From: Prochlorococcus sp. AG-449-P16
GTDB taxonomy: Bacteria > Cyanobacteriota > Cyanobacteriia > PCC-6307 > Cyanobiaceae
Direction of reading: 5' to 3'
Length of the DNA stretch: 46,086 nt
Assembly: GCA_003212175.1 (NCBI GenBank)
Contig: QCQN01000005.1
Location: forward strand, 1 to 46,086
The notes under the pieces were generated by a model, which was given only the letters and a program-made list of their open reading frames with translations, ran no database searches and was not told the origin of the DNA. The position numbers were made by a program, and so were the translations under genes. Numbering within the stretch: the first letter of the stretch is position 1; every line of letters starts with the position of its first letter. This document shows, one piece after another, positions 1-46,086 of the stretch.

Positions 1-97
1 CGGTGAGACTACTAAGAGTCATCGCAAATATCAAGAGAATGCCATTTATTTGCCTTTTCTTATCAATTGACTCGAATAATTTTCTTAATAAAAGCAT
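1..97 (-). CDS. ABC transporter/flippase, PglK-like, N-terminal fragment (runs off window)
   Basis: Only the first 32 codons lie in the window. Reading leftwards from an ATG at 97, the frame encodes MLLLRKLFESIDKKRQ followed by a hydrophobic stretch ending in SSLT, and an in-frame stop sits 13 bases upstream of that ATG. The pattern of a short amphipathic L-x-K-L-F helix, a basic D-K-K-R cluster, then a hydrophobic helix with LSS is the same as the N-terminus of the complete ABC protein at 25438 and of PglK-type lipid-linked oligosaccharide flippases. Placement beside an initiating phosphoglycosyltransferase fits a flippase. The ATPase domain is outside the window, so the call rests on N-terminal resemblance and context alone. 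Confidence 0.45.
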   Translation of the reverse strand, partial: MLLLRKLFESIDKKRQINGILLIFAMTLSSLT

Positions 98-202
98 GAA
101 AAATTTATATCAAAAATATTTTAAAGTATTAATATGCAGATTTTTTTGAATATATTTTTTTAGAATCAATTTAAGTTTATATAAATTGTTTAAATAATAC
201 AC

Positions 203-1150
203 TCATTGATTGCTAATAAAGGGTTTTGCAATAAATTGATCTAAATATATTCCAATTAGTAATAATATAAATAAATTTAAAATAAGAAAATAAACTCCAC
301 CTAAGAAATAGCTTAACGAAGATGAAATACTACCTAAAATATAAATCAAGGAGACTTTTGCATGGGTCAGACCTTTCTGATCAATTAATCTTTGAAATAA
401 ATGTTTTCTATGACCATTAAAAATATTCTCACGATTTATAAATCTTCTTATTACACATATCAATGCATCGGCAAATAGTGGAGAAGCTACAAATAAACAT
501 CCTAAACTTATATTCCAATTTGGCATTTGAAGTAAAATCCCTCCGAACAAAGCACCTAAAAATGTACTTCCGACATCACCCATAAAAATTTTGGCGGGAC
601 TCCAATTAAAAATTAAAAAAGCTGTCAATGATCCAACTAATGGTATTAATGAAGGTGAAAGTATAATAGAGAAAATTAAAAAATACAAAATCATTGAACC
701 AGTAACTAATCCATCGATACCATCCATAAAATTCACAAAATTGATAATCGCTAGTAAAGATATAATTAGAATTAACTTTAAAAAATAATCAAAAAATAAA
801 TTACTTGTACTTATTGATAGAGGACTAAGCTTTATAAGCATGAATACGGTGAAAATTTGCATAAAAAATCTATATTTTATAGAAATATTAAACCTATCGT
901 CTATTAATCCAGTAAAGGCTAAGGGTAAACAAGCTAAAGGCAAATAAGATTTATACAATAAAGATCCCAAAGTACCTAAAAGAACAAATACTATTCCTCC
1001 ACTCGTTGGCATAGGAGAAGTGTGTAGACTTCTCTTGTTTGGTTTATCTAAAAACCATTTTCTAAATTTTGAAATAAAGAGAAATAGAATTATAAAACTT
1101 ACTAAGAAGAAAAATAAGAAATTAAAAAAATGTATCGCTATTATTCCCAT
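203..1150 (-). CDS. WecA/MraY-family undecaprenyl-phosphate glycosyl-1-phosphate transferase
   Basis: This is a polytopic membrane enzyme of 315 residues that would transfer a HexNAc-1-phosphate from a UDP-sugar to undecaprenyl phosphate, starting a lipid-linked glycan at the inner face of the plasma membrane. The family signatures appear in order: a PNKRSLHTSPMPTSGG segment at about 37-52, the DD pair at 84-85, FMDGIDG at 141-147, GDVGS at 191-195 and the cytoplasmic HRKHLFQR motif at 247-254. About ten hydrophobic helices are visible. Length and motifs fit WecA/WbpL/TagO better than MraY, whose length is nearer 360. The sugar specificity cannot be read from sequence. It is separated by 174 bases from the glycosyltransferase transcribed ahead of it. 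Confidence 0.88.
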   Translation of the reverse strand: MGIIAIHFFNFLFFFLVSFIILFLFISKFRKWFLDKPNKRSLHTSPMPTSGGIVFVLLGTLGSLLYKSYLPLACLPLAFTGLIDDRFNISIKYRFFMQIFTVFMLIKLSPLSISTSNLFFDYFLKLILIISLLAIINFVNFMDGIDGLVTGSMILYFLIFSIILSPSLIPLVGSLTAFLIFNWSPAKIFMGDVGSTFLGALFGGILLQMPNWNISLGCLFVASPLFADALICVIRRFINRENIFNGHRKHLFQRLIDQKGLTHAKVSLIYILGSISSSLSYFLGGVYFLILNLFILLLIGIYLDQFIAKPFISNQ

Positions 1151-1214
1151 TTATCTTATATTCAGTTTCTTAAATTCCATTTTGATATGTTAACTTAACT
1201 TTGAACAGAAGTAA

Positions 1215-1230
1215 AAAAAGATCTCTTTTT
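1215..1230 (-). terminator. Possible rho-independent terminator between two island genes
   Basis: Seven-base arms, AAAAAGA and TCTTTTT, are separated by two bases. On the minus strand the hairpin is followed by a run of T. It lies downstream of the GT4 gene (stop at 1325) and upstream of the phosphoglycosyltransferase gene. The stem is A/T-dominated and weak, so this is only a candidate. Confidence 0.3.
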
Positions 1231-1324
1231 AATGAATATGCTTAGTGATGAATTTTTACAATAAAAATTAACTTCTTTCATTTAGTTATTTTAATTATCT
1301 AATATTGTTAAAATACCTAATATT

Positions 1325-2461
1325 TCAAGAAGATAATAAGTTTTGATAGATTTCTAAATGTGTTTTGACTACTTTATTAACATCAAATTTATTTTCAGCT
1401 AACTTTCTTCCTTGAATACCCATATTAATTGACAACTCAGGATCTTTGATAAGCTTTTCAATAGCATTAGTTAATTCAATAATATTATGAGAAGGGACTA
1501 GTATGCCTGTTATACCATCAATAACTGCATCTCTACATCCTGGTACATTAGTTGTGACTATAGGCCTTCCGCATGCTGCTGCTTCAAGCAAAGATTTGGG
1601 CATACCTTCTCTATAAGATGGCAGTACTACTAAAGATGCTAATTTATAAATTTTAGGCATTTCAAAGGATTCTCCCCAGTATTCAACTATCTTTTGTCTC
1701 TCTAAGGATTGCAACTCATTGAGGTTAATGCATTTTCTTGCTTCTAAATCGTGCTTTCCAACTATTATAAAACGGCCCAAATTCTTAAGGATTTTAGCTG
1801 ACTCTATAAATTCATAAATCCCTTTTGAAGATAAGAGTCTCGCGGGGAAAAGAATAATTGGCTTGGAAGAAGGTACTTTGCTGAATTTATAAATATTCAA
1901 ATCAACACCAGATCCTGGAATTAAGATTGTTTTTTCTTTAGGAAGATTGGTGAAATCCCTTATGTTTTTAATATCAGTTCTGTTTTGGAAAATAACTTTA
2001 AGATCATTATGCAAAAAAACAACTTTATAGAAAAATATAATCATTATTTTTCTTAATATTGCTTTGTATCCTTTGTCTATAAATATAAATCCTAGACCTG
2101 AAATTGATATAACAATTTTTGGTGATTTCTTAAAAAAATGAGCCGCAATACCTCCTATTAAAACAGGTTTAATTGTTACTAAGTGAATCAAATCAGGTTT
2201 AATTAATTTGAAAATCTTTAGAAATTTAATAAACAAAATAATGTTTCTTATTATTGAAGTTGAACTTCTTTCTAATTTGACATCATGTAATTTTATACCG
2301 TATTTTTCAATATCTTTTCTTTTGTCTGATACTTCAGTAACAAGATGGACAGTGTAACCTTCTTCTATAGCTTGTTTTGCGATCGGTAATCTATGAGATA
2401 CAAAAAACCAATCTGCATTAACAACAAATAAAATATTCTTTTTATTTTTATTATTTTTCAA
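1325..2461 (-). CDS. Glycosyltransferase family 4 (GT-B fold), PglA-like
   Basis: This 378-residue cytoplasmic or membrane-associated retaining glycosyltransferase would add a sugar to a lipid-linked acceptor. The N-terminal half has the ILFVVNADWFFVSHRLPIAK start seen in GT4 enzymes of glycan clusters. The C-terminal half has PGSGVDLNIY at 182-191, a loop ARLLSSKGI at 217-225 and the nucleotide-sugar binding E-x7-E motif with E285 and E293 in PSYREGMPKSLLEAAACG. It lies just before the WecA-like gene on the same strand, so it probably adds the second sugar in that assembly line. Donor and acceptor are unknown. Confidence 0.85.
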   Translation of the reverse strand: MKNNKNKKNILFVVNADWFFVSHRLPIAKQAIEEGYTVHLVTEVSDKRKDIEKYGIKLHDVKLERSSTSIIRNIILFIKFLKIFKLIKPDLIHLVTIKPVLIGGIAAHFFKKSPKIVISISGLGFIFIDKGYKAILRKIMIIFFYKVVFLHNDLKVIFQNRTDIKNIRDFTNLPKEKTILIPGSGVDLNIYKFSKVPSSKPIILFPARLLSSKGIYEFIESAKILKNLGRFIIVGKHDLEARKCINLNELQSLERQKIVEYWGESFEMPKIYKLASLVVLPSYREGMPKSLLEAAACGRPIVTTNVPGCRDAVIDGITGILVPSHNIIELTNAIEKLIKDPELSINMGIQGRKLAENKFDVNKVVKTHLEIYQNLLSS

Positions 2462-2585
2462 TTTTATGAGCTTCTTTAAAAGTTAATCTTATAACTATTT
2501 TACAATGATATATTGATAGTTAAAATAAACATAATGTTGTCATAAAAAACTGTATTTTCTAAGCAAGTTATTACCTATTTTCATA

Positions 2586-3305
2586 ATGCCTATTGGGGCA
2601 TCTTTTTTGGGATTCTTCGTTAGTTTCATATTAAAATCAAAAAATATATTTTTATTAAGTTTAGCAGTCTTATATTTCTCTAGCCTTGGAGTAACAGCAG
2701 ATTTATTAATTTCTTATTTGGAAAAACCTTATCAACAAATTCCTCTTAAAAAGATTAAGAATGCCAACACAATTATGGTTCTTGGAGGTATTCGAGAATT
2801 GACTAATAATAGCCAAGGGGTAATTGAATGGAAAGACCCTGATAGATTCTTCGCAGGAATAAAGCTCTATAAAAAAGGCAATTCAAAAAGAATAATTTTT
2901 TCAGATGGTTATAGCCCTTTTTACGGCAAAAATATTTCAGAGGGAGAAGCTAATAAAAAATATGCTATTTCTATGGGCATTCCATTAAATTCAATACTTA
3001 TTTCTGGTAAAGCTAATAATACTTTGCAAGAGGCTCAAGAACTTAGGAAACTTTTCAACAAAAAAAACTTTTTAAGTAATAAGATCATTCTTGTTACTAG
3101 TGCTTTTCATATGAAAAGAGCTAAAACATTATTTGAGAGAGAAGGATTTAAAGTCTTTGAGTTCCCTGTAGATTTTAAAACAAAATGTTCAACAAAAAGG
3201 ATTATTTATAGTTTTAACTGTTTATTGCCCACCGCTGACAGTTTAAAAAATTCTTCCGATGCTATTAGAGAAATAGTGGGCAGAATTGTCTATAAAGTAT
3301 ATTAG
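2586..3305 (+). CDS. DUF218 (YdcF/SanA/ElyC-like) membrane-anchored protein
   Basis: An N-terminal hydrophobic region (about residues 5-45) precedes a DUF218 domain. Visible DUF218 landmarks are TIMVLGG near 62, the acidic SEGEANKKYAISMGIP segment, NNTLQEAQ, and TSAFHMKRA followed by FEREGF. The family is linked to envelope and polysaccharide homeostasis, but its reaction is not firmly known. The ATG at 2586 truncates the protein. The same frame is open back to a stop at 2532-2534, and codons 2550-2585 encode LYFLSKLLPIFI, which is the usual N-terminal pattern of this family. The true start may be the CTG at 2550. It is transcribed divergently from the GT4 gene. Confidence 0.8.
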   Translation: MPIGASFLGFFVSFILKSKNIFLLSLAVLYFSSLGVTADLLISYLEKPYQQIPLKKIKNANTIMVLGGIRELTNNSQGVIEWKDPDRFFAGIKLYKKGNSKRIIFSDGYSPFYGKNISEGEANKKYAISMGIPLNSILISGKANNTLQEAQELRKLFNKKNFLSNKIILVTSAFHMKRAKTLFEREGFKVFEFPVDFKTKCSTKRIIYSFNCLLPTADSLKNSSDAIREIVGRIVYKVY

Positions 3306-3356
3306 GTTGAATAAAAGTTTTTGAAAATTTATTTTAAAAAAAAATTTAAGATAATT

Positions 3357-4322
3357 TTATAATTTAATTGCTCTAACAACTGCTCCAGAGCAATTTTGCT
3401 CATTTTTTATAAATCCAGCAAATGTGACTTTGCAACCCATTTTTATAAATAATTTTTTAACTTTATTTATTCTCATTGGATTATCGAACTCAGGTGAAAA
3501 CATATCAAAAGTATCCATAATTGCCCACTTTTTCCTCTGAGATTTCGTTAAATCTTTAGGAAAAAGATAAAGGTCGACTATTGGAATAAAACGGGTTAGT
3601 ATTTTTAAATTAATCGAACATAAGAGATCAAATAAAATAATCATCCAATTAATATTCATATTAATTAATTTGTAAAGCAGCCTATGATTTAACTTTTTAG
3701 TTATGGGTCTAAGAATATACTTTGCATGAAATTTAGTATACCAACCTTTAATTGGATAAAAGTCAATAACTATTTGTCCTCCAATTCGGGTTTTTTTTAT
3801 TAATGATTCCAATGATCTTTCAAATGATGGAGTGTGTTGTAATACACCAAAACAAAACACCTTATCGAAGGAGTTATCTAAAAATGGCATTTCATAAATA
3901 GAAGCTTGAGATAATTCCAGTCTATTTTTATATTTAATTGTATTTCTATAGTTAGCTTCAACCGCATTTGAATAATCTATGCTGTGCAATATTCCTGTTG
4001 TAGTTTTTAAAAAGACCTCAGTAAAACGCCCGGCCCCACTTCCAACCTCTAAAATATTTTCGTTTGATATTATTTTGGGCTCCCATTTTGTCGATTTGTA
4101 AAAACGTTCTTCTGAGAAGTTGATAAAATTGGTTGAATCTAATTGTGTCCTATCAAACTTATTCCATTGATATCCAAAGCTTTCAGTATAATTTACAATT
4201 TTGCAAAATCTTGGAATTGAATTTATTATAGGAAATTTCTCTGATCCATTTTCTGATATGTAATAGTTATCTTTTTTGTTTAATTTTTTACCTGTTATAG
4301 GCGATACATACAACTTGCTCAT
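3357..4322 (-). CDS. SAM-dependent class I methyltransferase with N-terminal Trm112-like segment
   Basis: The protein has 321 residues. Residues 1-40 form a short Trm112-like segment (YVSPITGKKL... then FPIINSIPRF) of the kind that precedes many sugar-cluster methyltransferases. The methyltransferase core follows, with motif I LEVGSGAGRF at 91-100, an acidic motif II SIDYS, and a post-motif FGVLQHTPSFERSL near 158. It probably methylates a glycan or small metabolite; the substrate cannot be inferred. It converges on the DUF218 gene, with 51 AT-rich bases between their stops, and is a lone minus-strand gene between two plus-strand genes. Confidence 0.8.
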   Translation of the reverse strand: MSKLYVSPITGKKLNKKDNYYISENGSEKFPIINSIPRFCKIVNYTESFGYQWNKFDRTQLDSTNFINFSEERFYKSTKWEPKIISNENILEVGSGAGRFTEVFLKTTTGILHSIDYSNAVEANYRNTIKYKNRLELSQASIYEMPFLDNSFDKVFCFGVLQHTPSFERSLESLIKKTRIGGQIVIDFYPIKGWYTKFHAKYILRPITKKLNHRLLYKLINMNINWMIILFDLLCSINLKILTRFIPIVDLYLFPKDLTKSQRKKWAIMDTFDMFSPEFDNPMRINKVKKLFIKMGCKVTFAGFIKNEQNCSGAVVRAIKL

Positions 4323-4436
4323 TAAAAAATTAAGGATTGTATTTTATTATAAGAAATTTACTTTCCTAAAAAAGATTGTTATTAACTAATGTGATAGTTT
4401 AAATAGTCAGTGCAGAATAAATTTATAATACTTTTT

Positions 4437-5483
4437 ATGAGAAATATCTTAATAACAGGTGGTACAGGTTATATAGGAAGTCATACTTGCTTACCTCTTC
4501 TTAAAGGAGGTTACAAACTAACAATCATTGACTCAAATGTTAATAGTACCCCAACATCAATAGAAAGAATAAAAAAAATTCTGAAAAATAATTTTTCAGA
4601 AAACCAGATTTCTTTTTTCAAAGGAGATATAAGAGACAAACCTTTTTTAGAAAATATATTTTCTAACGCAATAAAAGAAAATAATCCTGTTGAAGCTGTA
4701 ATTCATTTTGCTGGTCTAAAATCAGTTTCAGAATCAATAGAAAAACCTCTTCTATATTGGGAGAATAATGTGTTTGGATCAATTTGTCTAATCGATATTA
4801 TGACTAAATACGAATGCAGAAATATTGTTTTTAGCAGTAGCGCAAGTATTTATGGAAATACTTCATTTGAACCCATTTTAGAAACTTCTGAAATTAAACC
4901 TTGTACACCTTATGGTTATACGAAAGTAGCAATAGAGAATATCTTGGCTTCAATTTTCAAAAGTTCGAAAAATTCATGGCGTATTGCAAACTTGAGATAC
5001 TTTAATCCTATAGGAGCGCATGAAAGTGGATTTATTGGAGAAAATCCTCTAGATACTCCTAATAATTTATTCCCAATAATTTGTAGAGTTGCTAATGGTA
5101 AGATGAATGAACTTCAAATATTTGGAAAAGACTGGCCTACTATTGATGGCACTGGTATTAGAGACTATATTCATATAATGGATCTTGCGGATGCGCATTA
5201 TGCAGCATTAGAATTCTTATTCAGAAATAAGCCCCAGATTCTTAATCTTAATGTTGGAACGGGAAATGGAACAAGTGTATTGGAATTGGTTAATAAATTT
5301 ATGAAAGTAAATAAATGTAATGTCCCATATCGATTCACTGAAAAAAGACTTGGAGATTTACCATTTATAGTAGCTAACAATACTCAAGTTACTTCTATCT
5401 TAAAATGGAAACCTAAAAGAAATATTGAGCAAATGTGTATAGACGGTTGGAAGTGGCAGCAAAAAAACTCAAATGGCTATTGA
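4437..5483 (+). CDS. galE: UDP-glucose 4-epimerase
   Basis: This extended short-chain dehydrogenase interconverts UDP-glucose and UDP-galactose (or the N-acetyl forms) with bound NAD. From the ATG at 4437 the protein begins MRNILITGGTGYIGSH, with the GxxGxxG loop at 8-14, SSSASIYG at 123-130 and the catalytic YxxxK pair Y149/K153. Length, 348 residues, is normal for GalE. A GTG nine codons upstream (4410) is in frame, but family alignments start right before the Rossmann strand, so I prefer 4437. It converges with ugd, whose stop is only 15 bases away. Confidence 0.92.
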   Translation: MRNILITGGTGYIGSHTCLPLLKGGYKLTIIDSNVNSTPTSIERIKKILKNNFSENQISFFKGDIRDKPFLENIFSNAIKENNPVEAVIHFAGLKSVSESIEKPLLYWENNVFGSICLIDIMTKYECRNIVFSSSASIYGNTSFEPILETSEIKPCTPYGYTKVAIENILASIFKSSKNSWRIANLRYFNPIGAHESGFIGENPLDTPNNLFPIICRVANGKMNELQIFGKDWPTIDGTGIRDYIHIMDLADAHYAALEFLFRNKPQILNLNVGTGNGTSVLELVNKFMKVNKCNVPYRFTEKRLGDLPFIVANNTQVTSILKWKPKRNIEQMCIDGWKWQQKNSNGY

Positions 5484-5498
5484 ATTTGTAATTAATTT

Positions 5499-6935
5499 CT
5501 ACTTTAAAGTCCCATCACCAATTTTCCACAAATTTAAATTAGCTTCTAAAACCTTTTCCTTAGAGATAACTGATCTGGAATCAAATACCCAAGAGGGTTT
5601 TCTCATTCTCCTTCCAATATCTATCCAATCAATCTTTGTATAATTTTCCCATTCTGTAAGAAGTACAATAGCATCTGCACCCTCTGCCGCAGATAAGATG
5701 TTTTTTTCAAAGCACCATTCGCCCTCATAATTATTGAGAAAATTTTGATCTTTTATTTTTTTTAAATTGGTATTTTCCTCTTTATCAAGATCGATGGAAA
5801 TTTGTGAAGGTCTAACTTTGGGATCATTAATGAAAAGTATTGCTCCTTCCTCTATTAAATCTTTGCAGATGTTTATTGAAGCTGATTCTCTTGTATCGTT
5901 GGTGTTAGCTTTGAATGCGAATCCTAAAATACAAATCTTTTTTCCAATTACTGTTCCAAGAAGCTTTTTGACAATTAATTTAGAAATTCTGTGTTGATGC
6001 CATTTGTTTAGATGAACAACTGCTTCCCAAAAATTAGCAATTTCAGGGAGACCAAAATATTCTGCTAAATAGACCAAATTTAATATATCTTTTTTAAAGC
6101 AACTACCTCCAAAACCAGGACCAGAATCTAAGAATTTTGATCCTATTCTACTATCTGATCCTATAGCTCTAGATACCTCTCTAATATCTGCTCCAGTTGT
6201 TTCACATAATGCGCTGATAGAATTTATAGAACTTATTCTTTGCGCTAAGAAAGCATTAGCAGTTAGTTTCGCTAATTCGCTACTCCAAATATTAGTAGTT
6301 AAAATTTTATTTTTTGGAACCCAATTTTGATAAATCTCAGTTAAGGATTTAATTGCATCATGATTTTCTCCTCCAATTAGAACTCGATCTGGATTTTCAA
6401 GATCTTTTATGGCTGTGCCTTCGGCAAGAAATTCAGGATTTGATAGGACATTAAATGTGGTTTGCATGTTGTCATTATGACCACTCTTTGATGAATGAAG
6501 AATAGACATTATTGTCTCAGCCGTTCTTACTGGTAAAGTACTTTTTTCTACGACAACTGTATGACCCTTGGCATATTTTGCTACTTGTCTTGCGCATGCT
6601 TCAACCCATTTTAAATCACTAGCTTTACCCGCTCCAATTCCTTTAGTTTTTGTGGGAGTATTTACTGAAATAAAAACCATATCTGCGGCCTCTATCTTCT
6701 CTTTAATTGAATTAGAAAAATGTAAATTCCTTCCTCTACATCTTTGTATTATTTCTCCTAATCCAGGCTCATAAACCGGAAGCTTTGTTAAATCCTTATT
6801 ATTCCAGTTTGAAATTTTTTCCTCATTTAGATCTACAACCTCAATCTGGATATGTGGACACTTATCTGCAAATACTGCCATAGTGGGACCTCCTACATAG
6901 CCTGCTCCGATACAACATATATTTTTGATTCTCAT
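5499..6935 (-). CDS. ugd: UDP-glucose 6-dehydrogenase
   Basis: The enzyme oxidises UDP-glucose twice with NAD to UDP-glucuronate, for uronic-acid residues or UDP-xylose-type sugars. Residues 8-18 hold the NAD-binding CIGAGYVGGPT. KSTLPVRTAE is at 131-140 and the catalytic cysteine C279 sits in GPGFGGSCFKKD. The central and C-terminal UDP-binding domains follow, including AFKANTNDTRES. At 478 residues it is the long form, like animal and some cyanobacterial Ugd, rather than the roughly 390-residue enterobacterial form. Its 5' side faces a 137-base AT-rich gap before fcl on the same strand. Confidence 0.93.
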   Translation of the reverse strand: MRIKNICCIGAGYVGGPTMAVFADKCPHIQIEVVDLNEEKISNWNNKDLTKLPVYEPGLGEIIQRCRGRNLHFSNSIKEKIEAADMVFISVNTPTKTKGIGAGKASDLKWVEACARQVAKYAKGHTVVVEKSTLPVRTAETIMSILHSSKSGHNDNMQTTFNVLSNPEFLAEGTAIKDLENPDRVLIGGENHDAIKSLTEIYQNWVPKNKILTTNIWSSELAKLTANAFLAQRISSINSISALCETTGADIREVSRAIGSDSRIGSKFLDSGPGFGGSCFKKDILNLVYLAEYFGLPEIANFWEAVVHLNKWHQHRISKLIVKKLLGTVIGKKICILGFAFKANTNDTRESASINICKDLIEEGAILFINDPKVRPSQISIDLDKEENTNLKKIKDQNFLNNYEGEWCFEKNILSAAEGADAIVLLTEWENYTKIDWIDIGRRMRKPSWVFDSRSVISKEKVLEANLNLWKIGDGTLK

Positions 6936-7072
6936 TGTATTACCTTGAATTAAATTAATACTTTAAAAGTTATAGTTCATATATTAAATATATTAGATAA
7001 GCCACAAAAAGAATTTTTTAGTTGAAGAGGTTTTATTAAAGTTGATAATTTTTTATAGATAAAATTGATAAT

Positions 7073-8107
7073 TTAGAAATTTTTTAAAAAATCTGAGGAA
7101 TTATATTTTTTATTTAAAGATTCTTCAATTTCGTTAATAAGATTTTTGATTCCTTGCTCAAGAGAAAGGCTTGGTTGCCATCCTAATGATTTAATTCTTG
7201 AAAAGTCTAAGTTTTTTCTAAATGTTCCATCAGGTTTAGTATTATCCCATATTATTTCTCCTTTATATTTTGTATATTTAGCAATTAATTTAGCAAGTTT
7301 TTTTATAGATACTTCTTCTCCTGAGCCAACATTTAGGTAATAAAGATTATTACCTTTTTTATCCTTCGGTGATTGAGGATCATCAGGATTCCACTTCTCT
7401 AAAACGTGAATACATGCTTTTGCTAAATCATTAACATGTAAAAATTCTCTTAATGGTTTACCGGAACCCCAACAACAAACTTTAGGAATATTATTACGCC
7501 TTGCGATAATAAATTTCTTTAATAATGCAGCTAAAACATGACTATTATCTGAATCATAGTTGTCTCCAGGACCATATAGATTTGTAGGCATTAAGCTAAT
7601 AGCATCAAATTTATGTTGGACTCTAATTGCTTCACATAATTTGATTCCCGAAATTTTTGCTATAGCATATGATTCATTAGTTTTCTCTAAACTTGAAGTT
7701 AATAGTTCTTCTTCTTTTATTGGTAAATTAGAGAACTTTGGGTAAATGCAACTACTTCCAAGAAACAATAATCTTTTTGTTCCGTTTAGCCAAGCAGACT
7801 CTATAAGATTTTGTTGAATTTTTAAATTCTCTGAAATAAAATCATATGGATATTTATAATTGGCTAATATTCCTCCAACTTTAGCGGCAGCAATAATTAC
7901 TATTTTAGGCTTATTATGGTTAAACCAAGAATAAACTTTTTCGTATGAAGTAAGATCTAATTCAGATCTTGATTGGGTAAATAAATGCCCACCGTTTAAT
8001 TTATCGCAATATCCTTTCTCTTTTAAAGTCTTAATAAGAGATTTACCAACCATCCCATTGTGACCAGCTATAAAAAAACTGTCATTTTTTGAGATCAGAT
8101 TTGTCAT
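7073..8107 (-). CDS. fcl: GDP-L-fucose synthase
   Basis: This epimerase-reductase converts GDP-4-keto-6-deoxy-D-mannose to GDP-L-fucose using NADPH. GHNGMVG at 15-21 is the nucleotide-binding loop, GSSCIYP near 117-123 contains the catalytic Ser/Cys, and Y147/K151 in SYAIAK form the YxxxK pair. PTNLYGPGDNYD is also typical. At 344 residues it is slightly longer than E. coli WcaG (about 320). It starts two bases after the gmd stop, so the two are co-transcribed and probably translationally coupled, which gives consecutive steps from GDP-mannose. Confidence 0.93.
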   Translation of the reverse strand: MTNLISKNDSFFIAGHNGMVGKSLIKTLKEKGYCDKLNGGHLFTQSRSELDLTSYEKVYSWFNHNKPKIVIIAAAKVGGILANYKYPYDFISENLKIQQNLIESAWLNGTKRLLFLGSSCIYPKFSNLPIKEEELLTSSLEKTNESYAIAKISGIKLCEAIRVQHKFDAISLMPTNLYGPGDNYDSDNSHVLAALLKKFIIARRNNIPKVCCWGSGKPLREFLHVNDLAKACIHVLEKWNPDDPQSPKDKKGNNLYYLNVGSGEEVSIKKLAKLIAKYTKYKGEIIWDNTKPDGTFRKNLDFSRIKSLGWQPSLSLEQGIKNLINEIEESLNKKYNSSDFLKNF

Positions 8108-8109
8108 TA

Positions 8110-9201
8110 TTATTCTTTCGGTATTTGCAAATTAAAACCTTTTTTTATTAATAAGGCTTCTTTCCTTGCCAACTCTTTATCTTGATTAATCATATCTTTT
8201 ATTAGTTCTTCAAGTGATATTTTTGGGGACCATCCCAATTCTCTAAATGCTTTTGAAGAGTCTCCTATTAGAGAATTAACTTCACATGGCCTAAAGTAGT
8301 TCTTATCAATTTTGATTACAACATTTTTATTATCTACTCTTCTTCCTACCTCTTTCAAACCTTTACCTTCCCATATTATTCCTCCCCAACCCAATTGGTT
8401 AGCCGCTAATTCTATAAATTCTCTAACACTTGCTTTCCTTCCAGTTGCAATTACGAAATCATCTGGGTTAGCCATCTGTAATATTTTCCATTGAATATAT
8501 ACATAGTCTTTTGCATGACCCCAATCTCTTATTGCATCAATATTTCCCATATATAAATATTTCGATAATCCTTGATCAATTCGAGTTAGACCTCTTGTTA
8601 TTTTTCTTGTTACAAAGGTTTCACCTCTTCTAGGACTTTCATGATTAAAAAGTATTCCGTTGCTAGCAAACATTCCATAAGATTCTCTATAGTTTACTGT
8701 AATCCAATAGGCATATAATTTTGCCACGCCATAGGGACTTCTAGGATAAAAAGGTGTCTTTTCTGTTTGAGGGGTTTCTTGAACTAACCCATATAATTCT
8801 GATGTGCTTGCTTGATAAAACCTTGTTTTTTCAATCATTTTTAGGGTTCTTATCGCTTCAAGAATTCTAAGTGTTCCAATTGCATCACAATTGGCAGTGT
8901 ATTCAGGTGATTCAAAGCTAACTGCTACATGACTCTGTGCTCCTAAGTTATAAATTTCATCTGGCTTTACCTGCTGAATAATATTCATGAGATTTAAACT
9001 GTCAGTTAAATCTCCATAATGTAAAAATAGTTTTCTATTTTCATTATGAGGATCTTGATAAAGATGATCAATCCTTTCAGTATTAAATGAACTTGCTCTT
9101 CTTTTAATGCCATGAACTTCATAACCTTTTCTAAGGAGAAGCTCTGTTAAATAACTTCCATCCTGTCCTGTAATCCCAGTTATAAGTGCAATCTTTTTCA
9201 T
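8110..9201 (-). CDS. gmd: GDP-mannose 4,6-dehydratase
   Basis: The enzyme makes GDP-4-keto-6-deoxy-D-mannose from GDP-mannose with tightly bound [12 protein letters not shown] at 9-16 is the cofactor loop. The catalytic T133 and E135 lie in ASTSELYG, and Y157/K161 lie in SPYGVAK, numbers nearly identical to E. coli Gmd. [16 protein letters not shown] is the family's substrate-binding loop. The product can feed fcl directly downstream and also the perosamine-synthase-like aminotransferase at 20031. GDP-mannose would come from manC at 37356. Confidence 0.95.
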
Positions 9202-9289
9202 TAATTTATGAATTATTAAATTTTTAATAAAACGCTGATATTATAATATTCTAAATTATTGAGATAGTAATTAGTAAAAAAATTATTAC

Positions 9290-10840
9290 TTAATATTTTT
9301 TTGTTATTAATTTCCATGGATAAAGATTATCTGAATCGTAAATAATTTCGTACATTTCTTCATCTATTGAGGTATTTTTAGGAATAGAAGCCCAAGCATA
9401 TTCATTTATATTTAAATCTTTAATATTGCTTATGCCATTGCCTAGATTTGGCATAAATAAAGCTAATTTAATAATTCTCTTAGTGGCATTTTCATTACTT
9501 AATCCATCTGTAATAATTTCTACTTTTCTATTTTTTAAATTTTCTTTATAGATGACTTTTTGAGCCTCTATTCTTATTTCTTTGGCTCTGTCATTAAATA
9601 TACCTGCTTGAACTAAGGTCGCGCACATAAGATAAGGACCAATCATAACTAAAATAAATTTATCTTTTATGTTTTTAGTAAAGTATGCAGATAACCAAGA
9701 AATCGAGAAAATACTAATGCATAAGTTTATCAAAATATATTGATTACTATCGACACCTATTGTTGTTTTATTTATACCAATATATATAAGCGATATTAGG
9801 AATAAAGTAGGTATCAATAAGAAAATAATTTTATTTAATATTTTTATTAATTCATTTCTCTTTGTAAAAATATAATCTATGCCAAGAAATGCATTTATAG
9901 ATGTTAATGAAACTATTTGAAGGGGATAATAGGGCGTTTTAGTAGAAAATAAACTGAGCAAAAATAATATTATAAGAGGATATTTGAAAAGAAAAAAATG
10001 TGTTGTCTTATCTTTAGTTTTTGAAGCTTGAAATAAACCAATAAATAGAAATATACTCCAAGGTAAAGTATTAACGCTGAAATTCCATAAGTAATAATAA
10101 AAAGGATTTGTAAATACATTATTCTCAGATAGGCTTAATAGCTTTGAGTAAAGGCCACTATAAGTTTGCCATCCGTTGATCAAAATTATTTGAATACTCC
10201 AAATTGAAAAAGGTATAAATCCAATAAATAAGCCTAACCAAAAATAGAAATTTCTTATTATCTTCGTTTTCCAAAGAAACGGAAATATAGTTAATAAAGG
10301 AATAATAACCAAGTAAGTTTTTAACATTACTGACAGTCCAATCCAAACTCCAGCAAGTATGAAAAAAATTATATTTCCTTTTTTATGAGATTTAACTGAA
10401 GCATATATACCTAAAGTTGTTAGTGAAGCGAATATTAAATCTTGTGTAGCCATATGAAAATAATTAATCCATAAATAAGTTGTAGAAAGGATTAAAGGCG
10501 AAATTATTGCCATAGGTTTATCAGTAAGTTCTTTATGTAATTCATAAGTTAGAAATATCATTAACAAGCCAAAAATTATTGAGGGGATATAGATTGCAAA
10601 TAAATTTTCACCAAATAATTTTTGTGAAAGAGCTATAAGAAATTGAATTCCTATAGTTCTATCATCAACAACAGCACCCCATTTCATAGGGGTAATCCAA
10701 TTATTATTTTTTATAATCCATTTAGCTTGAAGAGCATATATTCCTTCGTCATAAGCAATTAAGCTTCTTTCACCAAAATATAAGATTACTGGAGTTAAGA
10801 AAAAAAATTTTTTAGCGTAAAAAAAAAGTTTATTTTTCAA
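9290..10840 (-). CDS. GT39/ArnT-like polytopic membrane glycosyltransferase
   Basis: This 516-residue protein has an N-terminal membrane span followed by the acidic first-loop motif AYDEGIYALQAKW (D31, E32). That motif marks the PMT/ArnT (GT-C) superfamily, which uses polyprenyl-phosphate sugars as donors on the outer face of the membrane. About ten further hydrophobic helices and a roughly 100-residue C-terminal soluble part are visible. It probably decorates a glycan or lipid acceptor. No polyprenyl-phosphate sugar synthase is obvious nearby, so its donor must be made elsewhere or by one of the glycosyltransferases here. Gaps of about 85 bases separate it from gmd and pseI on the same strand. 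Confidence 0.75.
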   Translation of the reverse strand: MKNKLFFYAKKFFFLTPVILYFGERSLIAYDEGIYALQAKWIIKNNNWITPMKWGAVVDDRTIGIQFLIALSQKLFGENLFAIYIPSIIFGLLMIFLTYELHKELTDKPMAIISPLILSTTYLWINYFHMATQDLIFASLTTLGIYASVKSHKKGNIIFFILAGVWIGLSVMLKTYLVIIPLLTIFPFLWKTKIIRNFYFWLGLFIGFIPFSIWSIQIILINGWQTYSGLYSKLLSLSENNVFTNPFYYYLWNFSVNTLPWSIFLFIGLFQASKTKDKTTHFFLFKYPLIILFLLSLFSTKTPYYPLQIVSLTSINAFLGIDYIFTKRNELIKILNKIIFLLIPTLFLISLIYIGINKTTIGVDSNQYILINLCISIFSISWLSAYFTKNIKDKFILVMIGPYLMCATLVQAGIFNDRAKEIRIEAQKVIYKENLKNRKVEIITDGLSNENATKRIIKLALFMPNLGNGISNIKDLNINEYAWASIPKNTSIDEEMYEIIYDSDNLYPWKLITKKY

Positions 10841-10923
10841 AATTTAGAAAACAAATTCAAATAATTATGGCATAAAAGATAATATATAAATAAAAAACTT
10901 TAGTAAATAAAAGTATAAATATA

Positions 10924-11973
10924 TTATTTTATTTTCTCTAAACTGAACCAAGTTACAGCCTCTGCTCTTTCAACATTCTTTGATAATTTCATTCCAATAA
11001 TTTCATCAAAGTATTTTGGATCTATTCCATAACCAGGTCTTATTCTTTTTATATCATTTTTTGTAAGAATATGACCTTTGGGCAAATCTTTTACAAAGTA
11101 AATTGATCTTCTAAATTTTTTATTGACATTTTCTGATTCCGGTCTTTCAAAATTCTTAGTTCTAGAAGCTTCAAAAGAGAGGTCGCATTCTTTTACTAAA
11201 GATTGAAACTTTTGAGGGGTTATTGAAAAGCTAGAATCAGGACCACATTCTTTATTATCTAATTTAAAGTGTTTTTCTATAGCAGTTGCCCCCAAAGCTA
11301 TTGAAAGTGAAGCTGCCATATTAGAGGTAGTATGATCAGATAAACCTATCTCTACATTAAATTTTTCTTGTAAAAATTTAATGTCACCTAATTGATAATC
11401 AGTAATGTTGGCAGGATATTTACTTATGCAATGAAATAGAAGTATTTGTTCATTTCCCTCTTTAATGCAGCAATTAATTGCATCTTCTATTTCTTTTGGA
11501 TTAGACATCCCTGTTGAGATAAGCATTGGCTTATGTTTTGAGGCAGCATATTTGATTAGAGGTATATCAGTAATCTCAAATGATGCAATTTTATATGCAG
11601 GCGTATCTAACTCTTCAAGAAGATCAATTGCCGTTTCATCAAAAGGTGTAGAAAAAATTGTTAATCCAATTTTTTTTGAAAATCTGAAAAGTTCTTCATG
11701 CCACTCATATGGTGTTTGAGCCATTTTATAAAGTTCATAGAGATTATATCCTTTCCAAATACCTTCATTTATTAAGAAATCCTTTTTAAAAGAATTTAAA
11801 GTCATTGTATCTGGAGTGTAAGTTTGTATTTTTACGGCACTTGCTCCTGATTCTTTTGCTGCTTTTATTGACTCTTTAGCTCTTTGGATATCGCCTCCAT
11901 GATTAGCTGATAATTCAGCTATTATGTATGGTCTTTGACATTTACCAATTTTTCTACCATTGATTTCAAGCAT
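10924..11973 (-). CDS. pseI: Pseudaminic acid synthase (NeuB family)
   Basis: It condenses a 6-deoxy-2,4-diacetamido hexose with phosphoenolpyruvate to give a nonulosonic acid. The sequence follows Campylobacter PseI, from memory, more closely than NeuB or LegI: RPYIIAELSANHGGD near 18-32, AVKIQTYTPDTMTLNS, TPYEWHEELF, AYKIASFEITD, EVGLSDH-type IEIGLSDHT and LGATAIEKHF. A C-terminal SAF/antifreeze-like domain covers about 285-349 (RSIYFVKDLPKGHIL). Length is 349 residues, as expected. It starts three bases after the tandem-GNAT gene and ends the nonulosonate operon. Confidence 0.88.
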   Translation of the reverse strand: MLEINGRKIGKCQRPYIIAELSANHGGDIQRAKESIKAAKESGASAVKIQTYTPDTMTLNSFKKDFLINEGIWKGYNLYELYKMAQTPYEWHEELFRFSKKIGLTIFSTPFDETAIDLLEELDTPAYKIASFEITDIPLIKYAASKHKPMLISTGMSNPKEIEDAINCCIKEGNEQILLFHCISKYPANITDYQLGDIKFLQEKFNVEIGLSDHTTSNMAASLSIALGATAIEKHFKLDNKECGPDSSFSITPQKFQSLVKECDLSFEASRTKNFERPESENVNKKFRRSIYFVKDLPKGHILTKNDIKRIRPGYGIDPKYFDEIIGMKLSKNVERAEAVTWFSLEKIK

Positions 11974-11976
11974 TTA

Positions 11977-12837
11977 TCAGTTTGATAGTTTATATGTTAC
12001 TTGGATTTTTATTAAATCAAGGGAATCAATTATTTTTATTAAATCTTTATTTGAATTAGCAATATTAATAAAAAAATAACTAGGAATAAGAGATTTAACT
12101 TCTTTTTGTGGTGAAAAGTTTTTTAGAATAAAATTAAACACTTCTTTAATAATAGATTCAGTGGGATAATTTATGTTAATTCCTATGGAGTTATCAAGTT
12201 TAAGATAAAATGAACCAATTGCCTCTCCAAATAAATAAACTATATACCACTTAAAATAAGGATTATTTTTTATAAAGATCCTATGTTTTTCATAACTGGG
12301 CAAATTCTTGTGACTTATATTATGCTTTCTTTTTTTTAATAATTCGTACAGTATTTCGCAGTCTGAATAATCAACTTTTTTGAATTTTAATTCTTCTCTT
12401 TTTTCCATTACAACAATATTATTAAATTCTTTAATCACATCAAATCCTGCTGAATAGAATAATCTTTTACTCATAATATTTTCTTTTTTAATCTCGGCTA
12501 TTAAAATACTTTTAATTTTTTTTTTGTACTCGCTAATAACATTTTCTAAAAATAACAGTCCAATTCCTCTGCCTCTAAAATCAGGATTTATATTTATGGA
12601 AATTTTGGATTGATTTAGATTTTTTTCATAATCAAGTCTGCAGACTCCTAATTTATTCAAGTTCAATTCAGCGATATAAAAATCAATATTTGGATTATTT
12701 ATCGCATTTTTAAACCAAATTAAATGTTCCTCCTGTGAAATCTCGTTTTGTTTAATAGACATTTTTCTAGTTTGTAAATCATTTCTCCATTTAAATAAAT
12801 CTTTAGAGTCTTCTTTTATAATCTTTCTTATTCGCAT
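11977..12837 (-). CDS. PseH-like N-acetyltransferase with a second C-terminal GNAT-like half
   Basis: Residues 1-145 form a complete GNAT domain. It opens with the PseH-like MRIRKIIKEDSKDLFKWRND, continues EEHLIWF, and has the acetyl-CoA loop NPDFRGRGIGLLFLEN and the NIMSKRLFYSAGFDV end. PseH acetylates the 4-amino group made by PseC. Residues about 150-286 (ELKFKKVDYSDCEILYELL onward) resemble the start of another GNAT-type domain with a WYIVYLFGEAIGSFYLKL strand pair, but no clear acetyl-CoA loop. At 286 residues the protein is nearly twice normal PseH length. The second half is not PseG, which has a GT-B fold. It sits between the fusion gene and pseI, as expected for PseH. Confidence 0.72.
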   Translation of the reverse strand: MRIRKIIKEDSKDLFKWRNDLQTRKMSIKQNEISQEEHLIWFKNAINNPNIDFYIAELNLNKLGVCRLDYEKNLNQSKISININPDFRGRGIGLLFLENVISEYKKKIKSILIAEIKKENIMSKRLFYSAGFDVIKEFNNIVVMEKREELKFKKVDYSDCEILYELLKKRKHNISHKNLPSYEKHRIFIKNNPYFKWYIVYLFGEAIGSFYLKLDNSIGININYPTESIIKEVFNFILKNFSPQKEVKSLIPSYFFINIANSNKDLIKIIDSLDLIKIQVTYKLSN

Positions 12838-12923
12838 TTATTGATCTTACAGTTAATTAAGCAAAGAAACTTTTTTTTAGTTTACATTATTTGGATTACA
12901 TAGTTACTCAAAAAGTTATTTCC

Positions 12924-14951
12924 TTAATTAAGTCTTTCAAATCCATTATGGCAGAGTGGATGTTCAATAAATTTATTAACATCATAACCATTTTCGCATT
13001 TATTGATTAATTCAAAAACCTCATTAAGTCCATTTGCATAACTATCAAAAATTGTAGAATTATGCGTTGTTGCTAAGTAGCAACTAGTTGATGCGAGAAA
13101 CCCCTTTTTAAGCATTTCTTGGGTAATTAATGTTTTGTATTCTCTATTCTTTTGGGGAAATGCAAATCCGCTTAAAGCTTTTATTCCGTATATTTTAATT
13201 TCTAAATTATTTATACGTGCAAGTTCTAACCATATTTTTCTAAGTTGTTCTCCTTTCTTTGTTATTTGTTCCCAGCTTTTTTCTCTTTTCATTATTTCTA
13301 AAGTCTTTAGAGCCGCGGTTGGTCCTATACGTTCAGTCCAAAAAGTGCTGCTAATAAAAGTTGTTTGGGCTGCTTCCATGATTGATCTTTTACCAATAAT
13401 TGAAGTTATTGCATATCCATTCCCTAATGCCTTTCCGAAAATTGCCATATCAGGAAAAATATTATATTTTTTGTGAAGACCTCCATATGTTTCTCTAAAA
13501 CCGGAAGTACATTCATCAAAAATTAAAATAATATTTTTTTCATTACAAATTTTTCTTACTTCTTCTAAGAAACCTTCTTTTGGAGGTATTGTTCTTTCCA
13601 CTTCCATTTTTATAGCCGCTAAATCATATTTACTGACAATACTTTTTAGCTGATCTAAATTATTGTAACTAAAGGGTTTGATGCTCCCCTCAAGAGATTT
13701 TGGAACACCATTAGGTTCTAATCCTTTAATTAGATGTTCCTCAAGCCCCTTTTTATTATTTAAGTTACTTGCAAGATACCAATCATGCCAACCATGATAT
13801 CCACATATCGCTACCGTGTCCTTACCTGATGCAGCCCTCGCAATTCTTATACTAATTGCATTAGCTTCACCTCCTGTTCTCGCAAATCTAACCATTTCAG
13901 CCCAAGGATGTAATTCAATTAATTTTTCTGCTAATAAAACCTCTTCAGGACAATTAAGACTTGATAAATTACCGTTTCTTACATTAGCTGAAACCACTTC
14001 GTCTATTTCAGGTTGGCAATATCCCAAAGAATTTGTACCAACTCCCATCAAAGCCATATCAATAAATTTATTTTTGTCTAAGTCCCATATTTCACAACCT
14101 TTAGCTCTAGAAAAATAGGCAGGCCATTTATCTGGCAAAAATAATTCAGGCCTTTTTGATAAAAGCATACTTCCTCCTGGAATTACTTTCTTTGCTCTTC
14201 TCCACAATTTTTGTGATTGATCCAAATATGCTCCTTCATTTCTTTTGTATCTGGAATTAATTCTAACTAATTCAGGATTATTCTTAAGGATTTTAATTAT
14301 TTCGTGCCAAGGTGTGTCAATATCTACCTCATAATTTAAGAAAAGCTGTCTCGCTAAAAAAAGATCTTCGTATTCATCTATTGTTACCCTAAAGTCTTCA
14401 AAATTTTTTTCGTAAGTTAAAGAGCCCACTTTAAAATTTCCAGATTCTCTTATCCATGGAGTAACATGCTCTCTACTTTTTTTGTTAATACATTTTTTGT
14501 TTGCAATTAAAAGTGCTGCCTTCGAAAAAATTTCTAAATCAAATCCATCTGGAAGACTTGGAGGATAACAATTAGAAAGATAATCAAATTCATCAGAATT
14601 AAATTTATTTACTAAATCTGAAATTAGTTCGTGATCTAAAAAAGGACAATCTGCAGTTATTCTTATAAAATTATCAGCATCTGATACTTCCGCTGCTAAA
14701 CAAAATCTACTTAAAACATCATTTTCACTTCCTCTTATAACTATTAAATCTAATGCTTTTGCCTCATCCGATAATTCATTATCAATTGAATTATCTGTTG
14801 TAGCCAAAATTATATTATTTATCAAATTACTTTTTCTAATTCTTTCAACAAGAATTTCTAATATGGATTTACCATTTATTTCAGCAAGAACTTTTTTGGG
14901 TAATCTTTTTGATCCTAGTCTTGCTTGGATAATAATATCAATTTTTTTCAT
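12924..14951 (-). CDS. SpsF-like cytidylyltransferase fused to a GSA-type class III aminotransferase
   Basis: This is a 675-residue two-domain protein. Residues 1 to about 230 are an SpsF-type sugar nucleotidyltransferase: IIIQARLGSKRLPKKVL at 6-22, RITADCPFLD at 97-106, and VTIDEYEDL near 189. It probably activates the nonulosonic acid with CTP, replacing PseF. Residues about 245-675 are a PLP enzyme like glutamate-1-semialdehyde aminotransferase: GGEANAISIR, GYHGWHD at 394-400, LIFDECTSGF with D479, and the Schiff-base lysine K507 in FGKALGNGY. Both active sites look intact. The chain is continuous with no frameshift. The substrate of the aminotransferase half is unknown; it may modify the same sugar. 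Confidence 0.85.
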   Translation of the reverse strand: MKKIDIIIQARLGSKRLPKKVLAEINGKSILEILVERIRKSNLINNIILATTDNSIDNELSDEAKALDLIVIRGSENDVLSRFCLAAEVSDADNFIRITADCPFLDHELISDLVNKFNSDEFDYLSNCYPPSLPDGFDLEIFSKAALLIANKKCINKKSREHVTPWIRESGNFKVGSLTYEKNFEDFRVTIDEYEDLFLARQLFLNYEVDIDTPWHEIIKILKNNPELVRINSRYKRNEGAYLDQSQKLWRRAKKVIPGGSMLLSKRPELFLPDKWPAYFSRAKGCEIWDLDKNKFIDMALMGVGTNSLGYCQPEIDEVVSANVRNGNLSSLNCPEEVLLAEKLIELHPWAEMVRFARTGGEANAISIRIARAASGKDTVAICGYHGWHDWYLASNLNNKKGLEEHLIKGLEPNGVPKSLEGSIKPFSYNNLDQLKSIVSKYDLAAIKMEVERTIPPKEGFLEEVRKICNEKNIILIFDECTSGFRETYGGLHKKYNIFPDMAIFGKALGNGYAITSIIGKRSIMEAAQTTFISSTFWTERIGPTAALKTLEIMKREKSWEQITKKGEQLRKIWLELARINNLEIKIYGIKALSGFAFPQKNREYKTLITQEMLKKGFLASTSCYLATTHNSTIFDSYANGLNEVFELINKCENGYDVNKFIEHPLCHNGFERLN

Positions 14952-14960
14952 TGAGGAGAA

Positions 14961-15854
14961 TTATTTATAAATCCATTTTCTTGGATCTATGTCATTAATA
15001 TTATCCCATCTGAAATCACTGTAATTAAAGTTTGTATTGATTAGTTTTTCAGAGTTCCAACTTTGATTTATAGTTTTAAGTTCTAAATGATTTGTAACGC
15101 CGAATAATATTAATTCTGGAAAGTCTAAATTTTTAATAAAAGAGATAGCTGAATCCATTAAACTCAATTTTCTTGATCGAACTTCACTTTCATAAAGATT
15201 ATGATGGCTCAAGAATGATTTATTAATATAATTAGGCCATTTAATTGCTTCTTGAAGTAAAAGTCCCTGAAGAAATATGCTTCTTATATGTATTGAAATA
15301 TCATATTTTAAAAGTTTTTTAATAAATGAATCCCTCAGTAATCTTTGATCATATATTGAAATAGGCATTTGTACTACATCTATTTCTTCTAAGGGGATAC
15401 CTTCTAAATCAGATTCTTCATAAATAGATATTCCTATTCTTTTAATTCTTCCTTGAGACTTTAGTTGATTTAACCATTCTAATAATAGTTGACTATTTAC
15501 TTTCTTCAAATCATTTGAATTATGTAATAAGTAAGAGTCAATATTATTTCTTTTTAAATTTTTAAGTGTTTCTTTAAAATTTTCTTCTAAAGCAGTAATA
15601 CTTTTATCTGTATATGAATCTTTTATTCCAGAACTAAATTTTGTTATGAATTTTAAACTTTTATTTTTTAATTTATTTCCTATTAGTGATTCTGAATTCC
15701 CATAACTATTCGCGGTATCAAAAAATGAGATGTTGTAATTCAATGCATTTTCAAGAATTAAATCAATTTCTTCATTAGAGGGTTTGCCAAATTGATTTGT
15801 TATTCCATAGTTACTACCAAATTGAGCGGTACCTAAACATAATTGAGCTTTCAT
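14961..15854 (-). CDS. Aldo/keto reductase of the nonulosonate operon
   Basis: This 297-residue TIM-barrel oxidoreductase begins LCLGTAQFGSNYGI, typical of aldo/keto reductases in sugar clusters. The catalytic tetrad is present: D46 and Y51 in FFDTANSYGNSE, K72 in FITKFSSG and H111 in SYLLHNSND. It would use NAD(P)H to reduce or oxidise a sugar carbonyl. Members of this family often sit beside SpsF-like and NeuB-like genes, but their step is not settled. It begins one base after pseC ends and stops nine bases before the fusion gene, so it is an integral operon member. Confidence 0.82.
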   Translation of the reverse strand: MKAQLCLGTAQFGSNYGITNQFGKPSNEEIDLILENALNYNISFFDTANSYGNSESLIGNKLKNKSLKFITKFSSGIKDSYTDKSITALEENFKETLKNLKRNNIDSYLLHNSNDLKKVNSQLLLEWLNQLKSQGRIKRIGISIYEESDLEGIPLEEIDVVQMPISIYDQRLLRDSFIKKLLKYDISIHIRSIFLQGLLLQEAIKWPNYINKSFLSHHNLYESEVRSRKLSLMDSAISFIKNLDFPELILFGVTNHLELKTINQSWNSEKLINTNFNYSDFRWDNINDIDPRKWIYK

Positions 15855-15855
15855 A

Positions 15856-17049
15856 TTATGAGGTTAATTTTTTTAGCAATAAAGATATTCTTTTTAGTTC
15901 AGAATTAGTTATTTCAGGATATATAGGAAGAGAAAATGCTCTAGATGCGTAATCTTCAGATTGAGGAAAATCTCCCTTTTTAAAGCCAAGTTTTTTATAG
16001 TACGGTTGAAGGTGAACTGGTGAATAATGTAGTTGAACCCCAATATTATTTTCTCTCATTCCGGTAAAAACCCTTTTATGAATTGATTTATTTTTTAACT
16101 TTATAATTGCTAAATGAAATGCAGAATAAACATTATTTGGAACTTCTATTAAGTTTAATGTTGAATAATTTAATAACTCTTTATACTTATGATGAATTAT
16201 ATTTCTTTTAGCAACTATTTTTTCAAGTCTTTTTAGTTGACTTAAGCCTAAAGCAGCTTGCATCTCATTCATTCTGTAATTGTAACCCAAGTCTTGCATT
16301 TCATATTTCCATTCTCCTTCACTTTTTTCTTCAAATCTTTTTTTATCTTTAATTATGCAATGAGAACGTAAGTCTCTCATTTTTTGCGCATATTTTTGAT
16401 TATTAGTAACTGAAATCCCACCTTCTCCAGTAGTTATTATTTTTACAGGATGAAAACTAAAAATTGATATATCACTATAGCGGCAATTCCCAACTGGTTT
16501 ATTTTCATACTTTCCACCTAAAGCATGGCTAGCATCCTCAATAATTGAAAATCCATACTTTTTCGAAAGTTTATAAATCTCTTTCATTTCGCAGCTGCTT
16601 CCACCAAGATGAACTGCTACTACAATCTTGGGCAATTTCTTTTCTAATTGTGCCTTTTTTAATTTTCTTGTTAATGCATCTATTGAAATTAGAGCTGAAT
16701 CTTTATCTATGTCAATAAAATCAACTTTAGCGCCACAATAAATGCCACAATTTGCAGATGCTACGAAAGTTATAGGAGATGTCCATAAATAATCTCCTTT
16801 TCCAAGACCTAACGCTAAACAAGCTATATGTAATGCACTTGTAGCACTATTTACAGCAATTGCATGTTCTACATTAACTTTCTTTGTTATTTCTTTTTCA
16901 AATTCTTCGAGTAAGCTTCCTTGAGTTAAGAAGTCACTTTTCATTACTTTAACAACTGCTTTAATATCATCCCGATTTATATACTGCTTGCCATAAGGTA
17001 TATAATTTGAATTTTTTTTTAAATTTTTAAAAAGGTTTAAAATCTCCAT
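15856..17049 (-). CDS. pseC: UDP-4-amino-4,6-dideoxy-N-acetyl-beta-L-altrosamine transaminase
   Basis: This DegT-family PLP aminotransferase converts the PseB product to its 4-amino sugar using glutamate. PseC-type landmarks are YIPYGKQYINRDDI near 17-30, KSDFLTQG at 38-45, VNSATSALHIACLALG, IEDASHALG at 170-178 and the PLP lysine in FSFHPVKIITTGEGG (K203 counting from this start). Length is normal at about 397. The ATG at 17049 is preferred; an in-frame TTG lies one codon upstream. Either way the start lies inside the 3' end of pseB, a 23-base overlap that implies translational coupling. Confidence 0.9.
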   Translation of the reverse strand: MEILNLFKNLKKNSNYIPYGKQYINRDDIKAVVKVMKSDFLTQGSLLEEFEKEITKKVNVEHAIAVNSATSALHIACLALGLGKGDYLWTSPITFVASANCGIYCGAKVDFIDIDKDSALISIDALTRKLKKAQLEKKLPKIVVAVHLGGSSCEMKEIYKLSKKYGFSIIEDASHALGGKYENKPVGNCRYSDISIFSFHPVKIITTGEGGISVTNNQKYAQKMRDLRSHCIIKDKKRFEEKSEGEWKYEMQDLGYNYRMNEMQAALGLSQLKRLEKIVAKRNIIHHKYKELLNYSTLNLIEVPNNVYSAFHLAIIKLKNKSIHKRVFTGMRENNIGVQLHYSPVHLQPYYKKLGFKKGDFPQSEDYASRAFSLPIYPEITNSELKRISLLLKKLTS

Positions 17050-18043
17050 CAATGTGTTTTTTAATTAAGTTTCTAATTTCTTTTATAGTCAAGAATTTTT
17101 GGTTTTTACCAGAATTATACTGAAATCCTTCTGGTACTTTTTTGCATAGAGGAAATACCTTATTATGTTTTCCTAGATGATATTCAGAATTAGGGAGAAT
17201 TGCATAGAAATCACCGATGTCTATAGTTGTAAAAGATTCTGCAGTTGTTATTAAGTCTTCATGGACTTTTTCTCCTGGCCTAATTCCTATAATTTTGGTT
17301 TCGCAACTTGGACCTATAGCTTCTGCAACATCAGTAATTTTATAGCTGGGTATTTTGGGAACGAAAATTTCTCCACCAATTGAATTTTTTAAGGCCCATA
17401 AAACCATATTTACTCCTTCGATTAAAGAAATATTAAATCTTGTCATGAATTTAGAAGTTATGGGTAAAATTTTTTCGTTTTTTTTAATTTTATTTAGAAA
17501 AAAAGGAATTACAGACCCTCTTGATCCCATAACATTCCCATATCTGACAGTTGAGAATTTAATTTCTCGATTCCCTTTAATATTATTAGCTGCAACAAAT
17601 AATTTGTCAGCACACAATTTTGTAGCCCCGTAAAGATTTACTGGTCCTGCAGCCTTATCAGTGCTTAATGCGACAACATTTTTTACATCTGAATCTAGGC
17701 ATGCTTGTATAACATTTTCTGCTCCTAAGACATTAGTTTTAACAAATTCCATTGGATTATATTCTGCTGCAGGAACTTGTTTAAGTGCAGCTGCATGTAC
17801 CACTGTATTTACATTTTCTAGTGCTCTTTTAAGTCTATCTTTGTCTCTTACATCTCCAATAAAGAATCTTAATTGAGGAAATTTATTCTCAGGATATAGT
17901 TGTTGTAATTCCCATTGTTTAAGTTCATCTCTACTATAAATAACAACCCTTTCGACATTTTCCTTTGATAATATTTCTTTTATAAAAGCTTTCCCGAAGC
18001 TTCCAGTTCCACCAGTTATAAGTATTTTTGTTGAATCGACCAA
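17027..18043 (-). CDS. pseB: UDP-GlcNAc 4,6-dehydratase (5-inverting)
   Basis: The enzyme makes UDP-2-acetamido-2,6-dideoxy-beta-L-arabino-hexos-4-ulose, the first step of the pseudaminic pathway. Residues 8-18 contain the cofactor loop LITGGTGSFGK. The residues that distinguish PseB/FlaA1 are present: D129-K130 in LSTDKAAGP and Y138/K142 in NLYGATK. RYGNVMGSRGSVIPFF and GEIFVPKIPS are also family-typical. It has 338 residues. The start is a TTG at 18043; the frame is open further upstream, but I see no better start codon before the stop at 18110-18112. It is the first gene of the nonulosonate operon. Confidence 0.93.
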   Translation of the reverse strand: MVDSTKILITGGTGSFGKAFIKEILSKENVERVVIYSRDELKQWELQQLYPENKFPQLRFFIGDVRDKDRLKRALENVNTVVHAAALKQVPAAEYNPMEFVKTNVLGAENVIQACLDSDVKNVVALSTDKAAGPVNLYGATKLCADKLFVAANNIKGNREIKFSTVRYGNVMGSRGSVIPFFLNKIKKNEKILPITSKFMTRFNISLIEGVNMVLWALKNSIGGEIFVPKIPSYKITDVAEAIGPSCETKIIGIRPGEKVHEDLITTAESFTTIDIGDFYAILPNSEYHLGKHNKVFPLCKKVPEGFQYNSGKNQKFLTIKEIRNLIKKHIDGDFKPF

Positions 18044-18197
18044 ATTACTTAACTTATATGTATTACAAGAATACCTTTTTAAGTTGTCCCTTAAGTAAAT
18101 AGATGATATTTATTAATCTTTTTATTATTTATATTTTTAGGTTAATTGGAATAATATACTTAAAGTTATCTTGAAATAGATCAAATAAATCCATTAA

Positions 18198-19073
18198 ATG
18201 ACTACTTTAAAGAAAATAAAGAAATTAATATACAAACTATTTAAAGCAATTTATTTAGTTCCTATTATTTACGAAATATTTCTAGAAAGTCATTATCAAA
18301 AAAGAAGAAAAACAAGTAGAAATCCATTTTTAAGATCCTTTAGGCGATATTCCATATTTTCCCAATCCGATGAAGACAGTATTATTGATGAGATTACAAA
18401 AAGAATTGGAATAGAAAAAGGAATATTTATTGAGCTTGGAGTTGGGGATGGGACCCAAAATAATACATTGAGTCTTTTAGCTCAGGGTTGGAAAGGATTA
18501 TGGATTGGAAACGAAGAAATTGTTTTTAAACCTGGAAAAAATTTAAAATTTGTAAAGTCTTGGATCACAAAGGATAATATTAATGCGATTATTTCTTCAA
18601 ATCTTTATTTTCTCAATAATGAGATGAAATCTTCGAAAAATGAGATTGATCTCCTTTCTATTGATCTTGATGGTAATGATTTTTACATTTGGGAAGCTGT
18701 TCTATCCTCTGGATTTGAGCCAAAAATCATAATTGCAGAATACAATGGCACCCTTGGCCCGCGGGCAAACTGGAGAATGCGTTACGAGCCATCTAATAAT
18801 TGGAAATCAAGAAATGATAACTATTTTGGGGCATCTTTCCTTTCGTTAGTTAAATTATTCAAAAAATATAATTATTTTCCACTGTGTTGTAATTCTGATA
18901 CTGGAGTTAATTTATTTTTAGTAAGGAGAGAATTTCTAAATAATTTTAAAGAGATCGAATTTACGAATCTAATTGATATTTATGAGCCTCCCCATTACGC
19001 ACTATCAATATTTAGCAAGACCCATAATTTTTCATTGTCAACTTTGCATGATATTACCGGTGAAAGGGACTAA
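18198..19073 (+). CDS. FkbM-like SAM-dependent methyltransferase
   Basis: This 291-residue protein has a basic, hydrophobic N-terminal 40 residues that may bind the membrane. A methyltransferase core follows, with SQSDEDSIIDEI near 54 leading to motif I FIELGVGDGTQNN, and LLSIDLDGNDFYIWEAVL, the FkbM-type acidic motif. Enzymes of this family often O-methylate sugars or lipids. It stands alone between the divergent nonulosonate operon and the sulfotransferase, with 127 bases to the latter. The substrate is not inferable. Confidence 0.7.
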   Translation: MTTLKKIKKLIYKLFKAIYLVPIIYEIFLESHYQKRRKTSRNPFLRSFRRYSIFSQSDEDSIIDEITKRIGIEKGIFIELGVGDGTQNNTLSLLAQGWKGLWIGNEEIVFKPGKNLKFVKSWITKDNINAIISSNLYFLNNEMKSSKNEIDLLSIDLDGNDFYIWEAVLSSGFEPKIIIAEYNGTLGPRANWRMRYEPSNNWKSRNDNYFGASFLSLVKLFKKYNYFPLCCNSDTGVNLFLVRREFLNNFKEIEFTNLIDIYEPPHYALSIFSKTHNFSLSTLHDITGERD

Positions 19074-19200
19074 AATTAAACAATGATTTTTGTGAAAAAT
19101 ATCCTAACTATATATACATAATTATTTAATTCATTTTTACCTATGAAGACAATATTAAAACTTAATTTTTGGGTATAATATTTAATAAATTTTAGAGCTT

Positions 19201-19944
19201 ATGTATATCACAAGTGATTGTTATTTTATTCACATACCTAAAAATGGAGGCACTTATGTGAGACATCTTTTACTTAATCAAAAAGATGGTTTTCGGCCTC
19301 CTCAGAATAAAAGTTTAAATTATTTTAAAAAGAAAATCGCAAAGAATTTTTTTTCTTTTTCATTTTTAAATGAAGTTGATAAAAAATTGTATATTAATCA
19401 AATTGAGCAAAGGCATTTAAAAATTAGAAACATACATCCATATTTGATGTCTCTTAGAAAAGATAAATTAGAATATATTGCTATTTTGAGAGAACCCATA
19501 GATAGATTCAAAAGTATTTACTGCCAAACTGTAAAGAGACAGCATAGAGAAAAATTTAAAAGACTTTTAAACTGGTCAAAAGATAAAGGCTTTGGAAAGA
19601 TCAATATTAATCTTTTTGTAAATTATCTTTTTTCAAATAATAAAGATTTAGAATTGCAGAAAAGTTATGTTGATTATCCTTTAAGTTATAAAAGACAAAT
19701 ATCTAAAGTTACACTTATAAAATTGAATAACTTAACAAATTATATGAATACAAGATTCAAATTAAAATTGAATGATTCTTTAACTGAAAAAGAAATAGGT
19801 ATAATTAAAAATTCTAGGCACTCCGATAAAGTAATACTAGAAAATGATAATTTAATTTGTTGGGAAACAAGTCTCACAAAAGAATCACTCGAAAAATTAG
19901 AGATACTTTATAAATTAGATTTTGACTTATGGAACTCTATTTAA
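19201..19944 (+). CDS. Carbohydrate sulfotransferase-like protein
   Basis: This 247-residue protein opens with YFIHIPKNGGTYVRHLL (residues 8-24), the PAPS 5'-phosphosulfate loop of the Sulfotransfer_2 type. The 3'-phosphate motif is at 95-107, ILREPIDRFKSIY, with R97 and S105 in the expected places. It would transfer sulfate from PAPS to a glycan hydroxyl in the cytoplasm. Known relatives include glycosaminoglycan and Nod-factor sulfotransferases. The PAP by-product would be cleared by CysQ (40790). Converging neighbours end at 20031, so it is probably monocistronic or follows the FkbM gene. Confidence 0.8.
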   Translation: MYITSDCYFIHIPKNGGTYVRHLLLNQKDGFRPPQNKSLNYFKKKIAKNFFSFSFLNEVDKKLYINQIEQRHLKIRNIHPYLMSLRKDKLEYIAILREPIDRFKSIYCQTVKRQHREKFKRLLNWSKDKGFGKININLFVNYLFSNNKDLELQKSYVDYPLSYKRQISKVTLIKLNNLTNYMNTRFKLKLNDSLTEKEIGIIKNSRHSDKVILENDNLICWETSLTKESLEKLEILYKLDFDLWNSI

Positions 19945-19958
19945 AAAAAGTTATAAAA

Positions 19959-19974
19959 ATTGTATTAATACAAT
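19959..19974. terminator. 16-bp perfect palindrome between convergent gene ends
   Basis: ATTGTATTAATACAAT reads identically on both strands and can fold as a 6-bp stem with a TTAA loop. It is flanked by A-runs on the left and AATTT on the right. Its position between two convergent stops suggests a weak bidirectional terminator, but A/T palindromes arise by chance in this background. Confidence 0.3.
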
Positions 19975-20030
19975 AATTTCAAATACAAGAAGAGAAAGTC
20001 AAATACTATAAAATTAGTTCTCAAAAAAAA

Positions 20031-21143
20031 CTATTTTTCAAAGTATGATCTTATTGTCCGAATTATTTTTTTCAGATCTACATCTTTGATTGTGGGATAA
20101 CTTGGGAGTATTATCCCTCTACTTGATAATTGACTTGTTAAATCTGTACTTTTTATGTAGTCAAAATTTTTATACATTGGCATTCTATGAGCTGGATAGA
20201 ATAGTGGCCTCCATCCTATTTTGTTCAAATCTAAAAGTTCTGTTAGTTTCTTTCTATCTTTTGTAGTTTCAAATAATATTGATGTAACCCAGAATAATTG
20301 TTCTTTCTCTTTTTTTTGAAAAGTGACTGGCAAGTCTGATAGTGCGGCTTTGTATTTTTCATGCAAAAGGTTTTTTTTCTTAATTGTTTTATTAATTTCC
20401 CTAATTTGTCCAACTCCAATTGCCGCTACAATATTTGTCATCCTATAGTTATAACCAATTTCAGTATGCCAATATCTTTTTTGGGGTGACATTGAATGGG
20501 ATTTTAGAAATTTGCAATATTCGATAATTTTCTTTTTTTTACTAATAATCATTCCACCTTCACCAGTTGAGATGGTCTTATTTCCAAAAAAACTGAAGGT
20601 TGCACATTCTCCATATTCTCCTAGTCTTTTTTTACCAAAATATGAACCTAATGCTTCTGCACAATCTTCAATTAGGACCCATTTCTTTTTCTTTATAATT
20701 TTGTTTAACTTATTCATATCACAACTAGCCCCGTATATATGAGGCACTAATATAAATTGTGCTTTTTGAGCATCTATTTTTTCTAATAGTTTAAGGTCTA
20801 TTTGCCAATTATCTTTATTTACATCAACGAATAATGGGGTAGCATTTTGATATTTGATAGCATTAATTGTCGCAATATATGTAAAGGAAGGTACGATTAC
20901 CGTACTGTTTTCATTAACACCACAAGCTTTTAATGCAAGATGAAGGGCTGTTGTGCCGTTAGTAGTTGCACAAGCATTAAATCCATTAAAAAGTTTTGAA
21001 AAACTACCTTCAAATTCTTTTATGTATCTACCATTTGCAGAAATCCAACCCGAATTTATGGCATTATTTGCAAGTTTTTTTGAGTAATTATTAATATCTA
21101 AATCATAAACAGGAATAAATGACCTAGGTTTTTTAAATATCAT
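20031..21143 (-). CDS. DegT-family sugar aminotransferase, GDP-perosamine synthase-like
   Basis: This 370-residue PLP aminotransferase has TNGTTALHLALKACG near 61-75, VPSFTYIATINAI, IEDCAEALGSYF at 168-179 and the PLP lysine K189 in ATFSFFGNKTISTGEGGM. That lysine context is the one I associate with GDP-perosamine synthases (RfbE/Per) rather than PseC or ArnB. Perosamine synthase aminates GDP-4-keto-6-deoxymannose, the Gmd product that is available from this same island. It stands alone on the minus strand between the sulfotransferase and kdsA. The class is certain; the exact substrate is an inference. Confidence 0.75.
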   Translation of the reverse strand: MIFKKPRSFIPVYDLDINNYSKKLANNAINSGWISANGRYIKEFEGSFSKLFNGFNACATTNGTTALHLALKACGVNENSTVIVPSFTYIATINAIKYQNATPLFVDVNKDNWQIDLKLLEKIDAQKAQFILVPHIYGASCDMNKLNKIIKKKKWVLIEDCAEALGSYFGKKRLGEYGECATFSFFGNKTISTGEGGMIISKKKKIIEYCKFLKSHSMSPQKRYWHTEIGYNYRMTNIVAAIGVGQIREINKTIKKKNLLHEKYKAALSDLPVTFQKKEKEQLFWVTSILFETTKDRKKLTELLDLNKIGWRPLFYPAHRMPMYKNFDYIKSTDLTSQLSSRGIILPSYPTIKDVDLKKIIRTIRSYFEK

Positions 21144-21269
21144 TAATTTTAGGATTTTTTAAATGATAAGGTTTTCATAAATTAGGTAAGGAAATAATTT
21201 AATTGCTTTTTATAAAGGAATTCCTATATCTAATCAATTTTTTTAATTCATAATAATATAACCTAAAGA

Positions 21270-22112
21270 TTATTGAATTTTCAAATCTTTTTGCTTTTTA
21301 ATTAAATGATCAATTTCTTTAAGAGGTATAAGAAATTCCTCCAACTTTGATAAGGGTAAAGCTGATGGCCCATCACATTTTGCAATTTCCGGATCATTAT
21401 GTGACTCTAAAAATAAACCTGAAATTTTTGTAGCTATACCAGATTTGGCTAAATCAAATAATTGAGATCTTCTTCCACCTGATACTTCCGAACTTGCTTC
21501 TCTGCATTGAAGTGAATGGGTAACATCAAAAACTATTGGTAAATCGCCACAAGATTTCTTCATGACACCAATTCCTAAAAAATCTACTACTAAATTATCG
21601 TAACCGAATGATGTACCTCTCTCACATATGAGTAAATCCTGTTTCCCATATTGTTTAAACTTATCAACAATATTAAACATTTGGCTAGGACTAATAAATT
21701 GAGGTTTTTTGATATTAATAACACAAGTACTTTTCGCCATAGCTTTAATTAGTGAAGTTTGCCGAGCTAAAAAAGCTGGTAATTGAATTACATCACAAAC
21801 TTTTGATGCAATATCAACCTCATCTGGTAAATGAACATCTGAAATGATAGGAATATCTAATTTCTCTTTTATTTTAGAAAGAATTAAAATACCATCTTTT
21901 AGTCCAGGACCTGTATAAGAATTTATTGAAGATCTATTAGCTTTTTCATATGAAGCTTTAAAAACCAGATCTATATTTAATTTTTTACATACCTCCTGAT
22001 AATGTTTAGCAGCATATAGTGTTGAATCATAGTCCTCAAGTACATTTATTCCTCCAATTAAACAAAAATTTGTGCTATTCGAAAATCTAATATTTCCAAC
22101 AAAAACATCCAT
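21270..22112 (-). CDS. kdsA: 3-deoxy-D-manno-octulosonate 8-phosphate synthase
   Basis: It condenses arabinose 5-phosphate with phosphoenolpyruvate to give KDO 8-phosphate. Strong KdsA signatures are [13 protein letters not shown] near 18-30, [62 protein letters not shown] and [16 protein letters not shown]23 occupies the position where metal-dependent KDO8P synthases carry a cysteine, so it should be a metal-independent class I enzyme. Length, 280 residues, is normal. It is divergent from the kdsD-kdsC-kdsB operon with a 188-base gap. Confidence 0.95.
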
Positions 22113-22300
22113 GTAAAAAAAAAATTATTAAATTTAAGAATAACAAATTTGAATATACTATTTTAAATATTATTAAGCATCAATTTAATTAAATAAATAA
22201 ACTTTTATTTTATGATTTAAATAACTTTAAATAAAGAGTATTTTTAATACTTTTCTATTTTAAAATTGATTTACGCATAATATTATTTCTAAGATTTTTT

Positions 22301-23287
22301 ATGATCTCTTTATATCAATGTATGAAAGAGGAATCTGCGGCAATTTTAGCGGCTGCAAAAAGATTAAATAATGATCAAGTTGAAAAAATTTTAGTATCGA
22401 TGGAAAGATGCTTTAAAAATAAAAAGAAATTAGTTTTAACTGGGGTAGGTAAAAGTGGCATAGTCGCTAGAAAATTGGCAGCTACATTTACTTCAATCGG
22501 ATTTACTTCTATTTATTTAAACCCTTTGGATGCTCTTCACGGTGATTTAGGAATAGTGGATAAAAATGATTTATGTTTTTTGCTTTCAAATAGTGGAGAA
22601 ACTCAAGAGTTGCTTCAATTGATTCCTCACTTAAAGAGTAAAGGCTCTATTCAGATTGGAATATTGGGAAATCTCTATTCGACTTTGGCTAATCAGAGTA
22701 ATTTTTTATTGGATGCAAGTGTAGACAAAGAAGTCTGCCCTTTGAATCTTGCTCCAACAGCAAGTACTACTGTTGCGATGGCCATTGGGGATGCCTTAGC
22801 AGTTGTATGGATGGAAAAAAGAGGCATATCAAGAAAAGATTTTGCAGTTAATCATCCTGCAGGCAAACTTGGTAGAGAGCTGACATTAAAAGTTTTGGAT
22901 TTAATGAAACCATCTAATCAACTAAAAACATTATTCAAAAACTCGACTCTCTATGAGGTAATCTCGGAGCTTACACGAGGCTCAATTGGTTGTTGTTTAA
23001 TTAAAGAGAGATCTAAAGAAAATAAATTGCTTGGTTTAATTACAGATGGAGATTTGAGAAGGGCTTTGAAAAATCATGAACCAAGTAAATGGGAAACTCT
23101 TATGGCAAATGAAATAATGACAAAGGATCCTATAGTAGTTTCCTATGAAAAATTTGCAATTGAAGCGCTTGAATTAATGGAAAAAAATATAAAAAAACCT
23201 ATTTCTATACTTCCAGTAATAGGCAAGAACTCAGAATTTATTGGAATCTTAAGACTTCATGATCTAATACAAGCAGGATTAAGTTGA
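22301..23287 (+). CDS. kdsD: D-arabinose 5-phosphate isomerase
   Basis: It isomerises ribulose 5-phosphate to arabinose 5-phosphate for KdsA. A SIS domain (about 25-190) contains LTGVGKSGIVARKLAAT, LHGDLGIV, SNSGETQEL and ASTTVAMAIGDALA. HPAGKLGREL and a tandem CBS pair (about 205-328; ITDGDLRRAL and GILRLHDL) follow. Length, 328, matches KdsD/KpsF. The same order as in kps capsule loci and in E. coli kdsD-kdsC is kept. The TGA stop overlaps the kdsC ATG by one base. Confidence 0.94.
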   Translation: MISLYQCMKEESAAILAAAKRLNNDQVEKILVSMERCFKNKKKLVLTGVGKSGIVARKLAATFTSIGFTSIYLNPLDALHGDLGIVDKNDLCFLLSNSGETQELLQLIPHLKSKGSIQIGILGNLYSTLANQSNFLLDASVDKEVCPLNLAPTASTTVAMAIGDALAVVWMEKRGISRKDFAVNHPAGKLGRELTLKVLDLMKPSNQLKTLFKNSTLYEVISELTRGSIGCCLIKERSKENKLLGLITDGDLRRALKNHEPSKWETLMANEIMTKDPIVVSYEKFAIEALELMEKNIKKPISILPVIGKNSEFIGILRLHDLIQAGLS

Positions 23288-23868
23288 TGAGTTTAGGTTA
23301 TTTATCAATTAAATCAATATATTATGAATTAAAGTGGAGAAGCATTTTAAAAAGATTAAAGAAAATTGAAGTATTAATTTTGGATGTTGATGGAGTTCTA
23401 ACAGATGGTGGATTATGGTTTAATAGTTCTGGTGATATTTTGAAGCGATTTGACGTTAAAGATGGATTAAGTTTAAATTTACTTCAGGAGATAGGAATTG
23501 AGATTGTTCTTATAAGTGGAGGTCAAAGTAAGTCTACAGAAGCAAGAGCTCTTCAATTAGGGATTAAATACTATTTTTTTGGGGTTATGAATAAATATCA
23601 AAAATTAAAAGATTTTCAAAAGGAAAAAGGGGTTTCAACTGAAAAATGTGCATATATTGGAGATGATATTAATGATATAGTTGTGAGACCATTAGTTAGT
23701 CTTTTATTTACGCCTAATAATGCTTCAAAATCCTTAATAGCAATTTCTGACTTAAGACTTCAAAATAATGGAGGTTTTGGAGCTATAAGAGAACTTGCAG
23801 AAAGAATTTTAATCTCAAGGAGATTATGGAAAAACTTTTCAAAAAATGGCTGGGTAAAAAAAAATTAG
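23287..23868 (+). CDS. kdsC: KDO 8-phosphate phosphatase (HAD superfamily)
   Basis: It removes the phosphate of KDO 8-phosphate. The HAD nucleophile motif ILDVDGVLTDGG places D33 and D35 correctly. ISGGQSKSTEARA is motif II and YIGDDINDI is motif III, which is typical of small cap-less C0 HAD phosphatases like KdsC. An N-terminal extension of about 25 residues precedes the core. I choose the ATG at 23287, which overlaps the kdsD stop as TGATG; a TTG three bases earlier is also in frame. Length is 193 residues. Confidence 0.92.
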   Translation: MSLGYLSIKSIYYELKWRSILKRLKKIEVLILDVDGVLTDGGLWFNSSGDILKRFDVKDGLSLNLLQEIGIEIVLISGGQSKSTEARALQLGIKYYFFGVMNKYQKLKDFQKEKGVSTEKCAYIGDDINDIVVRPLVSLLFTPNNASKSLIAISDLRLQNNGGFGAIRELAERILISRRLWKNFSKNGWVKKN

Positions 23869-23885
23869 TAAATTTTATGTAAACA

Positions 23886-24611
23886 ATGAAAGATAAAGCT
23901 CAAAAAGTCATCCCTATTTTTATTGGTTATGATTCCAGAGAAAGAGTTGCTGCAAATGTTTTAATTGATAGTCTCTATCAAAAAGCAACTCACCCTTTAT
24001 CAATAACTCCTTTACTAAAAAATCAACTTGTTAAACAAGGATTTCATAATCGAGAAAAAGATAAAAACCAAAGTACAGAATTTTCCTTTACAAGGTTTTT
24101 AGTCCCTTATCTTATGAATTTTGAGGGATGGGCGATATTCATGGATTGTGACATGTTATGTAGAGCGGATATAAAAGAACTATGGGATCAAAGAGACGAT
24201 AATTATTCTTTGCTATGCGTAAAACATGATCATATACCTAAAGAAAGTAGGAAGTTTCTTGGAGAGAAACAATTACCATACCCAAAAAAAAATTGGAGTT
24301 CTTTGATGCTAATGAATTGTAAAAAATGTAAGGTATTGACTATCGATTACGTAAATAATGCATCAGGTCTAGATCTGCATAGGTTTAATTGGTTAGAAAA
24401 TGAAAAAGAGATCGGCGATATAAAAGGATTAGGTTGGAATCAACTTATAACATCAGAAAGTCTCCAAAACTTTAAAAAGAAAAACTTAAACCCCGAGTTG
24501 ATTCACTGGACATTAGGAGGACCATGGTTTAAAGATCAGAGAAATTTAGATGATGAATTTGTAATTGAATGGTTTAATGCTAGAGAGGAAGCTATGAGAT
24601 TATGGGACTAA
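23886..24611 (+). CDS. GT8-like glycosyltransferase embedded in the KDO operon
   Basis: This 241-residue protein starts IPIFIGYDSRERVAANVL, and has SFTRFLVPYLM near 67-77 and a metal-binding DxD motif in IFMDCDMLCRADI (D87, D89), as in GT-A glycosyltransferases of the GT8 type. WNQLITS and IHWTLGGPWF near the end resemble the GT8 C-terminal HxxGxxKPW region. It lies 17 bases after kdsC, and kdsB begins inside its last codons, so it is in the KDO operon and may act on a KDO-containing acceptor. Donor and acceptor are unknown. Confidence 0.68.
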   Translation: MKDKAQKVIPIFIGYDSRERVAANVLIDSLYQKATHPLSITPLLKNQLVKQGFHNREKDKNQSTEFSFTRFLVPYLMNFEGWAIFMDCDMLCRADIKELWDQRDDNYSLLCVKHDHIPKESRKFLGEKQLPYPKKNWSSLMLMNCKKCKVLTIDYVNNASGLDLHRFNWLENEKEIGDIKGLGWNQLITSESLQNFKKKNLNPELIHWTLGGPWFKDQRNLDDEFVIEWFNAREEAMRLWD

Positions 24612-25423
24612 ATAAGATACAAAAAACTATTATTGCAGTTCCTGCCAGATTGGATTCGTCAAGATTACCTAAGAAAGTTCTTCAAGATATTAACGGTAAA
24701 ACTATGCTTCAAAGAGTTTTAGAACAATGCAAAAAAGTAAAAATTCCCTCAGAAATATTTCTTTGTACAGATTCAAAAAAATTATCTGAAATAGCTGAAA
24801 ATATTGGTGTAAAGGTATACCTTACAGAAAGGGACTGCAAATCTGGGAGCGAGAGAATTGCTTCAGTAATCCCAGAACTTGTAAAAAGTTCTTGGGAGGG
24901 ATTTAATCAAAACAATTATTTAGAAGAAGATAATAAATTGGAACAAACATTAGTAATTAATGTTCAGGCTGATCAACCATTTTTAGATCCAAATATCATA
25001 AAAGAAATGCATCATTTCTTTTTATCCCAAGATATAACTCCAGAAGTTGTTACTCCTATTTACAAGTTAAATAAAAAGGATATTCATAACTCTTCTGTAG
25101 TTAAAACTTTAATAAATAAAAATGGAGAAGCAATCTATTTTTCTAGATCTGCTTTGCCTTATATTAGAGATGTCGAAAAAAAAGATTGGTATAAGCAATA
25201 TAATTACTTAGGTCATGTTGGTATTTATGGATATAGAGCTGATATTTTACATAAATGGTTTAATTATCCTTTTTCAAATTTAGAAAAATCTGAAAAACTA
25301 GAACAATTAAGATTGATTGATTCTGGAGTTAAAATAAATACGTTTGAAGTCGAAGGAGATTTTTTGTCTATTGATACAACTGAGGATTTATTAGAGGCTA
25401 GAAAATGGTTAAAAAAAAAGTAA
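24602..25423 (+). CDS. kdsB: CMP-KDO synthetase (3-deoxy-manno-octulosonate cytidylyltransferase)
   Basis: It activates KDO with CTP. Family motifs are TIIAVPARLDSSRLPKKVL near 9-27, CKSGSERIA, VINVQADQPFLDPN near 117-130, YFSRSALPYIRD, HVGIYGYRADIL, LEQLRLIDSG and FLSIDTTEDL. Length, 273, is slightly above the usual 245-255, with an insertion near 98-115 (SWEGFNQNNYLEEDNK). It overlaps the preceding gene by 10 bases and so is translationally coupled. The HVGIYGY and SERIA motifs separate it from the SpsF-type domain at 12924. Confidence 0.94.
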   Translation: MGLNKIQKTIIAVPARLDSSRLPKKVLQDINGKTMLQRVLEQCKKVKIPSEIFLCTDSKKLSEIAENIGVKVYLTERDCKSGSERIASVIPELVKSSWEGFNQNNYLEEDNKLEQTLVINVQADQPFLDPNIIKEMHHFFLSQDITPEVVTPIYKLNKKDIHNSSVVKTLINKNGEAIYFSRSALPYIRDVEKKDWYKQYNYLGHVGIYGYRADILHKWFNYPFSNLEKSEKLEQLRLIDSGVKINTFEVEGDFLSIDTTEDLLEARKWLKKK

Positions 25424-25437
25424 ATCTAAATTAAACA

Positions 25438-27207
25438 GTGACTAAAAGAGATTTTTTCATTAAAAAAGGATCCATCCAAATTTTATTTGAGATATGGAAG
25501 CACCTTTCAAAAAGGAGAAAAATACAATTATTAATATTCTCGATACTAAACCTTTTGAGTAGTTTCTCAGAGTCATTTTCTATAGCTATGACTTTACCTT
25601 TAATAAGTGTTCTCATTGATCCAAATCAAATGTGGCGCATTATATGGATTCAAAAATTGTTTTCTGCTTTCGGAATTAGTGAGCCATCTCAATTAATAGC
25701 TCCAATTACTGTTATTTTTATTATCGCTTCTTTATTATCTACTTTTATAAAATTATTTATCTTAAGAACGAATAATTTTTTTGCTGCTTCAATTGGAAAT
25801 GATATAAGTTGCCTTACTTATTCAAAGATACTTAATCAAACTTATGAGCAACAAATAGAAATGAATAGTAGTGAGGCTATATCTGCAGCTACAAATTATG
25901 CTGATGCTACAAGAGAAGCAATATATGGATCTTTAAATTTTTTGTCATATTCTTCTTTTGTTTTAACTATAGAAATAACATTATTTATTTTTAATTGGAA
26001 AGTTGCACTAGCATCTATTTTGGTATTTGGAATATCCTATTTTCTTGTATCTTATAAATCTAAACTTAAAATTTTAAAAAATGGAAAAATTATTGCAATC
26101 TATGGAAAAGAAAGAGTTAAATCTATTCAAGAAGGCCTTGGATCAATAAGAGATGTTTTATTGGGAAGTAAGCAAAAAATTTTTATAGATAAATATTCTA
26201 ATATTGATCTTATTTACAGAAGAAAAGCAGCTTCAAATAAATTTATTACTTTTTCTCCCAGATACATAATTGAAAACGTAGGGTTTATTTTTTTAGCAAT
26301 TATTGCTTATAAACTTGCAGGTAGAGAAAATGGGACAAATAATACATTAGCTATATTAGGCACTTTTGCGGTAGCTGCTCAAAAACTTTTACCATCTATG
26401 CAACAATGCTATAACTCAATTGGCACTATAAGATCAAATAAATCGAGTGTAGAAAAATTGCTTAGTATTTTAAACAAAAAAAGTAATTCTTATAATTTAG
26501 AATCAATTCAACCGTTTGATTTAAAAAGTCAAATAAAATTTTCAAATATTTCCTTCAAATATAATAATTCTACTAACCTAATTTTAAATAAAATTAACAT
26601 AGAAATAAAAAAAGGTGATCGTGTAGGAATTATAGGATCAACAGGAAGCGGCAAGAGTACTTTTACTGACATATTAATGGGTTTACTAAAACCAATAAGT
26701 GGAGAAATAATTGTTGATGGAGTCAACTTATATAATCAAAATGATCCTTTACAAATATTTAAATGGAGGTTGGCAATTTCACATGTGCCACAAAATATTT
26801 ATTTATCTGATTCTAGCTTTGCTGAAAATATTGCCTTTGGAATTCCTTTAAATAAGATTGACTTTTTAAGGGTAGAAAATGCTGCGAATAGAGCTAGGAT
26901 AGATAATTTTATAAGAGGAACTAGTAATAAATTTATGACAAAAGTTGGAGAAAACGGAATAAAATTAAGTGGAGGTGAAAGACAGAGAATAGGAATAGCT
27001 AGGGCTCTTTACCATAATTCAAAAGTAATAGTATTTGATGAAGCCACAAGCGCACTTGATGATAAAACAGAATCAGAGGTAATAAGTTCTTTAAATCAAT
27101 TAGATAAAGATCTTACTATTATTATAATTGCGCACAGATTGTCTACTCTTAAAGTTTGTAATAGAGTTTTAAAATTTGAAGGCTCAATTATCGAAGAGCT
27201 TATATAG
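25438..27207 (+). CDS. ABC exporter/flippase, PglK-like (fused permease and ATPase)
   Basis: A half-transporter of 589 residues. About six membrane helices span residues 33-330, starting SSFSESFSIAMTLPLISVLI, which parallels PglK. An ATPase domain covers about 365-589, with Walker A GSTGSGKST at 400-408, signature LSGGERQRIGIARAL, Walker B VIVFDEATSALD and the H-loop IIAHRLST. PglK flips lipid-linked oligosaccharides across the plasma membrane; MsbA-type lipid export is an alternative. The start is a GTG at 25438, 15 bases after kdsB. Since no Wzx is visible in the window, this is the best flippase candidate. Confidence 0.85.
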   Translation: MTKRDFFIKKGSIQILFEIWKHLSKRRKIQLLIFSILNLLSSFSESFSIAMTLPLISVLIDPNQMWRIIWIQKLFSAFGISEPSQLIAPITVIFIIASLLSTFIKLFILRTNNFFAASIGNDISCLTYSKILNQTYEQQIEMNSSEAISAATNYADATREAIYGSLNFLSYSSFVLTIEITLFIFNWKVALASILVFGISYFLVSYKSKLKILKNGKIIAIYGKERVKSIQEGLGSIRDVLLGSKQKIFIDKYSNIDLIYRRKAASNKFITFSPRYIIENVGFIFLAIIAYKLAGRENGTNNTLAILGTFAVAAQKLLPSMQQCYNSIGTIRSNKSSVEKLLSILNKKSNSYNLESIQPFDLKSQIKFSNISFKYNNSTNLILNKINIEIKKGDRVGIIGSTGSGKSTFTDILMGLLKPISGEIIVDGVNLYNQNDPLQIFKWRLAISHVPQNIYLSDSSFAENIAFGIPLNKIDFLRVENAANRARIDNFIRGTSNKFMTKVGENGIKLSGGERQRIGIARALYHNSKVIVFDEATSALDDKTESEVISSLNQLDKDLTIIIIAHRLSTLKVCNRVLKFEGSIIEELI

Positions 27208-27236
27208 TAAGATTATGATTTATTTAAAAGTTTAGG

Positions 27237-27977
27237 ATGATTTTATTAGATAAAAAACCTTTTAGTAAGAAAATAAAATTATCAGAAAAATATATGAATA
27301 ATCTTTTTTCAAGTTTGCCGGATTTAATAGAATATGAGAAGAGTAATATTATCAAAAATATAAATAAGGATGACCATTTTGAATTGATTAAAGAGAACTG
27401 GAAATATGGCGTTTATATTTTAAACAAAAAAGAATTAGAAACACTATCTTCTAATTTTGTAATAAAAAAAATTATAAAAAAACTCATTAAGTTTCATGAT
27501 TTGAAAACTAAAGATTTATTTCTAAAAAGTAGCTGTATTTTTTATCCATCAAATTCTAGATATACATTTGAAGCCAATAAACAAAGATATATTTATCATA
27601 AATATCATATAGATAGTGGCTGCCGTTTTAAAGCACTATTGACACTTAAAGATAGTAATAATGAAAAACAACAATTTTCATATATTAAAAAATTTCCAGA
27701 GTCTCTATTTATCTATTATATTAAAAGGCATTATTTTTCGAAATTAATAGTTTTAATTCAAAAAATTCTTTATTATGTTAGTTTAAAAAAAATTAAGCTA
27801 TCTGGACAGCCCCCAAAACTTCCTTTGAAATATCAAAACCAAGAACTATACCAGAAATATAATTCTCTAAAATTTGGTGAAATTATAACTTTTAATAATC
27901 TTTATCCCCATTCATCACATAATGGAATTTCTTTTCATCATACTCCCATGTTACAGTTGGTCTTTGATAAAAATTAG
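27237..27977 (+). CDS. Uncharacterised protein with 2OG-Fe(II) oxygenase-like motif
   Basis: I do not recognise a close family. In this 246-residue protein, YHKYHIDSGCRFKALLTLKD (119-138) holds an HxD pair (H124, D126) before two strands. GEIITFNNLYPHSSHNG (214-230) supplies a distal histidine (H225 or H228), and HHTPMLQLVF gives the closing strand. That order resembles the H-x-D...H iron site of phytanoyl-CoA dioxygenase-type enzymes. The expected distal arginine is not evident, and residues 146-200 form a hydrophobic insertion. It lies 29 bases after the ABC flippase, so it probably belongs to the same transcript. Function is open; hydroxylation of a sugar or lipid is possible. Confidence 0.55.
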   Translation: MILLDKKPFSKKIKLSEKYMNNLFSSLPDLIEYEKSNIIKNINKDDHFELIKENWKYGVYILNKKELETLSSNFVIKKIIKKLIKFHDLKTKDLFLKSSCIFYPSNSRYTFEANKQRYIYHKYHIDSGCRFKALLTLKDSNNEKQQFSYIKKFPESLFIYYIKRHYFSKLIVLIQKILYYVSLKKIKLSGQPPKLPLKYQNQELYQKYNSLKFGEIITFNNLYPHSSHNGISFHHTPMLQLVFDKN

Positions 27978-27986
27978 GTATTAATT

Positions 27987-29375
27987 TTGTTAAAAAAACC
28001 AGAGATTTTAAAAAAAGTATATTTCATAATTTTTGATCTTGTTTTCTGTTTTTTTAAGTTAAATAAAAAAAATAATGATCTAACAACTAAAAAAATGGTG
28101 ATATGGCTTGCAGAAACTGGATCTAGAGATTTTATTCCTAGATTTGCTCAAGCAATATCTCTTTGGAATGAGTATAAAATCCCATCTCTACTAATTCATA
28201 AACATTATCTTAGGAAATTAGGGAAAAGAATATTATCAAATTCAATTGTTATTGATAAATCTGCAACTATTAGTTGCATCAGAAGATTAAGGTATTCAAA
28301 ATTAAAAGGATCATTTAATATGGTCATCCCTGAAGAATTATTAATATGTGATAGATCTGAGAGACTTATAAAGGGTTCATTACATCCGAGCACTTTAAAG
28401 TATGTAGATGCTGTAGTTTCAGATTCTAATGAGATAAAGCAACATTTAAAAATAGCAAACAAAAGTGTAAAAACTTTTCCATTATTAAATCCAAGACTTT
28501 CTTTGGACCTCATAGAAAAAAATTGCAAATTAATAGAAATACCAATTAATAAAAATAAAAATAGTTCTAAATTAAAATATATTTTAATAAATGATAAGCT
28601 TTCACTTAAATTTTCAAGTTATGATGATGAAATTGATCTAATAAAAAATAATATTTTTAAATCTACAGATGTTAATGCAAAAAAATATGTTGATAATTTT
28701 ATAAGGCAAGAAGAAATAGAAGAAAAACTACTAATAGCTTTAATAAAAAATATTAGGAAAGAGAAAATATTTGATGGCTTAAAAATAATAATTAGACCAC
28801 ATCCAGCAGTTAATTTAAAAAAGTATAAAAGTTATTTTAAATCTAAATTAAATTCCACATTAAATTATTCAATTATTAGAAAAGGAACAGTTGTTGAATG
28901 GATGCAATCTGCAACTCTTATTTTTCATAGTAATTGTACAAGTGCAATAGAAGGATACTTTAAAGGTATAAAAAATATATATAATTTTTCAAGTGAATAT
29001 AGAGAAGGTACTTCCGCTCAATTTATGGAAATTTTAAACCCTTTAGGCATTGAAGCTTCAATATTAAAAGCTAAAGAAAACTACTCAAAAAAACAACACA
29101 TATCTCAAGAAAATAATTCCAACTTTAAATCACATAATAAAAAAAGTGTGTATGAATTTTTAGGATTATCAATGGGCAGTAGAGATTTAAAATTTAATTT
29201 TGAAGATTTTTTGGATGATCAGTTTAAATATGAAAAGATTACCGAATTTTCTGCTTCTGATAGATGGAAAGATGCGGAGGAAAGAATTAATTTTTTAAAG
29301 AAAAATAAATTTAAGGACTTTGAAATTAAGACTCTAGGCAGTATAGGAGTTCAAATAGGTATGGGAAAAAATTGA
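27987..29375 (+). CDS. Surface carbohydrate biosynthesis protein, GT-B-like
   Basis: This 462-residue protein has a weakly hydrophobic start and an internal KMVIWLAETGSRDFIPRF segment. RPHP at 270-273 follows three strands, and FHSNCTSAIEGYFKG at 313-327 is followed by IYNFSSEYREGTS. These features are like the surface-polysaccharide GT-B proteins distantly related to capsule KpsS/KpsC and polyglycerol-phosphate transferases, in which the HP and S-S/T pairs bind the nucleotide sugar. KDO-adding enzymes occur in that wider group, and the kds genes are just upstream, but that link is only suggestive. The start is TTG at 27987. Confidence 0.62.
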   Translation: MLKKPEILKKVYFIIFDLVFCFFKLNKKNNDLTTKKMVIWLAETGSRDFIPRFAQAISLWNEYKIPSLLIHKHYLRKLGKRILSNSIVIDKSATISCIRRLRYSKLKGSFNMVIPEELLICDRSERLIKGSLHPSTLKYVDAVVSDSNEIKQHLKIANKSVKTFPLLNPRLSLDLIEKNCKLIEIPINKNKNSSKLKYILINDKLSLKFSSYDDEIDLIKNNIFKSTDVNAKKYVDNFIRQEEIEEKLLIALIKNIRKEKIFDGLKIIIRPHPAVNLKKYKSYFKSKLNSTLNYSIIRKGTVVEWMQSATLIFHSNCTSAIEGYFKGIKNIYNFSSEYREGTSAQFMEILNPLGIEASILKAKENYSKKQHISQENNSNFKSHNKKSVYEFLGLSMGSRDLKFNFEDFLDDQFKYEKITEFSASDRWKDAEERINFLKKNKFKDFEIKTLGSIGVQIGMGKN

Positions 29376-29379
29376 ATTT

Positions 29380-30453
29380 ATGAAAATATTTATTGCAAAT
29401 TTTTTTTATTATAGTTCAGTAATTTCCGAGTTAATTTTTGCTGGATTCTTAAATTATAGTGCAATAATCTTTAGAAAAAAAACTATTAAAGATGTAATTC
29501 TTGTATATGCCCCTTATAGATTTAAGCCTTGGATTTTAAATAAGATAATAAATGATTTGAAAGCCAGTTCAAATAAATCGAAATCTTATAAGATTTTCAA
29601 GTCTTTATCAAAATTAGCTCTTTATAAGTTTTCTAATGGTGGCTATGTTTTTTTGATGCACCAATCCTCCATTAAAAGGTGCAAAATAACTGGCTTTAAT
29701 TTAAATGAAATATCAGCTTTTTATACTCATTCTCAAATAAATCAAAAGGGTATACAAAATATAAAAAAATTAAAAAAAATTTTTTGTTTAAATGATTATG
29801 AATATTCTTTATTGAATACATATGGGATACCTACTACTAAGCTTGTTAGATTCCCTGTTGGTATTAATAAAAACTTTATTATAAACAATGATAAATTTAA
29901 AAATATAGAGAAGAGAGAAATTGATGTTTTGCTTAGTTTGAGATATTTTATTCAAAATTCTCATTATAAAATCAGAAAAAGGTATGAATTTATTATTAAA
30001 TTGGTTAATTTATTGGCTGATTCTGGATTAAGTGTATGTATCCTTGGGGAAGGATGGGATGAAATCAAATATCTATTAAACAAAAATGTTCAAATTCTTA
30101 ATTTAAAATATAATCAATATCCTAATATATATCAGAATACAAAAATTTATTGCAATCCATCTTTAACTGAAGGTGGTCCAACTTCATTAATTGAAGCATT
30201 CACATCAGGATGTTTTATTTTAACTTCCCCAATAGGTTTATCTTTTAATTTATGCTTAGATGATGATTCGTCTTATCTAATTGGTTTTGATAAAGATGAA
30301 GAAGATTGGAAAAATAATATCATTGAAATATTAGATAATAGAAGTAATTATGAATATGATAAATTTATTTCTGAAAGAGGTAAAAAAATTGGAGATAGCC
30401 TTTTTGAAAATTTATCAAAAAAACTAGAAGAAAATATTTTTCAGAAATATTAA
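29380..30453 (+). CDS. Glycosyltransferase family 4-like (GT-B fold)
   Basis: A protein of 357 residues. The C-terminal Rossmann half shows LSLRYF near 185, CILGEGWDEIKYLL near 220, then NPSLTEGGPTSLIEAFTSGCFI at 259-280 with the E-x7-E pair E264/E272. The N-terminal half is divergent, with a hydrophobic first 35 residues. It begins four bases after the previous stop, and its TAA overlaps the next ATG as TAATG, so it is coupled on both sides. Donor and acceptor are unknown. Confidence 0.78.
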   Translation: MKIFIANFFYYSSVISELIFAGFLNYSAIIFRKKTIKDVILVYAPYRFKPWILNKIINDLKASSNKSKSYKIFKSLSKLALYKFSNGGYVFLMHQSSIKRCKITGFNLNEISAFYTHSQINQKGIQNIKKLKKIFCLNDYEYSLLNTYGIPTTKLVRFPVGINKNFIINNDKFKNIEKREIDVLLSLRYFIQNSHYKIRKRYEFIIKLVNLLADSGLSVCILGEGWDEIKYLLNKNVQILNLKYNQYPNIYQNTKIYCNPSLTEGGPTSLIEAFTSGCFILTSPIGLSFNLCLDDDSSYLIGFDKDEEDWKNNIIEILDNRSNYEYDKFISERGKKIGDSLFENLSKKLEENIFQKY

Positions 30454-31409
30454 TGATTATAAATATCAATAAAAATATAATAAATAAAGGAGATAAAAAG
30501 ATTTATCTTTTTCATAATCCTAAAAAACTACTTAATAGATATTTTTTTTCGGATAATAAATTTATAAAAATTGGAATAAGGAGAGAAATAGTTATAGGAA
30601 TACCTAAATTAATTATCAAATTAATATTTTTTAAGTTAAATATTTTTAGGATTTTAGAAAAATTTCCAAGAAACTCTAACATTAGGCAAAAAATAATTAA
30701 TATTTATTCTTTGGCTCTTTTAACAAATGGAATAAAAAAATATTCAAATTCAATTTTGATAATTGGAGATTATCAAGATGCTTTAAATATGGCAGTACTT
30801 CAATTAAGTTATTTTTTTGAAAAGTCAGAATTTTGGATAATTAATCAAGGTTCTGGTTCTATTGAACGAAAAATTAAATTTAAATATCCAAAAAATGTAA
30901 GTAAAGTTTTCTTCCCTTACTCTAATGAATCCATTTATGAGAATAATCTATTGTTAAAAGCATCATCAAAGAATTCAGGTATTAAATTTTTGAATATAGA
31001 TACAACTTTAAATATAGAAATTTCTAATAATTTAAATAAATTGGCTATCTTTCAGGGTTATGATAAAAGAAAAAAACTATATCCTTTTTATATATTCTTT
31101 ATAATTAAAGAAATTTATTTGATTACTTTTATCAAGGAATTTTCGTTTTTTGATAAAATTGATTTCTTTTTACACCCTAGATTAAAATATCTCTCTATTT
31201 TTAATTTCATAAATTCAAATAAGCTTATTTCCTTTAAGGTTCTAAATCCTAATGCTAAATACAAATATAATTTCATAATCTCATATTCTCCAACTATAAA
31301 TTCATCTTTGAAAAAAAATATAAAAAATAGTGAAAACTATCTTTCTGAAGTTGGTTTAAATTTTAATAAAAAAAATATTATGAAAAGCTTAAAAAAGTTT
31401 TTGAGTTAA
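30453..31409 (+). CDS. Uncharacterised glycan-cluster protein, possibly GT-B-like
   Basis: I recognise no family with confidence. This 318-residue protein is extremely rich in Lys, Asn, Ile and Phe and is among the most AT-rich genes of the window. The segment SILIIGDYQDALNMAVLQLS near 100 followed by FWIINQGSGSIERK, and DFFLHPRLKYL near 230, are arranged like the acceptor and HP-motif regions of polysialyltransferase or LPS sialyltransferase-type GT-B enzymes. YSPTINSSLKKN near 270 could then be their S/T pair. A CMP-activated sugar would be the donor in those families, and CMP-KDO and a CMP-nonulosonate could be made here. This is an inference with little direct support. Confidence 0.4.
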   Translation: MIININKNIINKGDKKIYLFHNPKKLLNRYFFSDNKFIKIGIRREIVIGIPKLIIKLIFFKLNIFRILEKFPRNSNIRQKIINIYSLALLTNGIKKYSNSILIIGDYQDALNMAVLQLSYFFEKSEFWIINQGSGSIERKIKFKYPKNVSKVFFPYSNESIYENNLLLKASSKNSGIKFLNIDTTLNIEISNNLNKLAIFQGYDKRKKLYPFYIFFIIKEIYLITFIKEFSFFDKIDFFLHPRLKYLSIFNFINSNKLISFKVLNPNAKYKYNFIISYSPTINSSLKKNIKNSENYLSEVGLNFNKKNIMKSLKKFLS

Positions 31410-31467
31410 TTTAGTCAAACTTAAACCATTTATATGGTAATTTTATTTATAGATAGTTATTTATAAT

Positions 31468-32517
31468 TTGAATAATTCTAAAGAACAAATTATTATAGTT
31501 GGTAAATATAAAGGTTTTGGAGGCGTACAAACTATTCATAAGAACCTTTTAAGAATATATAAAGAATTAGGTTATGAAGTTTTTCTTATAGATTCTATTA
31601 AAAAATATATTAATTATCTTTTTAAGAATAAATTTTATAGTGTCCCAAAAATTGTTTTTTTTTCAGGTTTATCTCTTGTCTTCTCTCCTTTTTTTAAAGG
31701 AAATGCTAAACATATTTTCTTCACTCATGGATTTTATATTTATGAAGGTATTGATAATATTCTAAGAGTAGTTAAGAAGTTCATTTATGAATTCAGCATC
31801 AAATTTTTATTAGGCTTCTATAAATGGGTTATTTGTATTTCGCCTTCGCCAACATCTAGCCTTGTAAATTCGGTTTCCTTTTCCAAAAAAGTTATCACAA
31901 TTCCATGGGGTGTAAGTGATGAGTTTATAAACTTCAAATTTAAAACTAATACCTTTAAATATCATCTTGTATTCCTGGGGAGGCCAAATACCCAGAAACT
32001 CCAAATTTCAACGATTAGAAAATTAGTAGAATTATTTAAAAGTCAGGAAATTATATCCTCTACCAATGAAATTTGTTTTGCATTTATAGTCCCAAATGTA
32101 AATAAGCACTTAAAATTTATACAAGATACTCTAGCTGAAGATTACCTTTGTTCCATAGAAACATTTGTAGCTTTAGATAACTTTAAAGTAGCTGAAATTT
32201 TATCTCAATCCCTTTATTCTTTTAATTGTTATGAATGGGAAGCTTTTGGTTTAAGTTACATTGAGTCTTTATGTATGGGATGTAATGTTCTTTTACCAAT
32301 TACTTCACCTATACTCCCAATTATTGACCACATAAATGATTCTCCTGTTTTTAAATTTACAAATTCCGAATTTTTAAATCATTCCATTATTGAAAATGAT
32401 TTAAAGTTATCAAAAAAAAGAATGACAATTAAACAAATAAATTATTATAGGAAAATCTTCAAATGGGAGTTTATTGTTAATCAGATACATAATTTACTAA
32501 ACAAAGAATTCTATTAA
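31468..32517 (+). CDS. Glycosyltransferase family 4-like (GT-B fold)
   Basis: A 349-residue protein that starts with a TTG at 31468 and reads IIIVGKYKGFGGVQTIHKNL, the glycine-rich acceptor loop of GT4 enzymes. The C-terminal half has VFLGRPNTQKLQIST near 165 and EWEAFGLSYIESLCMGCNVLLP near 253-274, an E-x7-E-like element. Both halves of a GT-B fold are therefore present. It lies 58 bases after the previous gene on the same strand. Sugar specificity is unknown. Confidence 0.75.
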   Translation: MNNSKEQIIIVGKYKGFGGVQTIHKNLLRIYKELGYEVFLIDSIKKYINYLFKNKFYSVPKIVFFSGLSLVFSPFFKGNAKHIFFTHGFYIYEGIDNILRVVKKFIYEFSIKFLLGFYKWVICISPSPTSSLVNSVSFSKKVITIPWGVSDEFINFKFKTNTFKYHLVFLGRPNTQKLQISTIRKLVELFKSQEIISSTNEICFAFIVPNVNKHLKFIQDTLAEDYLCSIETFVALDNFKVAEILSQSLYSFNCYEWEAFGLSYIESLCMGCNVLLPITSPILPIIDHINDSPVFKFTNSEFLNHSIIENDLKLSKKRMTIKQINYYRKIFKWEFIVNQIHNLLNKEFY

Positions 32518-32568
32518 TGATTAAATTAAAAAATACATTAAATATGTTGTACGAGTGGATGAAAAGCT

Positions 32569-33579
32569 ATGAATAGCGATTACGAGATTATATATAAAGA
32601 AAATAATCCAAATCAATTCTGGAGACTTTTTGATTCCTTTAAATTAGATTATCCTAATATTGGATCAATATATCATCCTAAAATACTTGATTATTATTTT
32701 TTAAGGGCGGCAGATAATGGATATCATTTAAAAGATTATTCTTGCATTTTTACTTTTAAAGATGAGCCTTATTCTGCTTTCTTAGGAGCAGAATTTACAA
32801 AAAATTCAATCTCTAATCTTAATTTATTTGAGATGCCATGTTTAGCTGTTGATAAAAATACTATTTCTTTAAATAAAAAGAAGAAGATTAAATCTTTCTC
32901 TGAATTTATATTAAAACTTAATTTAAAAAGCTTTCAAATAAAAGGTCCTGAATTAGAAAGTAAAATACCTTTATTATGTGAATTTTTATTATCTGATACT
33001 CAATCCGAATTGAAACCATATACGACAAGAATTATTGATTTAAGACATAATGAGATTGACTTAAAAAGAACAATTAGGAAGAGCTATCATTCTTTAATTA
33101 ATTGGGGTTTGAATTCAATGAAAATACAAATACATGATAAATCAAATATAAAATGGGAAACTGTTCAAAAGTTCAGAAATCTACATATAAAAGAGGCAAG
33201 AAGAGAAACAAGATCAATTGAAACTTGGAGGAAACAGTTTGAAGCGACTTGTGAAGGAATAGCCTTTTTTATTACAGGAACATTTCAAGAAGAATTGGTT
33301 TCTGCAGGGTATTTTCTTTGTCCAGAAAAAATTTGTTATTATGGTTCTTCAGCTTCTAGAAGAGATTTATTTGATAAACCATTAAGTCATGCAATTATAT
33401 GGACAGCAATATTAGAGAGTAAGAAGAGGGGTTCATTTTTGTTCAATATTGGTTCAACTTATGAATCAAAAATTAATAAAACAGCTACATCTAAGGAAAA
33501 GAATATTGCATATTTTAAGGAAGGTTTTGGTGGTAACTTAATAATGAATTATATTATTGAAAGTAAAAATGAAACTTAA
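32569..33579 (+). CDS. FemAB-like acyl/aminoacyltransferase
   Basis: This 336-residue protein has a double-GNAT architecture. The C-terminal half carries LKRTIRKSYHSLINWG near 165-180, RNLHIKEARRETRS, SAGYFLCPEKICYYGSSASR and KNIAYFKEGFGGNLI near the end, the pattern of FemAB/CelD-type proteins in exopolysaccharide loci. Classic FemAB enzymes attach amino acids from aminoacyl-tRNA. In glycan clusters, relatives probably acylate or aminoacylate sugars. It ends 20 bases before the initiating sugar transferase, so it is likely in the same operon. Confidence 0.68.
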   Translation: MNSDYEIIYKENNPNQFWRLFDSFKLDYPNIGSIYHPKILDYYFLRAADNGYHLKDYSCIFTFKDEPYSAFLGAEFTKNSISNLNLFEMPCLAVDKNTISLNKKKKIKSFSEFILKLNLKSFQIKGPELESKIPLLCEFLLSDTQSELKPYTTRIIDLRHNEIDLKRTIRKSYHSLINWGLNSMKIQIHDKSNIKWETVQKFRNLHIKEARRETRSIETWRKQFEATCEGIAFFITGTFQEELVSAGYFLCPEKICYYGSSASRRDLFDKPLSHAIIWTAILESKKRGSFLFNIGSTYESKINKTATSKEKNIAYFKEGFGGNLIMNYIIESKNET

Positions 33580-33599
33580 TATAGGTTTGAATTAAGATA

Positions 33600-34949
33600 A
33601 TGTTCTTTCTAAGTAAATTAAGAAATTACTCTTGGTTAACAGCAAGAAAATTAATAGCAACTTTAGTTATTTATGATTTCTTGAGTATTTTTGCTTCTCT
33701 AATAATTACAAATATTTCATATAATTTTTATTTTATTGAAATTAAAGAGGCAATTTTAACTTTTATTATCTATGCAAGTTTAAGCTATATATTTGGAAGA
33801 TATAAACTTCAGAATATTTATGGAACTAATATAAATAAAAGGATAATTATAAAAGATTTAATTTATATCCTCATACTAATTGTCTCTTATTTAATAGTTA
33901 TAAACTTGTTATTTGAAAATCAAGAAAACAATCTTCTTTATATGAGAAAGTTGCCATTTTTGATGCTTTTATTTATTATATCCTCCCTTTCTTCGATCAA
34001 AATAAAAAGTAATTTCAGAAAACTTTATAAGAATCAAAAAAAGTTTGTTTTTTTTGGATCACAAATCGAATTTATTAATTTAAAAAAGATACTAGATTTT
34101 GAAGATGCGAAATTTAAGTATAGTATTGAACTTCTAAAAACTGGTCAGAGAATCGATCCTGATTGTAAGGGAATTTTGTTTAGTAAGAAAATAATTAAAG
34201 ATTCTGATTTTAAGTATTTTTTTAGTGAAAGTTTAAAAAGTAAGGTTGATATTTATCCTTTGGATGATTGGCTAGAAAATAATTTAAATAGAATTCCAAA
34301 TGAATATATCAATTTTGAAAAGTTTGTAAAAAAATATAATTTCATGAAACTAAATACTTTTCAAAATAGAGTAAAGAGATTTGGGGATGTTTTTTTGTCA
34401 ATATGTTTACTTTTATTAACTCTGCCTATTTTGTTTTTAGCAAGTATTCTTATTTGGTTGACTGATCAATCTACCATTATTTATAAACAAAAAAGGGTTG
34501 GAAAGAATGGAAAGGAATTTTTCATTTATAAGCTTAGAACAATGGTTCTTGATGCAGAGAAGACTGGTCCAAAATGGGTTTCTATTAGGGATAAAAGAAT
34601 TACATTAATTGGTAAGTTTCTCCGAAAAACAAGAATTGATGAGATTCCCCAACTTATTTGCGTTTTGAATGGAGATATGAGCCTTATTGGACCAAGACCT
34701 GAGAGACCTGAAATAGAAGTTGACCTGAAGAAATCCATTGATAATTATGAACTTAGATATTTAGTTAAACCGGGATTAAGTGGCTGGGCTCAAGTTAATG
34801 CCAATTATGCAGCAAGTATAGATGGAGTAAAGTTAAAGCTAAGCTACGATCTATACTATATCTCCAATCAATCAGTCTTGATAGATTTTCTTATTTTAAT
34901 AAAAACGATTAAGGTTGTTTTTACTGCAAAAGGGAGTGAACCCATTTAG
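33600..34949 (+). CDS. Polyprenyl glycosylphosphotransferase (WbaP/PglC-type initiating transferase)
   Basis: A 449-residue protein. The N-terminal 145 residues hold about four hydrophobic helices, and a weak Rossmann-like region follows (FVFFGSQIEFINL near 149). The bacterial sugar transferase domain (about 258-449) has VKRFGDVFLS at 258-267, YKLRTMVLDAE at 320-330, the catalytic D347-E348 pair in RKTRIDEIPQL, SLIGPRPERPE from 361 and KPGLSGWAQVN. It moves a sugar-1-phosphate to undecaprenyl phosphate and so starts a glycan, independently of the WecA-like enzyme at 203. Its stop interlocks with that of the next, convergent gene by four bases. Confidence 0.92.
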   Translation: MFFLSKLRNYSWLTARKLIATLVIYDFLSIFASLIITNISYNFYFIEIKEAILTFIIYASLSYIFGRYKLQNIYGTNINKRIIIKDLIYILILIVSYLIVINLLFENQENNLLYMRKLPFLMLLFIISSLSSIKIKSNFRKLYKNQKKFVFFGSQIEFINLKKILDFEDAKFKYSIELLKTGQRIDPDCKGILFSKKIIKDSDFKYFFSESLKSKVDIYPLDDWLENNLNRIPNEYINFEKFVKKYNFMKLNTFQNRVKRFGDVFLSICLLLLTLPILFLASILIWLTDQSTIIYKQKRVGKNGKEFFIYKLRTMVLDAEKTGPKWVSIRDKRITLIGKFLRKTRIDEIPQLICVLNGDMSLIGPRPERPEIEVDLKKSIDNYELRYLVKPGLSGWAQVNANYAASIDGVKLKLSYDLYYISNQSVLIDFLILIKTIKVVFTAKGSEPI

Positions 34950-35764
34950 TTTTTTTTACAATTTAAGTATTTTATATGTGCTTTATAATTCTCACATTTT
35001 AATTTTTTAGTAGTAATTCTTTGTATAATATTAAAATAAAGCCAAATAAAAATATTAAAATTTCTTTTTATTAAACTTGTATTTGGTATTTTAAGAAAGA
35101 ATTTATATATTCTGAATATTGATCTTATTTTGTTCTTTGATCTTTGGTAATTTGATATTCTGTAATATGCTAATTTTTTATTAATTAATAAAGATTTGAA
35201 TCTTCTTACATAAATTAAATCTATCCAAAGCCCATAGTCTTCTGGTCTTAATTCTTTAAACTTGAAGTCTTTTATTATTTCTTTATCTATCATTATTGTC
35301 AATAAAGGTAAAAAGTTTTTGTTCAAAATATTTTGATGCGTAACTAACTTAGGTGGTTTTATTTCAAATAAATGCTTAGATTCATCAGTAACTGAAAATC
35401 TAATATATGAAGAATGAGTAATAGCTAGTGGATGATTGTATTTTTCTCTAATTGATATTGATTCTTTAAGAAAGTCTTTATGCCATAAATCATCTGCATC
35501 AAGAAAGGTTATAAATCTTCCAGAACAATTATCGAGGCCTAAATTTCTTGCTGCAACTACGCCCTTTTTTTTTTGATTATATAATTTAAATCTTTTATCA
35601 TTGGCAATAAACCTTTTTACAATTTCAGTTGAATTATCGCCTGATTCATCATTAATTAATAAACATTCAAAGTCCAAAAAACTCTGCCTAATTATAGAAT
35701 TTAAAGTTTCTTCTATAGTTCTTGAGGCATTGAAAAAGGGGACTATTATACTGATTATCGCCAT
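34946..35764 (-). CDS. Glycosyltransferase family 2
   Basis: A 272-residue GT-A inverting glycosyltransferase. It starts IISIIVPFFNASRTIEETLNSI and has LLINDESGDNS at 35-45, AARNLGLD at 71-78 and the metal-binding FLDADDLW motif with D89/D91. The C-terminal 80 residues are basic and hydrophobic, consistent with membrane association. It is transcribed after the polymerase gene, 34 bases behind it, and converges with the initiating transferase. Donor and acceptor are unknown. Confidence 0.88.
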   Translation of the reverse strand: MAIISIIVPFFNASRTIEETLNSIIRQSFLDFECLLINDESGDNSTEIVKRFIANDKRFKLYNQKKKGVVAARNLGLDNCSGRFITFLDADDLWHKDFLKESISIREKYNHPLAITHSSYIRFSVTDESKHLFEIKPPKLVTHQNILNKNFLPLLTIMIDKEIIKDFKFKELRPEDYGLWIDLIYVRRFKSLLINKKLAYYRISNYQRSKNKIRSIFRIYKFFLKIPNTSLIKRNFNIFIWLYFNIIQRITTKKLKCENYKAHIKYLNCKKN

Positions 35765-35798
35765 TTATTTTATATATTTAAACTATTCTAGATTATAA

Positions 35799-37064
35799 TT
35801 ATTTTTCAAATTTTTCATAGATTTTATTATTATCCAAAATACACTTTGTTCCAATTAAAAGAGTCCAAACAAAAATACTTATTTTACCGTCATAATATGT
35901 AATGTCATTTAAATGACTTATTACTACTGTAATAGTAGAAACAAGCCAACACTTATTAATAAATTTAGTTTCGTCTTTTACTTGAAAAAGATTAATTCTA
36001 ATCCATGTTTTTATAATAAGTATAGTTATGAAACTAAAAAGTAATATTGAAATTGGTATTCCATAGTTAAAAGCAATCTCCAAAGGCATTGAATGTGTAT
36101 GTTCAACAGGATAATTGCCGCCATTAAGAATGTATAGATCTGAGAATAAAGATTTACCCCATCCAAAAAAAGGTCTTTCAGAAATTAATCTTGAACTTAT
36201 TTTAAAGATCTCATATCTAGATGAATTAAAAAAGTTAAATGATGAGATTTTTTCATATAAATGAAAAGGGATAAAACTTATATTTAGAATCTCTTTATTA
36301 TTAAATATTTTCAAGAAAATCAAAAAAGAGGCTAGCAATAAAGAACTTATCTTGAAGAACTTTGATCTAAAATCAAATAGCATTATTAGTATTATTATTA
36401 ATCCAAAAAATGCGTTTTTTGATGTTGTTAAGAAAATGAGATAGATGTCTAAAAAAAGAAAAGAATATAAAAATATTTTGCTTTGAGATTTAGATAATTT
36501 TATTTCTGAAATTAAAAGCGGCACAATAGCAGTTAGCCATAAACCAGTATAATTTTGATTATTAAAAAGTCCTGTAACACCTAAATGGTTTTCCCCTATG
36601 GGTCTTTGATACCATATTACTAAACCATTAAATGCCTCAAAGGGACCATATAATTTAAACCATGCTTGTAATAAGCAAGAAATTATCAAAGGTACAGATC
36701 CTGCAATTAAAAATTTTGAAAAAAGCTTTCTTTGATTTATAGTTCGCAGATATATCTGAGAAGAAATAAAAAAAATAAAAAAGGGTATCCAATTAACAAG
36801 ATCTAACCACATATTTTTAGTAAAATCTTCATATGTTATGTTGTTTGGAATCTCAAAAGCAATATTTTTTAAAATCATAAGTAAACCAGATATTAGAAGT
36901 ATTAAATGGTATTTATTTCTATATTCGATCTTTTGTATACCCAGAAATGAAATAAAAATTGATAATAAAAAAAATAGAGCACTTAAAGGAAATGCTGATA
37001 CTAAAAAGAAACCACCAACATAGAAAGAAACTTGTCCTAAAATTTTTAAGAAATTTGGTTTCAA
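35799..37064 (-). CDS. O-antigen polymerase/ligase family membrane protein
   Basis: This 421-residue protein has about eleven hydrophobic helices. The Wzy_C/WaaL region carries TGLFNNQNYTG at 164-174, SERPFFGWGKSLFSDL near 305-320 and EHTHSMPLEIAFNYGIP at 321-337, the histidine-bearing periplasmic-loop signature of O-antigen ligases and polymerases. It would join lipid-linked repeat units or transfer them to lipid A or protein. It is the only such protein I see in the window. Its start lies just outside tRNA-Arg on the same strand. Confidence 0.82.
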   Translation of the reverse strand: MKPNFLKILGQVSFYVGGFFLVSAFPLSALFFLLSIFISFLGIQKIEYRNKYHLILLISGLLMILKNIAFEIPNNITYEDFTKNMWLDLVNWIPFFIFFISSQIYLRTINQRKLFSKFLIAGSVPLIISCLLQAWFKLYGPFEAFNGLVIWYQRPIGENHLGVTGLFNNQNYTGLWLTAIVPLLISEIKLSKSQSKIFLYSFLFLDIYLIFLTTSKNAFFGLIIILIMLFDFRSKFFKISSLLLASFLIFLKIFNNKEILNISFIPFHLYEKISSFNFFNSSRYEIFKISSRLISERPFFGWGKSLFSDLYILNGGNYPVEHTHSMPLEIAFNYGIPISILLFSFITILIIKTWIRINLFQVKDETKFINKCWLVSTITVVISHLNDITYYDGKISIFVWTLLIGTKCILDNNKIYEKFEK

Positions 37065-37082
37065 GTTATTTGTTCATTTTTA

Positions 37083-37156
<74 letters not shown>

Positions 37157-37355
37157 AATATATTATCCAATTTAACTTGGAATAGGATTCCATTTTGGGA
37201 ACTAATATTAATCTAACATTTGTATTTAACAGAGTAAAATATTATTAATTTTAATGAGTTATTGTTACCTATTCAAATTAATTTTCAAATATTATCGATG
37301 TTAAATCTAATATGTTTTTAATTAGAAATTTGCTTTTAGGATAAAATAAAAACTT

Positions 37356-38816
37356 TTAATTTCTTCCATACATATCGTCAAATCTGATAATATCATCTTC
37401 TCCAAGATATGACCCACTTTGTATTTCAATAATTACTAAGGGATCTTTACTTAAGTTAGATAGTCTATGTTTGCATTTTTTTGGGATATAAATACTTTCG
37501 TTCTCTTTAATTACTTTTAATTTCCCATCTATTTCTACATTTGCAATACCACTTACAACTACCCAATATTCTGATCTATGATTATGCAATTGCAATGATA
37601 TACGAGCACCCGGTTTAATTTCAATTTTTTTCACCTTACACTTATCAGTTTCCTCTAAGTTAGTAAAGTTGCCCCAAGGCCTATAAATTTTGTTGTTGAT
37701 TTTTGCTTCTTGGAAATTTTTTTTGTCTAATTCATTAACTAGTTCTTTGATAGTCTGAACGCTATTAATGTCTGCCACCAAAACTGCATCTCTTGTCTCA
37801 ATTACAGCTATATTATTTATTCCTAAGCCTATGGTGAGTCTGTTATCACTTCTCAAATAACAATTTTTGCTGTCTTTAATAATAGTCCTCCCATTTAAAC
37901 TATTGCCAAAATTATCCTTTTTTGATTTTTCCCAGATAGTTTTCCAATTCCCAATATCACTCCATCCAGCATCAAGATATGTAACTGTTCCTAGTTCTGT
38001 TTTTTCCATGACTGCTGAATCAATTGATATATCAGGACATTTTTTGAACTTATCGCCGTTAATTCTTTGAAATTCTAGATCACTAATTTCGTCCTTAAGA
38101 GATTCAGAACAAAGTTTTATTATTGAAGAATCGTAATTATCAATTTCTTTTATAATTGTAGATGATTTAAATAGGAAAATACCACTGTTCCAAGAGTAGA
38201 GATTATCTTTAATAAGTTTTTCTGCTAATTCCTTATTAGGTTTTTCAATAAATTTCCTAATCTTACTTGCCTTTTTTATATTTGAAAGTTCTTCAAAAGA
38301 CTCAATATATCCAAAACCAGTTTCAGGATAATCAGGCTTAATTCCAAAAGTTATAAGTCGCCCATCTTGTGCATATTTATAAGCATATAAAATTGTATCT
38401 TTTAGATTATTGGAATTATCAATTATATGATCAGCAGAAAGAATTAAAAGAATAGGGTCAGAGCTAGTATCCTTTTGGGCCTTCAATGCGGCTAGAGCTA
38501 TTGCGGGAGCTGTATTTCTGCTTACAGGTTCTAAAATAATTGATTTAGGTTTTATTTTTATCTCTCTCATTTGTTCGGCAACAATAAAACGATGCTCTTC
38601 ATTACATATTATTATTGGTGCAGTTAATCTTTTAATACCTTTTAATCTTAAATAGGTATTTTGTAATAGCGAAAAATTATTTTTTTCATTTAATTTAAGA
38701 AATTGTTTTGGATAAGATTCCCTTGATAGGGGCCATAATCTTGAACCTTTTCCACCAGCAAGGATTACTGGTATTATGTTTGCCTTAGAATTTAAAATAT
38801 CTTGAATGGCTTCCAA
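37356..38816 (-). CDS. manC: Bifunctional mannose-1-phosphate guanylyltransferase/mannose-6-phosphate isomerase
   Basis: A 486-residue type II PMI-GMP. The N-terminal nucleotidyltransferase (about 14-350) shows VILAGGKGSRLWPLSRESYP with KQFLKL, ILSADHII, GYIESFE, FIEKPN and YLDAGWSDIGNW. The C-terminal cupin isomerase (about 375-480) shows RPWGNF, IKPGARISLQLHNHRSEYW and IPKKCKHRLSN. It makes GDP-mannose from mannose 6-phosphate or mannose 1-phosphate. That GDP-mannose feeds gmd/fcl and the perosamine-like aminotransferase in the island. It lies outside the tRNA, so it may serve the whole cell rather than the island alone. Confidence 0.94.
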   Translation of the reverse strand: MEAIQDILNSKANIIPVILAGGKGSRLWPLSRESYPKQFLKLNEKNNFSLLQNTYLRLKGIKRLTAPIIICNEEHRFIVAEQMREIKIKPKSIILEPVSRNTAPAIALAALKAQKDTSSDPILLILSADHIIDNSNNLKDTILYAYKYAQDGRLITFGIKPDYPETGFGYIESFEELSNIKKASKIRKFIEKPNKELAEKLIKDNLYSWNSGIFLFKSSTIIKEIDNYDSSIIKLCSESLKDEISDLEFQRINGDKFKKCPDISIDSAVMEKTELGTVTYLDAGWSDIGNWKTIWEKSKKDNFGNSLNGRTIIKDSKNCYLRSDNRLTIGLGINNIAVIETRDAVLVADINSVQTIKELVNELDKKNFQEAKINNKIYRPWGNFTNLEETDKCKVKKIEIKPGARISLQLHNHRSEYWVVVSGIANVEIDGKLKVIKENESIYIPKKCKHRLSNLSKDPLVIIEIQSGSYLGEDDIIRFDDMYGRN

Positions 38817-38950
38817 ATGTATCTCAATTATAAATATACTATATAAATAAAAAATTATATAAATAATTTTTTAGCTCATAGAGAAGTAATTTTTCTCTTT
38901 AGAGAATATTTAATATTTATATCAGCTATATATTATGATATATTTATGAT

Positions 38951-39664
38951 TTGATTAAAAATTTGGTGTCTAGAAAAGTTAACGAATCCCAAAAAAAAGA
39001 GATCTTAGAATTATTTAAAAAAGGTATAAATATTAAAGAAATATCAAAAATTTATAATTTTACTATCCCTACTATCACGAGACAGCTAAAGAATTTAATT
39101 GGTGCTAATGAATTTTCTAAAATAAAAAATTCAATTATTAAAAATAATTATTTCAAAGACAAAAGAGAGATAAATATAAAAGAAAAAACTGAGTCAAATA
39201 TTAATTTATCAAAACAAAATTCTTTAGAAGATATAAAACCCAATAGTGAAATAAATAGTTCTAAATCCTTAAATTATAATGAAACTTTTCCTCAAGATTC
39301 TTTGTTTGTTGAACTTACTCCCATTGAATATGAAATAGAAAATTCAAAGCAAAAAGATTTTTCATCTGTTTCAATTACAGAGATTGAATTTCCAAAAGTT
39401 GTTTACATGATAGTAGATCAAAAAATAGAGTTGGAAATAAAATTATTAAAAGAATATCCAGAGTGGCAGTTCTTATCTCAAGAAGATTTGAATCGCAAGA
39501 CTATAAAAATATATTTAGATATGAAATCTGCTAGAAGAGACTGTACTAAAGATAAAAAAGTAATAAAAGTTCCTAATACCAATGTGTTTAAAATTGTTTC
39601 TCCAATCTTATTATCTCGTGGAATTTCTAGAATTGTTAGTTGTGATCAGTTAATTGCATTATAA
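38951..39664 (+). CDS. Helix-turn-helix protein with conserved C-terminal domain, function unknown
   Basis: A protein of about 237 residues. Residues 10-50 form a resolvase/Sigma-70-like HTH: ESQKKEILELFKKG, then INIKEISKIYNFTIPTITRQ. The middle (55-130) is low-complexity, rich in Lys, Asn and Ser. The C-terminal 95 residues (ITEIEFPKVVYMIVDQKIEL through SRGISRIVSCDQLIAL) look like a compact conserved domain that I associate with picocyanobacterial hypotheticals. The start is uncertain: TTG at 38951 or 38963, or GTG at 38966. It is transcribed divergently from manC across 134 bases, which places it well for regulating manC, but that is inference. Confidence 0.65.
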   Translation: MIKNLVSRKVNESQKKEILELFKKGINIKEISKIYNFTIPTITRQLKNLIGANEFSKIKNSIIKNNYFKDKREINIKEKTESNINLSKQNSLEDIKPNSEINSSKSLNYNETFPQDSLFVELTPIEYEIENSKQKDFSSVSITEIEFPKVVYMIVDQKIELEIKLLKEYPEWQFLSQEDLNRKTIKIYLDMKSARRDCTKDKKVIKVPNTNVFKIVSPILLSRGISRIVSCDQLIAL

Positions 39665-39669
39665 GAAAT

Positions 39670-39894
39670 CTAGTCATTCTTATTTCTAAAGTTGATGTTA
39701 ATTAGACTTCCTGTAATTGATCCAGATATAAAACTTAGGCCCAAAATAAAACTAATTGGAAGACTTACAGTATCAGCTGTTATTAAATTGACTTTATTTT
39801 TGTTTGTACTATTTTGTATTCCAATAATTAATATTATGAAAAGAGAAAAATTGAAAGTAATTGCAAAAACTATTTTTCTAAATGGAATTAACAT
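39670..39894 (-). CDS. Small LapA-like (DUF1049) membrane protein
   Basis: This 74-residue protein has two membrane helices, at about 8-26 and 45-68. The sequence IQNSTNKNKVNLITADTVSLPISFILG followed by SGSITGSLI matches the usual LapA pattern: Q-N-S, a short beta turn, then L-P-x-S-hydrophobic-G-x-x-x-G. LapA relatives assist envelope assembly in other bacteria, but the role in cyanobacteria is unknown. It converges with the HTH gene, six bases between stops. An opposite-strand frame at 39692-39901 is rejected in its favour because this one has family logic. Confidence 0.6.
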   Translation of the reverse strand: MLIPFRKIVFAITFNFSLFIILIIGIQNSTNKNKVNLITADTVSLPISFILGLSFISGSITGSLININFRNKND

Positions 39895-39919
39895 TATTTA
39901 GACAATTAATAAACTAATT

Positions 39920-40786
39920 TTAGTACAAATTATAAATAAAACTTTTGGTTAGAGAATTCTTTTTAGCTAAGTATTTAGATGCTGATGTGAGGCTTAAACC
40001 TGCATTAATTAATTCATGGAGTTCTTTTTTTAATTCTTTTTTATCAAACTCGAAATTTTCGACTTTTTTATTTATGCCTTTAATAACAACTGTTATTTCG
40101 CCCAATATTTCTTTCCCATCAAAAATTGCTAAAGCCTCATTAATATCATTGCCAATATGTTCCTCAAATTTTTTAGTTAATTCTCGAGAAACTTGTATTT
40201 CTCTTTCGCCACCACAACATTCTTTTAATTCTTTTAATAAACTTATTAGGCGTTTCGGAGATTCAAAAATTATTGTTGTTTTTTCATTTACACTTATTTC
40301 TTGAATAAGTTTACTTCTCTCAGATTTTTTTTTTGGTAAAAAACCTTCAAATATAAATCTAGATGAAGGCAAGCCACTGGATACAAGAGCTGTTAATGCT
40401 GCACATGGTCCTGGAATACAAATAACATTAAAACCATTATTTTTAGCTTTTTTTATAAGGTCTTCCCCAGGATCACAAATACTTGGTAATCCAGCATCAC
40501 TAACTAATGCTATTGATTTGCCAGAATTAAGATTATTAATTATTGTTGGAATTTTTTTAAAAGAATTATGCTTATTAAAACTAATCATTTTGTTTGTAAA
40601 TTCAAACTTGTTCATAATCCTTTTTGTTTGCCTAGTGTCCTCGCAGGCGATCAATGAAACATTTTTCAGAATATTTATTGCTCTTGATGAAATGTCGTTT
40701 AAATTTCCTATGGGAGTACCAACAATATATAAAACTCTGCTTTCTGGTTCTGGGGTATTATTGGATGGCGAGTTTTTTTTATTCAT
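39920..40786 (-). CDS. rsmI: 16S rRNA 2'-O-ribose C1402 methyltransferase
   Basis: It methylates the ribose of C1402 in the decoding centre of 16S rRNA. Motifs are LYIVGTPIGNLNDISSRAI near 19-37, LIACEDTRQTKRIM, SFNKHNS, ALVSDAGLPSICDPGE and VICIPGPCAALTALVSSGLP with FIFEGFLPKK. Length, 288 residues, is normal. Its ATG at 40786 is only three bases from the GTG of the divergent cysQ. Confidence 0.94.
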   Translation of the reverse strand: MNKKNSPSNNTPEPESRVLYIVGTPIGNLNDISSRAINILKNVSLIACEDTRQTKRIMNKFEFTNKMISFNKHNSFKKIPTIINNLNSGKSIALVSDAGLPSICDPGEDLIKKAKNNGFNVICIPGPCAALTALVSSGLPSSRFIFEGFLPKKKSERSKLIQEISVNEKTTIIFESPKRLISLLKELKECCGGEREIQVSRELTKKFEEHIGNDINEALAIFDGKEILGEITVVIKGINKKVENFEFDKKELKKELHELINAGLSLTSASKYLAKKNSLTKSFIYNLY

Positions 40787-40789
40787 TGA

Positions 40790-41692
40790 GTGATTAAATT
40801 ACCCTCTGGCATAAACATTCAAAATCTTATAAATGATTTAAGGGTTTTAAGTTGGGAAGCAGCTGAAGTGCTTCTTCATTATTCCAAAATATTAAAAGAT
40901 TCAAACTTTAAAAGCAATATTTTAAAAAATGTCGATAGTGAAGATCCAGTTACTCTAGCTGACTTAAAAGTAAATGAAGTGATAATTAAGAGAATAAATA
41001 ATAAATATAAAAATATAAGTTGGGGAATATTAAGCGAGGAAAATGTAAAGGTTTCCTTTGAAAACTCTCATTATGATAATGATTGGATGTGGATTCTAGA
41101 TCCTCTTGATGGTACAAAAGATTTCATACAAGGGACAGGTAATTATGCTATGCATTTAGCCTTGAGTTATAAGAAAAATCCATATATTGGTATTGTTTTA
41201 ATACCAGATAAAGAGGAATTATGGATAGCCTATGGTGATAATTTGAGGTGTGAAAAAAAAGATGGGACAAAATTAGAAACCACTCTATCTAGAAATAAGA
41301 GTCTTCAGGCAATGACTTTAGTTACAAGCAAAAACCATAGAAATGAAACTCTAAAAAATTTAATACAAAAGATTCACTTTAATAAAGTATTAGAAATGGG
41401 TAGTATAGGCTGTAAGATTGCATCAATAATTAGAGGAGAAAGTGATCTTTATATATGTTTGAGCTTGCCAGATGGAAGTTGTCCCAAAGATTGGGATTTT
41501 GCAGCTCCACATGCAATTTTAAAGGCTGCAGGAGGAGCAATCACAACCATAGATAATAAAGAGCTTGATTATGGTAAATCAAATTTCAAACAGAGCGGTA
41601 TAATAATCGCATCAGGTTCTGCAAAAGGACATGAAAGGTTATGTTTAGAGATTAAAGAAATTATTGAAAAGTATGCAATATTTCCACTCTAG
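40790..41692 (+). CDS. cysQ: 3'(2'),5'-bisphosphate nucleotidase
   Basis: It hydrolyses 3'-phosphoadenosine 5'-phosphate (PAP), the by-product of PAPS use, to AMP. Inositol-monophosphatase-fold metal motifs are DPVTLADLKVNE near 45-56, LSEEN, WILDPLDGTKDFIQGTGNYA near 103-122 and DGSCPKDWDFAAPHAIL near 227-243. It has 300 residues. It begins with GTG. In this window it complements the sulfotransferase at 19201. It converges with pnp, two bases between stops. Confidence 0.92.
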   Translation: MIKLPSGINIQNLINDLRVLSWEAAEVLLHYSKILKDSNFKSNILKNVDSEDPVTLADLKVNEVIIKRINNKYKNISWGILSEENVKVSFENSHYDNDWMWILDPLDGTKDFIQGTGNYAMHLALSYKKNPYIGIVLIPDKEELWIAYGDNLRCEKKDGTKLETTLSRNKSLQAMTLVTSKNHRNETLKNLIQKIHFNKVLEMGSIGCKIASIIRGESDLYICLSLPDGSCPKDWDFAAPHAILKAAGGAITTIDNKELDYGKSNFKQSGIIIASGSAKGHERLCLEIKEIIEKYAIFPL

Positions 41693-41694
41693 AG

Positions 41695-43860
41695 TTAATT
41701 AAGAGGTGCTACAGGAGTTGGTGTAGGCTCTGGATAAGACATCCCTCCATTTTGAGATATTCCTCTCAATGTTAAATTAATCCTCCCTCTGCTATCTATC
41801 TCTCGAACTCTAACCGTTACTTCATCACCCTGTCTTACAACATCTTCAACTCTTTCAACCCTTGCTTCTGATAATTGAGAGATGTGAACCATACCCTCTT
41901 TACCAGGAAGTATTTCTACGAAAGCACCTATAGGGATTATTCGGGTAACAACTCCAGAGAATATCTCACCTTCATGAACTTTTCGGGTTAAACCTTCTAT
42001 TATTTTTTGCGCCTCTTCTGCAGCGGCGCCATCATGAGAAGCAATAGTAACAATACCTCCATCTTCAATGTCTATTTTAGTATTAGTTCTTTCTGTAATC
42101 CCTTTAATTGTTCTTCCTCCTGGGCCAATCACAGTTCCTATTAATTCTGGATCAATTCTAAAGCTGAGTAGTCTGGGGGCATGGGGCGATAGAGATTCCT
42201 GAGGCTTATCAATTGCCTCCTGCATTTTCTCTAAAATATGCAACCTTGCAGGGCGTGCTTTTTTTATAGCATCTGAAATTACTGAGACTGGTAATCCTGT
42301 AATTTTCATATCCATTTGTAATGCTGTTATACCTTTCTCAGTACCAGCAACCTTGAAATCCATATCCCCAAGGAAATCTTCAATGCCCTGAATATCAGTT
42401 AAAATTCGGACTTCTTTACCCTCTTTAATTAGGCCCATTGCAGTACCGCTAACGGGAGCTTTTAAAGGTACTCCTGCATCAAGTAATGATAGTGTACTTC
42501 CGCATACAGATCCCATGGAGGTAGAACCATTTGAGCTCAAGACTTCGCTAACCACTCTTAAAACATAAGGGAACGTCTCTTTCCCTGGAAGAACAGGAAT
42601 TATTGCTCTTTCTGCAAGTGCGCCATGACCAATTTCCCTTCGTCCTGGAGTTCTCATTGGTCTAGTCTCCCCCACGGAATAAGGAGGGAAATTATAGTGA
42701 TGCAAATAAGTTTTTTCAGTGCTTGGATTGAGATCATCCATCTCTTGCGCATCACTAGGAGTACCTAATGTAGTTGTAGATAATACTTGAGTTAAACCTC
42801 TCTGAAATAAAGCTGATCCATGGACTCTTTTAGGAAGTATCCCAGCTAATGCTGATATCTTTCTTACTTCATCAAGTTCTCTACCATCAACTCTTTTCCC
42901 ATCATTAATAATTTGGGATCTCATTAATTTCTTGGTAAGTTTCTTGAAGTCAGAATGAATTAATTTTTCATTATCTAAAGTGAGTATTTTTAATTGATTA
43001 TCATCTTTTAAACTTTGAATTTTTGATTCAATATCTGATTTTATTTTTTCAAGCTCTTCATCTCTCTCTTCCTTTGATTGATCAAATTTCTTTAAGACTT
43101 GTTCAATGTGTTTAGTGCAATTTTTTTCTAAGTATAGCGATAAGGTCTGATCCTCCTGGGGTTCTTGAGGTTTTACCTGTTTAATGCCTAATTCTTTGAG
43201 AAGATTTTCTTGAGCTTTAATAAGTTCAGTTACTGCTTCATATCCGAAGTCTATTGCTTCAATTGTATCTTGTTCTGAAAGTTGATTAGAACCCGCCTCT
43301 ATCATTACAATTCCATCGGGGGAACCAGCTACTACAATATCTAGATCACCCTTTTCGATTTCTCTATAACTTGGATTAAGAATAAAATCGTCTCCCAATA
43401 GCCCCACTCTGACAGCTGCCATAGGTCCAAAAAATGGTATCTCACCCAACAAAGTTGCTATAGAAGCTCCTGTAACCGCTAACACGTCCGCAGGGACTCT
43501 CTCGTCTAGGGAAAGGCAAGAAGCGACTATTTGTATTTCATCTCTCATCCAAAAAGGGAAAAGAGGTCTCATTGGTCTATCAATTAATCTTGAAATTAGG
43601 GTTGCTCTTTCCGGAGGCCTACCTTCTCTTCTCATGAAACCACCAGGAATTCTGCCAGCAGCATACAATTTTTCCTCGTAATCACATATTAGAGGAAGAA
43701 AGTCTGCAGGCTCTTTCTTTGTGGTTCTTGTCGCTGTAACTAATAAAGAAGTGTCTCCACACTCAATCATTACGGATCCGTTTGCTTGAGGAGCATATAA
43801 TCCTGTAGTTAGTCGTATCTCTCGTCCGTCAAACGTGATCGACTTATTTTGTCCTTCCAC
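41695..43860 (-). CDS. pnp: Polynucleotide phosphorylase
   Basis: A 3'-5' phosphorolytic exoribonuclease of RNA turnover, 721 residues. Two RNase PH domains (about 10-145 and 325-545) flank an all-alpha linker. Landmarks are [63 protein letters not shown] and [20 protein letters not shown]. The KH domain ([18 protein letters not shown]) and S1 domain ([20 protein letters not shown]) close the protein. All are intact. Core gene. Confidence 0.97.
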
Positions 43861-43922
43861 TTTTTAAATTATAAATCTATACATAATTTATTCTTACATC
43901 TCATAGGGCCATATTGAACAAA

Positions 43923-43961
43923 TTATTTAAATAAGATTTTAAAAAAATCTTATTTAAATAA
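43923..43961 (-). terminator. Perfect 18-bp inverted repeat between rpsN and pnp
   Basis: The arms at 43923-43940 and 43944-43961 are exactly complementary with a three-base AAA loop. The only G-C pair is near the loop end. On the minus strand it follows rpsN by 86 bases and precedes pnp by 62. A terminator for rpsN or an RNA-stability hairpin in the pnp leader are the likeliest roles. Hairpins ahead of pnp are autoregulatory in other bacteria, but no homology to those is visible. Confidence 0.45.
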
Positions 43962-44047
43962 AAATAATATCTCTAATCTATTGCTACAACTGTATTTTAA
44001 CAAAAAATTAAAATTAAAAAGATTTCTTATTGTTATTGAAAAATTTA

Positions 44048-44350
44048 CTACCAGCTAGATTTTACGACCCCGGGTAATTCACCATTATGTGCCCTAAGCC
44101 TTAATTGATTTCTGCATAGTCCAAAATCTCTGTAGACACCTCTTGGTTTGCCTGTAGCCCAACATCTATTCCTTACTCGATTTGGCGCAGAATTTCTTGG
44201 AAGACTTTGTATTTTTCGATGTATTTCTAATCTTTCCATTGGGTCATTAGCGGCTTTAAACTCAGCAAGCAATGATTTTCTTTTCTCAGCATATTTTTCT
44301 ACTAGTTTTTTCCGTTTTACTTCTCTAGCAATCATTGATTTTTTTGCCAT
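44048..44350 (-). CDS. rpsN: 30S ribosomal protein S14
   Basis: A zinc-free S14 of 100 residues ([20 protein letters not shown] at the start). [21 protein letters not shown] and [18 protein letters not shown] are diagnostic, although the Cys residues do not form the full zinc ribbon. The ATG at 44350 is preferred to the TTG one codon upstream. Core translation gene, as in other cyanobacteria where rpsN is detached from the main ribosomal operon. Confidence 0.97.
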
Positions 44351-44413
44351 CAAAAAAAAATTATAAATTAGATTATTATATTAACAGGTAGACTATCAAT
44401 ATTAAAAACTTTT

Positions 44414-45493
44414 TTATTGATTAAGAAATCTCTGAACTATTAATAATTGACTAGTATCCCTTATTATTAAAAGAATACTAAGGCCAACTAATAGAAAAAA
44501 ACTTGATTGGGTAACAGCAATTTGTATTTTCACTGGAATAGGTTTTCCTCTCAAACCCTCGATAAGAGTAAAAATAAGCTGACCCCCATCTAATAAAGGT
44601 AATGGGAGTGAATTTAAGACAGCTAAGTTTATAGAAATTAATGCAGCGAACAATAAAATACCTGTACCTCCTTGCTCAGATAACTGGGCACCAATTTCAA
44701 CAATTTTTACCGGACCACTTAGCTGTTGAGCGGTTGATGAGAAATTTGTTATTAATCCCTTATAACCTTGAATTGTTTTGATTAAGAGTGATGAGAACTC
44801 CTTATTTGTATACTGAAAAAGTTCTTTTATATTTTTAGTTTTTTTAGTTTCCTTTTTAATATTTGGCTGTAATTGAGCACCAATAGTTCCTTTACCATCA
44901 ATATTTTGTGGAGTTAGGGTCAAATTTATAAGAGAATCTTCCCTTTTGATTTCTATAGAAATTGACTTTTCAGATGAACTTTGAATCTTCTTAACTAAAC
45001 TTGATACTGCTTGATCTCCAATACCTAGTAAATTTCCATCTAATTTTAGAATTTTATCACCTGATTTTAGACCTGCGTTATAAGCTGCTTTCTCTGGTTG
45101 AGTTGCTAAAACTAATATCCCAGGTTCAGGGTCGTATGGTATGCCAACTGTTGTTAAGTTTACTATTAAGATAGTGTAAGCAAGTAGTAAGTTAGCAAAG
45201 ACCCCCGCTGAAATTACAATAACTCTTTGAATTATTGGTCTATTTTTAAGAAGGTTTGGATCTTGTGGATCAATATTTTTTAGTTCTTCATCTGGAAAAG
45301 AAACAAATCCTCCTAAGGGGAAAGCCCTGAATGAGTAAGTTATATTCTTATATTTCTTTTTAATTATTGAAGGCCCAAAACCGATAGAAAACCCATCAAC
45401 GTAGATTCCTTGAAGTATTGCAGCAAGAAAATGCCCCATTTCGTGGAAAAATATGAGGAATCCTAAAACTGTGATTGAAGTTAATACGTTCAT
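44414..45493 (-). CDS. rseP: Site-2 protease, RseP/M50 family
   Basis: An intramembrane zinc metalloprotease of 359 residues. The zinc motif HEMGH (H17, E18, H21) lies in the first helix. A PDZ domain covers about 125-205 (GLKSGDKILKLDG). The second motif NSLPLPLLDGGQL near 293-305 supplies the third zinc ligand. It releases membrane-bound regulators or clears signal-peptide remnants. It ends 10 bases after the serS stop and is co-oriented with it. Confidence 0.93.
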   Translation of the reverse strand: MNVLTSITVLGFLIFFHEMGHFLAAILQGIYVDGFSIGFGPSIIKKKYKNITYSFRAFPLGGFVSFPDEELKNIDPQDPNLLKNRPIIQRVIVISAGVFANLLLAYTILIVNLTTVGIPYDPEPGILVLATQPEKAAYNAGLKSGDKILKLDGNLLGIGDQAVSSLVKKIQSSSEKSISIEIKREDSLINLTLTPQNIDGKGTIGAQLQPNIKKETKKTKNIKELFQYTNKEFSSLLIKTIQGYKGLITNFSSTAQQLSGPVKIVEIGAQLSEQGGTGILLFAALISINLAVLNSLPLPLLDGGQLIFTLIEGLRGKPIPVKIQIAVTQSSFFLLVGLSILLIIRDTSQLLIVQRFLNQ

Positions 45494-45502
45494 TAGACTA
45501 TT

Positions 45503-46086
<584 letters not shown>

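Follow-up and report, generated by a model that had tools for sequence, protein, structure and literature searches.

A pseudaminic-type nonulosonate operon of Prochlorococcus sp. AG-449-P16 carries no recognisable PseG, and the C-terminal half of its tandem GNAT protein (GNAT2) is a candidate for the enzyme that takes over PseG's step: PseG and GNAT2 are mutually exclusive in the 48 picocyanobacterial genomes with PseI that were compared. The operon lies in a 46,086-nucleotide stretch (contig QCQN01000005.1), which is called the window below.

Results

Content of the operon

Six minus-strand open reading frames span positions 10924-18043, and their order and coordinates agree with the first-pass annotation of this DNA, which listed pseB, pseC, an aldo/keto reductase, a cytidylyltransferase-aminotransferase fusion, a tandem GNAT and pseI:

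17027..18043, minus strand: PseB, UDP-GlcNAc inverting 4,6-dehydratase (TIGR03589, 503 bits; cut-off 407.75)
15856..17052, minus strand: PseC, 4-aminotransferase (TIGR03588, 524.3 bits; cut-off 423.5)
14961..15854, minus strand: aldo/keto reductase (AKR), 297 aa (PF00248 Aldo_ket_red, 97.4 bits)
12924..14951, minus strand: cytidylyltransferase fused to a GSA-type class III aminotransferase, 675 aa (PF02348, PF00202)
12391..12837, minus strand: GNAT1, PseH-like acetyltransferase domain, N-terminal half of the tandem GNAT (TIGR03585, under cut-off)
11980..12390, minus strand: GNAT2, C-terminal half of the tandem GNAT, candidate PseG substitute (GNAT fold, no named family)
10924..11973, minus strand: PseI, pseudaminic acid synthase (TIGR03586, 450.6 bits; cut-off 340.25)

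PseB, PseC and PseI of the canonical CMP-pseudaminic acid pathway all exceed their curated NCBIfam cut-offs. GNAT1 reaches 53.3 bits against the PseH profile TIGR03585 (cut-off 93.1), which is still the top NCBIfam match of the tandem protein, and the Arg-Gly of the CoA loop is kept. In the fusion protein, Pfam places CTP_transf_3 at residues 6-221 and Aminotran_3 at residues 278-619, with domain bounds at about 1-232 for the cytidylyltransferase and about 243-675 for the aminotransferase; PseF is absent among the 25 listed of its 77 NCBIfam matches, the CTP_transf_3 domain being present, and full-length homologues were found in 10 others among 300 genomes of the family. The Campylobacter/Helicobacter CMP-pseudaminic acid pathway (PseB-C-H-G-I-F) thus has PseB, PseC, PseI and a PseH-like domain in common with the window, but in the window no PseG was found, there is an extra reductase, and the cytidylyltransferase is fused to an aminotransferase where those bacteria have a stand-alone PseF.

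Absence of PseG

The lack of PseG, already noticed in the first-pass annotation, was borne out when the assembly was searched: the PseG profile TIGR03590 gave a single match of 26.5 bits (cut-off 153.55) in the window's assembly, from an ORF that we read as MurG, and the 286-aa tandem GNAT protein gave no match to it at E ≤ 0.001. Since this assembly (G000) is only 64.4% complete, its lack of PseG is weak proof by itself. When the operon was compared across strains, however, PseG-less pse operons were found to recur, together with GNAT2, and no PseG over cut-off is present in GNAT2-bearing relatives of 96-100% completeness, including G782, whose operon has the layout of the window plus a PIG-L-type gene and a formyltransferase gene. 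From these relatives of at least 96% completeness, it is clear that the gap is real. The suggestion that PseG lies elsewhere in the genome also fails among 16 newly searched PseI genomes, seven of which are at least 90% complete; all seven hold GNAT2 and none has PseG over cut-off.

A PseG that is present yet unseen, through gaps in an assembly or through strong divergence of the gene, could be argued from the state of G000 and from the diverged copies of 48-92 bits found in other PseI genomes. We consider this very improbable, since TIGR03590 scores at most 36.1 bits in all 20 GNAT2 genomes, complete relatives among them, and an iterated local profile finds no PseG in their fetched pse loci.

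Distribution of PseG and GNAT2

Among the 300 family genomes of the first set, PseI exceeds its cut-off in 32. PseG was detected at E ≤ 1e-10 in 20 of the 300 (16 of these over cut-off), and 17 of the 20 belong to the PseI genomes. GNAT2 matches were present in nine, as eight intact copies and one broken remnant (G116), and all eight genomes with an intact copy are PseI-positive and PseG-negative; the search profile was itself built from seven of the first eight intact sequences. The second set, the 16 further PseI genomes, was searched only after the pattern had been noticed. PseG occurs there in two genomes, at 253 bits and at 92 bits, the latter being under cut-off yet adjoining pseI, and the other 14 give at most 36.1 bits; GNAT2 is found in 12 of these 14 and in neither of the two with PseG.

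Over all 48 PseI genomes, 19 have PseG, 20 have GNAT2, five have a DUF218 protein and four (G026, G148, G271 and G824) have none of the three, and no genome has two together. The absence of any PseG/GNAT2 overlap has a chance probability of 6e-7 if the genomes are assumed to be independent. They share ancestry, and a PseI tree of 49 rows holds four independent PseG/GNAT2 contrasts on starred branches, none contrary to the GNAT2 reading; a sign test on these four is not significant (median p 0.5). Since GNAT2 never stands beside PseG in the examined genomes, it may do PseG's job.

Outside the cyanobacteria, GNAT2 was found in one Comamonadaceae MAG; the contig scan gave four loci, the other three being from Prochlorococcus sp. 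single cells. This MAG is the only one with GNAT2 among 378 genomes of its phylum, which were not chosen for PseI. It carries pseB, pseC, a cytidylyltransferase gene and pseI, with GNAT2 on the opposite strand, and its best PseG profile match is 21 bits, none being over cut-off. The GNAT2 profile found nothing in plasmids, phages and viral contigs.

Gene neighbourhood and fusions of GNAT2

Enrichment was tested in 42 loci for those gene families that four or more of them carry no farther than 9 kb from pseI, leaving out loci that carry none of PseG, GNAT2 and DUF218 as well as the PseG genomes G223, G292 and G298, whose PseI loci had no fetched neighbourhood. GNAT2 is by far the most strongly enriched family in PseG-less loci (19/21 versus 0/16, p 1e-8), followed by a mixed cluster that itself contains GNAT2 (p 0.001) and by PseB (p 0.008).

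Nineteen loci hold both GNAT2 and pseI, and in 12 of these the two are on one strand with no more than 250 bp between them. The gene order in G804 is pseB-pseC-cytidylyltransferase-GNAT2-pseI with a stand-alone GNAT2, while in G706 GNAT2 is about 41 kb away from pseI and in G135 the two are on different contigs. GNAT2 is fused to a PseH-like domain in the window, G782 and G732, and to a formyltransferase in G294 and G697. PseG is fused to a PseH-like domain in other marine picocyanobacterial genomes, so that in both arrangements the UDP-removal enzyme, or the candidate for it, is joined to a PseH-like GNAT domain, whose partner in the window is GNAT2 and not PseG.

The closeness of GNAT2 to pseI in those 12 loci would also suit a scheme that needs no free sugar, in which the intermediate is still UDP-linked when PseI or the fusion protein takes it, with GNAT2 serving as an accessory subunit. 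On the tree, however, PseI from GNAT2 loci is intermingled with PseI from PseG and DUF218 loci. No group of PseI sequences thus goes with the loss of PseG, and we regard the scheme as quite improbable.

Fold, motif and conserved residues of GNAT2

The name tandem GNAT holds by fold, although the C-terminal half has no Pfam family over cut-off: its AlphaFold model (pLDDT 87.4, pTM 0.81) is a GNAT domain. The matches listed in a fold search are acetyl- and acyltransferases and the MJ1062 domain, with Z up to 14.3; no GT-B protein is among them, which speaks to the fold and not to the function. The sequence itself matched solved structures at chance level only (best E 0.023, a ribosome biogenesis protein), and a GNAT2-GNAT1 profile comparison was not significant (probability 0.7%, E 0.078, N-terminal half only).

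The model aligns with PseH (4ri1) at Z 11.7 and with the MJ1062 GNAT domain (3eo4) at Z 13.9, but GNAT2 differs from both in the CoA loop. The motif [RQ]xxGx[GA], which we take to be the CoA-binding motif of the GNAT superfamily, is found in 0 of 21 GNAT2 copies versus 14 of 22 GNAT1 copies. One His (His45) and one Phe (Phe48) are invariant in all 21 copies, at a spacing equal to that of PseH His49 and Phe52, which contact the modelled UDP-sugar (PMC4363471); Asn118 of GNAT2 is invariant too. GNAT2 resembles a PseH-type domain whose usual CoA loop has been lost and whose nucleotide-sugar pocket may have been kept.

The GNAT fold would also fit a second N-acyltransferase, for example one acting on the amine that the aminotransferase introduces, with an unlinked or housekeeping hydrolase removing UDP. 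Tandem GNAT proteins do exist (2wpx, among the fold matches listed), and in two of the 19 GNAT2 loci, G679 and the Comamonadaceae MAG, GNAT2 could be the acyltransferase because no other reached the thresholds used; G679 has a 39-bit formyltransferase-like match at a contig end. Against this stand the missing CoA motif in every copy and the presence of GNAT1 or a formyltransferase in the fetched stretch of the other 17 loci. GNAT2 also does not track an extra amine, since just 6 of 21 GNAT2 loci have the GSA-type aminotransferase close to pseI, and the mutual exclusion with PseG would be left unexplained. We therefore disfavour the acyltransferase role and judge it rather unlikely.

Reductase and aminotransferase

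The idea that the reductase or the GSA-type aminotransferase fills PseG's space was not supported. GSA is near pseI in 6/16 PseG loci and AKR in 4/16, each compared with 6/21 GNAT2 loci, and this about equal frequency led us to reject either as the PseG substitute. A GSA-type domain is found within 4 kb on the same strand in 18 of 21 AKR loci, 12 of which (L089, L091-L101) had been fetched because of that domain. The pair has the look of a tailoring module that, by analogy, may serve C8 amination, and through it the modified nonulosonic acid of the first-pass annotation is plausible as a matter separate from UDP removal. The AKR sequence has no match at E ≤ 1e-10 among solved structures, and we found no paper assigning genes to 8-amino nonulosonic acids in the literature searched.

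Other candidates for UDP removal

A DUF218 subfamily matched at 132 bits or more in 5 of 80 genomes (G027, G055, G065, G129 and G689), the 80 comprising the 48 PseI genomes and 32 others that had no PseI over cut-off. All five lack PseG and GNAT2; the profile was built from four of them, and the G065 match has an internal stop. Matches of 27-36 bits occur in six more genomes, the window's own included, and the subfamily sequence has no match among solved structures. In G129 a metallo-beta-lactamase beside DUF218 is a further candidate for that genome. In G026, an ORF of 331 aa that belongs to a different sugar cluster gives a partial PseG match of 24 bits.

The PIG-L deacetylase near pseI was rejected as a substitute, its cluster being present in 7 of 15 PseG loci. 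A NeuC/LegG-type hydrolysing epimerase might free the sugar, and NeuC is over cut-off in 6 of the 20 picocyanobacterial GNAT2 genomes. It is, however, also present in 4 of 19 PseG genomes and has no match at E ≤ 1e-20 in the GNAT2 genomes G679, G775, G782 and G039 (96-100% complete), so that NeuC was rejected and this explanation appears extremely improbable.

Discussion

Of the explanations offered in the first-pass annotation, we favour a different enzyme freeing the sugar and take GNAT2, to which that annotation gave no special attention, as the candidate. PseB, PseC and the PseH-like first GNAT half would lead by the usual route to the UDP-diacylamino sugar. GNAT2 would then replace PseG, freeing the 6-deoxy-diamino sugar from UDP so that PseI can use it, and activation of the product would fall to the cytidylyltransferase domain instead of PseF. 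Changes to the side chain, C8 oxidation and amination being the most likely, would be the work of the reductase and the fused class III aminotransferase, so that the operon would make a CMP-activated pseudaminic-type nonulosonic acid. On balance we lean towards this pathway as a whole, GNAT2 as the PseG replacement included.

Parts of it have parallels elsewhere. CTP_transf_3 and aldo/keto reductase domains serve a pseudaminic pathway in EpaA/EpaB of Acinetobacter prophages and in the Vibrio B9-25K2 cluster (PMC12053666, PMC7371886), the Acinetobacter product being 8-epi-pseudaminic acid (PMC12053666). Compared by description, the window has both domains on two proteins instead of one, fused differently, and has a class III aminotransferase in addition. 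An EpaB-type short-chain dehydrogenase is not among the six operon proteins, the PseB dehydratase fold aside; in the relative G136, CTP_transf_3, a reductase and an adh_short_C2 dehydrogenase adjoin one another. A search for EpaA homologues in phage records gave weak partial reductase matches or none. An 8-amino-3,5,7,8,9-pentadeoxynonulosonic acid is described in the lipopolysaccharide of Flexibacter maritimus (review PMC3210612); an 8-amino nonulosonic acid thus exists in a marine bacterium.

We found no paper on a PseG substitute in the open-access literature searched, and we know of no GNAT-fold UDP-sugar hydrolase. It is conceivable, if somewhat short of probable, that GNAT2 represents a new class of enzyme, in which a PseH-type GNAT lost acyl-CoA binding, became a UDP-sugar hydrolase and displaced PseG repeatedly, with the DUF218 protein as a second, unrelated substitute; ocean cyanobacteria would then have at least three interchangeable solutions for UDP removal.

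GNAT2 is a testable candidate for the enzyme step missing from a pathway for surface sugars in abundant marine phototrophs, where such sugars likely matter for phages and grazers. If the reading is true, it would add a novel type of enzyme, a nucleotide-sugar hydrolase derived from an acetyltransferase fold, and lack of PseG would no longer be a reason to call a genome incapable of making pseudaminic-type acids. Through the reductase and the fused aminotransferase, 8-amino nonulosonic acids would also become accessible to genetic study.

The pse operon and its missing PseG

On the minus strand, the six ORFs between 10924 (pseI) and 18043 (pseB) have the gene content and order proposed in the first-pass annotation. 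Curated models back the PseB, PseC and PseI assignments, the fourth operon protein is an aldo/keto reductase (AKR), and the fusion protein carries a cytidylyltransferase (CTP_transf_3) and a GSA-type aminotransferase (Aminotran_3) domain. The 286-aa tandem GNAT protein has a PseH-like N-terminal half (GNAT1), scoring below the cut-off of the PseH model, and a C-terminal half hereafter called GNAT2. A PMT_2/ArnT-like glycosyltransferase (9290-10840) adjoins pseI and is a possible transferase for the final sugar. The window also holds a Kdo synthesis gene set (21270-25423); Kdo is reported to be absent from the LPS of marine picocyanobacteria.

Kdo synthesis genes in the window, all over the NCBIfam cut-off
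21270-22112, KdsA
22301-23287, KpsF/KdsD-type isomerase
23284-23868, KdsC-type phosphatase
24602-25423, KdsB

PseG was not found in the window's assembly, where the sole profile match (26.5 bits) lies in an ORF that we read as MurG. Since this assembly is 64.4% complete, the question was decided by its relatives. PseI exceeded the cut-off in 32 of 300 family genomes, and PseG was detected at E ≤ 1e-10 in 20 (16 over the cut-off); 17 of the PseI genomes have PseG, scoring over the cut-off in 13 and lower in 4, which leaves 15 without it. When these 15, genome G003 (weak PseG) and a Comamonadaceae MAG were rescanned at E ≤ 10, none of the 17 rescanned genomes gave a PseG match above the cut-off. 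In four genomes (G279, G200, G186 and G283) a full-length fusion is present with PseG within 1 kb of it. The lack of a visible PseG noted in the first-pass annotation is upheld by profile search of the assembly and of relatives up to 100% complete, in which PseG over the cut-off never occurs together with GNAT2, and the gap in the operon is real.

GNAT2 and PseG exclude each other in 48 PseI genomes

Neighbourhood comparison showed that GNAT2, stand-alone (about 140 aa) or fused, recurs in loci lacking PseG and is absent from loci that have it. A profile built from 7 copies found 8 intact copies in the same 300 genomes, every host being PseI-positive and PseG-negative; the copy in G135 was picked up without being among the 7. 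A broken remnant lies in G116 (contig C5; L119:1468-1719), a genome where PseI gave no match at E ≤ 1e-60, beside a gene that presumably encodes a chlorophyll-binding protein.

Among 171 genomes of the window's genus, PseI was over the cut-off in 18, 16 of them new. PseG is present in two of these (G826, 253 bits; G723, 92 bits, below the cut-off but adjoining pseI), and GNAT2 in neither. Twelve of the remaining 14, whose best PseG match is 36.1 bits, have GNAT2; the two exceptions lack both: G689, a 50% complete genome where a DUF218 gene sits between pseB and pseI, and G824, whose pseI is truncated by the contig end. All seven new PseI genomes that are at least 90% complete have GNAT2 and none has PseG.

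Altogether, the 48 PseI genomes split into 19 with PseG, 20 with GNAT2, 5 with a DUF218 subfamily and 4 with none (G026; G148, on a 5.6-kb contig; G271, with a diverged PseI; G824), and no genome has two. The zero overlap of PseG and GNAT2 has a chance of 6e-7 under an assumption of independence that these genomes do not satisfy. On a PseI tree of 49 sequences (the 48 genomes plus the MAG), 9 changes are needed to account for the three states, and the starred branches force at least 6 for GNAT2 and at least 4 for PseG; these branches provide only 4 independent contrasts, none contradictory, and the test is not significant.

Families occurring in at least 4 loci were also counted within 9 kb of pseI in 42 loci (21 GNAT2, 16 PseG, 5 DUF218). 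This count singled out PseG (0/21 GNAT2 loci versus 15/16 PseG loci) and GNAT2 (19/21 versus 0/16, p = 1e-8), followed by a mixed cluster containing GNAT2 (p = 0.001) and PseB (15/21 versus 4/16, p = 0.008).

Of the 19 loci holding both genes, 12 have GNAT2 on the same strand as pseI and no more than 250 bp away. The order in G804 is pseB-pseC-cytidylyltransferase-GNAT2-pseI; about 41 kb separate GNAT2 from pseI in G706, and the two are on different contigs in G135. A PseH-like GNAT or formyltransferase is also found in the fetched stretch of 17 of the 19 loci, where acylation therefore seems to be provided for. The fusion partner of GNAT2 is a PseH-like domain in the window, G782 and G732, but a formyltransferase in G294 and G697; PseG-PseH-like fusions occur in other genomes. 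Three more GNAT2 loci belong to Prochlorococcus sp., and outside the cyanobacteria the Comamonadaceae MAG has a PseG-less pse cluster that includes GNAT2, encoded on the opposite strand.

Other candidates in pse loci

The DUF218 subfamily reached at least 132 bits in just 5 of the 80 genomes searched, in pse loci lacking both PseG and GNAT2, and is a possible second PseG substitute.

DUF218 subfamily members (profile match at least 132 bits)
L074:10842-11423
L082:7987-8565
L081:9208-9792
L138:5794-6366
G065:C1:648234-648809, with an internal stop

The pse operon of G129 contains a metallo-beta-lactamase-fold protein (L081:8033-9205), a further hydrolase candidate for that locus. In several loci a PIG-L-type deacetylase and a formyltransferase stand side by side near pseI (L145:659-2052, L146:6917-8917, L150:11485-12830), which suggests that an N-acetyl group is replaced by an N-formyl one.

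The reductase and aminotransferase pair

The genes for the reductase and the aminotransferase domain occur as a pair: of 21 AKR loci, 18 have a GSA-type domain within 4 kb on the same strand, although it was this domain that led to 12 of the 21 (L089, L091-L101) being fetched. Near pseI, each of the two is about equally common in PseG and GNAT2 loci of the 42-locus count. The pair is also found with PseB in loci without a high-scoring PseI (for example, L091, L093 and L094), and is therefore not tied to pseudaminic acid alone. According to PMC7371886, a Vibrio cluster with a cytidylyltransferase-reductase fusion is associated with a diacetyl pseudaminic-type acid.

In the G136 pse locus (L071:11924-14313), a dehydrogenase of the adh_short_C2 type stands in a row with a CTP_transf_3 protein and an aldo/keto reductase, and no GSA-type domain was found there. 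By domain content, this trio is a split counterpart of EpaA/EpaB, the 8-epi-pseudaminic acid system of Acinetobacter prophages. The swap of dehydrogenase and aminotransferase suggests that a C8 ketone may undergo reduction in one system and amination in the other. Flexibacter maritimus has an 8-amino nonulosonic acid, according to a review (PMC3210612). The aminotransferase half of the fusion matches class III enzymes, including entries named C-6' aminotransferase (7lld).

GNAT2 as a putative substitute for PseG

No Pfam family matched GNAT2 over the cut-off, four copies giving just weak, mixed matches, and sequence comparison with solved structures returned chance-level rows only. The AlphaFold model, made from 5 sequences, has a GNAT fold (pLDDT 87.4, pTM 0.81), with fold matches including 3exn (Z 14.3), an MJ1062 domain (Z 13.9) and PseH (Z 11.7). 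Ser35, His45, Phe48, Tyr54, Trp57, Tyr71, Asn76, Asn118 and Gln139 are invariant in all 21 copies, and the CoA-loop motif is present in none of the 21, versus 14 of 22 PseH-like domains. The His-x-x-Phe spacing is that of PseH His49/Phe52, residues placed at the UDP-sugar in a published model (PMC4363471). Profile comparison of GNAT2 with GNAT1 pairs their His residues, at a non-significant level (probability 0.7%, E 0.078).

Taken together, GNAT2 is the best candidate to fill the PseG gap, with a putative activity. The pathway itself is of a known kind; a PseG substitute would be new.
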